From the NCBI RefSeq assembly GCF_963457605.1, contig NZ_OY735139.1, forward strand, positions 3,874,001-3,938,000: a DNA stretch of 64,000 nt, given 5' to 3'. Shown piece by piece: positions 1-64,000 of this stretch. The DNA comes from an uncultured Gellertiella sp. Lineage in GTDB: Bacteria > Pseudomonadota > Alphaproteobacteria > Rhizobiales > Rhizobiaceae. Position numbers and translations under genes: made by a program. Every line of letters begins with the position of its first letter. The stretch's first letter is position 1. The notes under the pieces were generated by a model. It was not told the DNA's origin, made no database searches, and saw nothing but the letters and a program-made list of their open reading frames with translations.

Positions 1-3768
<3,768 letters not shown>

Positions 3769-3792
3769 CAGGCACCCGCTTCTGGACAGAAG

Positions 3793-3824
3793 AAAACCGC
3801 CGGTGGAAACATCGGCGGTTTTTT
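3793..3824 (+). terminator. Rho-independent terminator of rpoC
   Basis: A 10-bp perfect stem (AAAACCGCCG / CGGCGGTTTT) with a 10-nt loop is followed by a T run, 25 nt after the rpoC stop codon. Its flanking A and T tracts make it potentially bidirectional. Confidence 0.9.
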
Positions 3825-3846
3825 CACGTGATGGGGCAGGGAGGCC

Positions 3847-4150
3847 TGGAGTTTGTCAGGGAAAAGTGGAGTCCGGTTTTCCCGCTCAAACTCGTTTGAG
3901 CGAAAAGACAAACGAAAGCAGAGAAAATGAGAGTCTGTCTGGTTCAGTATGAACCTGACAGACTCTAGAGTTTGTCAGGGAAAAGTGGAATCCGGTTTTC
4001 CCGCTCAAACTCGTTTGAGCGAAAAGACAAACGAAAACAAAGGGCACTAGAGTTTGTCAGGGAAAAGTGGAATCCGGTTTTCCCGAAAAGACAAACGAAA
4101 ACAAAGGGCCTTAGCGTCTGTCTGGTTCAATAAGAACCTGACAGACTCTA
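3847..4150. repeat. Cluster of mosaic palindromic intergenic repeats
   Basis: Five modules lie end to end. Type A units at 3847-3929, 3966-4048 and 4048-4112 start with TAGAGTTTGTCAGGGAAAA (the first with a degenerate start) and fold as GTTTGTC..GGGAAAA / TTTTCCC..GACAAAC. The first two carry an extra nested palindrome (CGCTCAAACTCGTTTGAGCG) that the third lacks. Type P units at 3929-3967 and 4112-4150 are 39-bp palindromes with arms around GAGTCTGTCTGGTTCA. Junctions share TAG. The same modules recur at 35.5, 43.8, 50.9, 56.96 and 58.2 kb. No gene is seen between 3769 and 4182. Confidence 0.9.
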
Positions 4151-4182
4151 AAGTGGCAGGGGGGGCCTTGCAGCCCCTTCCT

Positions 4183-4476
4183 TCACCTGAACCGGATGAT
4201 CGAAACTTCGCCCGTCAGGGCACCCTTGTAGGCGCTGGAATGCGGTTCCTCGTCCGGCGGCTCCGTGAGCGTGCCGATCTGGTCGAGGTCAGCCTCGGCG
4301 AAACCTTCTTCCGAGAGGGCGTTCAGGGTTTCGCGGACGGCACTGTCATCATCGGGGGCGGTCAGGATGACATGGATCGGGATGCCGTCCTTGTCATCGT
4401 CCCCATAGGCCCTCCCGATCACGATGAACACCATCGGGCCTTCGTTGAAATTGTCATTGTCTGGTTCGGCAATCAT
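4183..4476 (-). CDS. Conserved small acidic protein of unknown function (97 aa)
   Basis: I do not recognise a named family. The 97-residue product is acidic (many D and E, starting MIAEPDNDNFNEGP), has a hydrophobic strand-like segment VFIVIGRAYG near residues 16-25 and a second, PIHVILTAP, near 33-41, and ends in a basic IIRFR. No signal peptide or membrane helix is visible. The ATG at 4476 was chosen because an AAGGA lies 8 nt upstream; longer upstream readings lack a site. It is read opposite to and between rpoC and rpsL. Its position in a conserved core locus suggests a real gene, possibly a small regulator, but that is inference. Confidence 0.7.
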   Translation of the reverse strand: MIAEPDNDNFNEGPMVFIVIGRAYGDDDKDGIPIHVILTAPDDDSAVRETLNALSEEGFAEADLDQIGTLTEPPDEEPHSSAYKGALTGEVSIIRFR

Positions 4477-4617
4477 TTCGAAATCCTTGCATACGGCACG
4501 TAGGGCCAGGGCGAAAGGGAAGGGGCCTGGCGAGGCGGCCCTGGTCGGCGCGAGAATCGGCTCTGGTGATTCCCGTGGATGATGGGGTGAGAAAAGAATC
4601 TCTGCACCGATCAGGTC

Positions 4618-4647
4618 TTGACGATTCTTTAACCGGAAATGTATCAA
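4618..4647 (+). promoter_or_regulatory. Candidate sigma70 promoter upstream of rpsL (distal)
   Basis: TTGACG at 4618-4623 and TATCAA at 4642-4647 are separated by 18 nt. Pattern only; no experimental start is known to me. Confidence 0.4.
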
Positions 4648-4761
4648 AAGCCCATGCACGATTGCTGCGGTTTTCTTCTGTTGAAGACCCCGGGGGGCAC
4701 GAGAACCCCCGCAAACGCAGGCTTTCCAGCCCCTTGCTCCAAGATAATTTGGAAACTGGCC

Positions 4762-4790
4762 TTGACGGAGGCTGGTGAAAACAGTAGTAC
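4762..4790 (+). promoter_or_regulatory. Candidate sigma70 promoter upstream of rpsL (proximal)
   Basis: TTGACG at 4762-4767 and TAGTAC at 4785-4790 are separated by 17 nt, the optimal spacing. It lies about 260 nt before the rpsL start and downstream of the rpoC terminator, as expected for the str operon promoter. Confidence 0.5.
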
Positions 4791-5053
4791 CGCCCTCATC
4801 GGAGCCCATGTGAGGCTGGCTGATCCGGACCGACACGGTCTGGACTTCGCCTCAAACAAGGTTCTTAACGCACGTTGAAGACACGAATGCTGCACGCATG
4901 ACGCATAATTTGCGTCCTCTGCCTTTTGTGGTCCATCTGCCAAAAGCGGATAGGGCCACGTTTTGCGCATGAGGAACCGTGTGGCCACCGCCGGAAACGG
5001 CACGAATGAGTAGCCCGAAAGGGTGCCGAATTAGATTTGCAAGGGATGGTTAT

Positions 5054-5425
5054 ATGCCTACCGTAAACCAGCTGATCCGCAAGCCGCGTCAGGCACAGGT
5101 AAAGCGCAATAAGGTTCCTGCCCTGCAGGAAAACCCGCAGAAGCGCGGTGTTTGCACCCGTGTTTACACCACGACCCCGAAGAAGCCGAACTCGGCTCTG
5201 CGTAAGGTTGCCAAGATCCGTCTTACCAATGGCTTTGAAGTCATCGGTTACATCCCGGGTGAGGGCCATAACCTGCAGGAACACTCTGTCGTCATGATCC
5301 GTGGCGGCCGCGTAAAGGACTTGCCGGGTGTGCGTTACCACATCATCCGCGGGGTCCTCGATACCCAGGGTGTCAAGAACCGCAAGCAGCGCCGTTCCAA
5401 GTACGGTGCCAAGCGTCCGAAGTAA
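5054..5425 (+). CDS. rpsL: 30S ribosomal protein S12
   Basis: S12 sits at the decoding centre of the small subunit and is the classical streptomycin-resistance locus. The product is 123 residues, starting [12 protein letters not shown], the usual length. The conserved [14 protein letters not shown] and [13 protein letters not shown] segments are intact; the lysines that mutate to resistance (K43 and K88 in E. coli numbering) are both lysine, the sensitive type. ATG at 5054 was chosen over an in-frame ATG at 4979 because the family begins here and AAGGGA lies just upstream. First gene of the str operon. Confidence 0.98.
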
Positions 5426-5498
5426 TTCCGCATTCGAGCATCGGGCGCTAGTTTGGACGCGCCCGTCAATGCAATTAAAAAGTTGAGAGACGAAAAGA

Positions 5499-5969
5499 AT
5501 GTCCCGTCGTCATAGTGCAGAAAAGCGTGAGATCAATCCGGACCCGAAGTTCGGGGATCTGGTCGTCACCAAGTTCATGAACGCCATCATGCTTCACGGC
5601 AAGAAGTCGGTCGCCGAAAACATCGTTTACGGTGCTTTCGACGCTGTTCAGGGCAAGATGAAGCAGGAGCCGGTCGGCGTCTTCCATCAGGCTCTCGACA
5701 ACATTGCGCCGCATGTTGAAGTTCGTTCGCGCCGCGTCGGTGGTGCAACCTACCAGGTTCCGGTCGACGTTCGCCCCGAGCGCCGTCAGGCACTGGCCAT
5801 CCGCTGGCTGATCGCCGCTGCCCGCAAGCGTAATGAAACGACCATGGTTGAGCGCCTCTGCGGCGAACTCATGGACGCAGCAAACAACCGTGGCAGCGCC
5901 GTGAAGAAGCGCGAAGATACGCACAAGATGGCTGACGCCAACCGTGCCTTCTCGCACTATCGCTGGTAA
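5499..5969 (+). CDS. rpsG: 30S ribosomal protein S7
   Basis: Primary 16S rRNA binding protein that nucleates assembly of the 30S head and, in E. coli, represses the str operon. The 156-residue product begins [20 protein letters not shown] and ends with the alpha-helical tail [15 protein letters not shown], both typical. It lies 73 nt downstream of rpsL and 29 nt upstream of fusA, co-directional, as in the canonical str operon. Confidence 0.98.
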
Positions 5970-5998
5970 TCGTCGAACACAGTCAAGAGGCAGTCATC

Positions 5999-8098
5999 AT
6001 GGCTCGCGAATACAAAATCGAAGACTACCGCAATTTCGGTATCATGGCGCATATCGACGCTGGCAAGACAACGACGACCGAGCGCATCCTGTACTACACG
6101 GGCAAGTCGCACAAGATCGGCGAAGTTCATGACGGCGCAGCAACCATGGACTGGATGGAGCAGGAGCAGGAGCGTGGCATCACGATCACCTCTGCTGCCA
6201 CCACCACCTACTGGAAGGGCCGCGACGGCAAAATGCGCCGTTTCAACATCATCGACACTCCCGGCCACGTTGACTTCACGATTGAAGTCGAGCGTTCGCT
6301 GCGTGTTCTCGACGGTGCCATCGCCCTGCTCGACGCCAATGCCGGCGTTGAGCCGCAGACCGAAACCGTCTGGCGCCAGGCTGAAAAGTACAACGTCCCG
6401 CGGATGATCTTCTGCAACAAGATGGACAAGACCGGCGCCGACTTCTACCGCTCCGTAGACATGATCAAGTCGCGTCTCGGTGCCATCCCTGTCGTCATGC
6501 AGCTCCCGATCGGTGCCGAAACCGAATTCAAGGGCGTCATCGACCTGATCGAGATGAATGCTCTCGTCTGGCGCGATGAATCGCTGGGCGCGCAGTGGGA
6601 TGTGGTCGAAATTCCTGATGACATGAAGGAAAAGGCCGCCCAGTACCGCGAACTGCTGATCGAGACCTGCGTTGAAGCCGATGAAGCGGCCATGGAAGCC
6701 TATCTGGAAGGCAACTATCCCGATAACGACCAGATCCGTGCTCTCGTCCGTCGCGGCACCATCGACGTGAAGTTCCACCCGATGTTCTGCGGCACCGCCT
6801 TCAAGAACAAGGGCGTTCAGCCGCTGCTCGACGCCGTTGTCGAATATCTGCCGTCGCCGGTCGATATTCCGGCGATCAAGGGCATCGACGTCAAGACCGA
6901 AGCAGAAACCGAGCGTCGCGCTTCTGATGACGAGCCGCTGTCGATGCTCGCCTTCAAGATCATGAACGACCCCTTCGTCGGTTCGCTCACCTTCGCCCGC
7001 ATCTATTCCGGCAAGCTCGAAAAGGGCACGTCGGTCATGAACACGGTCAAGGAAAAGCGCGAGCGCGTCGGCCGCATGCTGCAGATGCATTCCAACTCCC
7101 GTGAAGACATCGAAGAAGCCTTTGCAGGCGACATCGTTGCTCTGGCCGGTCTCAAGGAAACCACCACGGGTGACACGCTCTGCGATCCCCTGAAGCAGGT
7201 TATCCTCGAGCGCATGGAATTCCCCGAGCCGGTCATCCAGATCGCCATCGAGCCGAAGTCCAAGGGCGACCAGGAAAAGATGGGCCTGGCGCTCAACCGT
7301 CTGGCTGCCGAAGACCCGTCCTTCCGCGTCAAGACCGACGAAGAGTCCGGCCAGACGATCATCGCAGGCATGGGTGAACTTCACCTCGACATCCTGGTTG
7401 ACCGCATGCGTCGCGAATTCAAGGTTGAGGCCACCGTCGGCGCGCCGCAGGTTGCCTACCGCGAAACGATCACCCGGACCCACGAAGAAGATTACACGCA
7501 CAAGAAGCAGTCCGGTGGTACCGGCCAGTTCGCGCGCGTCAAGATCGTCTTCGAACCCAATCCGGAAGGCGATGACTTCAAGTTCGAGTCGAAGATCGTC
7601 GGCGGTTCGGTTCCGAAGGAATACATCCCGGGCGTTCAGAAGGGCATCGAAAGCGTGCTCTCCTCCGGTCCGCTGGCTGGCTTCCCGATGCTCGGCGTCA
7701 AGGCAACCCTGATCGACGGCGCCTACCACGACGTTGACTCCTCGGTTCTCGCCTTCGAAATCGCCTCCCGCGCCTGCTTCCGTGAAGCCGCGAAGAAGGC
7801 CGGAGCGCAGCTCCTCGAGCCGATGATGAAGGTGGAAGTGGTCACGCCCGAAGATTACGTCGGTGACGTGATCGGCGACCTCAACTCCCGCCGTGGTCAG
7901 ATCCAGGGCCAGGAAAGCCGCGGTATCGCCGTTGTCATCAATGCCAACGTACCGCTGGCCAACATGTTCAAGTACGTGGACAACCTGCGCTCGATGTCGC
8001 AGGGCCGTGCACAGTACACGATGTCGTTCGACCACTATTCGCCGGTCCCCACGAACGTCGCCAACGAAATCCAGGCAAAGTACTCCGGTCAGAAGTGA
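5999..8098 (+). CDS. fusA: Translation elongation factor G
   Basis: GTPase that drives ribosomal translocation and, with RRF, subunit recycling. The 699-residue product is of normal length. It has the P-loop [13 protein letters not shown] near residue 18, the G3 motif DTPGHVDF near 88, and NKMDKTGAD near 140. Domain IV and the C-terminal fold are complete ([11 protein letters not shown]-type region and [19 protein letters not shown]-like end). Third gene of the str operon. Confidence 0.98.
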
Positions 8099-8167
8099 CC
8101 GGAGGCGGAAGCCTCACAAGAAACTCAGGAATGACCCTTCGGGGACCAACATAACGGAGAGCCGGAA

Positions 8168-9343
<1,176 letters not shown>

Positions 9344-9604
9344 TTCGACGAGGCGAGTAACGAGGCCGCCAGCGAGCCGACGGCCATATGAATTTGCGAA
9401 AGGCGCGCAAGCGCGTTTCGCAAGGCGGCGCCGGCATCGTGGCGAGCATCGTCGAGTAATTCGACGAGGCGAGTAACGAGGCCGCCAGCGAGCCGACGGC
9501 CATATGAATTTGCGAAGGGCGCGCAAGCGCGGTTCGCAAGGCGGCGTCGGCATCGTGGCGAGCATCGTTCGAGTAAAGAATAGGCAAGGCCTGCCACAAG
9601 GACA

Positions 9605-9692
9605 GTGGGGATGCCGCTAAGGTGTCCCCACGGTTTTAGGAAGGGCCTTCCACAAGAAGAAAAGTTAAAGCGTGCCTCATACGGAGGCACGC
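9605..9692 (+). promoter_or_regulatory. Structured leader of the S10 operon
   Basis: Two hairpins precede rpsJ: GTGGGGA / TCCCCAC at 9605-9631, followed by GGTTTTA, and a perfect 9-bp stem GCGTGCCTC / GAGGCACGC with a 5-nt loop at 9670-9692, 26 nt before the start codon. The first could be a weak tuf terminator; the second, without a T run, may be a leader structure for translational control. Roles are inferred. Confidence 0.5.
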
Positions 9693-9718
9693 GGGAAACA
9701 CGAGCAAGGACAAGTCGA

Positions 9719-10027
9719 ATGAACGGCCAGAATATCCGCATCCGCCTTAAGGCGTTTGATCACCGGGTTCTCGATGCCTCCACGCGCGAAATCGTGTCGA
9801 CGGCCAAGCGCACCGGTGCGAGTGTGCGCGGGCCCGTGCCGCTTCCGACCCGGATTGAGAAATTCACCGTGAACCGGTCGCCGCATGTCGACAAGAAGAG
9901 CCGCGAACAGTTTGAGATGCGCACCCACAAGCGTCTTCTCGATATCGTTGATCCGACACCGCAGACGGTCGATGCGCTGATGAAGCTCGATCTGGCCGCC
10001 GGTGTCGACGTGGAAATCAAGCTTTAA
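9719..10027 (+). CDS. rpsJ: 30S ribosomal protein S10
   Basis: S10 is part of the 30S head and, with NusB, of antitermination complexes. The product is 102 residues, [19 protein letters not shown]..., the standard alphaproteobacterial length. ATG at 9719 was chosen because the family starts here and AAGGA lies 9 nt upstream; an earlier in-frame ATG at 9605 would add an unrelated extension over the leader hairpins. First gene of the S10 operon. Confidence 0.97.
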
Positions 10028-10056
10028 GGCCAGAGCCTTAGGGGAAGGATGAACCG

Positions 10057-10740
10057 ATGCGTTCAGGTGTGATTGCACAGAAGGTGGGAATGACCCGCGT
10101 CTATAACGACGCTGGAGAACATATCCCGGTAACAGTATTGCGTATGGAGAACTGCCAGGTGGTAGCCCAGCGCACTAAAGACAAGAATGGCTATACCGCA
10201 GTTCAGCTCGGTGCCGGCCAGTCCAAGGTCAAGAACACGTCGAAGGCTCTTCGCGGTCACTTTGCGACCGCAAGCGTGGAGCCCAAGGCAAAACTCGTTG
10301 AATTCCGCGTGTCGGAAGACAACCTGATCGACGTCGGCGCTGAGCTGACGGCAAGCCACTTCGTCGCCGGCCAGCTGGTCGACGTCACCGGCACTTCGAT
10401 CGGTAAGGGTTTTGCCGGTGCCATGAAGCGGCACAATTTCGGCGGTCTTCGTGCGACCCACGGCGTTTCGGTCTCGCACCGTTCGCATGGTTCGACCGGT
10501 TCCAACCAGGACCCGGGCCGCGTCTGGAAGGGCAAGCGGATGGCTGGTCACATGGGCCAGACCCGTATCACCACCCAGAACCTTGAAGTGGTATCGACCG
10601 ATACCGATCGTGGTCTGATCCTGGTCAAGGGCGCAGTGCCCGGCTCCAAGGGTTCGTGGATCGTCGTTCGTGACGCCGTCAAGTCCGGTACGCCCGAAAG
10701 CGCACCGCGCCCGGCTGGCGTCCGCGCCGCAGCACAGTAA
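10057..10740 (+). CDS. rplC: 50S ribosomal protein L3
   Basis: Early-assembly 23S rRNA binding protein near the peptidyl transferase centre. The 227-residue product starts [18 protein letters not shown] and contains the glutamine methylation-site region around [19 protein letters not shown] and the loop [24 protein letters not shown] site precedes the ATG. Second gene of the S10 operon, 12 nt before rplD. Confidence 0.98.
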
Positions 10741-10752
10741 GGGAGCCGAAAC

Positions 10753-11373
10753 ATGGATCTCAACGTCAAGACGCTCGAGGGCAAGGACGCCGGTACGGTT
10801 TCCCTTTCCGATGCCATCTTCGGCCTCGTTCCCCGCGAAGACATTCTCGCACGCATGGTTCGCTGGCAGCTTGCCAAGAAGCAGCAGGGCACTCACAAGG
10901 CAAAGGGCCGCGCGGAAGTCTCGCGCACCGGTGCCAAGATGTACAAGCAGAAGGGGACGGGCCGCGCCCGTCACCATTCGGCACGCGCCCCGCAGTTCCG
11001 CGGCGGCGGCAAGGCCCATGGTCCGGTTGTTCGCAGCCACGCCCATGACCTGCCGAAGAAGGTCCGCGCCCTGGCCCTGCGCCACGCGCTGTCCGCCAAG
11101 CTCCGCTCCGAAAGCGTGATCATCATTGATCAGCTGGTGGCTGCGGAAGCCAAGACCAAGGCCCTGACCGGTGCATTCGCATCGCTTGGCCTGACCAACG
11201 CCCTTTTCATCGGCGGTGCAGAGCTTGACAGCAATTTCAAGCTGGCCGCCCAGAACATTCCGAACATGAATGTTCTGCCGGTTCAGGGCATCAACGTTTA
11301 CGACATCCTGCGTTGCGGCAAGCTCGTGCTTTCCAAGGCTGCGGTTGAAGCTCTGGAGGAGCGGTTCAAATGA
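10753..11373 (+). CDS. rplD: 50S ribosomal protein L4
   Basis: Lines the exit tunnel and, in enterobacteria, regulates its own S10 operon. 206 residues; the tunnel-reaching loop [19 protein letters not shown] is present around residues 65-84. The stop codon overlaps the rplW start (ATGA), indicating translational coupling. Confidence 0.98.
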
Positions 11374-11663
11374 CTGATCTTCGCCATTACGATGTGATCG
11401 TCTCTCCGTCGATCACCGAAAAGTCGACACTGGTTTCCGAATATAACCAGGTTGTCTTCAACGTTGCCAAGGGTGCGACCAAGCCGGAAATCAAGGCTGC
11501 CGTCGAAGCGCTCTTCGGTGTGAAGGTTACGGCTGTGAACACGCTCGTCCGCAAGGGCAAGACCAAGCGTTTCCGCGGTATCCCGGGCCGTCAGAAGGAC
11601 GTCAAGAAGGCCGTGGTGACACTTGCCGAAGGCCAGTCCATCGACGTGTCCACCGGACTCTAA
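11370..11663 (+). CDS. rplW: 50S ribosomal protein L23
   Basis: Docking site for trigger factor and SRP at the tunnel exit. 97 residues, [20 protein letters not shown]..., normal length, with the RNA-binding loop [11 protein letters not shown]. Starts inside the rplD stop codon with a 4-nt overlap and a GGAGGAG site within rplD. Confidence 0.98.
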
Positions 11664-11675
11664 GGGATTAAGAAA

Positions 11676-12512
11676 ATGGCATTGAAGAGTTTCAATCCGA
11701 CCACCCCGAGCCAGCGCCAGCTGGTCATTGTGGACCGTACCGGTCTCTACAAGGGCAAGCCGGTCAAGAAGCTGACCGAGGGTCTGTCTTCCAAGGGTGG
11801 CCGCAACAACTACGGTCGCATCACCGTCCGCTTCCAGGGCGGTGGTCACAAGCGCACCTACCGTCTGGTCGATTTCAAGCGTCGCAAGTTTGAAGTCGAA
11901 GGCACGGTCGAGCGTCTGGAATATGACCCGAACCGTACCGCTTATATCGCGCTGATCAACTATGCCGATGGCGAGCAGGCCTATATCCTGGCACCGCAGC
12001 GTCTTGCTGCAGGCGACAAGGTCATTGCCTCCGACAAGGCTGTTGACGTGAAGCCCGGCAACACCATGCCGCTTCAGTATGTGCCGGTTGGCTCCATCAT
12101 CCACAATGTGGAAATGAAGCCGGGCAAGGGCGGCCAGATCGCCCGCTCCGCCGGTGCCTATGCTCAGCTCGTTGGCCGAGACCAGGGGATGGCGATCCTT
12201 CGCCTGAACTCCGGTGAACAGCGTCTGGTCCAGGGCACTTGCCTTGCCACCATCGGTGCTGTATCGAACCCCGACCACGCCAACATCAATGATGGCAAGG
12301 CTGGTCGTTCGCGTTGGCGTGGCAAGAAGCCGCATGTACGCGGCGTCGTAATGAACCCGGTTGACCATCCGCACGGCGGTGGTGAAGGCCGCACTTCGGG
12401 TGGCCGTCATCCCGTAACCCCGTGGGGCAAGCCCACCAAGGGCAAGCGGACACGTTCGAACAAGTCGACCGACAAGTTCATCATGCGCTCGCGCCATCAG
12501 CGCAAGAAGTAA
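11676..12512 (+). CDS. rplB: 50S ribosomal protein L2
   Basis: Required for subunit joining and peptidyl transfer. 278 residues, with the conserved C-terminal [20 protein letters not shown] containing the functionally important histidine. Ends in the basic tail SRHQRKK. Between rplW and rpsS as in all S10 operons. Confidence 0.98.
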
Positions 12513-12527
12513 GAGAGGAAGTCTCCA

Positions 12528-12806
12528 ATGGCTCGTTCAGTTTGGAAAGGTCCGTTTGTTGACGGCTATCTTCTCAAGAAGGCTGAGAAGGTTCGTGAAG
12601 GCGGCCGTAGCGAAGTGATCAAGATGTGGAGCCGTCGCTCCACCATCCTGCCGCAGTTCGTCGGTCTGACCTTTGGCGTCTACAACGGTAGCAAGCACAT
12701 CCCGGTAGCCGTGTCGGAAGACATGGTGGGACACAAGTTCGGTGAATTCGCTCCCACCCGTACCTATTACGGTCACGGTGCGGACAAAAAGGCGAAGAGG
12801 AAGTAA
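12528..12806 (+). CDS. rpsS: 30S ribosomal protein S19
   Basis: Head protein of the 30S subunit that complexes with S13. 92 residues, [21 protein letters not shown]..., with the family signature of S19 ([17 protein letters not shown]) near the C-terminus. The neighbouring rplV starts 2 nt after its stop. Confidence 0.98.
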
Positions 12807-12808
12807 TA

Positions 12809-13198
12809 ATGGCCAAGGCAAAAGCCGAACGCCGGCTGAAGGACAACGAGGCGCAGGCCGTTGCGCGCACGATCCGTGTCAGCCCCCAGAAGCTCAACCT
12901 CGTTGCTGCGCTGATCCGCGGCAAGAAGGTTGACCGGGCTCTCGCAGAGCTCGAATTCTCGCGCAAGCGCATTGCTGAAACGGTTCGCAAGACCCTTCAG
13001 TCCGCGATCGCCAATGCCGAGAACAACCATGATCTCGACGTCGATTCGCTGATCGTCGCCGAGGCCTATGTCGGCAAGTCGATTGTAATGAAGCGCTTCC
13101 ACGCCCGTGGCCGTGGCCGTGCATCCCGCATCGAAAAGCCTTTCGCACACCTCACCATCGTCGTGCGCGAAGTTGAAGCCAACGGGGAGGCTGCATAA
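12809..13198 (+). CDS. rplV: 50S ribosomal protein L22
   Basis: Its beta-hairpin lines the nascent-peptide tunnel next to the macrolide site. 129 residues, ending [20 protein letters not shown]; the hairpin sequence [20 protein letters not shown] is intact without visible deletions. The final base of its TAA is shared with the first base of the rpsC ATG. Confidence 0.98.
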
Positions 13199-13911
13199 TG
13201 GGTCAGAAAATCAATCCGATCGGTTTCCGCCTTGGAATCAACCGGACCTGGGACAGCCGCTGGTTCGCCGACAACGCGGAATACGGTCAGCTTCTCCATG
13301 AAGACCTGAAGATCCGCGCCTACCTGATGAACGAGCTGAAGCAGGCTGGCATCGCCAAGGTGGTCATCGAGCGTCCGCACAAGAAGTGCCGCGTCACGAT
13401 CCACTCGGCCCGCCCGGGTCTGATCATCGGCAAGAAGGGTGCAGACATCGAAAAGCTCCGCAAGAAGCTTTCCGAGATGACCAATTCCGAAACGCACCTC
13501 AACATTGTTGAAGTTCGCAAGCCGGAAATCGACTCGACCCTCGTCGCTCAGGGCATTGCCCAGCAGCTCGAGCGTCGCGTTGCCTTCCGCCGCGCCATGA
13601 AGCGCGCTGTTCAGTCCGCGATGCGTCTTGGCGCCGAAGGCATCAAGATCACCTGCGCCGGCCGTCTCGGCGGTGCAGAAATCGCCCGCACCGAATGGTA
13701 CCGCGAAGGCCGCGTTCCGCTGCACACGCTGCGCGCTGACATCGATTACGGGACGGCTGAAGCCGAAACCGCATACGGCATCTGCGGCATCAAGGTCTGG
13801 ATCTTCAAGGGCGAAATCCTCGAGCATGATCCGATGGCTTCCGAGCGCCGTGCGCTTGAAGGTGACAGCCAGGGCGGCAACACCAACAATCGTCGCCGCG
13901 AAAACGCTTGA
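13198..13911 (+). CDS. rpsC: 30S ribosomal protein S3
   Basis: Forms part of the mRNA entry pore and its helicase activity. 237 residues: KH domain with the GxxG-type loop [15 protein letters not shown] around residues 78-92, then the C-terminal S3 domain [49 protein letters not shown] in pieces. A short polar tail ([12 protein letters not shown]) ends the protein. Overlaps rplV by one base. Confidence 0.98.
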
Positions 13912-13949
13912 TAAAGCGGTCGTGGCAGTCAAGTTTGGAGAATAGATAA

Positions 13950-14363
13950 ATGTTGCAGCCAAAGCGTACCAAGTACCGCAAGCAATTCAAGGGCCGCATC
14001 AAGGGCGTGGCCAAGGGCGGTTCTGACCTTGCGTTCGGTGAATTCGGCCTGAAGGCTCAGGAGCCCGACCGTGTGAATGCCCGCCAGATCGAAGCGGCCC
14101 GCCGCGCGATCACCCGTCACATGAAGCGCGCCGGCCGCGTCTGGATCCGGGTATTCCCCGATGTTCCCGTCACTGCCAAGCCGACCGAAGTGCGCATGGG
14201 TAAGGGCAAGGGCTCTGTCGAATACTGGGCCTGCAAGGTCAAGCCCGGTCGTATCATGTTTGAGATCGACGGCGTCAGCGAAGAACTCGCCCGCGAGGCT
14301 CTGCGTCTCGGTGCTGCCAAGCTCTCGGTCAAGACGCGCTTCGTTCAGCGCATTGCAGAGTAA
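13950..14363 (+). CDS. rplP: 50S ribosomal protein L16
   Basis: Binds near the A-site tRNA and 5S rRNA. 137 residues, [19 protein letters not shown]..., with the signature [19 protein letters not shown] near residues 84-102 (here VRMGKGKG). A TTGGAG site sits about 9 nt before the ATG. Confidence 0.98.
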
Positions 14364-14374
14364 GGATAAAGCCG

Positions 14375-14575
14375 ATGAAAGCCGCAGATGTTCGCGCTCT
14401 GAGCGCCGACCAACTCAAGGATGAGCTTGCCAAGCTGAAGAAGGAGCAGTTCAACCTGCGCTTCCAGAAGGCGACCGGCCAGCTCGAAAAGTCTTCGCGT
14501 GTACAGGAAGTCCGTCGTGACATCGCACGTGTGAAAACCATTGCCCGCCAGAAGGCGGCAGAAGCCAAGGCCTAA
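14375..14575 (+). CDS. rpmC: 50S ribosomal protein L29
   Basis: Small two-helix protein next to L23 at the tunnel exit. 66 residues, [25 protein letters not shown]..., with the conserved [11 protein letters not shown] segment. AAGGA lies upstream of the ATG. Confidence 0.98.
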
Positions 14576-14589
14576 AGGACCAGAAGATT

Positions 14590-14826
14590 ATGCCTAAACG
14601 CATTCTGCAGGGCGTTGTCGTCAGCGACAAGAACGAGAAGACGGTTGTGGTGCGGGTTGAGCGTCGATTCGCCCATCCGCTTCTTCAGAAGACTGTTCGT
14701 CGTTCGAAGAAGTACAAGGCTCACGACGAGAAAAACCAGTGCAAGATCGGCGACGTCGTATCCATCGAGGAATGCGCGCCGATTTCGAAGGACAAGTGCT
14801 GGACGGTGGTAAACGTCCAGGCATGA
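14590..14826 (+). CDS. rpsQ: 30S ribosomal protein S17
   Basis: Primary 16S rRNA binder of the 30S body. 78 residues, [21 protein letters not shown]..., with the family signature [18 protein letters not shown]. Last gene before a 177-bp gap that carries a candidate promoter and a long hairpin, so it may end the S10 operon. Confidence 0.98.
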
Positions 14827-14852
14827 TTCATGCGGGGTTTCCGTCCTGGCTC

Positions 14853-14880
14853 TTGCACTTGGCGGGAATTTCTGTATGAA
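14853..14880 (+). promoter_or_regulatory. Candidate sigma70 promoter between rpsQ and rplN
   Basis: TTGCAC at 14853-14858 and TATGAA at 14875-14880 are separated by 16 nt. It would start transcription just before the hairpin at 14893-14928 and provide a separate promoter for the spc operon. Pattern only. Confidence 0.4.
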
Positions 14881-14892
14881 GCACGGACTTGG

Positions 14893-14930
14893 AGCAAAAG
14901 GACGCTCAGCGATGAGCGTTCTTTTGCTTT
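14893..14930 (+). terminator. Long hairpin between rpsQ and rplN
   Basis: AGCAAAAG-G-ACGCTCA pairs with TGAGCGT-T-CTTTTGCT around a GCGA loop: 16 bp including one G-T pair, followed by TT. It may attenuate S10-operon transcription, or be a leader structure or the body of a small RNA started at 14853-14880. The short T tail makes termination less certain than the fold. Confidence 0.6.
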
Positions 14931-15003
14931 GAATAGTGAAAATAAGCTGGAGCAGGGGGCGCAAGCCCAACCGGTCCGGTAAGCAACAAGAAGGCGACCT
15001 GAT

Positions 15004-15372
15004 ATGATTCAGATGCAAACAAACCTCGACGTCGCGGATAATTCCGGCGCACGTCGTGTCATGTGCATCAAGGTGCTGGGCGGTTCCAAGCGGAAATACG
15101 CATCGATCGGCGACATCATCGTCGTATCGATCAAGGAAGCCATTCCGCGTGGCCGCGTCAAGAAGGGTGACGTGATGAAGGCGGTTGTCGTACGTACCGC
15201 CAAGGATATCCGTCGTCCGGATGGCAGCGTCATCCGCTTCGATAACAACGCAGCAGTTCTTATCGACAACAAGAAAGAGCCGATCGGCACGCGTATCTTC
15301 GGACCGGTTCCGCGCGAACTTCGCGCCAAGAACCACATGAAGATCATTTCGCTGGCTCCGGAAGTACTTTAA
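15004..15372 (+). CDS. rplN: 50S ribosomal protein L14
   Basis: Interface protein of the 50S subunit, also the RsfS binding site. 122 residues, [28 protein letters not shown]..., standard length, with the signature around [27 protein letters not shown] (residues about 62-88). First gene of the spc operon. Confidence 0.98.
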
Positions 15373-15385
15373 GGGAGCGATGACG

Positions 15386-15694
15386 ATGCAAAAGATCCGT
15401 AAAGGCGACAAGGTTGTCGTATTGACCGGCAAGGACAAGGGCCGCGCCGGCGAAGTTATTCAGGTTATGCCGAAGGAAGACCGCGCTCTCGTGCGTGGCG
15501 TGAACCTCGTCAAGCGCCATCAGCGCCAGACCCAGACGCAGGAAGCCGGCATTATTACTAAAGAAGCCCCCGTGCACCTCTCCAACATTGCCATCCAGGA
15601 CAAGGATGGGAAGCCCACTCGCGTTGGTTTCTCCGTTGTCGACGGCAAGAAGGTTCGCGTGGCCAAGCGTTCGGGAGAAGTGATCGATGGCTGA
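15386..15694 (+). CDS. rplX: 50S ribosomal protein L24
   Basis: Initiator of 50S assembly. 102 residues from [19 protein letters not shown], containing the KOW motif. Two in-frame ATGs exist (15380 and 15386); the second has GGGAG at 8 nt and gives the usual N-terminus, while the first is only 2 nt from that site. The 3' end overlaps rplE by 8 nt. Confidence 0.97.
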
Positions 15695-16244
15695 GGCAAA
15701 GTATGAGCCGCGGCTCAAGACAGAATATGTATCCCGCATCCGTGCGGCCCTGCAGGAGCAGTTCTCCTACACCAACGAAATGATGATTCCGAAGATCGAC
15801 AAGATCGTCATCAACATGGGTGTGGGCGAGGCAACTGCCGATTCGAAGAAGCCCTCCGTGGCTGCAGCCGACCTGGCGCAGATCGCCGGCCAGAAGCCGG
15901 TCATCACCAAGGCCCGCAATTCGATCGCCGGCTTCAAGGTACGTGAATTCATGCCGATCGGTGCGAAGGTTACCCTTCGTGGCGCCCGCATGTACGAGTT
16001 CCTGGACCGTCTCGTGAACATCGCGCTGCCGCGCGTTCGCGACTTTCGCGGCCTGAACCCGAAGAGCTTTGACGGCCGTGGCAACTTCGCCATGGGCATC
16101 AAGGAGCACATTGTGTTCCCTGAAATCAACTACGACAAGGTTGATCAGATGTGGGGCATGGACATCATCGTTTGCACGACGGCTCCCACGGACGACGAAG
16201 CACGGGCTCTTCTGAAAGAGTTCAACTTCCCGTTCCGTCAGTAA
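15687..16244 (+). CDS. rplE: 50S ribosomal protein L5
   Basis: Binds 5S rRNA and contacts P-site tRNA. 185 residues, with the conserved [11 protein letters not shown] near residue 35 and [20 protein letters not shown] near 118-137. Starts within the end of rplX (GGGAG precedes the ATG), indicating coupling. Confidence 0.98.
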
Positions 16245-16277
16245 CCGTAACGACGAGCGTAGAAAAGGAACTCCGAT

Positions 16278-16583
16278 ATGGCGAAAACAAGCGCAGTTGA
16301 AAAGAACAAGCGCCGCCGCAAAACGGTTGCCCAGCACGCTGCAAAGCGCGCTGCACTCAAGGCAATCACGATGAACCAGTCGCTTCCGATGGAAGAGCGG
16401 TTCAAGGCAACCCTGAAGTTGGCATCCCTCCCGCGCGACGGATCCAAGACCCGCGTTCGCAACCGTTGCGAAGTTACGGGTCGTCCTCGCGCATTTTATC
16501 GCAAGCTTCGCATGTCGCGTATCGCGCTTCGCGAACTGGGCAATACCGGCAAGGTGCCTGGTATCGTCAAGTCGAGCTGGTAA
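16278..16583 (+). CDS. rpsN: 30S ribosomal protein S14 (zinc-free form)
   Basis: Late-assembly head protein. 101 residues, [19 protein letters not shown]..., the long form lacking the CxxC pairs of the short zinc form; the core [21 protein letters not shown] region near residues 61-82 is intact. Confidence 0.98.
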
Positions 16584-16595
16584 GGAGACGGGCAC

Positions 16596-16994
16596 ATGGC
16601 AATGACAGATCCTTTGGGCGATATGCTCACCCGCATCCGCAACGGCGCTGCTCGCCGCAAGTCGTCGGTTTCGACGCCTGCTTCGAAGCTTCGCGCCCGC
16701 GTTCTGGATGTTCTCCAGGCTGAAGGCTACATCCGCGGTTACACGCAGGTGGAATTCGGCAACGGCAAGTCTGAGATTCAGATCGAGCTGAAGTATTATG
16801 AAGGTGCGTCGGTGATCCGTGAGATCGGCCGCGTATCCAAGCCGGGCCGCCGGGTTTATGTCTCGGTCAAGTCCATTCCGCAGGTCGCGAACGGCCTCGG
16901 CATCACGATCCTTTCGACTCCGAAGGGCGTCATGGCCGATCACCAGGCTCGCGAACAGAACGTTGGCGGCGAGGTTCTCTGCTCGGTCTTCTAA
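16596..16994 (+). CDS. rpsH: 30S ribosomal protein S8
   Basis: 16S rRNA central-domain binder and, in E. coli, translational repressor of the spc operon. 132 residues, [22 protein letters not shown]..., ending GGEVLCSVF; the signature [20 protein letters not shown] is near the C-terminus. Confidence 0.98.
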
Positions 16995-17035
16995 GATCGA
17001 CGCAGCAGAATCCAGCAAACAGATAGGGAATTACA

Positions 17036-17569
17036 ATGTCTCGTATCGGTAAAAAGCCCGTTCCGGTTCCTGCAGGGATCACGGCCGCCGTTGACGGCCA
17101 GAAAGTGACTGCAAAGGGCCCGAAAGGCGAACTTTTCTTCGTCGTCAATGACGAAGTCACCGTAAAGATGGAAGGCGACACGGTTTCCGTGCAGCCGGCC
17201 AATGACTCCAAGGATGCACGCTCGAAGTGGGGCATGTCCCGCACGATGATCGAAAACATCTTCAAGGGCGTCAAGGATGGCTACGAGCGCAAGCTCGAAA
17301 TCAACGGCGTCGGTTACCGCGCGTCGATGCAGGGCAAGAACCTGCAACTGGCACTCGGCTTCTCGCACGACGTTGTGTATGAGCCGCCGGTTGGTATCGC
17401 CATCGCTGTTCCGAAGCCGACTGAAATCATCGTCACCGGCATCGACAAGCAGAAGGTTGGCCAGGTTGCCGCCGAAATCCGCGAATATCGCGGCCCCGAG
17501 CCCTACAAGGGCAAGGGTGTGAAGTATGCCGAAGAGCGGATCATCCGCAAAGAAGGCAAGAAGAAGTAA
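17036..17569 (+). CDS. rplF: 50S ribosomal protein L6
   Basis: Located near the factor-binding site. 177 residues, [22 protein letters not shown]..., with the C-terminal signature [24 protein letters not shown] in pieces. Twelve nt separate it from rplR. Confidence 0.98.
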
Positions 17570-17581
17570 GGATCACGCGAA

Positions 17582-17944
17582 ATGGCTAGCAGGAAAGAAG
17601 TACTTGCACGTCGTGCGAACCGCGTGCGCCGTCAGATCAAAGCGGTTGCCAATGGCCGTCCGCGCCTGTCTGTTCATCGCTCGTCGAAGAACATCTATGT
17701 ACAGGTTATCGACGATGTGGCCGGGCGTACGCTCGCGGCCGCATCGACGCTCGATGCAGGTCTGCGCAAGGACCTGAAGACCGGCGCCGACACCGCAGCA
17801 GCTGCTGCCGTCGGCAAGCTCGTCGCCGAGCGCGCTGTCAAGGCAGGTGTAACGGAAGTCGTGTTTGATCGCGGCGCGTTCATCTATCATGGCCGCATCA
17901 AGGCCCTGGCCGAAGCCGCCCGCGAAGGTGGCCTCAGCTTCTGA
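17582..17944 (+). CDS. rplR: 50S ribosomal protein L18
   Basis: Carries 5S rRNA into the large subunit. 120 residues, [20 protein letters not shown]..., with the conserved C-terminal [24 protein letters not shown] in pieces (about residues 98-120). Confidence 0.98.
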
Positions 17945-17952
17945 TTCTTGTT

Positions 17953-17979
17953 CCGGAACGGCCTTCGGGCCGTCTCCGG
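17953..17979 (+). other. Stable UUCG hairpin between rplR and rpsE
   Basis: ACGGCC-TTCG-GGCCGT (17958-17973), extended by CCGG / CCGG on the outside, lies in the 155-bp gap before rpsE. No T run follows, so it is more likely a processing or leader structure than a terminator. Confidence 0.5.
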
Positions 17980-18099
17980 GCGGAATTGGGGATCAGGTTC
18001 ATTCCAGATCCGTTCATCGGGACTGCATCAGCTCCAAAAATGGGGTGATGCGGTCCTCATTTGCATCCATTGCACCGGAAAAGAAAAAGGAAAAGGACA

Positions 18100-18669
18100 A
18101 TGGCACAGGAAAAGAGGCAGTCTCGCGATGACCGCCAGAACCGCGAAGAGCGCGACAGCGAGTTTGTAGACAAGCTGGTTGCGATCAATCGCGTTGCCAA
18201 AGTTGTCAAGGGTGGCCGTCGCTTCGGTTTCGCCGCTCTCGTTGTTGTTGGCGACCAGAAGGGCCGCGTCGGCTTTGGTCACGGCAAGGCACGCGAAGTG
18301 CCGGAAGCGATCCGCAAGGCAACTGAAGCTGCCAAGCGCGAACTGATTTTCGTACCGCTGCGCGACGGCCGTACGCTGCACCACGATGTCAAGGGCCGTC
18401 ACGGCGCTGGCAAGGTGCTGCTGCGCTCCGCCAAGCCGGGTACCGGTATCATCGCCGGTGGTCCGATGCGCGCTGTTTTCGAAACGCTCGGCATGCACGA
18501 CGTGGTTGCCAAGTCGACCGGTTCTTCCAACCCGTACAACATGGTTCGCGCCACGTTTGACGCGCTGAAGGCTCAGGTTCATCCGAAGGACATCGCGGCA
18601 CAGCGCGGCATCAAGTTCGCCACGCTCCAGGCTCGTCGCGCCGTCTCTGGCGCCACCTCCGAAGAATAA
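18100..18669 (+). CDS. rpsE: 30S ribosomal protein S5
   Basis: Helps decoding fidelity and mRNA unwinding. 189 residues from [22 protein letters not shown], with the double-stranded RNA-binding domain [22 protein letters not shown] around residues 24-45. The start at 18100 has AAAAGGA upstream; the in-frame ATG at 18061 would add a non-family extension. Confidence 0.97.
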
Positions 18670-18681
18670 GGAGAGACATCC

Positions 18682-18879
18682 ATGGCAAAGAACGAAGGCA
18701 AGACCGTTACTGTTGAACAGATCGGCAGCCCCATTCGCCGTCCCAATGTTCAGCGCCAGACGCTGATCGGTCTCGGACTGAACAAGATGCATCGTCGCCG
18801 CACACTGGAAGATACCCCTTCCGTTCGTGGCATGATCCGCGCTGTGCAGCATCTCGTCCGCGTAGTCGACGAGAAGTGA
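18682..18879 (+). CDS. rpmD: 50S ribosomal protein L30
   Basis: Small 23S rRNA binding protein. 65 residues with the signature [20 protein letters not shown] near residues 16-35. Twelve nt after rpsE and 16 nt before rplO. Confidence 0.98.
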
Positions 18880-18895
18880 GCCGGAGGGAAAAATC

Positions 18896-19378
18896 ATGAA
18901 ACTGAATGAAATCAAAGACAACGAAGGCGCAACCAAGAACCGCAAGCGGCTTGGTCGTGGTATTGGTTCCGGCTCCGGCAAGACCGCCGGTCGCGGCGTG
19001 AAGGGTCAGAAGGCCCGTTCCGGCGTGGCCATCAACGGTTTTGAAGGCGGCCAGATGCCCATCTACCGCCGTCTGCCGAAGCGTGGCTTCACCAACATCT
19101 TCAAGAGCGATTTTGCGGTTGTCTCCATCGGTCGCATCCAGACCGCCATCGACGCCGGCAAGCTTTCCGCTTCTGCCAATGTTGATGCCGCTGCCCTGAA
19201 GGCTGCCGGTGTCATCCGTCGCGAAAAGGACGGCCTGCGGATCCTGGCCGACGGCGAACTGACCGCCAAGGTCACGATCGTGGCTGCCGGTGCTTCGGCC
19301 TCTGCTGTTGCCAAGATCGAGAAGGCTGGCGGTACGATCCAGCTGCTCTCGGCTGCTCCTGAAGCGGCTGCAGAATAA
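18896..19378 (+). CDS. rplO: 50S ribosomal protein L15
   Basis: Late-assembly protein of the large subunit. 160 residues, [34 protein letters not shown]..., with the Gly/Arg-rich N-terminal extension and [18 protein letters not shown]. Its operon segment ends in a strong terminator, separating it from secY. Confidence 0.98.
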
Positions 19379-19388
19379 AGTCTGAATG

Positions 19389-19421
19389 AACCGCCCGGGG
19401 TGCTTCACACCGGGCGGTTTT
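19389..19421 (+). terminator. Rho-independent terminator after rplO
   Basis: AACCGCCCGG..GTG / CAC..CCGGGCGGTT with a short TT loop, then TT. It lies 10 nt after the rplO stop codon and implies that secY has its own promoter in the 200-bp gap that follows. Confidence 0.88.
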
Positions 19422-19622
19422 GCTCCCATATGTGAGCCTCACAGTCTGGTAGCGGTACGTGTGCTTCTACGGACATGCGGAAGACAGGGGTGAGGCGCGC
19501 GACATCACGCGATTTGCCGGCCGCCGTTTTCCGATATCATTTGAAATTTTTCCGGGTTGGGCCGGGTGCTCCGAATAAAAGGGCGCATGCCTTTCTCTGG
19601 ATCGGGTTATGCGGAGAATTGC

Positions 19623-20963
19623 ATGGCATCTGCAGCGGAACAATTGGCCTCGAATCTCAATTTTTCGACCTTTGCCAAGGCCGAAGATCTCAAGAAGCGA
19701 CTCTGGTTCACGCTGGCAGCGCTGCTGGTCTATCGGCTGGGGACCCATATTCCCCTGCCGGGGCTGAATCCGGAAGCCTATGCCCACGCCTTCAAGGGCC
19801 AGTCGGGCGGCATTCTCGGCCTGTTCAACATGTTTTCCGGTGGCGCTGTGCAGCGCATGGCGATCTTCGCCCTCGGCATCATGCCCTATATCTCCTCGTC
19901 GATCATCGTCCAGCTGATGACGTCGGTCGTGCCTGCGCTTGAAAACCTGAAGAAGGAAGGCGAGCAGGGCCGCAAGATCATCAACCAGTACACCCGTTAC
20001 GGCACGGTCCTGCTCGGTGCCCTGCAGGCCTATGGTATTGCGGTCGGGCTCGAGAGTGCGGCCAATGTGGTCTCCGATCCCGGCCTGTTCTTCCGGATTT
20101 CCACCGTCATCTCGCTGCTTGGCGGCACGATGTTCCTGATGTGGCTGGGCGAACAGATCACCTCGCGCGGCATCGGCAACGGCACCTCGCTGATCATCTT
20201 CTCGGGGATCGCCGCAGGCCTTCCGACCGCTCTTGCCGGTACGCTGGAACTTGGCCGCACCGGTGCGCTGTCGACCGGGCTGATTCTGGCCGTGCTGGTG
20301 GTTGCCATCGCGGTGATTGCGCTGATCGTCTTCGTCGAGCGTGCCCAGCGCCGCCTGCTGATCCAGTATCCGAAGCGCCAGATCGGCAATGGCATGTCGA
20401 AGGGCGAATCGTCCCACCTGCCGCTGAAGCTCAACACCTCGGGCGTTATCCCGGCGATCTTCGCCTCGTCGCTGCTGTTGCTCCCGGGCACCATCGCAGG
20501 CTTTTCGAAGAGCACCAACATGCCGGAATGGGCGACTATCATCATCTCGTCGCTCGGCCACGGCCGCCCGGTCTATATGGTGCTCTATGCCTTCCTGATC
20601 GCCTTCTTCGCCTTCTTCTACACCGCCATCGTCTTCAACCCGAAGGATACTGCGGACAATCTGAAGAAGCATGGCGGCTTTATTCCGGGGATTCGCCCGG
20701 GTGAGCGCACGGCGGAATATCTCGACTATGTCCTGACCCGCATCACCGTGCTGGGCGCGATCTACCTGGTCGTCGTCTGCATCTTGCCGGAAATTCTGGT
20801 CTCGCAGACCGGTATTCCCTTAGCACTTGGTGGTACATCGCTTTTGATTGTTGTCAGCGTTACCCTCGATACGGTAGCACAGATCCAGGGCCATCTGATT
20901 GCGCAGCAATATGAAGGCCTGATCAAGAAGAGCAAGCTCCGTGGAGGCAAGAGGGGACGATGA
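19623..20963 (+). CDS. secY: Protein translocase subunit SecY
   Basis: Channel subunit of the Sec translocon in the inner membrane. 446 residues from MASAAEQLASNLNFSTFAKAEDLKKRL, with ten hydrophobic segments, the plug-region motif GLFNMFSGGAVQRMAIFALGIMPYISSSI in pieces near residues 66-95, and the cytosolic loop NPKDTADNLKKHGGFIPGIRPG. GGAGA precedes the ATG at 19623; an in-frame upstream ATG at 19557 would add a non-family extension. Ends with ATGA overlap into adk. Confidence 0.97.
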   Translation: MASAAEQLASNLNFSTFAKAEDLKKRLWFTLAALLVYRLGTHIPLPGLNPEAYAHAFKGQSGGILGLFNMFSGGAVQRMAIFALGIMPYISSSIIVQLMTSVVPALENLKKEGEQGRKIINQYTRYGTVLLGALQAYGIAVGLESAANVVSDPGLFFRISTVISLLGGTMFLMWLGEQITSRGIGNGTSLIIFSGIAAGLPTALAGTLELGRTGALSTGLILAVLVVAIAVIALIVFVERAQRRLLIQYPKRQIGNGMSKGESSHLPLKLNTSGVIPAIFASSLLLLPGTIAGFSKSTNMPEWATIIISSLGHGRPVYMVLYAFLIAFFAFFYTAIVFNPKDTADNLKKHGGFIPGIRPGERTAEYLDYVLTRITVLGAIYLVVVCILPEILVSQTGIPLALGGTSLLIVVSVTLDTVAQIQGHLIAQQYEGLIKKSKLRGGKRGR

Positions 20964-21616
20964 GACTTATTCTTTTGGGACCGCCGGGCGCGGGTAAGGG
21001 AACCCAGGCCCAGCGGATTGTGGAAAAGTTCGGTATCCCGCAGCTTTCCACCGGCGACATGCTGCGTGCGGCCGTGGCTGCAGGCACGGATGTCGGCAAA
21101 CGCGCCAAGGCCGTGATGGACGCGGGCAAGCTGGTATCGGACGATATCGTCATCGACATCGTGTCGGAGCGAATCGACCAGCCGGATTGCCAGCCGGGCT
21201 TCATCCTCGATGGCTTCCCCCGGACGCTGGTCCAGGCGGATGCGACCGAGGCGATGCTGGCATCGAAGGGCATTGCGCTTGATCTGGTGATCGAGTTGCA
21301 GGTCAATGACAGCGTGCTGGTGGACCGGGTATCCGGCCGCTACACCTGCGCCGGCTGCGGTGCCGGTTATCATGACCGCAACCACAAGCCGAAGGTGGAT
21401 GGCGTCTGCGACAAGTGCGGCTCCACCTCGTTCAAGCGTCGTCCCGACGACAATGCCGAGACGATGGTGACGCGCCTCCAGGCCTATTACAAGGAAACCT
21501 CGCCGCTGATTGGCTATTACTACGCCAAGAAGAAGCTGAAGTCGGTGGATGGCATGGCCGACATCGACGTGGTGACCGCAGAGATCGACGCCATCCTCTC
21601 GGCCCACAAGGGTTGA
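20960..21616 (+). CDS. adk: Adenylate kinase (zinc-type LID)
   Basis: Interconverts ATP + AMP and 2 ADP in the cytosol. 218 residues: P-loop GPPGAGKGTQ at 7-16, AMP-binding TGDMLRAAV near 31-39, DGFPRT at 84-89. The LID domain has four cysteines (C130, C133, C150, C153) arranged CxxC..CxxC, the zinc-binding form. Start overlaps the secY stop by 4 nt, the common secY-adk arrangement. Confidence 0.98.
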   Translation: MRLILLGPPGAGKGTQAQRIVEKFGIPQLSTGDMLRAAVAAGTDVGKRAKAVMDAGKLVSDDIVIDIVSERIDQPDCQPGFILDGFPRTLVQADATEAMLASKGIALDLVIELQVNDSVLVDRVSGRYTCAGCGAGYHDRNHKPKVDGVCDKCGSTSFKRRPDDNAETMVTRLQAYYKETSPLIGYYYAKKKLKSVDGMADIDVVTAEIDAILSAHKG

Positions 21617-21994
21617 CCGGGACTGGCCGGGGCGGACGGCTGATGCCGCCGCCCATCTCCCGCCCCTGATGGCGGGATCTCGGGAAACACCTGTCGCTGA
21701 ACCGCTTCAACGGGCGGCGGGGGCAGGGTGTTTCCAAATTATCTGGCGGTAGCGGTTGCTTTTTTCAGCCGATTCCGTTAAAGACCGCGCCAACTCGCAA
21801 CATTCTCGCGAACGGCGCGGACTTCTGGGCAATTCGGGACTGTGGAAATTCGTTTCCATCCGGGATGGCGCAAGAGAAGAAGTCCGGGTCCGTGCGCGTC
21901 TGCGTGTTCGAACCCATAAGTCAAACAAGCGGCGACAAGCCGCATAACGAAGCACCTCTTGCCGTGAGGCAACTGGAACGCAAGGAGAACAGGC
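21617..21994. other. 378-bp gap between adk and rpsM
   Basis: No gene is supported. A weak promoter-like pair TTGCTT (21756-21761) and TTAAAG (21778-21783), 16 nt apart, could drive rpsM-rpsK. Several GC-rich inverted pieces occur just after adk, without a clear terminator. Confidence 0.35.
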
Positions 21995-22363
21995 GTGGCA
22001 CGTATCGCTGGCGTCAACATCCCGACCGCAAAGCGCGTCATCATCGCGCTGACGTACATTCACGGGATTGGTCCGAAATTCGCTAAGGAAATCACGGAGA
22101 AGGTCGGTATCCCGGCTGAACGCCGTGTGCACCAGCTGACCGACGCGGAAGTTCTTGCTATCCGCGAAACCATCGACCGCGATTATCAGGTAGAGGGCGA
22201 TCTTCGCCGCGAGACCTCGATGAACATCAAGCGTCTGATGGACCTCGGCTGCTACCGTGGCCTGCGTCATCGCCGCGGCCTGCCGGTTCGCGGTCAGCGC
22301 ACCCATACCAATGCCCGCACCCGCAAGGGCCCGGCAAAGGCCATCGCTGGCAAGAAGAAGTAA
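21995..22363 (+). CDS. rpsM: 30S ribosomal protein S13
   Basis: Contacts P-site tRNA and forms intersubunit bridges. 122 residues beginning [26 protein letters not shown], with the signature [25 protein letters not shown] in pieces at the C-terminus. The start codon is GTG, preceded by AAGGAG at a good distance. Confidence 0.98.
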
Positions 22364-22494
22364 TTTCCGGGAGACCGGGAAGGGGAGGCTGGTGTGTCAC
22401 CGGCCTCCTTTGAGTTTGGTGATTGCCCGGTATGGGCGATCACCGGTGTAGCCGCTGGCATTACGGCGGTGAAGAGATCTCTGAAAGGAAGACC

Positions 22495-22884
22495 ATGGCC
22501 AAGGAAGCCACACGCATTCGCCGTCGCGAACGCAAGAATATCAGCTCGGGTGTTGCGCACGTCAACTCCACCTTCAACAACACCATGATCACCATCACGG
22601 ATGCACAGGGCAATGCGATTGCCTGGTCGTCCGCTGGTTCGAAGGGCTTCAAGGGCTCGCGCAAGTCCACGCCGTTCGCAGCCCAGATTGCGGCTGAAGA
22701 TGCGGCGAAGAAGGCCCAGGAACATGGCATGAAGTCGCTGGAAGTTGAAGTTTGCGGTCCGGGTTCGGGTCGTGAATCCGCTCTGCGCGCTCTGCAGGCT
22801 GCCGGTTTCATGATCACCTCGATCCGTGACGTGACCCCGATCCCGCACAATGGCTGCCGCCCGCGCAAGAAGCGCCGCGTCTGA
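22495..22884 (+). CDS. rpsK: 30S ribosomal protein S11
   Basis: Platform protein near the anti-Shine-Dalgarno helix. 129 residues from [19 protein letters not shown], with [17 protein letters not shown]-type N-terminus and the C-terminal [18 protein letters not shown]. The ATG at 22495 follows GAAAGGAAG and gives the family length; an earlier in-frame ATG at 22423 is not supported. Confidence 0.98.
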
Positions 22885-22900
22885 TCATCGTCCCTGGCGG

Positions 22901-22930
22901 ACGGATGGCTGTCAAAAGCCATCCGTTTTT
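22901..22930 (+). terminator. Terminator-like hairpin between rpsK and rpoA
   Basis: ACGGATGGCT / AGCCATCCGT with a 6-nt loop, followed by TTTT. It lies 16 nt after rpsK and 58 nt before rpoA; read-through or a separate rpoA promoter must exist. Confidence 0.75.
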
Positions 22931-22987
22931 CGCGTTTCATGCTCGGCTGTCACGAAGGAATGGTGACGGCGAACGGAAGGAAAAAAC

Positions 22988-23998
22988 ATGATCCAGAAGA
23001 ACTGGCAGGAACTGATCAAGCCGAACAAGGTCGAGTTCAGCTCGTCCGGCCGCACCAAGGCAACGCTGCTTGCCGAGCCGCTGGAACGGGGCTTCGGCCT
23101 GACCCTCGGCAACGCGCTGCGTCGCGTCCTGTTGTCGTCGCTGCGCGGCGCTGCTGTTACCGCTGTCCAGATCGACGGCGTGCTGCATGAATTCTCGTCC
23201 ATCCCCGGCGTTCGTGAAGATGTGACGGACATTGTCCTCAACATCAAGGAAATCGCCATCAAGATGGACGGCGACGATGCCAAGCGCATGGTCGTTCGCA
23301 AGCAGGGCCCTGGCGTCGTGACCGCTGGAGACATCCAGACGGTTGGCGATATCGAGATCCTGAACCCGAACCATGTGATCTGCACGCTCGACGAGGGTGC
23401 CGAGATCCGCATGGAATTCACGGTCAACAACGGCAAGGGCTATGTGCCTGCCGAGCGTAACCGCTCGGAAGATGCGCCCATCGGCCTCATCCCGGTCGAC
23501 AGCCTGTATTCGCCGGTCAAGAAGGTGTCCTACAAGGTGGAAAACACCCGCGAAGGCCAGGTTCTCGACTATGACAAGCTGACGATGACCATCGAAACCG
23601 ATGGTTCCGTGACCGGTGAAGATGCAGTGGCTTTCGCCGCCCGCATCCTGCAGGACCAGCTGTCGGTCTTCGTCAACTTCGACGAACCGCAGAAGGAAGC
23701 TGTCGAAGAAGCCGTGACCGAACTTGCGTTCAACCCGGCGCTCCTCAAGAAGGTGGACGAACTCGAACTCTCGGTTCGCTCGGCCAACTGCCTGAAGAAC
23801 GACAACATCGTCTATATCGGCGACCTTATTCAGAAGACGGAAGCCGAAATGCTCCGCACTCCGAATTTCGGTCGCAAGTCGCTGAACGAAATCAAGGAAG
23901 TTCTCGCTTCCATGGGCCTGCATCTCGGCATGGAAGTGCCCGCATGGCCGCCCGAGAACATCGAAGATCTCGCCAAGCGCTACGAAGACCAGTATTAA
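22988..23998 (+). CDS. rpoA: DNA-directed RNA polymerase subunit alpha
   Basis: Assembly platform of RNA polymerase and contact for activators and UP elements. 336 residues: N-terminal domain with [22 protein letters not shown] around residues 29-50, and C-terminal domain with [23 protein letters not shown] and [28 protein letters not shown] precedes the ATG. Followed 46 nt later by rplQ. Confidence 0.98.
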
Positions 23999-24044
23999 CC
24001 CGTACCCGTTGCAGGCCCGGCCTGCATGATAAGGAGAGAAGCTC

Positions 24045-24464
24045 ATGCGCCACCAGAAAGCCGGCCGCAAGCTGAACCGTACCGCCAGCCACCGCAAGGC
24101 GATGTTCGCCAACATGGCTGCATCGCTCATCACCCATGAGCAGATCGTGACGACCCTGCCGAAGGCAAAGGAAATCCGTCCGATCGTTGAGAAGCTCGTC
24201 ACGCTCGGCAAGCGCGGCGATCTGCATGCCCGCCGTCAGGCGATCTCGCAGATCCGTGATGTCGCTGTCGTCGCCAAGCTGTTCGACGCCATCGCCACCC
24301 GCTACGCAACCCGCAACGGCGGCTACCTTCGCATCATGAAGGCCGGCTTCCGCCACGGCGACAACGCCGCCATGGCCGTCGTCGAATTCGTCGAGCGCGA
24401 TGTCGACGCCAAGGGTGCAGCCGACAAGGCCCGCGTCGAAGCCGAAGCGGCTGAAGCCGCGTAA
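24045..24464 (+). CDS. rplQ: 50S ribosomal protein L17
   Basis: Large-subunit protein near the tunnel exit. 139 residues, [29 protein letters not shown]..., family signature intact, then an acidic/alanine-rich tail ([12 protein letters not shown]) typical of alphaproteobacteria. Last gene of the ribosomal block; a strong terminator follows. Confidence 0.98.
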
Positions 24465-24489
24465 TCCATTCCCCTGTGGGGATGACAAA

Positions 24490-24520
24490 AAAGGCCGGGG
24501 TGGCAACGCCCCGGCCTTTA
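24490..24520 (+). terminator. Rho-independent terminator after rplQ
   Basis: AAAGGCCGGGG / CCCCGGCCTTT with an 8-nt loop, preceded by an A run and followed by TTTA. Ends the alpha operon. The rest of the 24465-24767 gap holds nothing else that I can name. Confidence 0.88.
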
Positions 24521-24767
24521 CGCGTGGCCCGCTCTTTTCGCGTGGGATGCGGGAAGGGGAAAACGCACCTGCCTGGTTGCGCCCCGTCATGAGGTCTGCA
24601 CCTTGTAGATTGAAGGCCTGACATTATGAGGAATACCCGCGTCATGCGGCGAGGGTGCCACCCGGGTCCTGTGCGGTGCGGGTCAGGCAACAGATTGCGG
24701 ACATCGGGCCGGCAGGTCATCAGAGCAGCTCGACATTGGCTCTCTGTCCGTCAGCAAGTGCAACGGT

Positions 24768-25397
24768 TTACGCGGCAGCCTTCCGCCGCGCCTTCTTTGC
24801 CGCCATGACCCGGGGCCTTGCCAGCCGGTAAGCGAGCAGCAGCACGATCAGTCCGATATAGACATACTGCTGGAGGCCGAGGAGTTTGGTGGCCATGCTG
24901 TAATGCAGGGCACCGAGGGCTGCGGCGGGGTAGAGGAGCTTGTGCAATGTGTTCCAGCGGGGGCCGAGGCGGCGAATCGACCACTGGTTGGAAGTCACCG
25001 CCAGCGGCATCAGCAGGGTGAAGGCGAGCATGCCGAAGGTGATGAACGGGCGCTTCCAGATATCGGCCAGCACGGCAGAGAGGTTGAGCGACTGATCGAG
25101 GATCCAGTAGACCGACAGATGCATGGCGGCGTAATAGAAGGCAAGCAGTCCCAGCGCCCGGCGGTAGCGCAGGCCATTGAACAGGTCGAGATCCCTGAGC
25201 GGCGTGACAGCAAGCGTCAGCACCAGAAACCGGATCGTCCAGAGCCCGAGGAAACGCTCGAATGTCTTGACCGGATCGGCGCCCAGCTGGTTGGTTGCAC
25301 CCTGGTAGAAGGTACAGATCGCAGGCAGCAGACCGAGGACATAGATGGCCCAGATGATGGCCGCATACTGGCGCTGGGAGAGCTTGATACCTGCCAT
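24768..25397 (-). CDS. msrQ: Heme-binding membrane subunit of the MsrPQ methionine sulfoxide reductase
   Basis: Heme b membrane protein that passes electrons from the quinone pool to periplasmic MsrP for repair of oxidised methionines. 209 residues with six hydrophobic segments; conserved histidines sit in YYAAMHLSVYW (about residue 92) and in RWNTLHKLLYPAAALGALHY (about 152 and 164), as in the YedZ family. A basic tail (KKARRKAAA) ends it. Starts 2 nt after msrP, so the two are one operon. Confidence 0.93.
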   Translation of the reverse strand: MAGIKLSQRQYAAIIWAIYVLGLLPAICTFYQGATNQLGADPVKTFERFLGLWTIRFLVLTLAVTPLRDLDLFNGLRYRRALGLLAFYYAAMHLSVYWILDQSLNLSAVLADIWKRPFITFGMLAFTLLMPLAVTSNQWSIRRLGPRWNTLHKLLYPAAALGALHYSMATKLLGLQQYVYIGLIVLLLAYRLARPRVMAAKKARRKAAA

Positions 25398-25399
25398 GA

Positions 25400-26344
25400 T
25401 CAGAAATTCGCCTTCAGATCCATGCCCTTGTAGAGATCGGCCACCTGGTCGGCATAGCCGTTGAAGGGCAGGGTATCGACCCGCTTTGTGCCAAAGAAGC
25501 CGCCACTGCCGATCCGCCGTTCAGACGCCTGGCTCCAGCGGGGGTGATCTACCGCCGGGTTGACGTTGGAATAGAAGCCATATTCGGAAGGGTTGGCAAT
25601 GTTCCAGGTGGACGGCGGCTGCTTGTCGGTGAGCGTGATCCGGACAATCGCCTTGATGCCCTTGAAACCGTATTTCCACGGCACCACGAGGCGCACCGGC
25701 GCGCCATTCTGGTTCGGCAGTGTTTCGCCATAGAGGCCGACGGCGAGCAGGGCCAGCGGGTTCATCGCTTCATCGAGGCGCAGACCCTCGACATAGGGCC
25801 AGGGCAGCGGCTGGAAGGAGCCGGACTGGCCGGGCATTTCGTCCGGGCGGACGACGGATTCGAAGGCGACATATTTGGCGTCACTGGTCGGCTCGACCTT
25901 GGCCAGCAGAGCCGCCAGCGGGAACCCATCCCAGGGAATGACCATCGACCAGGCCTCGACGCAGCGCATCCGGTAGACCCGCTCTTCGATCGGCATGGTC
26001 TTCATCAGGTCTTCAAGGCCGAAGGTCTGCGGCTTGCCGACCATGCCATCGACCTTGATCGTCCAGGGCGTGGGCACGAATTTGCCGGCATTGGCGGCGG
26101 GGTCGTCCTTTCCCGTGCCGAATTCATAATAGTTGTTGTAGGTCGTCACCGACTCCTTCGGTGTCAGTTCGTCCGGCACCTTGTAGTCGGTCGGCTTGGT
26201 GGTCAGGGCCGAGGCAAAGGCCTTGGGAGCCGCCGCCAGCGCCAGTCCGCCTGCGGTAACGCCGAGGATCTCGCGGCGGCGCATGTAAAGCGGGCGCGGC
26301 GTTATTTCCGAAGACGGAATGGGTGGGGCTTTAAAGCGCGACAT
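25400..26344 (-). CDS. msrP: Periplasmic protein-methionine-sulfoxide reductase catalytic subunit
   Basis: Molybdopterin enzyme that reduces methionine sulfoxide in periplasmic proteins. 314 residues: twin-arginine signal [17 protein letters not shown] at 21-37, then the sulfite-oxidase fold; the molybdenum-ligand cysteine is C128 in [19 protein letters not shown] lies 8 nt before the ATG. Forms an operon with msrQ downstream. Confidence 0.95.
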
Positions 26345-26650
26345 GGCTGAAATCCTTCAGGTCGATGCATCACGAATGGCGGATAGTACATATCCGCTCC
26401 ATCGCCATTGAAAAGAGCCGGATGACCACAATTTCGTGTGTTCGCTGTGATAGACGGGCAGAGGCTCAAAACGGTTTCGGTGAAAAGGCAGACAGGCGCC
26501 AAATACCGGGCGTACCGCTTTTGGCCTGGCTGATAGTGACAGCTTTTCGAGATTCCGCTAGGACAACAACCATATCTGCGGGAAATTTCCCCGTTTGGCC
26601 CATCGCTTGACCCTTTGTCATCTCCCTTACGCAACGTCGAGGATTAATCC
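26345..26650. other. Divergent intergenic region msrP / ilvD
   Basis: 306 bp between two divergent starts. It must hold both promoters, but I see no box pair good enough to name. No gene is supported in it. Confidence 0.4.
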
Positions 26651-28492
26651 ATGCCTGCTTATCGTTCCAGAACCACGACCCACGGCCGCAACATGGCTGG
26701 TGCCCGCGGGCTGTGGCGTGCCACGGGCATGAAGGACAGCGATTTCGGCAAGCCGATCATCGCGGTGGTGAATTCCTTCACCCAGTTCGTGCCGGGCCAT
26801 GTGCATCTGAAGGATCTCGGCCAGCTGGTCGCCCGCGAAATCGAGGCAGCCGGTGGCGTCGCCAAGGAATTCAACACCATTGCCGTCGATGACGGCATCG
26901 CCATGGGCCATGATGGCATGCTCTATTCGCTGCCCTCGCGCGAGCTGATCGCCGACAGCGTCGAATATATGGTCAATGCCCATTGCGCCGATGCGATGGT
27001 CTGCATTTCCAACTGCGACAAGATCACCCCCGGCATGCTGATGGCCTCGCTGCGGCTGAACATCCCGACCATCTTCGTCTCCGGCGGCCCGATGGAAGCG
27101 GGCAAGGTCACCATGCATGGCAAGAAGGTGGCGCTGGACCTGGTCGATGCCATGGTGGCGGCTGCCGATGACAAGATCTCCGACGAGGATGTCGCGGTCA
27201 TCGAACGCTCGGCCTGCCCGACCTGCGGCTCCTGCTCGGGCATGTTCACCGCCAATTCGATGAATTGCCTGACGGAGGCGCTGGGCCTGTCGCTGCCGGG
27301 CAACGGCTCGACGCTCGCCACCCATTCCGACCGCAAGGGCCTGTTCCTGGAAGCCGGTCGCCGGATCGTCGATCTCGCCCGCCGCTACTATGAACAGGAC
27401 GATGCCTCCGCCCTGCCGCGCAACATCGCCACCAAGCAGGCTTTCGAGAATGCGATGGCGCTCGATATCGCCATGGGCGGCTCGACCAACACGGTGCTGC
27501 ATATCCTTGCCGCCGCCCATGAGGGCGAGGTGGATTTCACCATGGACGATATCGACCGGCTGTCGCGCAAGGTGCCGTGCCTGTCGAAGGTGGCCCCGGC
27601 CAAGGCCGATGTGCATATGGAAGACGTCCACCGCGCCGGCGGCATCATGGCGATCCTCGGCGAACTCGACCGGGCAGGACTGCTGCATACCGGCCTTCCG
27701 ACCGTGCATGCCAAAACCATGCGTGACGCGCTCGACAGCTGGGATATCGCCATTTCCGACAACCCGGCTGCCCATGCGCTGTTCAGCGCCGCGCCCGGCG
27801 GCGTGCCGACCCAGGTTGCCTTCAGCCAGTCCTCGCGCTGGGAAGAACTGGATATCGACCGGGAAGGTGGCGTCATCCGCGATGCGCAGCATCCGTTCTC
27901 GAAGGATGGCGGCCTTGCGGTGCTGAAGGGCAACCTCGCCATCGACGGCTGCATCGTCAAGACGGCGGGCGTCGATGAAAGCATCCTGAAATTTTCCGGC
28001 CCGGCCCGGGTTTTCGAAAGCCAGGATGCCTCGGTGAAGGCGATCCTGTCGAACGAGATCAAGGCGGGCGATGTGGTCGTCATCCGTTATGAAGGGCCGA
28101 AGGGCGGACCGGGCATGCAGGAAATGCTCTATCCGACCAGCTATCTGAAATCGAAGGGCCTCGGCAAGGCCTGTGCGCTGATCACCGATGGCCGCTTCTC
28201 CGGCGGCACCTCGGGCCTGTCCATCGGCCATGTCTCGCCAGAGGCTGCCAATGGCGGCATCATCGGTCTCGTGCGCGAAGGCGACATGATCGATATCGAC
28301 ATTCCGAACCGCTCGATCAGCCTGCGCGTTGCCGACGACGTGCTCGCCTCCCGCCGCGCCGAGCAGGACAAGGCAGGCTGGCAGCCGGTCGAAGCCCGCA
28401 AGCGCGCGGTCTCGACCGCGCTGAAAGTCTACGCCGCCTTCGCCACCAGCGCCGACAAGGGCGCCGTACGCGATCTGAGCCTGATGAAGTAA
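26651..28492 (+). CDS. ilvD: Dihydroxy-acid dehydratase
   Basis: Fe-S enzyme that makes the 2-keto acid precursors of valine, leucine and isoleucine. 613 residues, [23 protein letters not shown]..., full length. Cluster cysteines are in [12 protein letters not shown] (about 118-129) and [19 protein letters not shown] (about 189-207); the C-terminal [20 protein letters not shown] is present. GAGGA lies 7 nt before the ATG. Confidence 0.97.
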
Positions 28493-28636
28493 GGGCAGGG
28501 CGCTTCGCCACTCTCCCCCCGCAAGCCTCCCGGTTTGCGCGGGGCCTTTGCCGCGTCACGTTCAACCGGGCGGAATGGTTTTTGTCTCCTGTGCCGGGCA
28601 TGCTATAGCTGCCGCGGTCGCAGGCGAGAGGGCTTC

Positions 28637-29275
28637 ATGGCGGAAAAACAGGATATTGACCGGACGGCGCTGCTGGAGGCATTCGACCGGCTGGGCTCGG
28701 CGGCCGTAGACCATGGGGCCATGATCGATATCCTGGTTTATGGTGGCTCTGCCCTGATGGCCGCCAGCAATTTTCGTTTTGCCACGGCCGATGTGGATAT
28801 TGCCCCTCTCGGGGACCAGAAGCCCGCGTGGTTTGACGAGGTGGTGGCGGGGATTGCCGACGATCTTGGTTTCCGGGAGAAGGAAAACTGGCTGAACGAT
28901 GCCATCGACGTCCATCTCAGCCGACTGGCCAGCCTTGACCGGGACCACTGGTGCTATGGCACCTTTCCAAGAGGCGGGGAGGTTTGCGGTCTGCGCGTGT
29001 ATGTTCCGACGGCGGATTACATGCTGGCGCTGAAGCTGAAGGCGATGCGGGTTCTCGATCCGTTGAAAGGACCGCAGGAAAAAGAGGACATCCAGAACCT
29101 GCTGCGGGTCAATCGCGTCGTTGATATCGATGGTGCCATGGCAATCCTTGCCCGGTATTTCCCCAGATCCGCCGGGCATGATGACAAGCGGTTCCTGCTC
29201 AGGCATCTGTTCAGTTTCGACGTTGCGGAAAGGAATGCGGAAGATGCGCCCATCTACCCTGCGCGAGGTCTCTGA
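28637..29275 (+). CDS. Nucleotidyltransferase-fold protein (DUF6036-like)
   Basis: 212 residues. YGGSALMAASNFRFATADVDI (residues about 35-55, read in two parts) resembles the GG(S)..DxD signature of the nucleotidyltransferase superfamily, and a later YMLALKLKAMR helix is typical of DUF6036/AbiEii-like members. Such proteins are often one half of toxin-antitoxin or abortive-infection pairs. The ATG at 28637 follows GAGAGGG. The next gene starts 32 nt before its end, which suggests coupling. Target is unknown. Confidence 0.65.
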   Translation: MAEKQDIDRTALLEAFDRLGSAAVDHGAMIDILVYGGSALMAASNFRFATADVDIAPLGDQKPAWFDEVVAGIADDLGFREKENWLNDAIDVHLSRLASLDRDHWCYGTFPRGGEVCGLRVYVPTADYMLALKLKAMRVLDPLKGPQEKEDIQNLLRVNRVVDIDGAMAILARYFPRSAGHDDKRFLLRHLFSFDVAERNAEDAPIYPARGL

Positions 29276-29714
29276 GAAAATGTCCGGGCAGGCCGATCCG
29301 GTGAAAGTCTTTTCCGAATTCCTCGATTATTTCTATGATTGCGCGACGGAAGAGGAGATGTCGGCGTGTCTGGCCGAAGAGCCGGTTCTGCTTTCGGAAA
29401 GCCACTGGAACGCCATCCTTGCCGCTTCGGCGGACTATCTTGCCAAGAGATACCGGATGCGTGCCTTCCCGCTCTGGGTGCTGGGGCCGGAACGGTTCCT
29501 GCCGGAGCCGTGGTTTCGCGAGACCAGCGACGAGATGCGGGCCTATCTGACCTTTCAGTCGCCTGCGGAATTTCGCATGCGCGGCCTCTATGTCGAGGCG
29601 GTGCCCTTGCGGCGGGCCCGGACCTGGCAGGCGGAAGAGAGGTTGCAGCAGCGGCTGAAGGCTGGAGAAGAACGGGCAAAGCAGACCGCGGCGCACCCGA
29701 GGGCAGTATCCTGA
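29244..29714 (+). CDS. Conserved hypothetical protein paired with the nucleotidyltransferase gene
   Basis: 156 residues, no named domain. It has a helical N-terminal half, then a motif YRMRAFPLWVLGPERFLPEPWF (residues about 71-92, read in parts) resembling partners of DUF6036 proteins that I recall from other bacteria, and a charged C-terminal helix. ATG at 29244 is chosen because AAGGA lies 9 nt upstream; the ATG at 29235 touches that site. Overlaps the previous gene by 32 nt. Role as its antitoxin or substrate partner is inference. Confidence 0.6.
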   Translation: MRPSTLREVSEKMSGQADPVKVFSEFLDYFYDCATEEEMSACLAEEPVLLSESHWNAILAASADYLAKRYRMRAFPLWVLGPERFLPEPWFRETSDEMRAYLTFQSPAEFRMRGLYVEAVPLRRARTWQAEERLQQRLKAGEERAKQTAAHPRAVS

Positions 29715-29794
29715 GAACCGGGTGAAAACCCCTCTTTTCTTTGCCGCAATCCGCCGCCATGGTTCGGCCACACCGATTGAAACGAGGAATCATC

Positions 29795-31192
29795 ATGTTT
29801 GCCTGCACGGCTCGTTGTCTCGCCCTGCTGCTTGCCGCCACGCTGACCCAGCCCGCTTTCGCCGAAGACGCGAGGCAGGTGCCGTCGAACACGGTGGAGA
29901 TGCAACTGTCCTTCGCGCCGCTGGTCAAGCGCACCACCAATTCGGTGGTGAATGTCTATGCGGAGCGGGTGGTGCAGCGGCAATCGCCGTTTCTCGACGA
30001 TCCCTTCTTCGAGCAGTTCTTCGGCCAGCGGATGCCGAACCGCACGGAAAAGCAGTCGTCGCTGGGCTCCGGCATCATCGCCACCGCCGGGGGGCTTGTG
30101 GTGACCAACAATCACGTGGTCGACGGGGCCGATGACATCAAGGTCGCCCTTGCCGACGGCCGGGAATATCCCTGCCAGGTGGTGCTGCGCGATGACCGGG
30201 TGGATCTGGCGGTGCTGAAGATCAAGAGCGGCGACACCTTCACCCCGCTGCCAATCGGGGATTCCGATGCGGTCGAGGTCGGCGATCTCGTGCTGGCCAT
30301 CGGCAATCCCTTCGGCGTCGGTCAGACGGTGACGTCAGGCATCGTCTCGGCGCTCGCCCGCAATCAGGTGGTGAAATCCGAATTCGGCTTCTTCATCCAG
30401 ACCGACGCGGCGATTAATCCCGGCAATTCCGGCGGCGCGCTGATGAACATGAAGGGCGAACTGATCGGCATCAACACGGCGATCTTTTCGCGTGGCGGCG
30501 GATCGAACGGGGTGGGCTTTGCCATCCCCGCCAATCTGGTCAAGGCCTTCCTGGCATCCGCCGCCAGCGGTGCCAAGAGTTTCGAGCGGCCCTATATCGG
30601 CGCGACCTTCGAGCCGGTCACCTCGGAAGTGGCGGAAGCGCTGGGGCTGAAGCGGGTGCGCGGCGCACTGATCGTCAAGGTCGCCGATGGCGGACCGGCG
30701 GCCAGAGCCGGACTCAAGCCGGGGGAAGTCATCACCGCCGTCAATGGCATCGAGGTCGAACATCCCGATGCGCTCGGCTACCGGCTGGCGACCGCGGGCC
30801 TCGGCAAGAGCGTGGCGCTGACGGTGCTCGACAATTCCACGGCAACCGAGGTGAGCCTGCGGCTCGCCGGACCGCCGGAAACCCAGCCGCGCGATGAACG
30901 CCAGCTCAAGGGCGACAACCCCTTTGCCGGCGCACTGGTCGCCAACCTCTCGCCGCGCCTTGCCGACGAGTTGCACCTTGCACCCGAACTCAAGGGCGTG
31001 GTGATCACCAAAATCCGGGACGGGTCGCCTGCCCAGGCCATCGGCTTCCTGCCGAATGATATCATCGTCTCGCTGAACGGCACGCCGGTCGACAGCACGA
31101 AGGTGCTGGAGGCACAGCTTGCCGACAACAATGGCTTCTGGCAGGTCGAAATCAACCGGGGAGGGCAGATCATCCGCCAGATTTTCCGATGA
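29795..31192 (+). CDS. Periplasmic Deg/HtrA-family serine protease
   Basis: Quality-control protease and chaperone of the periplasm. 465 residues: signal peptide ending AFA-ED near residue 23, trypsin-like domain with the triad H107 (TNNHVV), D137 (DRVDLAVL) and S212 (GNSGGAL), then two PDZ domains (about 270-365 and 380-465). Architecture fits the DegQ/DegP type. ATG at 29795 is preceded by GAGGA. The stop overlaps rarA (ATGA), so the two are co-translated. Confidence 0.93.
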   Translation: MFACTARCLALLLAATLTQPAFAEDARQVPSNTVEMQLSFAPLVKRTTNSVVNVYAERVVQRQSPFLDDPFFEQFFGQRMPNRTEKQSSLGSGIIATAGGLVVTNNHVVDGADDIKVALADGREYPCQVVLRDDRVDLAVLKIKSGDTFTPLPIGDSDAVEVGDLVLAIGNPFGVGQTVTSGIVSALARNQVVKSEFGFFIQTDAAINPGNSGGALMNMKGELIGINTAIFSRGGGSNGVGFAIPANLVKAFLASAASGAKSFERPYIGATFEPVTSEVAEALGLKRVRGALIVKVADGGPAARAGLKPGEVITAVNGIEVEHPDALGYRLATAGLGKSVALTVLDNSTATEVSLRLAGPPETQPRDERQLKGDNPFAGALVANLSPRLADELHLAPELKGVVITKIRDGSPAQAIGFLPNDIIVSLNGTPVDSTKVLEAQLADNNGFWQVEINRGGQIIRQIFR

Positions 31193-32496
31193 GCGACCTC
31201 TTCGCCCCATCCGTTCCCGAAAATGTCGCAAGCCGCAGGCCACTGGCTGACCGGCTTCGCCCCGCCCATCTCGGCGAGGTGTCCGGGCAGGAACACCTGA
31301 CCGGCGAAGACGGCGTGCTCACCCGGATGATTGCCTCCGGCACGCTGGGCTCGATGATCTTCTGGGGACCGCCCGGCACCGGCAAGACGACGGTGGCGCG
31401 GCTGTTGTCCGGCGAGGCTGGCCTTGCCTTCGAGCAGATTTCGGCGATCTTTTCCGGCGTGGCGGATCTGAAGAAGGTGTTTGAGGCGGCCCGCGCCCGG
31501 CGGATGAGCGGGCGGCAGACCCTGCTTTTCGTCGACGAGATCCACCGCTTCAACCGGGCGCAGCAGGACAGTTTTCTGCCGGTGATGGAGGATGGCACCG
31601 TTATTCTGGTCGGCGCGACGACTGAGAACCCGTCCTTTGAACTGAACGCCGCCCTTCTGTCGCGCGCCCGCGTGCTGACTTTCAAGGCACATGACGAGGC
31701 GAGCCTCGAGCACCTGCTGGGTCGGGCGGAAGAAACCGAAGGCAAGGCGCTGCCCCTCGACGCGGCAGCGCGCATCAGCCTGTTGCGGATGGCCGATGGC
31801 GATGGCCGTGCGGTGCTGACGCTGGCTGAAGAGGTATGGCGGGCGGCGCGTGCAGGCGAGGTGTTCGATACCGAGGCGCTGACGCACATCGTCCAGCGCC
31901 GTGCGCCCGTCTATGACAAGGGGCAGGATGGCCATTACAATCTGATATCCGCCCTGCACAAATCCGTGCGCGGTTCCGATCCCGATGCCGCCCTCTATTA
32001 TCTCTGCCGGATGTTCGATGCGGGCGAAGATCCGCTGTTCATCGGCCGGCGGCTGGTGCGCATGGCGGTGGAGGATATCGGCCTTGCCGATCCGCAGGCG
32101 CTGGTCGTCTGCAATGCCGCCAAGGATGCCTATGATTTCCTCGGCTCGCCGGAGGGCGAACTGGCGCTGGCGCAGGCCTGCATCTATATCGCCACCGCGC
32201 CGAAATCCAATGCCGTCTATACCGCCTACAAGAGCGCCATGCGGGCCGCCAAGGAAAATGGCTCGCTGCTGCCCCCCAAGCATATCCTGAACGCACCGAC
32301 CAAGCTGATGAAGGGCGAGGGCTATGGCGATGGCTATCGCTACGACCACGATCAGCCGGACGCCTTTTCAGGCCAGGATTATTTCCCGGAAAAGATGGGC
32401 CGCAAGACCTTCTATGACCCGCCGGAGCGCGGATTCGAGCGGGACATTCGCAAGCGTCTGGACTGGTGGGCGAAACTCAGACGCGAGCGCGGCTGA
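31189..32496 (+). CDS. rarA: Replication-associated recombination protein A (AAA+ ATPase)
   Basis: Clamp-loader-like ATPase acting at stalled forks, also called MgsA. 435 residues: Walker A GPPGTGKTT near 60-68, Walker B LLFVDEIHRFN near 112-122, sensor GATTENPSFELN, and the C-terminal tetramerisation domain RYDHDQPDAFSGQDYFPE region. Start overlaps the protease stop by 4 nt. Confidence 0.96.
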   Translation: MSDLFAPSVPENVASRRPLADRLRPAHLGEVSGQEHLTGEDGVLTRMIASGTLGSMIFWGPPGTGKTTVARLLSGEAGLAFEQISAIFSGVADLKKVFEAARARRMSGRQTLLFVDEIHRFNRAQQDSFLPVMEDGTVILVGATTENPSFELNAALLSRARVLTFKAHDEASLEHLLGRAEETEGKALPLDAAARISLLRMADGDGRAVLTLAEEVWRAARAGEVFDTEALTHIVQRRAPVYDKGQDGHYNLISALHKSVRGSDPDAALYYLCRMFDAGEDPLFIGRRLVRMAVEDIGLADPQALVVCNAAKDAYDFLGSPEGELALAQACIYIATAPKSNAVYTAYKSAMRAAKENGSLLPPKHILNAPTKLMKGEGYGDGYRYDHDQPDAFSGQDYFPEKMGRKTFYDPPERGFERDIRKRLDWWAKLRRERG

Positions 32497-32576
32497 GGAA
32501 AAAGGCAAATTCGCTCAAGGCGTTACACCGTCTTCCGGAATCAGGATCTGACAGGCTTGATTCATATTGTGAAGCA

Positions 32577-32605
32577 GAAAAACCCGCCGGCGAGACCGGC
32601 GGGTG
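32577..32605 (-). terminator. Terminator of the minus-strand gene at 32631
   Basis: ACCCGCCGG / CCGGCGGGT stem with a 5-nt loop; on the minus strand it is followed by TTTTT. On the plus strand the tail is poor, so it serves mainly the minus-strand gene, while also lying after rarA. Confidence 0.8.
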
Positions 32606-32630
32606 TCGAGGTGACCGGGAAAGCAGGCGA

Positions 32631-33125
32631 TCAGTTCGCCGAAGGCTTGAGCGAGCCGATGATCGCCCCCAGTTCCGCGCCATGCTTTTCCTGCTCGCCC
32701 TTCGATCCCCAATAGGTGATGACCAGCAGTTTGTCCGGGCTCGGCTGGACAAAGGAGAGGCCGATCGATACGTCGCCATCCGCATCGGTGCCGGACCAGT
32801 CGAGATTCTTCATCTGCATGCCATTGACCGTGTCTTCGGATTCCTTCTGGGTCTTGGCGTCGATGGTCACGCCCTTCTGCTTGAGATAGTCGATGGCATC
32901 GGAGACGACCTTGTCGGTGGAGGCCCCATCCGCGACATCGATGGAGATGTAGATGGCGTTGTCGTCGGATTCCGCGTCAATCCCCGTCTCGGTTTCCTTC
33001 GGGCCCCAGGTGTCAGGAATGGTGATCGAGGCCACCGGCGCATCGCTCGGAAAATTCAGGGTCGCGGCGCTGCCGACAGCCGGGAAGAGGCCGATCAGAA
33101 GAGCGGCGAGTATAGTCTTTTTCAT
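32631..33125 (-). CDS. Exported small protein of unknown function (164 aa)
   Basis: Signal peptide MKKTILAALLIGLFPAVGSA-A, then a 140-residue mature domain rich in D, S and T with alternating strands (ATLNFPSDAPVASITIPDTW, and ISIDVADGASTDKVVSDAI). No cysteine in the mature part. The pattern resembles small periplasmic alpha/beta proteins with a C-terminal LLVITYWGSKGEQEKH segment. I do not recognise the family. ATG at 33125 is chosen for the signal peptide. Monocistronic with its own terminator. Confidence 0.8.
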   Translation of the reverse strand: MKKTILAALLIGLFPAVGSAATLNFPSDAPVASITIPDTWGPKETETGIDAESDDNAIYISIDVADGASTDKVVSDAIDYLKQKGVTIDAKTQKESEDTVNGMQMKNLDWSGTDADGDVSIGLSFVQPSPDKLLVITYWGSKGEQEKHGAELGAIIGSLKPSAN

Positions 33126-33351
33126 CGTCGGAAAACCTTTTGCTGGGATGCGGCCCGTGGCCGCGTGACATTCGACGCCAGGGTTGAAGGAGCGTGGCTC
33201 GCCACGTCTCCGGACCGGCACCGATGTCTCAATTATAAAGGATATAAGTTGAAAACATCCCTAAATCGCGACGGGATGTTTATGACATATCCGTATTGCA
33301 CCCAGACTTGAACGTTCCGAGAGCCCGCGCGCTGCCGGCATGGTCCGATGT

Positions 33352-35010
33352 TCAGCGCGAAAACAGCTTAGCCGTGATCCGGTGAAGGAAAAGCGGCAGT
33401 TGCGCGAAGGCATAGGGCATGTGGACCCTTTCCAGCCGCTGATGGTATTCGCGGCCCCAGGGGCCGATATTGACGACAGGAAACCGGAGGCTGTCCGGTG
33501 GCGGAATGTCGACCATCGCCGCATGCGGCGTGTTGTCGGCGACGATGGCCATGGCCTCCTGTCCGGGCCGGTTGCCGAAGAAGCTCATGTCGGAAATGCC
33601 GGTGAAAACGGAGCGATACCTGATGTCAACGCCGCCGGGACCGGCCATCTCCCGCCGGGCGGCTTCCATGGCCGCGACAAATGCACCATCCGCCTGCTCT
33701 TCCGCTGGAAGCCGCGACGGCGGATAATGCAGCCCTGCGAAACCGGACACGATGGCGGGACCGGTGAGACGGGCCTCTTCCACCAGCAGTTCGGTGAGCG
33801 CCCGGCTGATGGCAAGCGGATTGCTCGACGCGGCAAGCTCTTCCGACCGCTGGCGGAAGCGGTCGATGGCGGCTTTTCCGCCGGTCTCGAAAGCCAGCTT
33901 TTTCAGCCCGGCAAAGCTCATCACCAACCCGTCGTCGATAGCGGCGGCATCGCCGCCCGCAAGGGCTGCGAAGCTTTCGGCATGGGCGCGCAGGCTTGCC
34001 ACCGCCCAGCCCATCGCCTCTTCCAGCAGACCGTTGAAGCGCTGGAACAGGGCGTCCTGACCCATGCTGTGAAACAGCCAGTTGAAGGCGAGCCAGACGG
34101 CATCCGGCGTCGTGACATCATAACCCGCCCGGAAATCCCGGCCCTCCAGACAGATCGGCGGCGGCGAGACCTCGCCATCCCCGACATCGCAGAGCGCCGG
34201 ATTGGCCTCGATGCGGCGGATCACCTCGGCGGCGATCAGATGGGCGCTCACCCCTTCGAAGGGATAGCTGGCATGGGAGGGCTGGCCGATGACATAGGCA
34301 AAGGGCAGGAGCTTGCCGATGGTGCCGCGATAGATCGCGCGCCCCTCCACACCATCGCCCTGGTCGCTGGTCGCGTCGAGGTTGATGCCGCCGATGATGT
34401 CGAGATCCCAGTCACGGGCGAGGACGGGCAGGGCATCACGCAGGCTGCGCATGCCGCGCGAATTGCGTTCCTCGTCAGGTGTGGCCGCAAACAGCAGGTT
34501 GCCCGAAAAGTCCGGCTGGCCGGACAGATGCTCCAGAACCGCAATGCCAGCCGCCAGCCCGGATTTCATGTCGAGCAACCCGCGCCCCGGCAGGAAATCC
34601 CCGCTTTCGAAATCCTGCAGCGCCTTTTCTTCCTGCGGCGACAGCGGACGGGAGCGCAGATCCTCGAGCAGCGCGGCCAGAAGCGGCTCCGGTTGGCAGG
34701 CAAGCGGTGCAAGATCGCGGTAATTGGCAACGGGAACCGTATCATAATGCCCGGCCATCGCCAAAGTCCGCCGTCCGCTGCCGCGCAGCAGCGCCACGAC
34801 ATTCCACGTGCCATCATGACTGTCCACCAGCCGGATCCGGTCCGGATGGTCTCTGAAACAGGGGAGCGTGGCGAGGAATTCCGCCAGGCGCGGCCCGAAT
34901 TGCCGCTCGCCCCCGGTTCCCGTCTCGCTCTGCCAGCCGGTCAGCATCAGCGCGATCTCCCGCGTGCGCGAAAGGGGTGACCAGATCGGGGAGGCGTTAG
35001 GGATGCCCAT
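33352..35010 (-). CDS. M20 family metallopeptidase, RocB-like
   Basis: Zinc-dependent hydrolase of amino-acid or peptide derivatives. 552 residues from MGIPNASPIWSPLSRTREIAL; metal-site motifs AGHYDTVP (about residue 92), GRGLLDMKSGLA (about 157), and ATPDEERNSRGMRS (about 190). Length and sequence resemble RocB, linked to arginine use in Bacillus. ATG at 35010 has GGAG 9 nt upstream. It diverges from an Lrp/AsnC regulator 141 bp away, the usual layout for a regulator controlling an amino-acid gene. Confidence 0.85.
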   Translation of the reverse strand: MGIPNASPIWSPLSRTREIALMLTGWQSETGTGGERQFGPRLAEFLATLPCFRDHPDRIRLVDSHDGTWNVVALLRGSGRRTLAMAGHYDTVPVANYRDLAPLACQPEPLLAALLEDLRSRPLSPQEEKALQDFESGDFLPGRGLLDMKSGLAAGIAVLEHLSGQPDFSGNLLFAATPDEERNSRGMRSLRDALPVLARDWDLDIIGGINLDATSDQGDGVEGRAIYRGTIGKLLPFAYVIGQPSHASYPFEGVSAHLIAAEVIRRIEANPALCDVGDGEVSPPPICLEGRDFRAGYDVTTPDAVWLAFNWLFHSMGQDALFQRFNGLLEEAMGWAVASLRAHAESFAALAGGDAAAIDDGLVMSFAGLKKLAFETGGKAAIDRFRQRSEELAASSNPLAISRALTELLVEEARLTGPAIVSGFAGLHYPPSRLPAEEQADGAFVAAMEAARREMAGPGGVDIRYRSVFTGISDMSFFGNRPGQEAMAIVADNTPHAAMVDIPPPDSLRFPVVNIGPWGREYHQRLERVHMPYAFAQLPLFLHRITAKLFSR

Positions 35011-35151
35011 GCGGCGTACTCCGGAAGAGGGGGGATCAGTTTGCCGGAGCATAGGCGCGTCATCTGCCAACGAAAACGCCATGAAACGCTATATTTGTGC
35101 TGAATACTGACATAAAAGTCAGAAAACGGACGATTTCAAAGGAGTGGCAGC

Positions 35152-35586
35152 ATGGATGACCTGGACCGCCGCCTGATTGAGGAACTGCGGCTGAATGGCC
35201 GCGCCTCGGTGCCGACGCTTGCCGGGCTGGTGGGCGTGTCGCGCGGGACGGTGCAGACCCGCCTCGACCGGCTGATTGCCGCGGGCACCATTGCCGGTTT
35301 CACCATCCGCCTCAAGGATCGCGCCAATGACGAGGTGATCCGGGGCGTGATGATGATCGAACTGGCGGGGCGCGGCATCAGGACGGTGGTCGCACATCTC
35401 CGGCGGCTGCCGGGCATCGCCGCACTTCACACGACCAACGGGCTCTGGGACCTCATCGGGGAAATCGAGGTCGCGACGCTTCAGGATTTTAACCGGGTGG
35501 TGAGCGAAGTCCGCAGCATGGAAGGGGTGGCCAAGTCGGAATCCCATCTTTTTCCCGAAAAGACAAACGAAAACAAAGAGAATTAG
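35152..35586 (+). CDS. Lrp/AsnC family transcriptional regulator with repeat-derived C-terminus
   Basis: Amino-acid-responsive DNA-binding protein. 144 residues: helix-turn-helix LDRRLIEELRLNGRASVPTLA at the N-terminus and RAM (ligand) domain from about residue 60, including IAALHTTNGLWDLIGEIEV. The last ten or so residues (FPEKTNENKEN) and the TAG stop are encoded by a type A palindromic repeat, so the native end has been replaced or truncated. AAAGGAG precedes the ATG. It probably regulates the divergent RocB-like gene. Confidence 0.92.
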   Translation: MDDLDRRLIEELRLNGRASVPTLAGLVGVSRGTVQTRLDRLIAAGTIAGFTIRLKDRANDEVIRGVMMIELAGRGIRTVVAHLRRLPGIAALHTTNGLWDLIGEIEVATLQDFNRVVSEVRSMEGVAKSESHLFPEKTNENKEN

Positions 35587-35605
35587 AGTTTGTCTGGGGG
35601 CAACC
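35549..35605 (+). repeat. Partial type A palindromic repeat at the end of the asnC-like gene
   Basis: TTTTCCCGAAAAGACAAACGA and following bases equal the right half of the type A unit, then TAGAGTTTGTCTGGGGG starts a second, degenerate unit. The left half of the first unit is missing. It lies in frame across the 3' end of the regulator gene. Confidence 0.85.
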
Positions 35606-35773
35606 TAGTGGTTTGATTCCGACATTTGCTACCGTCCGCCTTACCCTCGAGAGCAAATGTCGGAATCATGAAAACCAATAGTAACACTATGATTTTAGTG
35701 GAATTTACGAATTTGACATTCGATCCTCGAGATCGCGGCGAATGGACATCGAATGTCAAATTCATTCCACTAG
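35606..35773. repeat. 168-bp double-hairpin repeat, copy 1
   Basis: Starts TAGTGGTTTGATTCCGACAT and ends ATTCCACTA. Left hairpin: a perfect 16-bp stem GATTCCGACATTTGCT / AGCAAATGTCGGAATC. Right hairpin: TAGTGGAAT..GAATTTGACATTCGAT / ATCGAATGTCAAATTC..ATTCCACTA. Both loops contain CTCGAG. A second copy of the same length lies at 43851-44018. The rest of the 35587-35927 gap is AT-rich and probably holds the promoter of the chemoreceptor gene. Confidence 0.93.
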
Positions 35774-35927
35774 GCGGATCTTTCTGATGGCAACAGCACA
35801 CAACCGCAGGCTTATGGACTATTTGTTCAATAATTTGAGACGGAAATATAATAATATTTAATACACAATAAAGCCGTCCGGCGAATTGCGGGGCTCCTGA
35901 ACCCCTCGAAAAATCCGGAATTTCCTC

Positions 35928-37751
35928 ATGTTGACTGCATCGATCAAAACCGTCGTCGCCGGTGCGATGGCGCTTGTCAGCTGTGTCATCCTGCTTCAGA
36001 TGGGCATTGCCTACGCCAATCTGGATGCGGTCTGTCAGAATGTTGACACCATGCATGGCGATCTCCTTCCGGGCATGGGCGCGGCCAATGCGATGAATGC
36101 ATCGCTGGCGCAGTTGCGCGCGGCGGAAGCCGAATATATCGCGGCACCGGATGCAGGCCGCAGGACTGCCGCCGCAACCTCGGCAAAGGCCGCAGGCGAT
36201 GTCTGGGCGGAAAATTACAGCCTCTATCTCGGCATGATCGATCCCGCCCATCAGCAGGAGCACGACGCCTTCGTCGCCATCGGTGATGGTTTCAACGGCT
36301 ACCGTACCAGCGAGAGCGCCGCCTTCGCCCTGGCGGACAAGGGAGATGTGACCGGGGCCTTTGCGCTGTTTTCCGGCACGATGTCGGATGCCTACGAGAC
36401 GACGAAAACCCGGGTCGCCGAGATGGTGGCCACCAATGCGGAGGAGGCGGACAATGTCTACGCCGACAACCGGACGACGTTCGGGCGCGCGCTCACCCAC
36501 ACTTTCGGCCTTGGTGCCCTGGCGGTGCTGCTTCTCGCTGCAACCGCCTGTACAATCACCTGGCGCTTGACCCGACCGATGTCGGTGCTGATTTCAGCGA
36601 TGAATGCACTGGCCCATGGAGCCACCGGCACGGTGATCGCCTATCTCGCCCGGGCGGATGAAATCGGCGACATGGCGCGGGCGCTGAACATCTTCAAGGA
36701 CAATGTCGCAGACCGCCTGCGCATCAGTGCCGACGCCGAACGGCAGCGGACGGCCGGTGAAGCCGCCCGGCACCGCAATGAAGAGGAGCGCGTCGCTGCC
36801 GAAGAGACCGATCAGGCCGTCAGGGCGCTGGGCGATGCCCTGTCGCGGCTGGCGCGCGGCGAACTCGATTACACCATAGACAGGCCCTTTGCCCCGGCTC
36901 TCGATGCGCTCCGCCACGATTTCAACGGCTCGGCGGCCGGGCTCGGCGAAACCTTGCAGCTGATTGGTGCGAGTTCGATGACCATCCAGGGCAACAGCCG
37001 CCAGATGTCGGTTGCCGCCGATGACCTGTCGAAGCGGACCGAGCGGCAGGCGGCCTTGCTGGAAGAAACCGTAACTGCCGCCGACCAGATCACCGTGACC
37101 GTCAAGGCCGCATCGACCCTGGCCACGGATACCAGCCGCATCGTCGGTCAGGCCAAGCGCAGCGCCGATGATTCTGCCGCAGTGGTCAACAGCGCCATCC
37201 AGGCCATGGACCGTATCCGGGTCTCTTCGGAAAAGATCTCGCAGATCATCGGGGTGATCGATGGCATCGCCTTCCAGACCAATCTCTTGGCGTTGAATGC
37301 CGGTGTCGAGGTGGCGCGGGCGGGGGGAAGCGGCAAGGGTTTTGCGGTGGTGGCGCAGGAAGTGCGCGAACTTGCGCAACGCTCCGCCCAGGCCGCCAGG
37401 GAGATTGGCGGGCTGATCGGCCAATCCGCCCTGGAAGTGTCGACCGGTGCGGCCTGCGTGCAGAAGACCGGCGATGTCCTGCTCGGCATTTCCGATCAGA
37501 TCGTCGGCATTGCCGACCATGTCGAGCGGATCGCCCGCTCCACCCAGCAACAGGCGGGCTCGTTGCAGGAGGTCAATGCTTCCGTCACCCAGATGGACCA
37601 GATGACCCAGCGCAATGCCGGCATGGCGGAGGAAACCAGTGCGGCCACCCGCGCCCTGTCCGATGAGGCCGACCGGCTGATGGAGCTGGTGTCGCGCTTC
37701 CGCCTGGAGGGGCCGGCAGGTCACAGGACAGCGGCGCGGCGCGCGGCCTGA
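35928..37751 (+). CDS. Methyl-accepting chemotaxis protein
   Basis: Transmembrane chemoreceptor signalling to CheA/CheW. 607 residues: TM1 about 7-27, a helical periplasmic domain of about 160 residues (4-helix-bundle type), TM2 about 190-211, HAMP 212-265, and a cytoplasmic signalling domain. The tip [19 protein letters not shown] and [20 protein letters not shown] are near residues 442-490; the tip reads [11 protein letters not shown] where many receptors have AVEAARAGEQG. There is no C-terminal NWETF pentapeptide. Ligand unknown. Confidence 0.95.
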
Positions 37752-37792
37752 TTCTGTCGCCCAATCCGCCAGATCCGCCCCCCGCAAAGGCT

Positions 37793-37817
37793 TCGACGCC
37801 GCCGGCGTCGACGCGTT
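37793..37817 (+). terminator. Candidate terminator after the chemoreceptor gene
   Basis: TCGACGCC / GGCGTCGA with a 3-nt loop, followed by CGCGTTTT. The T run is short. Confidence 0.45.
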
Positions 37818-37942
37818 TTGCTTGCAAGGGTCTGGCACCCGCTTTACATCCGCATCTGGACACGATGGCCGCCGGGTTGGCCGCCGGTGCCACAGGCAAC
37901 TGGAGAGCAGGCAGAGTGGAAAGACGCGGCAAGGCAACAACA

Positions 37943-39061
37943 ATGCGGAGTTCGGGGTTAAAGCACACCCGCCTTTTGACGCTGCTGCTGGCAGGCGTGT
38001 TCGCCTTCGCAGCCGCACCCGCAGCGCGTTCCGCTGACCCCGCGGCCGGTGTCACCTTCCTGTTTGCCTCCGACATGCATGCTTGCCTGATCAATGGCGG
38101 CATGCTGGCACCGAAATGCCAGGAGGAGGGCAAGACCGACCAGAATCTGCTGCGCAATGTCGCGGCGATGAATTCCGTCGAAACGCTGGCCTGGCCGAGT
38201 GCGATCAACGGCCAGCCGACCGGACTGGCGAATGCCGGAAAGCCGATCGGCAAGCCGATGGCACTGGTGGTCGGCGGCGATATCACCGATGATGGCGGTG
38301 GCCAGCTGAAGGTGCCGGGCGAGGGGCGGCAATTGCAGCAGTTCGCCAGCCGCTACAGCGAAGGCATGAGCCCCGATCACGTCCACTTTCCCGTCTATGT
38401 CGGCCTTGGCAACCATGACCTTGATCAGGATGGCACCAAACCCAACCGCAACTGGTATCGCCGCGAGATGCGCGATTATGTCGAGCTCAACCACCGCTCG
38501 ACCGTATTCTATAAGGCCCCCCTGCCAGCGGAAAACTACGATGTCACCTCCGACTGCTATTCCTTTGACATGGGACCGGTCCATCTGGTGCAGATGCAGC
38601 GCTATGGCGGCGACAGCCTGCACGGATCGGTGAGCTGCCTCGACTGGCTGAAGGACGACCTCGCCAATTATGCCGCAAATGGCAAGCCCGTCGTGCTGTT
38701 CCAGCACTATGGCTGGGATGACTTCTCCATCGAACGCTGGGACAAGACCCGGCATGTTTTCGATGACGTGGGAACCGGCAAGCCGCACTGGTGGTCAGAC
38801 CAGGACCGCGCGCAGCTGATTGCGGCGATCAGGCCCTATAATGTCGTCGGCCTCTTCCACGGCCACCAGCACGCCACCCCGATGATCTACAACCGCGAAG
38901 GCATCGACATCATCAAACCCGTCGCCGCCTTCATGGGCGGCTTCGCCGTCGTCAACATCACCGGCACCAGCATGGACGTGGTCCTGGCCGAGGCCAATCC
39001 GGATGGAACCGGGGTGGAATTTACCAATGCGTTCAGCAAGCGGATTTTGGCGGGGAAGTAG
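37943..39061 (+). CDS. Exported metallophosphoesterase
   Basis: Calcineurin-like phosphoesterase, probably periplasmic. 372 residues: signal peptide MRSSGLKHTRLLTLLLAGVF.. to about residue 31, then metal-binding motifs SDMH (D-x-H), VVGGDITDDGG, GLGNHDLD, VLFQHYGWDD and GHQHATP in the order of the family. ATG at 37943 was chosen because it begins the signal peptide; an upstream in-frame ATG at 37865 adds a non-signal extension. Substrate cannot be told. Confidence 0.88.
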   Translation: MRSSGLKHTRLLTLLLAGVFAFAAAPAARSADPAAGVTFLFASDMHACLINGGMLAPKCQEEGKTDQNLLRNVAAMNSVETLAWPSAINGQPTGLANAGKPIGKPMALVVGGDITDDGGGQLKVPGEGRQLQQFASRYSEGMSPDHVHFPVYVGLGNHDLDQDGTKPNRNWYRREMRDYVELNHRSTVFYKAPLPAENYDVTSDCYSFDMGPVHLVQMQRYGGDSLHGSVSCLDWLKDDLANYAANGKPVVLFQHYGWDDFSIERWDKTRHVFDDVGTGKPHWWSDQDRAQLIAAIRPYNVVGLFHGHQHATPMIYNREGIDIIKPVAAFMGGFAVVNITGTSMDVVLAEANPDGTGVEFTNAFSKRILAGK

Positions 39062-39146
39062 GGGGCGGGGCAGGACGTGGCATTGGTGCGTGACTGGCGG
39101 TCTCTCCACGCGGCGAGAAGGCTAGCCTGCCGATTGAAGCAGCCTT

Positions 39147-39168
39147 CCGGACGCCCGCAGGCGTCCGG
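39147..39168. terminator. Hairpin between convergent metallophosphatase and nrdJ genes
   Basis: Perfect CCGGACGCC / GGCGTCCGG stem with a CGCA loop; the plus-strand tail TATTGTCATTTT is T-rich but broken. Confidence 0.5.
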
Positions 39169-39260
39169 TATTGTCATTTTAACGTTTGGCCATTTTCAGC
39201 GTCCCGTTTGTCCAAGACTCACGCTTGTTTCTCATGCAAACAGCCCAACGTAACGCCCCC

Positions 39261-42200
39261 TCAACTGCACCCGCTCGTGCTGCCGCATGTGTCGCACTTC
39301 TCGCAGGTGCCGTTGCGGACCATGGTGAAGTTCTGGCATTCCGAGCACATGTTGCCGGTATAGCCCTGCATGATCGAGCGGGCGCGGCGTTCGGATTCGA
39401 GTTTCTTGGCGGAGGCGGCTTCGGCGGCGGCCTTGTCGGAGAAGAGGGCGGTGGCGTCGGAGCTTGCCGCTTCGATCAGCCCTTCGTCAGCGATCTCTTC
39501 GGCCAGTTCGGCGGCGCGCTCTTCATAGTCGCGCTTGAAGGAGACGACTTCGGAGGCGGAAATGGCGACCGTCGTTTCCAGCTTGCGGGCGGCGGAGCCT
39601 GCAAAGGCGGTGACATTGCCAAGCGCTGAAGCCTTGGCCGGTGCAGCGGTTGCGGCCCCCTTCGGCTCGGCAAGCGGCATGGTGTTGCCGGAGACCAGCG
39701 TCGGCTTGTGGCCACGGGTCCAGCCCGTCGAAAGCAGGTTGGTCTTGCCTTCCTGGATGCCCTTGCCCAGCGCGGTATTGCTGAAGTCCGACGTGTCGAC
39801 ATGGGCGAGATCGTGGCGTCCGAGATAGGAGACGGCGAGTTCGCGGAAGACGTAGTCGAGAATGGAGGTGGCATTCTTGATGGCGTCATTGCCCTGCACC
39901 ATGCCGGCCGGCTCGAACTTGGTGAAGGTGAAGGCCTCCACATATTCTTCCAGCGGCACGCCATATTGCAGGCCGAGCGAGATGGCGATGGCGAAGTTGT
40001 TCATCATCGCCCGGAAGGCGGCGCCTTCCTTGTGCATGTCGATGAAGATCTCGCCGAGACGGCCATCGCCGAATTCGCCGGTGCGCAGATAGACCTTGTG
40101 GCCACCGACGATCGCCTTCTGGGTATAGCCCTGGCGGCGGTTCGGCAGCTTGTCGCGGCCATGCACGACCTTTTCGATGACCCGCTCGACGATCTTTTCG
40201 GTGATGGTGACGGCCTGGGCCGCCACCGGCTGGGCCAGGAATTCCTCCATCTGGTCCTCGCCATCCTCGTCCTCGATCAGCGAGGCATTGAGCGGCTGGG
40301 AAAGCTTGGAGCCATCGCGATAGAGCGCATTGGCCTTCAGCCCCAGCTTCCAGGACAGGAGATAGGCGTTCTTGCAGTCGTCGACGGTCGCGTCATTGGC
40401 CATGTTGATGGTCTTGGAGATCGCGCCCGAGATGAAGGGCTGGGCTGCTGCCATCATCCGGATATGGCTGTCCACCGACAGATAGCGCCTGCCGATCTTG
40501 CCGCAGGGATTGGCGCAGTCGAAGACCGGCAGATGCTCGCTCTTCAGGAACGGCGCGCCTTCCAGCGTCATCGCCCCGCAGACATGGATATTGGCAGCCT
40601 CGATCTCCTTGCGGGAGAAGCCGAGATGGTCGAGCAGGTTGAAGTCGACGGCATTCATCTGCTCGTCGCCGACCTTCAGCGCCGATTTCAGGAAGTCGGC
40701 ACCCAGCGTCCACTGGTTGAAGACGAACTTGATGTCGAAGGCGCTCTTCAGCGCGGCATTGACCGCATCGATCTTCTCGTCGGTAAAGCCCCTGGCGCGC
40801 AGGCTGGAGGGGTTGATGCCCGGGGCCTGGTTGAGATTGCCATGGCCGACCGCATAGGCCTCGATCTCGGCCAGCTGCGATTCGGAGTAGCCAAGCGCCC
40901 GCAGCGCTTCCGGCACGGCGCGGTTGATGATCTTGAAATAGCCGCCACCGGCGAGCTTCTTGAATTTCACCAGCGCGAAATCCGGTTCGATGCCGGTGGT
41001 GTCGCAGTCCATAACCAGGCCAATCGTGCCGGTGGGCGCGATGACGGTGGTCTGGGCGTTGCGATAGCCATGCTTTTCGCCAAGCTCCAGCGCCCGGTCC
41101 CAGGCGGCCATGGCATGGGCGACCAGCGTGATGTCGGAGCAATCGCCATGGACCAGCGGCACGGGATTGACGGCAACCGCCTCATAGCCGGCACTTTCGC
41201 CATAGGCCGCGCGGCGATGGTTGCGCATGACGCGCAGCATGTTGTCGCGGTTGGGTGCGAAGTTCGGGAATGTGCCGAGCTTGGCAGCCATTTCCGCCGA
41301 GGTGGCATAGGATATACCGGTCATGATGGCGGTCAGCGCGCCGGCAATGGCGCGGCCTTCGTCGCTGTCATAGGGAGTGCCGGAAGACATCAGCAGGCCG
41401 CCGATATTGGCATAGCCAAGCCCGAGTGTGCGGTATTCATAGGAGCGCTCGGCAATCTGGCGCGAGGGGAACTGCGCCATCATCACCGAGATTTCGAGCA
41501 CCACCGTCCACAGGCGGCAGGCATGTTCGTAATCTTCGATCTGGATGCGCTTGGTGCCGGCATCCTTGAACTGCAGCAGGTTCAGCGAGGCGAGGTTGCA
41601 GGCGGTGTCGTCGAGGAACATGTATTCCGAGCAGGGGTTAGAGGCCCGGATCGGTCCCGCTGCCGGGCAGGTGTGCCAGTCGTTCATCGTCGTGTTGAAA
41701 TGCAGGCCCGGATCGGCCGAGGCCCAGGCGGCATAGGAAATCTGTTCCCAGAGATCACGCGCCTTCAGGGTCTTCATCACCTTGCCGTCCTTGCGGGCGG
41801 TGAGGTTCCACGTGCCGTCTGCCTCGACGGCGCGCAAGAAGTCGTCCTTGATCGAGACGGAATTGTTGGAGTTCTGGCCGGAGACGGTCAGATAGGCCTC
41901 GGAATCCCAGTCCGTGTCATAGGTCTTGAATTCCATGCTCGTATAGCCCTGGCGGGCGAACTGGATAACGCGCTGGACGTAGTTTTCCGGCACCTGGTCC
42001 TTCTTGGCCGCGCGGATTTCGCGCTTCAGCGCCGGGTTGCGGCTCGGCTCGAAGCAATCGTCATTGTCGGCCTCGCAATTGACGCAGGCCTTCATGATCG
42101 CCTTCAGGTGCCGGGCCACGATCTTCGAACCGGTGACGAGGGCGGCAACCTTCTGCTCTTCCTTGACCTTCCAGTTGATGTAATCCTCGATATCGGGATG

Positions 42201-43058
42201 GTCGATATCGACAACCACCATCTTTGCCGCACGGCGGGTGGTGCCGCCGGACTTGATGGCACCCGCCGCGCGGTCGCCGATCTTCAGGAAGCTCATCAGG
42301 CCGGAGGAACGGCCGCCGCCGGACAGCTTTTCGCCTTCGCCGCGCAGATACGAGAAGTTGGAGCCGGTGCCGGAGCCATATTTGAACAGGCGCGCCTCGC
42401 GCACCCAGAGATCCATGATGCCGCCTTCGTTGACCAGATCGTCCTCGACCGCCTGGATGAAGCAGGCATGCGGCTGGGGATGCTCATAGGCGGATTTCGA
42501 TTTCACCAGCTTGCCGGTGAAGGGATCGACATAGAAATGGCCCTGACCGGGGCCATCGATGCCATAGGCCCAGTGCAGGCCGGTGTTGAACCATTGCGGG
42601 CTGTTGGGCGCGACGCGCTGGGTGGCGAGCATGTAGGCAAGCTCGTCGCGGAAGGCGAGGGCATCTTCCTCGGAGGCGAAGTAATTGCCCTTCCAGCCCC
42701 AGTAGGTCCAGGTGCCGGCCAGCCGGTCAAAGACCTGGCGCGCATCGATTTCGGAGCCGTACTGCTCGTCCTTCGGCAGTTCGGCGAGGGCTGCCTTGTC
42801 GGCTTCCGAACGCCACAGCCAGGAGGGAACGCTGTTTTCCTCGACCTTTTTCAGGCGGGCGGGGATTCCGGCCTTGCGGAAATATTTCTGCGCCAGAATG
42901 TCGGCGGCAACCTGCGAAAACTGCTCGGGAACGTCAATGTCGGCCAGACGAAATACAACGGAGCCATCGGGGTTCTTGATCTCGCTCGTCGCCTTGCGGA
43001 ACGGGATCTCCGCATAGGGGGACTGGCCAGACCTGGTGAAACGCCGTTCGATGCGCAT
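39261..43058 (-). CDS. nrdJ: Vitamin B12-dependent (class II) ribonucleotide reductase
   Basis: Makes deoxyribonucleotides with adenosylcobalamin. 1265 residues, the long NrdJ form: [36 protein letters not shown] (active-site cysteine region), [20 protein letters not shown], and the C-terminal redox tail [25 protein letters not shown] at 43058 has AAGGA 9 nt upstream; a TTG nine bases earlier touches that site and is rejected. Upstream lie two NrdR boxes, so it is probably repressed by NrdR when dNTPs are plentiful. No cobalamin riboswitch is evident. Confidence 0.97.
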
Positions 43059-43182
43059 GTGCGTCAATCCTTGTTCGTGGCGCCTCCTCGCAAAGGCGCA
43101 AAATAGCTTCCGTCCCGGCCCGCGACATCCATGCGCGAGCCAGAGTGCTGTTCCCTGGAAATGGTTGGGTCTCTGTGATTGG

Positions 43183-43230
43183 ACCCTCTATATAGTGCTG
43201 ATCCTGGTGCGCAAACACTAAATATAGTGT
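43183..43230 (-). promoter_or_regulatory. Two NrdR boxes overlapping the nrdJ promoter
   Basis: ACCCTCTATATAGTGC (43183-43198) and ACACTAAATATAGTGT (43215-43230) match the NrdR palindrome (about ACACwATATATwGTGT). They are 32 bp apart, three helical turns, the known spacing. On the minus strand a TTGCGC (43209-43214) and TATAGA (43187-43192) pair with 16-nt spacer overlaps both boxes, so NrdR binding would block RNA polymerase. Confidence 0.88.
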
Positions 43231-43786
43231 TCACAGATTTTTTGCCAACTCCGTAAATTTACCCTGCCTGCCTGCGTCCGCCTGGGGGAGGGATAGCCAG
43301 AATTTGGCGCAGGGCTTCAACGGTCCCGTTTCCCCGAGGAAAACGGAATTCCACATCTGTCCCTGCTTGTCTGGTATTGAACCGGCCTCGTTACAACTGG
43401 TTCAGCCGCCGCCCGCAACTATCATCCATTAAGTTTGAAACGGCTGATTCCGTCAAGCACTGGTTCTTGGGGGAATGTTAACCACAATATCTTGTGCTTG
43501 CGGCCTGTGGAAAACGGGGAAACGGAAGTTTCCCCGGTAAATCAAAAACTTGCGGGCAGCCTTCGCGGCATTCTTCTGCCCGCAAGCCGATAAAACGACC
43601 CGAATGGACCGGATTTGCGACAAATGAATATGAAAAAAAGATGACGGGCCGAAGGCGGAATTTGGGCTTGACAGCCATTCCCTTCAGTCTCGGTGGGTGG
43701 ATGTCGATCAGATATACCCGGATTGGGTGATCAAATTCGAGCGCATATAAAGGAACCTGTGCCGAATCCGGACAGGGCAAGGGACC
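43231..43786. other. Gene-free stretch upstream of nrdJ
   Basis: About 550 bp with no convincing gene; short frames lack good start sites. It holds a sharp 9-bp hairpin CGGGGAAAC-GGAA-GTTTCCCCG at 43515-43536 and AT-rich segments. I searched by eye for a B12 box and found none. Confidence 0.4.
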
Positions 43787-43850
43787 TAGAGTTTGTCAGG
43801 GAAAAGTGGAATCCGGTTTTCCCGATCTGACAAACGAAAGCAAGGAGCGC
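43787..43850. repeat. Type A palindromic repeat
   Basis: Begins TAGAGTTTGTCAGGGAAAAG and carries CCCGATCTGACAAACGAAAG where other copies have CCCGAAAAGACAAAC. Directly joined at TAG to the 168-bp repeat. Confidence 0.88.
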
Positions 43851-44018
43851 TAGTGGTTTGATTCCGACATTTTCTACCGTCCGCTTTACCCTCGAGAGCA
43901 AATGTCGGAATCATGAAAACCACTAGTAACACTATGATTCTAGTGGAATTTACGAATTTGACATTCGATCCTCGAGATCGCGGCGAATGGGCATCGAATG
44001 TCAAATTCATTCCACTAG
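43851..44018. repeat. 168-bp double-hairpin repeat, copy 2
   Basis: Same length and order as the copy at 35606-35773 with a few substitutions; here the left hairpin has a mismatch (CATTTTCT against AGCAAATG). In this copy the outer arms are clearer: TAGTGGTTT..AAAACCACTA closes the left half and TAGTGGAATT..ATTCCACTA the right half, so it is two hairpin modules. Confidence 0.92.
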
Positions 44019-44054
44019 AGACTGTCTGGTTCAATGTGAACCAGACAGTCTCTA
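44016..44054. repeat. 39-bp perfect palindrome (type P module)
   Basis: Arms TAGAGACTGTCTGGTTCA and its exact complement around ATG: 18-bp perfect arms with a 3-nt centre. Shares TAG with the preceding element. The following 44055-44476 stretch contains no gene I can support, only the leader of the next gene. Confidence 0.9.
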
Positions 44055-44476
44055 GTGCGCTCATGATATGTTCTGCGCTCAGGAACAGAGGCTGAGGAGA
44101 TCCTTACCTGTCTGTCTTGCGCAACCCGAGGGATTTCGCCCGGGCGCAAGCCTTCTGCGATGCCGTTCTGTCGACTCTTTCCCTGATCACACTATGGGCC
44201 GACCTGGCGCGAGGCCCATGTTCGCGACCAATAGGGAAACATATTATCCATCATTTACAATTGGTAACATGGCTTTCCTCACGCAGCCTCGGAACCTGTT
44301 GATTCACTCTGTGATGATGGCCCGGTTGCGGTGTGCTGCGCGGAGAGATCCGGACAACACAGAGGCCATGCATCGGTCTGGCACATCCGGGCCGGACCCC
44401 CCATTGACAGGGGACGCTTTCGCGGTTCGAATCCCGAATAATTATTCAACCGTGCAACAAGAGGTTCCGCCGCTCC

Positions 44477-46531
44477 ATGCGTGATCCCCGCCACAACATT
44501 CTGTTCGAACCGCTGGTCATCGGCCCGAAGCTTGCCCGCAACCGGTTCTACCAGGTGCCCCACTGCAACGGCATGGGGCATCGCGAGCCCTCGGCGCTGG
44601 CGGGCATGCGTGGCATGAAGGCGGCGGGGGGCTGGGCGGTGGTCTGTACGGAAGAGGTGGAAATCCATCCTTCGAGCGAAGTCGCCCCCTCCATCGAAGG
44701 CCGGCTCTGGGAAGACCGGGATATCTTCGCCCATGAGCGGGTGGTGGAGGCGATCCATGCCGGGGGGGCGCTGGCCGGGATCGAGCTTGTCTATAACGGG
44801 CCGCGCACCAATCTCGCCTCGCGCCTGCCGCCGCTGGGTGTCAGCCATATGCCGGTCAATTCCGAATGGCTGGAGCCCACCCAGTCCCGCGCGGTCGACA
44901 GGCAGGACCTCAAGGCGATCCGCCGCTGGCACCGCAATGCTGCGCTTCGGGCCCGCAAGGCCGGATATGATCTCATTTATGTCTATGCCGGGCACGGGCT
45001 GACCCTGACCCAGCAATTCCTGTCGCGCGCCACCAATGACCGCACCGACGACTATGGGGGATCGCTGGAAAACCGCGTCCGCTTCCTGAAGGAACTGCTC
45101 GAAGATACCCGTGATGCCGTCGGCAGCGATTGCGCGGTGCCGCTGCGCATGGCGGTGGAGGAAACCGGGGTGACCGGCGGGCTTGAGCGGGCGGAAATCG
45201 AGGATATCGTCGGCATGCTCGCCGAATTGCCCGATCTCTGGGATTTCTGCATGGGCTCGTGGTCGCGCGATTCCAGCACCGCCCGTTATTCCGGCGAGGG
45301 GTTTCAGGAGCCCTTCGTGCGCGGACTGAAGGCGCTGACCACGAAGCCGGTGGTCGGCGTCGGGCGCTTTACCTCGCCGGATGCGATGGTGGAGCAGATC
45401 CGGTCGGGCGTGCTGGATTTCATCGGGGCCGCCCGGCCATCGATTGCCGATCCCTTCCTGCCGGCGAAGATTTCCGAAGGGCGCAGCGACGACATCAGGG
45501 AATGCATCGGCTGCAATATCTGCGTGGCAGGCGACATGCAGTCGGTGCCGCTGCGCTGCACGCAGAACCCGACCATGGGCGAGGAATGGCGGCGCGGCTG
45601 GCATCCCGAACGCATCGCGCCCAAAACCACCGACCAGCGGGTGCTGGTGATCGGGGCAGGCCCTGCGGGCCTTGAAGCCGCCCATCAGCTCGGCAAGCGC
45701 GGCTATGAGGTGGCGCTGGCGGATGCCCGCGAGGTGCCGGGTGGGCGTGTCGCCCGCGAATCGGCGCTTCCCGGCCTGCGCACCTGGCAGCGCGTCGCCG
45801 ATTACCGGCTGGGGCAGATCGAAAAACTGAACAATGTCGAGGTCTACAGGGCGAGCTTTATGACCTCGGAAGACGTGCTTGCCTTCGGTGCCGCCCATGT
45901 CGCCATCGCCACCGGTGCCCGCTACCGCCGCAACGGCCGTGGCCGCGCCCATCCCCGCGGCATTCCGGTGGCCGAGGGCGCAAGCGTGCTGACGCCCGAC
46001 GACATTTTCGATGGCCGCAGCCTGTCGGGACCGGTGGTGGTCTATGACGACGAGCACTATGCGGTCGGCAGCGCGATTGCCGAAAAGCTTGCCGGCGAGG
46101 GCTGCCGGGTGACCCTTGTCACGCCCGCATCGCTGGTTGCCTACTGGACCCAGAACACGCTGGAACAGGGCTTTACCGAGCGGCGGCTGGTGGAACGCGG
46201 GGTGAGGATCGTCACGCGGGGTGAGGCGCTGGACATTTCAGCGGGCAGATTTGCCTGGGCCGACGGTGTCACCGGCACCCGCCACGAGATCGGGGCCGAT
46301 CATGTCGTGGTGATCGCCAGCCGCGAACCGCAGCTCGACCTTTTCACCGCGTTGACGGCGCGGGGAGATGCCTGGACCGATGCGGGGGTAAAGACGGTGA
46401 CAGCCATTGGCGATGCGCTGAGCCCCGCCATGATCGTCCACGCCGTCTATGCCGGTCACCGCTATGCGCGTGAACTGGAGGTGGACATCGACCCGGACGC
46501 GGTGCCGTTCAAACGCGACTTGCCGCGCTGA
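44477..46531 (+). CDS. FMN/Fe-S/FAD oxidoreductase of the trimethylamine dehydrogenase family
   Basis: 684 residues: an old-yellow-enzyme TIM barrel (1-about 340), a 4Fe-4S site CIGCNICVAGD with a later RCTQNPTMGEE (about 340-365), and an FAD/NAD-type domain starting VLVIGAGPAGLEAAHQLGKRG near 390. This architecture is that of TMADH/DMADH, histamine dehydrogenase and the DgcA and N-methylproline demethylases of rhizobia and pseudomonads, so an N-methyl amine or amino acid is the likely substrate. No partner genes are adjacent. The exact substrate is not readable. Confidence 0.88.
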   Translation: MRDPRHNILFEPLVIGPKLARNRFYQVPHCNGMGHREPSALAGMRGMKAAGGWAVVCTEEVEIHPSSEVAPSIEGRLWEDRDIFAHERVVEAIHAGGALAGIELVYNGPRTNLASRLPPLGVSHMPVNSEWLEPTQSRAVDRQDLKAIRRWHRNAALRARKAGYDLIYVYAGHGLTLTQQFLSRATNDRTDDYGGSLENRVRFLKELLEDTRDAVGSDCAVPLRMAVEETGVTGGLERAEIEDIVGMLAELPDLWDFCMGSWSRDSSTARYSGEGFQEPFVRGLKALTTKPVVGVGRFTSPDAMVEQIRSGVLDFIGAARPSIADPFLPAKISEGRSDDIRECIGCNICVAGDMQSVPLRCTQNPTMGEEWRRGWHPERIAPKTTDQRVLVIGAGPAGLEAAHQLGKRGYEVALADAREVPGGRVARESALPGLRTWQRVADYRLGQIEKLNNVEVYRASFMTSEDVLAFGAAHVAIATGARYRRNGRGRAHPRGIPVAEGASVLTPDDIFDGRSLSGPVVVYDDEHYAVGSAIAEKLAGEGCRVTLVTPASLVAYWTQNTLEQGFTERRLVERGVRIVTRGEALDISAGRFAWADGVTGTRHEIGADHVVVIASREPQLDLFTALTARGDAWTDAGVKTVTAIGDALSPAMIVHAVYAGHRYARELEVDIDPDAVPFKRDLPR

Positions 46532-46617
46532 AACGGCAAAGGGCCGCGCTGAAACGAGGGAGGGCAGGGACCGTTGCCGGTTGCCTGCCCTCAAGATGCC
46601 TGCGGCTATCGAACGTG

Positions 46618-47115
46618 TCAGCCCCGGCTGCCCTTGGCAATCGGTTCCTGATAGGTGAAACCCATGTCCCACGGGAAGTAGATCCAGGTATCCTGGCTGA
46701 CCTCGGTGACAAACGTATGCACCATCGGCACGCCCTTGGGCTTGGCATAGACGCAGGCGAGATGCGCCCGGGGCAGGATGGCGCGGACCTGTTCGGCGGT
46801 CTTGCCGGTGTCGGTGAGGTCGTCGATGATCAGTACCCCTTCGCCGCCATTCTCCATCAGCGACGGGGTAACCCCCTTCAGCACATGCAGTTCGCCCTGC
46901 GAATCATAGTCATGGTAAGAGGCGATGCAGACCGTTTCGATCAGCCGGATATTCAGTTCGCGGGAGATGATCGCCGCCGGCACCAGGCCACCGCGGGTGA
47001 TGCAGACGATGGCTTTGAACTCCTGACCGAGCCCGGCAAGACGCCAGGCAAGCGCCCGGGCATCGCGGTGGAACTGGTCCCAGGAAACGGGAAAGGCTTT
47101 ATCGGGAAGCGACAT
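46618..47115 (-). CDS. gpt: Xanthine phosphoribosyltransferase
   Basis: Salvages xanthine and guanine with PRPP. 165 residues from [22 protein letters not shown], with [17 protein letters not shown] near 42-58 and the PRPP-binding motif [13 protein letters not shown] near 93-105. The ATG at 47115 gives the family length and has AGGGG upstream. Transcribed alone and convergent with the flavin oxidoreductase gene; a GC hairpin (46560-46592) lies between them. Confidence 0.93.
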
Positions 47116-47214
47116 GGAGGACCCCTGAGATCGACATTTCAACAGAAAGATCGCAAATAGCGGATTTCGGCGGCGCTTGGCAAGAAGGCCGGTGTTGCGC
47201 AGGTGAAATCGATT

Positions 47215-48864
47215 TCAAAGCGATGCGTAGAGGAAACGGCTGAGTTCGCGCGCATCGTCGAAAATCATTGTCGATACCGGCTGGGCCCGGCCGCGCAGCT
47301 GAATGTCCTGATGGCGGGTTGCTTCGACCTTGAGGCCGGCCCCTTCGAGAATTTCGGCGGAAATCGCAAGCTGCGCATCATGTTCCTTGGCCACGCCCTC
47401 AAGCCTGCTGGCGGTGTTGACGGTGTCGCCGACCACGGTCAGTTCCGACGTCTCGCCATAGCCGACCCGACCGATGATGGCGGGGCCGCCATGCATGCCC
47501 ATCGCCACCCGCAATGGTCGCTTCAGCTCGCCCTTGAATGTCTGGTTGAGATCCTCGATCCCTTGCGAAATCCGGACGGCGGCGGTGATCGCCTTGATCG
47601 AGGCGGTGCGGAAGGCGTCATTGAGGCCGAATATGATCAGCGCGCCGTCGCCAATGAACTTGTCGATGACCCCGCCAGATTGCTCCACGGCTTCGCCGAC
47701 CATTTCGAAATAGCGGTTGAGCAGGAACATCGTGTCAAACGGCAGTTTCTCCTCCGACAGGCGGGTGAATTCCCTGAGATCGCAGAACAGGATGGCGAGC
47801 TGCCGCTCGCGGCCACCGGCATTTTCGCGCGCGGCGCTGGCACGGCTGGCATTCGGCGCGGCCCTCAGTACCGGGGAAATCGACAGGTCGCGGTCCGGGC
47901 GGAACTGGCAGGCGAGCCGGACATTGGCGGGCGCGCCGATCCGTTCCAGCGTCGCCTTTTCAAGCGCACTCGGCTCCGGTTGTCCCTCAAGCCCGCCCAT
48001 CACCTTGACGCGGCAGGTGGAACACCGGCCCCGCCCGCCACAGACCGACAGATGCGGGCGGTTGGACAGGCGGCTGGCTTCGAGAATGCTGGTGCCGGCC
48101 TCCACCGATACGATGCCGCCATCGGGATAGGTGATCCGTACCCGGCCACCTCTCGGCACGAGCCGGATCAGCAACACTGCCCCCAGCGACAAAGCGAGGA
48201 AGGCGTAGATCCAGTTCTGGATCTGCAGCAGCACCAGCGGATCGGTCGGCTGGCTCATGAACCAGGCATTGGTGCGGGGCAGATTGTTGCTGCGCAACCC
48301 CTGGGAATAGCCGAGCAGGGAGAGGACCGGCAGCAGGATCGCCACCGTATACAGCGGCAGCCGTGCGGACTTGTACCAGTTGCGATTGCGCATCCAGTAC
48401 CAGAGGCCCAGGCAAAAATGCGTCCAGGCTACCACCAGTGCCACGCTCTGGCGCAGGATCGTCACCCGGCTTTTCGCCATATGGGTGAGAACGGCGGGAT
48501 AGCCCCCATCAAAACCCGACAGGCTGTAGTCGATCCGGGTAAGAACGATATGCACGGCAATCAGAAAGGGCAGGCTGAGGCCAAGCAGCAGCCGCAACAG
48601 TTCGATGGCGGGCATCTTCAGCGTGTGGCGACGATAGAGACTGTCGAGTGCCAGACAGAAATGGGTGAGAATGGCCCCATAAAGAAGGATGGTGCCGGGT
48701 GCCGAGCGCCACATCCCCTCCATGCCTTCGCGCATGGCTTCCATCGCCTCAAGCGATACCAGCCCCAGCGCGTGATTGGTGAAATGCCCAAGGATGAACC
48801 AGCCCATGATCAGGCCGGAGCCGAATTGCAGATTCTTCCGGAGTTTTGCGAAATCAAACGGCAA
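47215..48864 (-). CDS. Membrane adenylate cyclase with diheme-type anchor and ferredoxin domain (CyaC-like)
   Basis: 549 residues in three modules. Residues 1-235 form six hydrophobic helices with histidines H27, H31, H68, H105 and H149, as in the succinate-dehydrogenase-like diheme b anchor. Residues 240-335 are a 2Fe-2S ferredoxin domain with C275, C281, C284 and C319. Residues 350-549 are a class III cyclase: metal aspartates D362 (FCDLREFT) and D406 (FIGDGALI), and K402 suggesting ATP as substrate. I recall CyaC of Sinorhizobium meliloti as a quinone-responsive cyclase with such an anchor. Likely links cAMP to respiratory redox state. Confidence 0.9.
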   Translation of the reverse strand: MPFDFAKLRKNLQFGSGLIMGWFILGHFTNHALGLVSLEAMEAMREGMEGMWRSAPGTILLYGAILTHFCLALDSLYRRHTLKMPAIELLRLLLGLSLPFLIAVHIVLTRIDYSLSGFDGGYPAVLTHMAKSRVTILRQSVALVVAWTHFCLGLWYWMRNRNWYKSARLPLYTVAILLPVLSLLGYSQGLRSNNLPRTNAWFMSQPTDPLVLLQIQNWIYAFLALSLGAVLLIRLVPRGGRVRITYPDGGIVSVEAGTSILEASRLSNRPHLSVCGGRGRCSTCRVKVMGGLEGQPEPSALEKATLERIGAPANVRLACQFRPDRDLSISPVLRAAPNASRASAARENAGGRERQLAILFCDLREFTRLSEEKLPFDTMFLLNRYFEMVGEAVEQSGGVIDKFIGDGALIIFGLNDAFRTASIKAITAAVRISQGIEDLNQTFKGELKRPLRVAMGMHGGPAIIGRVGYGETSELTVVGDTVNTASRLEGVAKEHDAQLAISAEILEGAGLKVEATRHQDIQLRGRAQPVSTMIFDDARELSRFLYASL

Positions 48865-49037
48865 TAGACATCCTCAGGGACACTGGCGAAGCAGGGAGAC
48901 CTGCTTATTTCCCAGTCCTTGAGTGGTGGCAACACCAATTTGTGTGAACGGACCGTGATGTCGTGAAATCGCCCTGGCAACCGGCAGGGTGCGGCAGCTT
49001 CTTGCGCCGCCGCAACCCTGTTGACCGGGTTCTGGCC

Positions 49038-49877
49038 TCAGCGCGACATCAGCGTCAGGGCCGTCATCGAATCGAGCACGGTGCGGGTCACGCCGCCAAA
49101 CACCAGCTCCCGCAGCCGGCTCTTGCCGAAGGCACCGATCACCAGCAGGTCGATGGAACTCTCGGCCAGCCGGTTTTCCAGAACGGTACCGGCGGAAAGG
49201 CCTTCGCTGGCCACCGAGACCACTTCGGCGCGCACGCCGTGGCGGGCAAGGGTTGCCGCGATTTCGGCTCCGGCCAGTTCGGGATTTTGCGCGGGCGAAT
49301 CCTCGGGATCGATGGTGAAGACCTCGACGACAGACGCTTCTTTCAGGAAGGGCATGGCGTCGAACACGGCACGGGTCGCCTGCCGTGTGCCATTCCAGCC
49401 GATCAGCACGCGGCGGACCGGTTTGGCTTGCGTAAACACATAGGGCACCAGCAAGACCGGACGTCCGCTTTCAAACAGGAACTGTTCGATTTCCGTATCG
49501 TCGCTGGCATAGGACGGATCGGACTGGGCGGTGATGATCAGATCGGCGCAATGCAGGGTTTCCGAACTGTTGCCGGAACCATAGCCGGACATGGAGACGA
49601 AATTGCGCCATTCGCCGGAGATCGCCTCGCGGCGGCAGGTCTCCTCGAAGATCGCCTTCAGTTCTTCGCTCTGCTCGCGGGCCGCATCCTGCAAGATCTG
49701 GATGCCGGCAGGATCGGGCATCGCCATCGGTGCCGACAGCATCGCGACCGAAATCTGCTCGACATGCAGACCGATCAGATGGGCCTGGTGATGACGGGCA
49801 ATATCGATTGCGCAGTTCAGTACATGCGGTGCGTTCCTGGCATTGGTGAGAACGCAGACAATCGTTTTGTAAGCCAT
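49038..49877 (-). CDS. Universal stress protein, tandem UspA domains
   Basis: 279 residues with two Usp domains (about 1-145 and 150-279). The second has the nucleotide-binding pattern GAFGKSRLRELVFGGVTRTVL near residues 250-270 (read in parts), so it may bind ATP; the first lacks a clear version. ATG at 49877 has GAGGAG 6 nt upstream. Located upstream of the cyclase gene on the same strand, 173 bp away, possibly separate. Confidence 0.9.
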   Translation of the reverse strand: MAYKTIVCVLTNARNAPHVLNCAIDIARHHQAHLIGLHVEQISVAMLSAPMAMPDPAGIQILQDAAREQSEELKAIFEETCRREAISGEWRNFVSMSGYGSGNSSETLHCADLIITAQSDPSYASDDTEIEQFLFESGRPVLLVPYVFTQAKPVRRVLIGWNGTRQATRAVFDAMPFLKEASVVEVFTIDPEDSPAQNPELAGAEIAATLARHGVRAEVVSVASEGLSAGTVLENRLAESSIDLLVIGAFGKSRLRELVFGGVTRTVLDSMTALTLMSR

Positions 49878-50081
49878 GGTGGACTCCTCATCATCTCGGG
49901 GCTGCAACAGTCCGCCACGCTGGCGGTAGACGTGTAACGCGCAGCGCAGGGTTCGGTTTCCAAACGAAGCGGAACATTCAGCGCTTTGTTGTCGGGAGCA
50001 GCATAGGCCTCGGCTGACCCCGGCCTTTGATTTCAATCAAGGCCGGGCGCTTTTCATGAAAAGGAGGGGGCGGGAGCGGTT

Positions 50082-50861
50082 TCAGGCGTCCATTACCGGG
50101 GCCGGGGCCTGTTTTTCGGCGCGAATGCGGGCAATCATATCCTCGACCGCAGCGGCGGCGGCAATGCAATCGGCCTCGGACCGGGCGCGTATGACGATTT
50201 CCGTCGAGAAACTGCGGCCGTGATATCGGGGATAGGAGCCTATCGCCGTTTCCTTATGGGCGGCCTGCACCGCGCCGAGCGCGGTGCCGATGTCGCCTTC
50301 ACCAAACGGACTTGCGACGCTGCGCGAATGCATGGTGGCCCCGCTGCGAAGGGTCGGCACCACCGCTTCCACCATCGCCACGAACACCTGCGGCACGCCG
50401 GCCATCACATGCACATTGCCGACGATGAAGCCGGGTGCCGTCGATACCGGGTTGGGAATATGCCGGGCACCGCGCGGCATCCGTGCCATCCGCTGTCGGG
50501 CTTCGGTGAATGCGATGCCGCGCCCGGCATACATGTCGCCAAGCAGTTTCAGCGCCGCCGCATCATGTTCGCAGGGCAGCCCGAAGGCTTTCGAGATCGC
50601 ATCGGCGGTGATGTCGTCATGGGTCGGGCCGATGCCGCCTGACGTGAACAGATAATCATGGCGACTGCGCAGGGTATTGACCGCCTCGATGATTGCCTCC
50701 TCGTCGTCGGCAACGATGCGGACTTCCTTGAGATCGATGCCGCTTGCCGTGAGAACACTGGCGAGATGGCCGATATTGCTGTCGCGGGTGCGACCGGAGA
50801 GAAGCTCGTCGCCGATGGCGACAATGGCAGCGGTGACGATGGCGGGAGAAGCGGAGGACAT
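50082..50861 (-). CDS. CinA-type MoCF-domain (molybdopterin-binding-like) protein
   Basis: 259 residues. The N-terminal 170 residues are a MoaB/Mog-like fold: AIGDELLSGRTRDSN near 16-30 and LFTSGGIGPTHDDIT near 72-86. It lacks the C-terminal PncC-type deamidase domain of full-length CinA, as in many alphaproteobacterial relatives. The fold is secure; substrate is not. A repeat cluster begins 40 bp upstream of the start. Confidence 0.88.
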   Translation of the reverse strand: MSSASPAIVTAAIVAIGDELLSGRTRDSNIGHLASVLTASGIDLKEVRIVADDEEAIIEAVNTLRSRHDYLFTSGGIGPTHDDITADAISKAFGLPCEHDAAALKLLGDMYAGRGIAFTEARQRMARMPRGARHIPNPVSTAPGFIVGNVHVMAGVPQVFVAMVEAVVPTLRSGATMHSRSVASPFGEGDIGTALGAVQAAHKETAIGSYPRYHGRSFSTEIVIRARSEADCIAAAAAVEDMIARIRAEKQAPAPVMDA

Positions 50862-50900
50862 GGATGCGGTTTCCTGTGGACGGATGTCTGGCTGGAAATC

Positions 50901-51003
50901 TAGAGTTTGTCAGGGAAAAGTGGAATCCGGTTTTCCCGAAAAGACAAACGAAAACAAAGAGAATTAGAGTCTGTCTGGTTCAATGTGAACCAGACAGACT
51001 CTA
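50901..51003. repeat. Type A repeat plus 39-bp type P palindrome
   Basis: 50901-50964 is a type A unit without the nested GCTCAAAC palindrome; 50965-51003 is a perfect palindrome with arms TAGAGTCTGTCTGGTTCA. They are joined at TAG. Confidence 0.9.
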
Positions 51004-51222
51004 GCGTCAATGCCGGTGTTTGCAATGCACAATCCGGTTCGAGCCCGCTGTCGCTTGCACGGCATGGCGGGTGGCAAGGCGTCTGGCGCTGAACAGTGCG
51101 TCTCAGGTGGAACCCCTTATCCCTCCAGCCGCGCTGCCCTAGATGTGGTGCGAGACCGGTCGCACAGTCCTTTTGCAGGAGGTGCCGACGGACAGTTTCA
51201 GCAACAGGCAAGGAGCCTCATC

Positions 51223-51822
51223 GTGGCAAAAATTCTCGTTCTCTATCATTCGGTCTACGGCCATATCGAAACCATGGCCCATGCGGTTGCCGAAGGTGCC
51301 CGCGCTGCCGGTGCCGAGGTTGACGTCAAGCGTGTTCCCGAAACGGTTCCGGATGATGTGGCGCGCGCCGCGCATTTCAAGATGGATCAGGCAGCCCCCG
51401 TTGCCGCACCGGACGATCTTGCCAATTACGACGCGATCATCTTTGGTGCCGGCACCCGCTTCGGCACGGTGGCCTCGCAGATGCGCGCCTTCATCGACCA
51501 GACCGGCGGCCTCTGGGCCAAGGGTGCGCTGGTCGGCAAGGTCGGCTCGGTCTTCACGTCATCGGCCACCCAGCATGGTGGTCAGGAAAGCACCATCCTC
51601 GGCTTCCTGCCGACGTTGCTCCACCACGGGATGGTTGTTGTCGGCCTGCCCTATGCTTTCCAGGGCCAGATGACCTTGACTGAAATCACCGGCGGCTCGC
51701 CCTATGGTGCCTCGACCATCACCGGCGGCGACGGCTCGCGCATGCCGTCTGCCAACGAGCTGGACGCGGCCCGCTTCCAGGGCGAACATGTGGCCAAGGT
51801 CACCGCCAAGGTCACCGCCTAA
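51223..51822 (+). CDS. wrbA: NAD(P)H:quinone oxidoreductase, type IV
   Basis: FMN-dependent two-electron quinone reductase of the flavodoxin fold. 199 residues, [20 protein letters not shown] at the FMN loop, [21 protein letters not shown] and [14 protein letters not shown] regions. The start is GTG with AAGGAG 8 nt upstream; longer readings run into the repeat upstream and are rejected. Confidence 0.95.
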
Positions 51823-51848
51823 AACGGACTGTCGAAGGTCCATTTCCA

Positions 51849-51881
51849 GGGCGCGCTCCGGTTTCCGGGGCGCGCCATTTT
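51849..51881 (+). terminator. Terminator after wrbA
   Basis: GGCGCGC / GCGCGCC with an inner TCCGG / CCGG(G) pairing, followed by ATTTTC, 27 nt after the stop. Confidence 0.65.
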
Positions 51882-51978
51882 CATGGGCAGTTGACCGGAC
51901 GCCAGAAATTCGTCCATTTTAGAACAGTTCAGCGTCTGAAGTCATTTTGACAGTACCGGACGCCATGGGAGAAATTTG

Positions 51979-52611
51979 ATGTCGTTTACACTTTATGCCA
52001 GCACCGGATCCGGTTCTGTTGCCTGCGAAGCCGTGCTTGCCCTGTCCGGACTGGACTACACGCGCCAGGATGTGGTGCTGTTTGCCGATAGCGGGCCGGA
52101 CCCGGTGCTGATCTCGGTCAATCCGCTCGGCCAGGTGCCGGTGCTGAAACTGCCAAATGGCGATGTCATGACGGAATCCTCGGCAATTCTGCTCTATCTC
52201 GCCGATCTCGTGCCAAAGGCCGGTCTGGCACCGGCAGTCGACAGCCCCTTGCGTCCCCGCTACCTGCGCTGGATGGCCTTCCTCGCCTCCGCAGTCTACC
52301 CGACCTCGCTCAACAAGTTCTATCCGGGCCGCTACACGACCGACCCCGATGGTGGCGAGGCCGTGCGCAGCGCTGCCGTGGCGCGACTGACCCGGGAATT
52401 TGCGGTGCTGGCGACCAATCTCAACAATGGTCCCTTCATTCTGGGCGAAACCATGAGCGCCGTCGACATCTATGCCACGATGCTGATGAGCTGGGAGGAA
52501 AATCTCGAAGGTTTCCGTGAGGTGTTTCCGGGACTGGGCGTGCTGATCGACCACGTCACCAGTCATCCGGTGATTCGCCCGATCTGGCAGCGCAATCAGT
52601 TGCTGGCGTAA
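51979..52611 (+). CDS. Glutathione S-transferase family protein
   Basis: 210 residues: N-terminal thioredoxin-like domain with NPLGQVPVLKLPNGDVMTESSAI (about 48-70, read in parts), the usual cis-proline and ESSAI glutathione contact, and an all-helical C-terminal domain. Serine near residues 7-11 may be catalytic. ATG at 51979 has GGGAGA upstream; a TTG three bases earlier is not needed. Confidence 0.93.
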   Translation: MSFTLYASTGSGSVACEAVLALSGLDYTRQDVVLFADSGPDPVLISVNPLGQVPVLKLPNGDVMTESSAILLYLADLVPKAGLAPAVDSPLRPRYLRWMAFLASAVYPTSLNKFYPGRYTTDPDGGEAVRSAAVARLTREFAVLATNLNNGPFILGETMSAVDIYATMLMSWEENLEGFREVFPGLGVLIDHVTSHPVIRPIWQRNQLLA

Positions 52612-52650
52612 AGTTTGTCCGGTTCAATCAATGTGAACCGGACAGCACCC
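52612..52650. repeat. Degenerate type P palindrome
   Basis: GTTTGTCCGGTTCA and TGAACCGGAC arms around an AATCAA-containing centre, immediately after the GST stop codon. A diverged member of the type P family. Confidence 0.7.
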
Positions 52651-52700
52651 AGAGGCTTGCCCGGATGGGCGATCAGATCGTCTGCGGGATATCGAACAGT

Positions 52701-52740
52701 AAAAAACCCGATGCCTTCTCACAGGCATCGGGTTTTCTTT
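52701..52740. terminator. Bidirectional terminator between the GST and Tyr/Pro-rich genes
   Basis: AAAACCCGATGCCT / AGGCATCGGGTTTT with a 6-nt loop, A run before and CTTTTTTT after. It serves two convergent genes. Confidence 0.92.
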
Positions 52741-52766
52741 TTTTGTCGATCGCGCAGGGGTGCAGC

Positions 52767-52904
52767 TTACTGCGAGCAATCCTGGCCATCCGCGCAGCCG
52801 TCGGACGAGGGGGCCTCCTCCGCCGGGGCTTCTTCTGCCGGGGCTGGCTCCTCGGCCTGTGGCTCCTCGGCAGGGGCCGGCTCTTCAGCCTGTGGCTCCT
52901 CGGC
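52767..52904 (-). pseudogene. Out-of-frame 3' end of the Tyr/Pro-rich gene
   Basis: Reading on from the G9 tract in the next frame gives PPAEEPQAEEPAPAEE.. and then APSSDGCADGQDCSQ and TAA, clearly the same repeat and a plausible native C-terminus with two cysteines. It lies 27 nt before the bidirectional terminator. Confidence 0.75.
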
Positions 52905-53420
52905 GGGGGGGGGCTGGCTCCTCGGCCTGTGGCTCCTCGGCAGGGGCCGGCTCTTCAGCCTGCGGCTCCTCGGCAGGGGCCGGCTCTTCAGCCTGCGGTT
53001 CCTCGGCAGGGGCCGGCTCTTCAGCCTGCGGCTCCTCGGCAGGGGCCGGCTCTTCAGCCTGCGGTTCCTCGGCAGGGGCCGGCTCTTCAGCCTGCGGTTC
53101 CTCGGCAGGGGCCGGCTCTTCAGCCTGTGGCTCCTCGGCAGGGGCCGGCTGGTCGGCCTGCGGCTCTTCCGCCGGGGCCGGCTCTTCAGCCTGTGGCTCC
53201 TCGGCAGGGGCCGGTTCGGCCTGCGGCTCCTCGGCAGGGGCCGGCTGGTCTGCCTGCGGTTCCTCGGCGGGTGCCGGTTCGGCCTGTGGCTCTTCGGCAG
53301 GAGCCGGCTGGTCTGCCTGCGGCTCTTCCGCCGGGGCGGGTTGTTCCGCCGGGGCGGGTTGTTCCGCCGGGGCGGGTTGTTCCGCCGGGGCTGGCTCTTC
53401 CGCCGGGGCTGGCTGTTCCG
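52800..53420 (-). repeat. 33-bp coding tandem repeat (Pro/Glu/Ala-rich)
   Basis: Units of 33 bp encode PAEEPQAEEPA, with variants PAEEPQADQPA and shorter PAEQPA units. The high identity between units makes copy number changes likely. The repeat creates long open frames on the plus strand that I do not take as genes. Confidence 0.9.
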
Positions 53421-54684
53421 CCGCAGCCGGCTGGTCGGGCTGGGCTTCGGGGGCCGGAGTGCTGGCGTCATCGGCGGCGGGGGCGGCCTGGGTGTCGGCC
53501 ACCGGTTCGGCAACTGCGGGCTCTACTGCCGTTGTATCTTCCGGAAGAGTGGCTGCTTCCGCGACAGGGGGTGTTTCGATGAAACTGTCGGCCGCAACCT
53601 TGTCATCGACCACCTCGACATTGTCCACCGTCGGATTCGGCACGTCCGCCACGCTCCTGACCTCAGCCGCCTGGGTTTCGATCTGCGTATTGGCCGTATT
53701 GATCTGGGTGATTTCCTGCGTGTTGACGATCGTCGTCTGGGTGACGCTTTCATAATGCTCGTAGGAAGACGCGTAACTATTTTCAAAACGCTGGTATTCC
53801 CGTCCATTCATGCCGAAATCGTAGGAATCGGCGACGACGACGGGTGTGTCGTAATAGGACCAGGAATAGGAATTATAATAGCTGGAATATTCGACATAGG
53901 AATAACGGACCTCTGCCGAGAAATAGGAATAGGATTCCTGATAATAGACCACGTCGGCGGGATGATAGACGACCACATAGTCATAGTAGCCGGAATAGAT
54001 GCCGAGCGCTTCCGACAACAGGATTGTCGCCAGCCACTGGTTGTTCAGCGAGCGGTTGGCCGCTTCGGCGCGGTCAAGGCGGCGCTGCATTTCGGCAAAT
54101 TCGTAGCGCGCACGCGGATCGCTGCCGCGCCGCTTCGAAATCGTTGCCAGCTGCTTGCGCATGCCGCTGATGCGGCGGGCATTGGCGACAGCCTTTGACT
54201 TGCTTGCCCCGGTCTTGCTGCCGGGCGAGCGCTTCAGGTAATCACGCCACAGGCTTTGCAGGGATGAAACGCCAATGGCCACTTCCTTTGCCCTTATGCC
54301 GGAAAGGCGAAAGGCATTGTCGAGGCGCGCGATGGCGGCAGAGGCTTTTGGAAGCGCCGACGCGAGCGCCTTGTTGTTCTTTGCCGCCGCCGCGGCCTTG
54401 ACCGCCCTCAAGGCTTTGGAACTGTCAATCAGCGCCTTGACCAGCGGTGCCGAGCGGACGCGCTCCTTGGCCGGTCGTGCCTTCAGGCGCTGGGAGATCA
54501 GCACCAGGGACTGTTCCATCTTGATCATCATCTGCGCGGCCGACAATTTCGCCGGTGTCGCGGCAGCGGCCTCCGACAGGGGCAGGCCTTCGAAATGGCT
54601 CCTGAAGGTCAGCGGTGACAGGGCCAGCGAAGCGCTGAGGGCAACGGACGACAGGAGCCGCAGAATGCGGGGAGGAGCGCGCAC
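52885..54684 (-). CDS. Exported Tyr-rich protein with Pro/Glu/Ala repeats, frameshifted at a G9 tract
   Basis: I do not recognise the family. The product has a signal-like N-terminus, a helical Lys/Ala-rich domain (to about 230), a tyrosine-rich stretch of about 65 residues, then a long PAEEPQAEEPA repeat tail of about 200 residues. The GTG at 54684 is preferred (AAAGGA 9 nt upstream); an ATG at 54702 is the alternative. A run of nine G (52905-52913) shifts the frame and ends the protein at 52885. With eight G the frame would continue to a TAA at 52767-52769, adding a tail ending CADGQDCSQ. Either a sequence error, a recent break, or phase variation. Confidence 0.75.
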   Translation of the reverse strand: MRAPPRILRLLSSVALSASLALSPLTFRSHFEGLPLSEAAAATPAKLSAAQMMIKMEQSLVLISQRLKARPAKERVRSAPLVKALIDSSKALRAVKAAAAAKNNKALASALPKASAAIARLDNAFRLSGIRAKEVAIGVSSLQSLWRDYLKRSPGSKTGASKSKAVANARRISGMRKQLATISKRRGSDPRARYEFAEMQRRLDRAEAANRSLNNQWLATILLSEALGIYSGYYDYVVVYHPADVVYYQESYSYFSAEVRYSYVEYSSYYNSYSWSYYDTPVVVADSYDFGMNGREYQRFENSYASSYEHYESVTQTTIVNTQEITQINTANTQIETQAAEVRSVADVPNPTVDNVEVVDDKVAADSFIETPPVAEAATLPEDTTAVEPAVAEPVADTQAAPAADDASTPAPEAQPDQPAAAEQPAPAEEPAPAEQPAPAEQPAPAEQPAPAEEPQADQPAPAEEPQAEPAPAEEPQADQPAPAEEPQAEPAPAEEPQAEEPAPAEEPQADQPAPAEEPQAEEPAPAEEPQAEEPAPAEEPQAEEPAPAEEPQAEEPAPAEEPQAEEPAPAEEPQAEEPAPAEEPQAEEPAPPRRGATG

Positions 54685-54991
54685 GTAATTTTGTCCTTTC
54701 ATGTGAGACAATGTTGCAGCGGAGCGGATGACCTGTTCACGAAGCCGGATGCCTGGCTGACATCACGGGTTTTCCTGACCATCGCACGCGTTCCGATGTG
54801 TCCTATTGCGCGCCACGCTAGCGCAGCCAGGAATTTACCGCAAATTGCTTGTGCCTTTCCCGTCACCCAATTTTGGTTATTCTGAATGAATTCAGAGAAA
54901 TTTGTCCTGGCGCTGTCGTCACGGCACCCTTGTCGGTCACGTTCAGAGCGGTGGCCTCTGACGGTGGCGCCATATCCAGACTCAAATAATC

Positions 54992-55077
54992 TGGTGCGGA
55001 CGACGGGGGTCGAACCCGTAAAGCCATAGGCCGAGGGATTTTAAGTCCCTTGCGTCTACCAGTTTCGCCACGTCCGC
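54992..55077 (-). tRNA. tRNA-Leu (anticodon TAA)
   Basis: Minus strand: acceptor GCGGACG pairs with CGTCCGC (55071-55077 and 54996-55002). The anticodon stem is AGGGA / TCCCT around CTTAAAA, so the anticodon is TAA. It has a long variable arm, and the T arm with GGTTCGA follows. The 3' CCA is encoded (54992-54994). About 86 nt including CCA, normal for a class II tRNA. Confidence 0.97.
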
Positions 55078-55300
55078 ATGGCTGTCTTTTCGATTGCCGC
55101 GCGGGTCACGTCAAGAGGCGTTTTGAGATGGGGGGGGGGGAAGCACCCGGGAGAAAGACCGAATGTCGCGGCAAGCTGTCCGGCCCGGCAATCCGCAAGC
55201 TCGCTTGCCGCAGGCAGGGGCCGGGATTAATACCAGGGTTCCCATCCGTGATCCTTGGTATAAGGATTGTCGTGCCCGTCTCTCCAGCCTCAGGCCTCCC

Positions 55301-56026
55301 ATGCAAAACCTGGATGCAGCAGCCCAGCACCCGCACCGCACACCCCACACCCATGCTTTTGATTTCTGGTTTGCACGGGCGGCCATAATTGTTGTTGCGG
55401 CATTGCAACTGCTGCTGGTCAATGATTTTTCACTCGGCGCGCGATGGCTGGCGCCCGTGTTTGAATTGTCGCTGCTTGCCCCGCTGTCCGTGGCAACGGC
55501 CTGGGCGCAGACCAGGGCCAAACATGCCTCCACAACCGACCATTTTCATCTGGTCGCCCGCGGCCGGCGGCGGATCCGCCGCGCGGCGATGATGCTGACC
55601 GTGCTCATCACCGCGCTGAATTTCATTGCGCTCTACTTTTTGATCAAGGCGCTGCTGGGCGGCCATGCCGGACCGGCGCAAAGCCTGCTGATCGATGCCG
55701 TCAATATCTGGTGCACGAATGTCATTGCCTTCGCGCTGTGGTTCTGGGGAATCGACCGGGGAGGACCTGCCCATCGCGGATTGTCGGTGCATGGCACCGC
55801 CGATTTCCTGTTCCCGCAAATGACCCTGGACGACCCGGCCTTTGTCGACTGGTCGCCGGGCCTGATCGACTATCTTTTCCTGTCCTTCACCAATGCCACA
55901 GCCTTTTCACCGACCGATACCTTGCCCCTGTCGCCGCGCGCCAAGCTGCTGATGATGGCCGAATCCGCCATTTCCCTGATGACCATTGCCCTTGTCGCGG
56001 CACGGGCGGTCAACATACTGGCATAG
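55301..56026 (+). CDS. Integral membrane protein of unknown function (DUF1345-like)
   Basis: 241 residues with about four hydrophobic segments (about 23-45, 47-67, 98-122, 135-155, and a last one 215-240). The C-terminal part TNATAFSPTDTLPLSPRAK followed by a helix LLMMAESAISLMTIALV resembles the pore-like end of DUF1345 or two-TM potassium-channel-like proteins in Alphaproteobacteria. The ATG at 55301 is chosen as the best of several; upstream frame is open to 55163. Upstream is an 11-G run. Confidence 0.6.
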   Translation: MQNLDAAAQHPHRTPHTHAFDFWFARAAIIVVAALQLLLVNDFSLGARWLAPVFELSLLAPLSVATAWAQTRAKHASTTDHFHLVARGRRRIRRAAMMLTVLITALNFIALYFLIKALLGGHAGPAQSLLIDAVNIWCTNVIAFALWFWGIDRGGPAHRGLSVHGTADFLFPQMTLDDPAFVDWSPGLIDYLFLSFTNATAFSPTDTLPLSPRAKLLMMAESAISLMTIALVAARAVNILA

Positions 56027-56151
56027 GACCCGGCGCGGCCGCTGCGCGCAATACCGTCCTGGGTTGCGCGCAGGGTTATCTCAAATTTAAGGATTGGCGT
56101 ATTTATTGTAAGAAATCATTATGGTTAAGTATTGCGTTCAAGGACCACCTG

Positions 56152-56961
56152 ATGTCGAGCAGCCGCTTTCTTTTCGCCGCCTTCGTTTTTTCCGTTTCGC
56201 CGCTTCAGGCAAGCCTTGCGGGCGACGGCAGCCCTTTTTATGCGGGGGACTGGTCGCTGACATTGGGCGGGTCCGTAGCGCATGGGCCCGAATTTGATGG
56301 TGCCAGCGGGCGCAAACTGTTGTTCAGCCCGATCATTTCCCTTGGCCGACAGGGGCAGTCCTCTCGCTTCAGCTCCCGCAACGACAGTGCCGGTCTCGCC
56401 CTTTACGATTCCGGCATTGTGAAGGCCGGGATCGCGGGGAAGCTGATCATCGGTCGGGACGAGAAGCTGTCCGATGATCTCAAGGGCTTGCACGAGGTCA
56501 AACTCGGCGCGGAGGCGGGCGGCTTTCTCGAGGTCTATCCGGCCGACATGATTCGCGCCCGCGCCGAACTCAGACAGGGCATCAGAAGTCATGATGGCCA
56601 GGTAGTCGATCTCGCCGTCGACGCCTATGCCGATCTCACGCCGGATATCCGGGTTTCAGCCGGTCCGCGTGCCACCTGGGCCTCAAAGGGCTATGGCAGG
56701 GCCTATTATGGGGTGGATTCGACCGAATCCGCCGCTTCCGGTCTCGATCCCTATGCACCTGCCAGCGGCTGGCAATCGGTTGGCGCGGGCGGTGCCATCA
56801 CCTGGAAAGCCACCGATACGGTCGACACCAGCCTGTTTTCCGAATACAGGCACATGGTCGGAGTAGCTGGTGACAGCAGTCTTGTCCGCCAGAAGGGGTC
56901 GGAAAACCAGCTGACCGTCGGGATTTCCGCAAGCTACCGCTTCGATTTTTCGCTGCGCTAG
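56152..56961 (+). CDS. MipA/OmpV family outer-membrane protein
   Basis: 269 residues: signal peptide to about residue 23 (SLA-GDG), then a beta-barrel of the MipA/OmpV type, with alternating strands such as GDWSLTLGGSVAHGPEFDGA and ending in the aromatic ASYRFDFSLR. ATG at 56152 has AAGGA 8 nt upstream. The stop codon TAG is the first three bases of a type A repeat, so the original end may have been altered by the repeat. Confidence 0.85.
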   Translation: MSSSRFLFAAFVFSVSPLQASLAGDGSPFYAGDWSLTLGGSVAHGPEFDGASGRKLLFSPIISLGRQGQSSRFSSRNDSAGLALYDSGIVKAGIAGKLIIGRDEKLSDDLKGLHEVKLGAEAGGFLEVYPADMIRARAELRQGIRSHDGQVVDLAVDAYADLTPDIRVSAGPRATWASKGYGRAYYGVDSTESAASGLDPYAPASGWQSVGAGGAITWKATDTVDTSLFSEYRHMVGVAGDSSLVRQKGSENQLTVGISASYRFDFSLR

Positions 56962-57020
56962 AGTTTGTCAGGGAAAACACGCAAACGACGTTTTGCGTCT
57001 GGAATCCGGTTTTCCCGAGC
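56959..57020. repeat. Type A repeat with a nested palindrome
   Basis: TAGAGTTTGTCAGGGAAAA continues as CACGCAAACGACGTTTTGCGT, a nested palindrome in place of GT, then GGAATCCGGTTTTCCCG. The right arm GACAAAC is missing. The same nested module occurs, inverted, at 58151-58311. Confidence 0.85.
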
Positions 57021-57176
57021 GAACGTGCGTGCAGGGCGGACAAATGGGCGCGGCTGTTCCGCAGACAGTGTTTGCGCGACTGCGTCACAAGATATTCAGC
57101 TCGTTGCCGCCGGAAACGAAACAGCGCGACGGCCTGTTCAGGGGCCGCCGCGCCTTGCTGTCCGGTCTTGTCCGGA

Positions 57177-57929
57177 TCAGAACGACTTCTTCAGGCCGAC
57201 AGCCACATTCCACTTGTCGCCGTCGAGGTCGGAGAAGTTCGGGTCGGTGCCCGAGTTCACCTTCTTCCAGGCATAGCCGACATTGGTGTAGAGCGCGGTG
57301 GTGTCGTCGACATTGTAGGTGATACCGGTCGACAGTTTCGGCGTCTGCCAGGTGTAGCCGAAGGCATCGCGCCAGCGGGCGTTGAAGACGTTCCAGGTCC
57401 ACTGCTTGTTGAGCTTCCAGTCGCCGGCCAGCGACACGGTGTAGTAAGCCGCATTATTGTCCTTCGAAGGGGTGGCTTCATCGCCATAAATGCCGGTTGC
57501 GCCAAAGGCATAGCCGAGACCGACCGAGGGGGTCAGGGTGAAGGTGTCGATCTTGTACTTGTAGCCGAGCGTCGCCTCGATCTGGTCGCCGTAGGTATCA
57601 TCCTTCGAGCTGCCGTCGTCGGCGCGGTTCTTCTTGTCGGTCAGCTGGTAGGAGGTGCCGACCACGACGTGGTTGTCGAAGGTGTAGGAGAGGCCGAGCT
57701 TGCCGTAGAAATCGGCGAGTGCGCCCTGTTCCTTGGCTTGCGTGCCGGGCTTCTGGTCGATGGCGAAGAATTCCGGGCTGCCTTCGATGCTGAAGGTCCA
57801 GGGATGGGTGACGGCGGGTGCAGCCGCAGCCGGCGCCTCGGGAGCGGCTTCCGGAGCCGAGAGATCAGCCGCAAAGGCCGGGGCGGAAACCAGCAGGGCG
57901 AGCGTGGCGAGGGTGAGTTTCGGTGTCAT
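57177..57929 (-). CDS. Outer-membrane beta-barrel protein (porin-like)
   Basis: 250 residues: signal peptide MTPKLTLATLALLVSAPAFA-A, an Ala/Pro-rich linker, then about ten amphipathic strands with frequent aromatic ends and a C-terminal NVAVGLKKSF ending in phenylalanine, the outer-membrane insertion signal. No family is named with confidence. GGAGG precedes the ATG. The 57930-58150 stretch upstream probably contains its promoter. Confidence 0.8.
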   Translation of the reverse strand: MTPKLTLATLALLVSAPAFAADLSAPEAAPEAPAAAAPAVTHPWTFSIEGSPEFFAIDQKPGTQAKEQGALADFYGKLGLSYTFDNHVVVGTSYQLTDKKNRADDGSSKDDTYGDQIEATLGYKYKIDTFTLTPSVGLGYAFGATGIYGDEATPSKDNNAAYYTVSLAGDWKLNKQWTWNVFNARWRDAFGYTWQTPKLSTGITYNVDDTTALYTNVGYAWKKVNSGTDPNFSDLDGDKWNVAVGLKKSF

Positions 57930-58150
57930 TGATGCCTCCAGTTTGACTGGATCGTCACTTTCACATTTGGGTTACAGATTTTTGACAGTACGGACTGTGG
58001 TTAATGAAAATGACATCATGTCACGCCAGATGCGGCAGAGATTCTGCTCGATAGATGCAAGTGTTTTGAAACGTTTCTCTCATCCAGTCGGGTGGAAGGC
58101 ATGGCCGTATCGCTGCGCTGTCGGGCGGCAGGCTGCATCTGCATTTCTGC

Positions 58151-58311
58151 TAGAGTCTGTCAGGTTCATATTGAACCAGCCAGACTCTGGCTCCCCTTGT
58201 TGTCGTTTGTCTTTTCGCTCAAACAAGTTTGAGCGCTCAAACAAGTTTGAGCGGGAAAACCGGATTCCAGACGCAAAACGTCGTTTGCGTGTTTTCCCTG
58301 ACAAACTCTAG
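58151..58311. repeat. Inverted type A repeat with three nested palindromes plus type P module
   Basis: 58151-58189 is a type P palindrome (one arm with two changes). From about 58199 to 58311 is a type A unit on the minus strand with two tandem copies of CGCTCAAACAAGTTTGAGCG and one CACGCAAACGACGTTTTGCG module inverted. It is the most built-up member in the window. Confidence 0.9.
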
Positions 58312-58409
58312 AGGTCCAAACGAAAAACTCCCGCAATCGGCCTGATCACGGGAGCGTCGCTTGGAGTTTGCTTGCGATGCTGCTGGCGAATCATGCCGGA
58401 ACAGCAGGA

Positions 58410-58658
58410 TCAGTGCGGCATGGCCAGTCGCACGGGTTCCGGTTCTTCGCCATGAAGACCCGTCATGTCATCATCGGCATACATTTCCTGAAGCAAGGCA
58501 CCCAGTGCCAGATCCAGGCAATAGGCCGGAAACTCGGCCTGCAAGGCATGGGCACGCTGCTTGGCAAAGGTCACCAGCCGGGCGAGCGACGCCAGTTCTT
58601 TCAGTTCGTCTTCAATTTCGGTGTCGTCAGGGCCGAAACTGCCGTTAAATTTACCCAT
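58410..58658 (-). CDS. Small helical protein of unknown function (82 aa)
   Basis: 82 residues, MGKFNGSFGPDDTEIEDELKELASLARLVTFAKQ.. with an amphipathic helical middle (EIEDELKELASLARLVTFA) and an acidic end; one cysteine. No family is recognised. The ATG at 58658 has AAGGA at about 7 nt; ATG at 58661 and 58673 are alternatives. It lies between a repeat and the TfuA gene, on the same strand as the YcaO cluster. Confidence 0.55.
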   Translation of the reverse strand: MGKFNGSFGPDDTEIEDELKELASLARLVTFAKQRAHALQAEFPAYCLDLALGALLQEMYADDDMTGLHGEEPEPVRLAMPH

Positions 58659-58873
58659 CATTCCATCCTTCATCCCTGTCCCGGGTCTGCGTACCGGGAC
58701 ATCCGGTCAAACATCGCGTCACGTTGGCAACAAACAGGCCTGCATGAACGCGTATCGATCCCCAGTGCCCCGCATGTTTCAGGATGCGGTGGCGTGAGGA
58801 GGACCATAGGGGAGGACGGACCGGAATGCGCGTGACACAAGCGTGACACAACTCCTGCGGTTGTTATTTTTTA

Positions 58874-59590
58874 TTAATCATCACAGGATTGAATATATTG
58901 CCTGAACCCGTGCGTCTGCAGAAATGTCCAGTCGCTGGGGCAGGGACCCAGCCTGTCGGGCATCGCGGATACGGTGTCCAGAAGCAGGAGCGCGTCGAGC
59001 CTCTTGCGGTTGACGGTGGTCGATTGTACCTGCTGCAACAAGGTCTCGTCCGTCTGCATTCCGGCCCGCGACGCCTGCCGGACCACTGCCGGCCAGGTCC
59101 GATCCTTGAAAAACAGCTCTCGTGCGGCGCGGGCAAGCCCGGCATGGGTCTCCGGTGTCACCAGTCCCCGGTCCAGCATGGCATCCAGCGTCGCGTCGAT
59201 ATTGACCAGCGGCTCACTCAACGCGGCATAGCCCAGTTCCGCCGGCGCATGGCTCTGGGCGACATCTGCGTCATCGATGCGCAGGCCGTTGAGATAGGTG
59301 TCGGCGATCACGCCAATCGGTTGCATGCCATAGGCTGCGCATTCCGCTGCCCTCAGCGCCCCCATCGAGGCCGCACCCAGCACCTGGCAGCCCCCGGACA
59401 GGGCGTAGAGAATTTCCTTGTGCCAGACCGACTGCACATATTCAAAATAGCCGTCGATCAACCCGATCACCGTCGCCCCCTGCTGGCAGGCGAGGTAGAG
59501 ATCTCCCTGCCTTGCGGGCGGGCGCACCTCCAGCGCGGGAAACAGGCTGGCTGCATCCGGCACGGTCGGGCCTGCAAAGACGACCTTCAT
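58874..59590 (-). CDS. TfuA-like protein
   Basis: 238 residues from MKVVFAGPTVPDAA, with the TfuA family's segments FAGPT near 5, GLIDGYFE near 43, HKEILYALSGG near 57 and GAASMGALRAAE near 71-82. TfuA-like proteins work with YcaO enzymes, first in trifolitoxin of Rhizobium and later in thioamidation of archaeal McrA and of peptides such as thiovarsolins, where they are thought to supply sulfide. The ATG overlaps the YcaO stop by 4 nt, so the two are co-translated. Length and motifs are complete. Confidence 0.92.
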   Translation of the reverse strand: MKVVFAGPTVPDAASLFPALEVRPPARQGDLYLACQQGATVIGLIDGYFEYVQSVWHKEILYALSGGCQVLGAASMGALRAAECAAYGMQPIGVIADTYLNGLRIDDADVAQSHAPAELGYAALSEPLVNIDATLDAMLDRGLVTPETHAGLARAARELFFKDRTWPAVVRQASRAGMQTDETLLQQVQSTTVNRKRLDALLLLDTVSAMPDRLGPCPSDWTFLQTHGFRQYIQSCDD

Positions 59591-60897
59591 CGGGCCAGAA
59601 CCTGCCGCAGCGCCCGCAGTCCATAGGGGCGCAAACGGTTGCCTTCCGGATTTTCGAGATCGGGAACCAGCACCTTTTCCACCGCAAACGGCCAGTCCGG
59701 TGCCGACATCGCGACCGAACAGATCAGGCCGCATCCGGTCCTCTTCAGCGCATCAAGACACTGTTCCATCATCCCGGCCAGACCACCGGTCTGGCCTGTC
59801 AGACCACCGGTCTGGCCTGTCAGACCACCGGTCTGGCCTGTCAGACCACCTGCATCCAGCCCCCATTGCGGGAAGGGCCCGGGTTCTGCGATGAAACTCT
59901 CGAGAATATCTGCGGCCAGCGGCCTTTCGAACACGGCGGGATCGATATCGTCGCGCGCGCCGCTGATATAGGTCATGCGCGACTGGGCGGCCTCCGTCAG
60001 GGCGCGGATCGCGGCGCGCAGAGCGGAAGGATGGGCACCGCTGCCAGCGGTCACATCCGTCTGGCGCGCGGCCCGCCGGTGGCGGATGTCGGCAGCGGCG
60101 AGGAACACCATGATGCAGGGAATGCCGTTATCACTGCGCATGTCGAAGAACACAGTCGTCAGGCCCGCCGCTCGAACCCTTTGCAACAGTCCATCCAGCA
60201 CCGGATCCCGGAATTCGCCGGGATCAAACCGGGTGCGGGCCCGATCCTCGGGCTTGCGCAGATACCACAGCGTTTCGGCATCCCGTTCGATACGTTCCAG
60301 CAGGCCGTGAAACCGCGCTTCTGCTGCCGTATTGCCCGAGGCGAGACCATCGGAGGACTGCCAGAAGCGGTGATCATCCGTGACCCGGTCGAGAACGACT
60401 GCGTCGAAAGGAACCATTACCCGCTTTTCGGTGAGGAGATCGACGCCATCCACCCAGGCGATCATCTCGTCCTTGTGGATATCGCTGGCGCTCGCCCCGA
60501 TCAGGGCCGGTAGCTTCTGCGGATTCTCGCCTTCGGCGCGCAATTGTGCCGCCGTCGCCAGGCGCGGCGTGAGTGGCGGATCGGCGGCAACGGCCCGCTC
60601 CAGCGATTCCATCGCGGCGGAGACCTTGGCGTCGATGTCGCGGATACCTTTGCCCTGGTTGATGACGATAGACCGGGCATTCGGCATGACCGCGTTCCAG
60701 ACGGGAATACCGAGCCGGTCCAGGCCGGTGAGGCGCGACAGGCGCGTGATGCCGAAACGCGTCATCTGGGGCGCGATCCGCCCCCATGTTTCTTCCGGGC
60801 TGATCTGGCGGTCACTATAGGATGTGTGGGGTGGAAAAGCAGGCGGCAGCTGAGAGCCGACGCCTGCAACAGGGGCCCCGATCGGGGCGCCGGTCAT
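59587..60897 (-). CDS. YcaO family ATP-dependent cyclodehydratase/thioamidase
   Basis: 436 residues. YcaO enzymes activate a peptide amide by phosphorylation to form azolines or thioamides. Visible motifs: SAAMESLERAV (93-103), SGNTAAEARFHGLLERIERD (187-206) and TEAAQSRMTYISGARDDID (301-319), the glutamates that bind ATP and Mg2+. Residues 351-371 are a perfect GGLTGQT triple repeat from a 21-bp tandem repeat, an insert not expected in the family. Partner TfuA follows, and a 72-residue ORF precedes with 4-nt overlap. A substrate is not obvious. Confidence 0.93.
   Translation of the reverse strand: MTGAPIGAPVAGVGSQLPPAFPPHTSYSDRQISPEETWGRIAPQMTRFGITRLSRLTGLDRLGIPVWNAVMPNARSIVINQGKGIRDIDAKVSAAMESLERAVAADPPLTPRLATAAQLRAEGENPQKLPALIGASASDIHKDEMIAWVDGVDLLTEKRVMVPFDAVVLDRVTDDHRFWQSSDGLASGNTAAEARFHGLLERIERDAETLWYLRKPEDRARTRFDPGEFRDPVLDGLLQRVRAAGLTTVFFDMRSDNGIPCIMVFLAAADIRHRRAARQTDVTAGSGAHPSALRAAIRALTEAAQSRMTYISGARDDIDPAVFERPLAADILESFIAEPGPFPQWGLDAGGLTGQTGGLTGQTGGLTGQTGGLAGMMEQCLDALKRTGCGLICSVAMSAPDWPFAVEKVLVPDLENPEGNRLRPYGLRALRQVLAR
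59780..59850 (-). repeat. 21-bp tandem repeat inside the YcaO gene
   Basis: Units at 59780-59800, 59801-59821 and 59822-59842 are identical, plus 8 bp of a fourth. In frame each gives GGLTGQT, so length changes keep the reading frame. Confidence 0.92.
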
Positions 60898-61112
60898 TTC
60901 GACAGCGGCATCGACACGGTGTCGAACTTGCCGGCGAGAACCGGCGTCTGACCGCCGATGGCAACGGCAAAATCAACACCGCTGACAACAGCGCCATTTG
61001 CGGCAAGGCGATCGGCATAGTGTGCCGGCATGGCCGCGACGGTCTTCTGGTCGAGATCGACCATCCACAGCCCGTCTTCATTGGGTAAGCCCAGGATCAC
61101 TACTTTTGACAT
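60894..61112 (-). CDS. 72-residue protein, candidate substrate or accessory of the YcaO-TfuA pair
   Basis: Starts MSKVVILGLPNEDGLWMVDL and ends GKFDTVSMPLSK. It has four serines and three threonines but no cysteine, several glycines, and no signal peptide. AGGAGG lies 7 nt before the ATG, the strongest site in the cluster, and its TGA overlaps the YcaO ATG. As the first gene of the operon it could be a RiPP-like precursor, a partner protein, or a leader for coupling. No family is recognised. Confidence 0.7.
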   Translation of the reverse strand: MSKVVILGLPNEDGLWMVDLDQKTVAAMPAHYADRLAANGAVVSGVDFAVAIGGQTPVLAGKFDTVSMPLSK

Positions 61113-61134
61113 GCTCCGTCCTCCTGAAGTCGTG

Positions 61135-63090
61135 CTAAAGGCCGGCCTTTTTCAGGCCGTGACGATAGTGCTCCCGCTGCCACTGTTCCCGGATTGGCAA
61201 GACGGACAACCATCTATCGACATCGAAATCCGGGTATTGCTCCTTGAGCTTTCGCGACAGGGCCTTGGCCTGCCGCATGTCACCAATCATCGCCCTGCAG
61301 GCAGCCGCCAGTCTCAATGCCGGCGTCTGGTCGCTCATGCGATTGATATAGGCGAGTGCCGCGAAGTAATCTTCCAGATAATAGTTGGCTCCAGCGGCTG
61401 CCCAAAGGTAACCGTCCGGTGTCACGGGGTTAAGTTCAATCGCCTTCAAGAGTTTTGCCAGTCCTTCCGCCGGGCGGGAGGCGTGAATCAATGTATCTCC
61501 GAAGTCTGCAATAACATCTGCATATTGTGGGCTAAGGCTTTCCGCAGTCAACAGCGCTTCGACACTTTCATCGAATGCACCCAAAAATAGTTTTGTGACG
61601 CCAAGCTCGCGGTAGCCCGAGGTCAGGTCGCCACAGAGTTTTATCGCCTCCTTTGCCTGTTGTTCAGCGTTTTCGAGCAACCCAGGTTCGCCACGTGCCG
61701 TAATCAGCCACTCCAGATGGTTTGTACGCGCCAATCCGCTCAACGCTGGACCGAAGTCAGACTTTTCCTGCAAGGCCAGGCGGAAGGATTTTCGGGCGCG
61801 GCGGATTTCCGGCAGCGTCAGATGCTGCAGGGAGCTCTGCCCCTGGAGGTAGTGATAGTAGGCCTGCGGGTTACTTTCAAAATACAATCGTGATACTTCA
61901 TTACGCTCTACATGGGCACTTATACTTCTGGTCACCTGCTGGGCGATGGCCTGCCGCTGGATCATGTAGCGTTCCGCATCCAGCGGAAAGCGATCCGCCC
62001 AGACCACCGCGTCGCTGGGGACATAGACGAGTTGCGCAAACAGCCCCATCTCGCCGGCCGCGACATTGATCCTTGTATCGAGGACATAGGCAATCGCATG
62101 CTGGATGATCAACTGCGAGCGGTCCTGCTGGCGGCTGATCCGGGCGGCGGTATAAGGTGCGACGATCCGCAGGGAGTGTGAACTGCACAGGCCGATGGTG
62201 ATGTCTTCAAGCAGCGCCGCGACCAGCCCATCCGGATCGTTTTCACCCGGGGGCAGAATGGCCAGGCGGGGCAGGGCGGCCAGGTCTTCCCGGGCTTCCA
62301 GCCGGGCATTTTCGCCGGAGGCCTTGGGCAAGGCGAATTGTCGTTCGAACAGGCTGCGCAACAGGTCGAGCGCCCCGTCAGTCTGTCTGGCGGGATGGTG
62401 AGGGATCGGCATATCCGGCGCGAATGCTCTAGTCGCTTGCGCAGCAAGTGCCGATGCCGCATCCAGTCCATGTTGTGGCCGGGCCTGTGGTGGCTGGCGG
62501 TCGAGAATGCCGCGCGCAACCTGGTTGTCCGGATCACTCTCAAACAGCCTGCGGGCCGCACCACGGATCAGCGGCGCATTTTCAAACTCCCCGGATTGCG
62601 GAATCGCCCGCCGGATTGCATCGCTCATCAGCTCTGCAAAGGCGAGCTGTTTCTCTTCGATCCAGTCGCACAGCGATGGCGACGGGTTTTGATATTCGCT
62701 GAGAAAGGGCAGCCGGTACTGGGCGAGTGCATGTTCCAGCCGTACCGGAAGATCGCCTTCGCTCTGCCTGATCGACAGCAGGACATCGAGATCAGCAATC
62801 AGCGTTCCCGCATTGAACGAAATATCAGACTGGCTGAAAGTCAGGAAGTGTACGCCCAGCTCGTCCTGTCGGGCAATGGTGCGGGTGGCGGTCTGGCGCA
62901 GGTTGGTCAGGCCGCGGGCCATGTCGACCCCGCCCCAGATCAGCTTCGCCAGCCGGGCCCGGGAAACCCGGGATTCGCCCTGGGCCAGGAGATAGGCAAT
63001 GATCAGCAATCCCTTTTCAGGAAAGCTGATCATTTCCCTGTCATGATTGTAAAGCCGCAAATCGCCCGAGGTCTGCAGTCTGAAAGGCAT
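61135..63090 (-). CDS. Winged-helix/TPR transcriptional regulator (SARP/BTAD-like)
   Basis: 651 residues. N-terminal winged helix (about 1-95, RLQTSGDLRLY..LARLIWG-type), then a BTAD-like helical domain to about 175; about 265-400 resembles the TolB-like domain of CadC/cyclase regulators (LAILPPGEND..IAYVLDTRINV..VVWADRFPLD); from about 415 to 640 are tetratricopeptide helices. No membrane segment. It lies 22 nt upstream of the 72-residue ORF on the same strand and probably controls the cluster. ATG at 63090 is chosen over a GTG nine bases earlier; neither has a strong site. Confidence 0.85.
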   Translation of the reverse strand: MPFRLQTSGDLRLYNHDREMISFPEKGLLIIAYLLAQGESRVSRARLAKLIWGGVDMARGLTNLRQTATRTIARQDELGVHFLTFSQSDISFNAGTLIADLDVLLSIRQSEGDLPVRLEHALAQYRLPFLSEYQNPSPSLCDWIEEKQLAFAELMSDAIRRAIPQSGEFENAPLIRGAARRLFESDPDNQVARGILDRQPPQARPQHGLDAASALAAQATRAFAPDMPIPHHPARQTDGALDLLRSLFERQFALPKASGENARLEAREDLAALPRLAILPPGENDPDGLVAALLEDITIGLCSSHSLRIVAPYTAARISRQQDRSQLIIQHAIAYVLDTRINVAAGEMGLFAQLVYVPSDAVVWADRFPLDAERYMIQRQAIAQQVTRSISAHVERNEVSRLYFESNPQAYYHYLQGQSSLQHLTLPEIRRARKSFRLALQEKSDFGPALSGLARTNHLEWLITARGEPGLLENAEQQAKEAIKLCGDLTSGYRELGVTKLFLGAFDESVEALLTAESLSPQYADVIADFGDTLIHASRPAEGLAKLLKAIELNPVTPDGYLWAAAGANYYLEDYFAALAYINRMSDQTPALRLAAACRAMIGDMRQAKALSRKLKEQYPDFDVDRWLSVLPIREQWQREHYRHGLKKAGL

Positions 63091-63119
63091 CGGCTTCACA
63101 CCAGAATGAGGTTGCCCGA

Positions 63120-63584
63120 TCAGTTCGGACCGCTGGTATGGTCCTCTGTCGTGTCCGTTACAGGGGTCAAATTCGCAGTCTGGCCGTCGGCAATCGTCTT
63201 GACCAGGGCCACGAATTTCAGACGCACATCGGCGTCGGTGATTTTTCCAAAGGCCCGGTTCAGCGCCAGGCCTTCTTTCGACGCCATGAATTCCGAAAGC
63301 GCCTTCGATACAGCATAGGTCTCGACACCTTCAAGGCTGACACCGGGCTCTGATTCTTCCTGTTGGAAGAAATAGGCCGGCGGCACGCCAAGCACTTCGG
63401 CAATCCGCATCAACCGGCTGGCACCAATTCGATTGGTGCCCTTTTCGTATTTCTGGACCTGCTGGAAGGCGACGCCGATCTGCTCGGCCAGCCGTTCCTG
63501 GCTCATGCCGACAAGCCTTCGGCGCATCTTCACGCGGGCTCCGACATAATGATCCACGGTACTGGGCGATCGTTTCAAACTCAC
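63120..63584 (-). CDS. XRE-family helix-turn-helix regulator
   Basis: 154 residues: HTH region SQERLAEQIGVAFQQVQKYEKGTNRIGASRL near 28-58 (read in parts), then a C-terminal helical dimerisation part. The start is GTG with AGGAG 6 nt upstream. It lies 30 nt before the winged-helix/TPR regulator on the same strand. Related regulators in rhizobia are common and often control stress or prophage genes. Confidence 0.9.
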   Translation of the reverse strand: MSLKRSPSTVDHYVGARVKMRRRLVGMSQERLAEQIGVAFQQVQKYEKGTNRIGASRLMRIAEVLGVPPAYFFQQEESEPGVSLEGVETYAVSKALSEFMASKEGLALNRAFGKITDADVRLKFVALVKTIADGQTANLTPVTDTTEDHTSGPN

Positions 63585-64000
63585 TGCATTCTCCTGCGGT
63601 TAGAGCACCCATCACAAGAGTGTCGCATTTCCGTTCCAATTGCAATCTTTAGTATCTTAATTCGCAATGTCGAATTAAACTTTTGCTGGACCATTCGAGG
63701 TCGGCTTGGACAGGGTGAAACGCTTCAGGGATCTTCGATGAATCAACACGTGTTAGCATATGAACCGATTTTGATGAAAACGTCTACTCGCGGAACGCAT
63801 GGCTGTAAAGCTTTCCCCTGATTTTTCAGTGTCAAATCGAGGCGTAAAAACTCATAAGTTGTAATAACTCTAACTTACAACACATGAATTAGCATGTTTA
63901 ATGGGATTAAGAGCCAGATGCCATTCGAACTTTGTTTGACAAGTCTGAGTTAAGCCGGGAAAAGTGCATCTCCTACGTGCCGACGTCCCACCGAGAAGGA
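63585..64000. other. AT-rich gene-free region at the window end
   Basis: No gene is supported; the longest plus-strand frame starting near 63739 is 27 codons. It holds the operator candidate above and a second inverted repeat GTTGTAA (63858-63864) / TTACAAC (63875-63881). The AT content contrasts with the GC-rich cluster before it. Confidence 0.4.
63657..63678. promoter_or_regulatory. Palindromic operator candidate upstream of the XRE gene
   Basis: TTAATTCG-CAATGT-CGAATTAA is a perfect 8-bp inverted repeat, 73 nt upstream of the GTG start, in an AT-rich region. It fits a dimeric HTH repressor binding its own promoter. Confidence 0.5.

What the first reader, a model, noticed from the sequence alone, without database searches (positions are those of the whole stretch)
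58874..63584. YcaO-TfuA operon with a 72-residue leading ORF and two stacked regulators: possible undescribed peptide or protein modification system
Seen: five minus-strand genes in tight order, with XRE regulator, winged-helix/TPR regulator, 72-residue ORF, YcaO and TfuA; the last three overlap by 4 nt each and share one strong AGGAGG. Known: YcaO plus TfuA install thioamides, and TfuA was first linked to trifolitoxin in Rhizobium. Inferred: the small ORF is the substrate or its carrier. It has no cysteine, so cysteine-derived azoles are excluded in it; serine/threonine azolines or a backbone thioamide remain. No transporter, protease or dehydrogenase gene is visible nearby, so the product may be intracellular.
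Basis: partly seen in the sequence, partly recalled or inferred. Interest (0 to 1): 0.8.

Follow-up and report, generated by a model that had tools for sequence, protein, structure and literature searches.

The report
Self-regulated thioamide peptide cassette in rhizobia
A small conserved gene set in root-nodule bacteria and their kin appears to make a short, chemically altered peptide and to control one small partner gene from a dedicated switch, so the peptide may be a signal rather than only an antibiotic.

Summary
In detail: XRE regulator, winged-helix/TPR regulator, 72-aa ORF, YcaO and TfuA, with the stated overlaps. The ORF is very probably a precursor peptide. Relatives lie just upstream of YcaO in 68 of 80 loci chosen by YcaO alone; 77 of 77 genomes with a strong match also hold TfuA, against 45 of 317 others; median dN/dS is 0.21. 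Its leader is conserved; its tail carries G-x-hydrophobic-[DE] in 114 of 136 distinct precursors, in tandem copies in some, as in thiovarsolin precursors. Cys occurs in 4 of 136.

The cassette is larger than reported. A further gene, D (58410-58673), follows TfuA behind an 11-bp-spaced direct repeat and a positioned -10 box, the layout used by SARP activators. The winged-helix/TPR regulator looks SARP-like.

Best reading: a thioamidated RiPP cassette with its own output switch. That the peptide itself is the signal is inference, with mixed statistical support. YcaO-TfuA clusters in rhizobia are known; this precursor family, gene D and its promoter were not found in ten paper searches.

The parts
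63120..63584 (-). XRE-family regulator, first gene of the cassette
   Evidence: Pfam HTH_3 4.9e-15; a relative was recognised in 40 of 87 loci
61135..63099 (-). SARP-like regulator: winged helix, middle domain, TPR repeats
   Evidence: TPR models in 48 of 56 aligned relatives, BTAD in 3, Trans_reg_C in 1; the window's own copy has only a weak TPR match. Present in 67 of 80 YcaO-selected loci
61120..61125 (-). AGGAGG ribosome-binding site of the precursor gene
   Evidence: sequence
60894..61112 (-). 72-aa precursor peptide gene (A): leader plus C-terminal core
   Evidence: predicted structure of the leader
60921..60932 (-). core motif GKFD (residues 61-64), proposed site of modification
   Evidence: pattern G-x-phi-[DE] in 114 of 136 distinct precursors, about 16 of 136 with shuffled tails
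59587..60897 (-). YcaO enzyme
   Evidence: PF02624 1.1e-62; nearest NCBIfam model is the McrA-glycine thioamidation YcaO, 185 of 365 bits needed
59774..59850 (-). 21-bp tandem repeat (GLTGQTG) inside YcaO; not needed for the model
   Evidence: insertion not seen in the 15 aligned relatives
58874..59590 (-). TfuA partner protein
   Evidence: PF07812 2.7e-37
58830..58850 (-). direct repeat TGTGTCACGC-TT-GTGTCACGC, 11-bp period: proposed regulator site
   Evidence: the only match in the genome with up to 3 mismatches, itself exact; conserved upstream of D
58803..58808 (-). TATGGT, -10 box of gene D
   Evidence: TAnnnT at +27 to +32 from the second half-site over 115 distinct sites
   Evidence: 67 of 87 loci, 69 of 80 YcaO-selected loci; structure prediction; median dN/dS 0.14

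Best explanation
This is a conserved thioamidated-RiPP cassette of Rhizobiaceae with its own output switch. The 72-aa ORF is the precursor. YcaO recognises its leader (about residues 1-50) and, with TfuA, puts a thioamide into the short C-terminal core, most likely at or next to the Gly of G-x-phi-[DE]. A housekeeping protease then releases a peptide of a few residues. The SARP-like TPR regulator encoded just upstream binds the 11-bp-spaced repeat before gene D and activates D; I propose that it does so when it senses the mature core. Shown by sequence: the cassette, the precursor family, the core repeats, gene D and its promoter. Inferred from family knowledge: thioamidation and SARP-type binding. 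Inferred only: peptide release, peptide sensing (about 0.35 likely) and the role of D.
For: Precursor: beside YcaO in 68 of 80 YcaO-selected loci; all 77 strong-match genomes hold TfuA; purifying selection; conserved leader predicted to fold at moderate confidence with a low-confidence tail; core motif and tandem copies. Chemistry: McrA-glycine thioamidation models are the nearest NCBIfam models for both enzymes; few Cys, 42 of 114 cores without S/T/C; precursor-YcaO-TfuA suffices for thiovarsolins in PMC6511847. Switch: gene D in 69 of 80 loci; repeat in 65 of 67 D loci with up to 2 mismatches and in 68 of 69 with a relaxed pattern; -10 box in register; one site in the own genome; recognition-helix residue 69 is S in 18 of 18 CA-type loci and K/Q/T in 38 of 38 TC-type loci. 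Sensing: core similarity follows regulator similarity in 44 loci (partial r 0.416, p 0.002; above a tree null, P at most 0.007).
Against: No measured product, modification or binding. 10 of 80 YcaO loci lack the precursor, 15 lack TfuA and 11 lack D within the stretch held; S. meliloti pSymB has precursor, YcaO and D but no TfuA beside them. Some precursor-regulator pairs have no YcaO beside them (L038, L122, L124, L129, L168). The operator/recognition-helix agreement is a single event on the tree. The core-regulator link falls to 0.18 in 72 merged loci, where YcaO shows 0.22, and the tree null reaches the middle-domain value in up to 17.7% of runs. The leader also correlates with the middle domain (0.274). 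No signal peptide, exporter or protease was recognised. 22 of 136 precursors lack the motif.
Confidence: 0.6

Rival explanations
1. The product is an ordinary thioamidated antibiotic or bacteriocin against related bacteria; gene D is its immunity protein and the regulators only time production.
For: Known bacterial YcaO-TfuA products are bioactive peptides (abstract of PMC8120280). D is small, follows the enzymes and is almost always kept with them.
Against: No exporter recurs in the cassette or was found among the neighbours scanned. D, not the biosynthetic genes, carries the conserved promoter. Cores are very short, acidic and partly repeated.
Confidence: 0.25
2. The small ORF is not the substrate but a carrier or accessory protein of YcaO/TfuA; the true substrate is gene D or a distant protein.
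For: The first half is predicted to fold and is the more conserved part. D also has recurrent C-terminal residues, often H, C or Q.
Against: The tail, modelled at low confidence, carries a motif that is tandemly repeated in some species, as cores are. D has its own promoter. L159 keeps precursor and D without YcaO/TfuA in the stretch held.
Confidence: 0.1
3. YcaO makes azolines from Ser/Thr of the tail instead of a thioamide.
For: 60 of 114 motif-bearing cores have Ser just before the Gly.
Against: 42 of 114 cores have no S/T/C from the residue before Gly to the one after the motif. TfuA is the thioamidation partner (PMC6511847, PMC8120280). YcaO lacks a C-terminal PxPxP (that this marks azoline-forming YcaO is recalled).
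Confidence: 0.08

Closest known systems
Thiovarsolin cluster varA-varY-varT (Streptomyces; PMC6511847)
   Same: Small precursor with a C-terminal core that is repeated in some relatives, followed by YcaO and TfuA; no dedicated protease or essential transporter
   Different: Other precursor family and core; here the cassette also holds a SARP-like regulator, usually an XRE regulator, gene D and a dedicated D promoter; no product is known
YcaO-TfuA clusters of Rhizobium in genome surveys (PMC8120280, PMC10434180)
   Same: Same enzymes in the same bacterial group; probably includes this cassette
   Different: The main text seen gives no description of this precursor family, gene D or promoter; the supplements could not be read
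McrA-glycine thioamidation enzymes (YcaO/TfuA of methanogens)
   Same: Nearest NCBIfam models for both enzymes; Gly as likely target
   Different: Scores lie well under the curated cut-offs; here the substrate is a short peptide, not a large enzyme
SARP regulators (AfsR, DnrI, PimR; Streptomyces)
   Same: Winged helix plus TPR-like parts; heptamer-like direct repeats 11 bp apart over the -35 region
   Different: Alphaproteobacterial; BTAD recognised in only 3 of 56 relatives; long middle domain and C-terminal TPR
RRNPP quorum-sensing pairs (Firmicutes; abstract of PMC10075063)
   Same: Small propeptide gene next to a helix-turn-helix/TPR regulator gene; short C-terminal peptide as proposed ligand
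   Different: Winged-helix SARP-like receptor, peptide predicted to be enzymatically modified, Gram-negative host, no recognised export signal

Membership tests
YcaO-TfuA thioamidated RiPP cluster | YcaO and TfuA genes side by side | tested here: met
YcaO-TfuA thioamidated RiPP cluster | conserved short precursor gene beside them | tested here: met
   68 of 80 YcaO-selected loci; dN/dS 0.21
YcaO-TfuA thioamidated RiPP cluster | preferred residues of TfuA-associated YcaO (Met, His and Ala of the three ATP motifs, PMC8120280) | tested here: inconclusive
   An invariant Met (M96) and His (H197) lie in what I take to be motifs 1 and 2; numbering was not mapped and the Ala was not checked
YcaO-TfuA thioamidated RiPP cluster | thioamide in the product | not testable with these tools
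   needs mass spectrometry
McrA thioglycine YcaO/TfuA equivalogs | score above the curated cut-off | tested here: not met
   185 of 365 bits and 163 of 235 bits needed
SARP regulator | winged helix followed by BTAD | tested here: inconclusive
   BTAD in 3 of 56 relatives (best 1.5e-8), Trans_reg_C in 1; none in the window's copy
SARP regulator | 11-bp-spaced direct repeats over the -35 region of a target promoter | tested here: met
   definition from PMC10972967 passages; that this regulator binds them was not tested
RRNPP quorum sensing | propeptide gene next to a receptor gene with TPR repeats | tested here: met
RRNPP quorum sensing | secreted propeptide with an export signal | tested here: inconclusive
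   no Sec-type start visible by eye; no predictor was run
RRNPP quorum sensing | peptide binding by the receptor | not testable with these tools
   only indirect, mixed covariation
azol(in)e-forming YcaO | Cys/Ser/Thr in every core | tested here: not met
   42 of 114 cores without S/T/C near the motif

The most novel reading that the evidence does not exclude
A Gram-negative peptide-pheromone system in which a YcaO/TfuA-thioamidated oligopeptide, differing in sequence between species, is read inside the cell by a SARP-type TPR receptor that switches on a single dedicated output gene (D). It would be widespread in Rhizobium, Sinorhizobium/Ensifer, Shinella and Neorhizobium.
Probability: 0.3. 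Interest if true: 0.9.

Novelty: new variant of a known kind. Interest (0 to 1): 0.66.

Why it matters
YcaO-TfuA clusters are abundant in rhizobia (over 500 Rhizobium clusters in PMC8120280), and a 2023 plasmid survey says the role of the thioamide clusters on rhizobial plasmids is unknown and that more work is needed on why they are conserved (PMC10434180, one passage). This cassette offers a defined precursor, a predicted core and modification site, and a one-gene promoter that can serve as a direct reporter in laboratory strains such as Sinorhizobium meliloti. If the signalling reading holds, thioamidated peptides would be a new class of bacterial pheromone, in bacteria that live with plants.

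Tried and rejected
Searches with nothing useful: Pfam, NCBIfam and PDB profile searches of the precursor and D families gave only scattered or chance-level matches. YcaO has no match in the phage collection. I saw no shared palindrome before the XRE gene (40 loci). A class-wide sample of 385 genomes gave the own genome and one match at 9e-4. The precursor alignment was too variable for a collection scan.

Weakened on testing: operator half-site and recognition helix agree fully, but by a single event on a quick tree. The core-regulator link was strong in 44 loci and weak in 72 merged loci, so sensing stays an inference; the first test, with 65 loci, had only YcaO as control. The strict repeat search found 42 of 69 D loci. 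The 27 others were then read by eye and mostly show a 12-bp spacing or a changed half-site; the relaxed pattern giving 68 of 69 was set after seeing them. In the own genome the reversed control pattern also gave one match within 3 mismatches.

Rows dropped before counts: seven weak precursor genomes (E over 1e-4) were taken out of 84. Searches used only loci with all five genes and a motif-bearing core, thinned by regulator identity (54 to 44; 111 to 72). Only the best 80 of 238 YcaO relatives were returned. Alignments hold 79 of 86 matched precursor ORFs (A2), 66 of 67 D proteins (A3), 56 of 73 regulator frames (A4) and 16 YcaO proteins (A5). The first 87 loci were mostly fetched because they match the precursor, so their precursor counts are not evidence of co-occurrence.
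Full report
WHAT IS THERE. The five genes lie as described. The window is part of a 4.17-Mb genome. A genome placed in the same genus (G004) has a contig of 569,968 bases, the length of the Gellertiella hungarica DSM 29853 contig, so the host is probably a Rhizobiaceae member near Gellertiella; this is inference from contig length. YcaO and TfuA are clear Pfam members; the 72-aa ORF has no family. The seven neighbouring frames scanned give an alpha-2-macroglobulin, a weak outer-membrane-barrel match, MipA, a GST and three without a match. Across 87 loci, besides the precursor, YcaO and TfuA, the frames that recur most are the TPR regulator (72 loci) and XRE (40). The next clusters (6 to 19 loci) look like frames antisense to XRE, mixed frames with ABC proteins, pieces of gene D and an SH3-like protein.

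THE SMALL ORF IS A PRECURSOR. Of 61 near relatives, 9 genomes (own included) have it at E below 1e-4; in 8 of the 9 it sits right before YcaO-TfuA. Of 394 genomes of the family, 84 have it at E up to 0.01 and 77 at 1e-4; 122 have TfuA; all 77 have TfuA, against 45 of the other 317. In a class-wide sample of 385 it was not found strongly outside the family. To avoid choosing loci by the ORF, I scanned a one-genome-per-species collection with a YcaO alignment: of the best 80 of 238 relatives, 70 hold the precursor in the stretch fetched (68 just upstream on the same strand; L202 and L228 on the other strand), 67 the TPR regulator, 65 TfuA, 69 gene D, 55 all of these. Of the 10 without it, six (L203, L206, L207, L208, L235, L258) still show an XRE gene, by eye, before YcaO, which looks like loss of the middle. 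Codon-level conservation: median dN/dS 0.21 over 468 pairs, all below 1; dS is high (median 1.33), so the values are rough.

LEADER AND CORE. The consensus leader runs MAKVVVIG--G---LW-ADL-AGTV...KGVD-AVA. AlphaFold2 gives three short strands and a helix within residues 4-37 (mean pLDDT 73, pTM 0.52; blocks 1-30 at 81-88), and a tail at 53-60. The tail carries G-x-phi-[DE] in 114 of 136 distinct precursors, against about 16 with shuffled tails. The Gly is invariant in the first nine aligned but under 90% in the 79-row alignment. By the pattern 17 precursors have two or more copies; in two of these the second looks like chance. Clear arrays are FSGKLE x4 (Rhizobium alarense, L257), GGYMD x3 and GGFMD x2-3 (Shinella and others), GLHE x3, RLD-type x4 (L195) and RMD-type x6, five of them with Gly (L189). 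Some precursors (for example L197, L210, L254) repeat a longer unit that includes the end of the leader plus AFSG. The 22 without the motif are mainly the divergent MAKYFIIGE-like group and this long-unit group. Cys occurs in 4 of 136; of 114 motif-bearing cores 60 have Ser before Gly and 42 have no S/T/C from the residue before Gly to the one after the motif. This favours a backbone thioamide; Gly as site is inference, by analogy with McrA, whose enzymes are the nearest NCBIfam models, under their cut-offs.

GENE D AND ITS PROMOTER. An 87-aa gene (58410-58673) follows TfuA. Profile search finds it in 67 of the first 87 loci and 69 of the 80 YcaO-selected loci. Its model is a helical hairpin (residues 17-43 and 47-66 confident, mean pLDDT 74); Pfam, NCBIfam and PDB searches gave no convincing relative. 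Between TfuA and D lies TGTGTCACGC-TT-GTGTCACGC. At 11-bp period with up to 2 mismatches in 16 bases it occurs in 65 of 67 D loci; with a strict test in 42 of 69 of the second set; with a relaxed pattern (11 or 12 bp) in 68 of 69, the pattern matching 103 times in all on both strands of 1.03 Mb. A reversed-sequence control gave no 11-bp match, against 47. Aligned on the repeat, 115 distinct sites show T (65%), A (75%) and T (78%) at +27, +28 and +32: a -10 box that puts the second half-site over the -35 region. In the own genome the repeat occurs once, exactly. SARP sites are described as heptamer repeats, classically in 11-bp units, overlapping the -35 region (PMC10972967, passages).

THE REGULATOR. 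Of 56 aligned relatives, 48 match a TPR model, 3 match BTAD (best 1.5e-8) and 1 Trans_reg_C, so SARP-like is a reasonable, not a formal, filing. The middle domain reminds me of the TolB N-terminal type (recalled, not tested). Two operator types exist, TCACGC and CAACGC; position 69 of the regulator, in the presumed recognition helix (recalled), is K/Q/T in 38 of 38 of the first and S in 18 of 18 of the second. A quick tree shows one switch only: agreement, not independent proof.

DOES THE REGULATOR READ THE PEPTIDE? In 44 thinned loci, similarity of cores follows similarity of the regulator after leader, YcaO, TfuA and D are removed (0.416, permutation p 0.002; the other four are slightly negative or negative), with a peak in the middle domain (0.465), above traits simulated on the locus tree (P at most 0.007). 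As controls, the leader also correlates with the middle domain (0.274) and D weakly (0.145). In 72 merged loci the regulator effect is 0.18 (p 0.003), YcaO shows 0.22 (p 0.003), and the tree null reaches the middle-domain value in 0 to 17.7% of runs, by rate and controls. I count this as suggestive only.

KNOWN WORK. Seen: PMC8120280 (abstract and whole results section), PMC6511847 (passages and section 19), PMC10972967 (passages), PMC10434180 (one passage); all others as search listings with the starts of abstracts. YcaO-TfuA clusters in rhizobia are known in bulk. Ten searches of an open-access library showed no description, in what I saw, of this precursor family, gene D, the promoter or a YcaO-modified signal in Gram-negatives. 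Supplements could not be read, so the precursors may be listed there. Two annotated plasmid records name the regulator 'adenylate cyclase' and 'peptide antibiotic resistance protein' and the precursor and D 'hypothetical protein'. A relative of the S. meliloti precursor is on 59 plasmid records.

VERDICT. A real, conserved, self-regulated YcaO-TfuA RiPP cassette: a new variant of a known kind. My estimates: substrate role 0.85, thioamide 0.7, SARP-type control of D 0.75, peptide sensing 0.35.

Noticed in passing
window 59774-59850 (-): In-frame 21-bp tandem repeat, three copies (GLTGQTG), in a variable stretch of YcaO; the insertion is not seen in the 15 aligned relatives.
   Followed up: partly
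window 56965-57030 (+) and 58244-58304 (-): Inverted copies of a short intergenic element: six-frame ORFs on opposite strands begin with the same 18 residues.
   Followed up: no
window 52885-54711 (-): A protein with a long run of Ala/Pro/Glu/Gln-rich repeats; no Pfam match at 0.001.
   Followed up: no
L043 13932-19490 (+), window 63932 onward: A large bacterial alpha-2-macroglobulin gene, with PAN domain, transcribed away from the XRE gene.
   Followed up: partly
L038, L122, L124, L129, L168: Regulator-precursor pairs or lone precursors without YcaO, TfuA or D in the stretch held; they may be satellite modules served by enzymes elsewhere.
   Followed up: partly
L260 (S. meliloti Ak57 pSymB) and Ensifer/Sinorhizobium loci such as L232, L233: Precursor, YcaO and D without TfuA beside them; the S. 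meliloti-like genome G748 has two TfuA matches elsewhere.
   Followed up: partly
L197, L210, L254: Long precursors that repeat the end of the leader together with the core, about 20-30 residues per unit.
   Followed up: no
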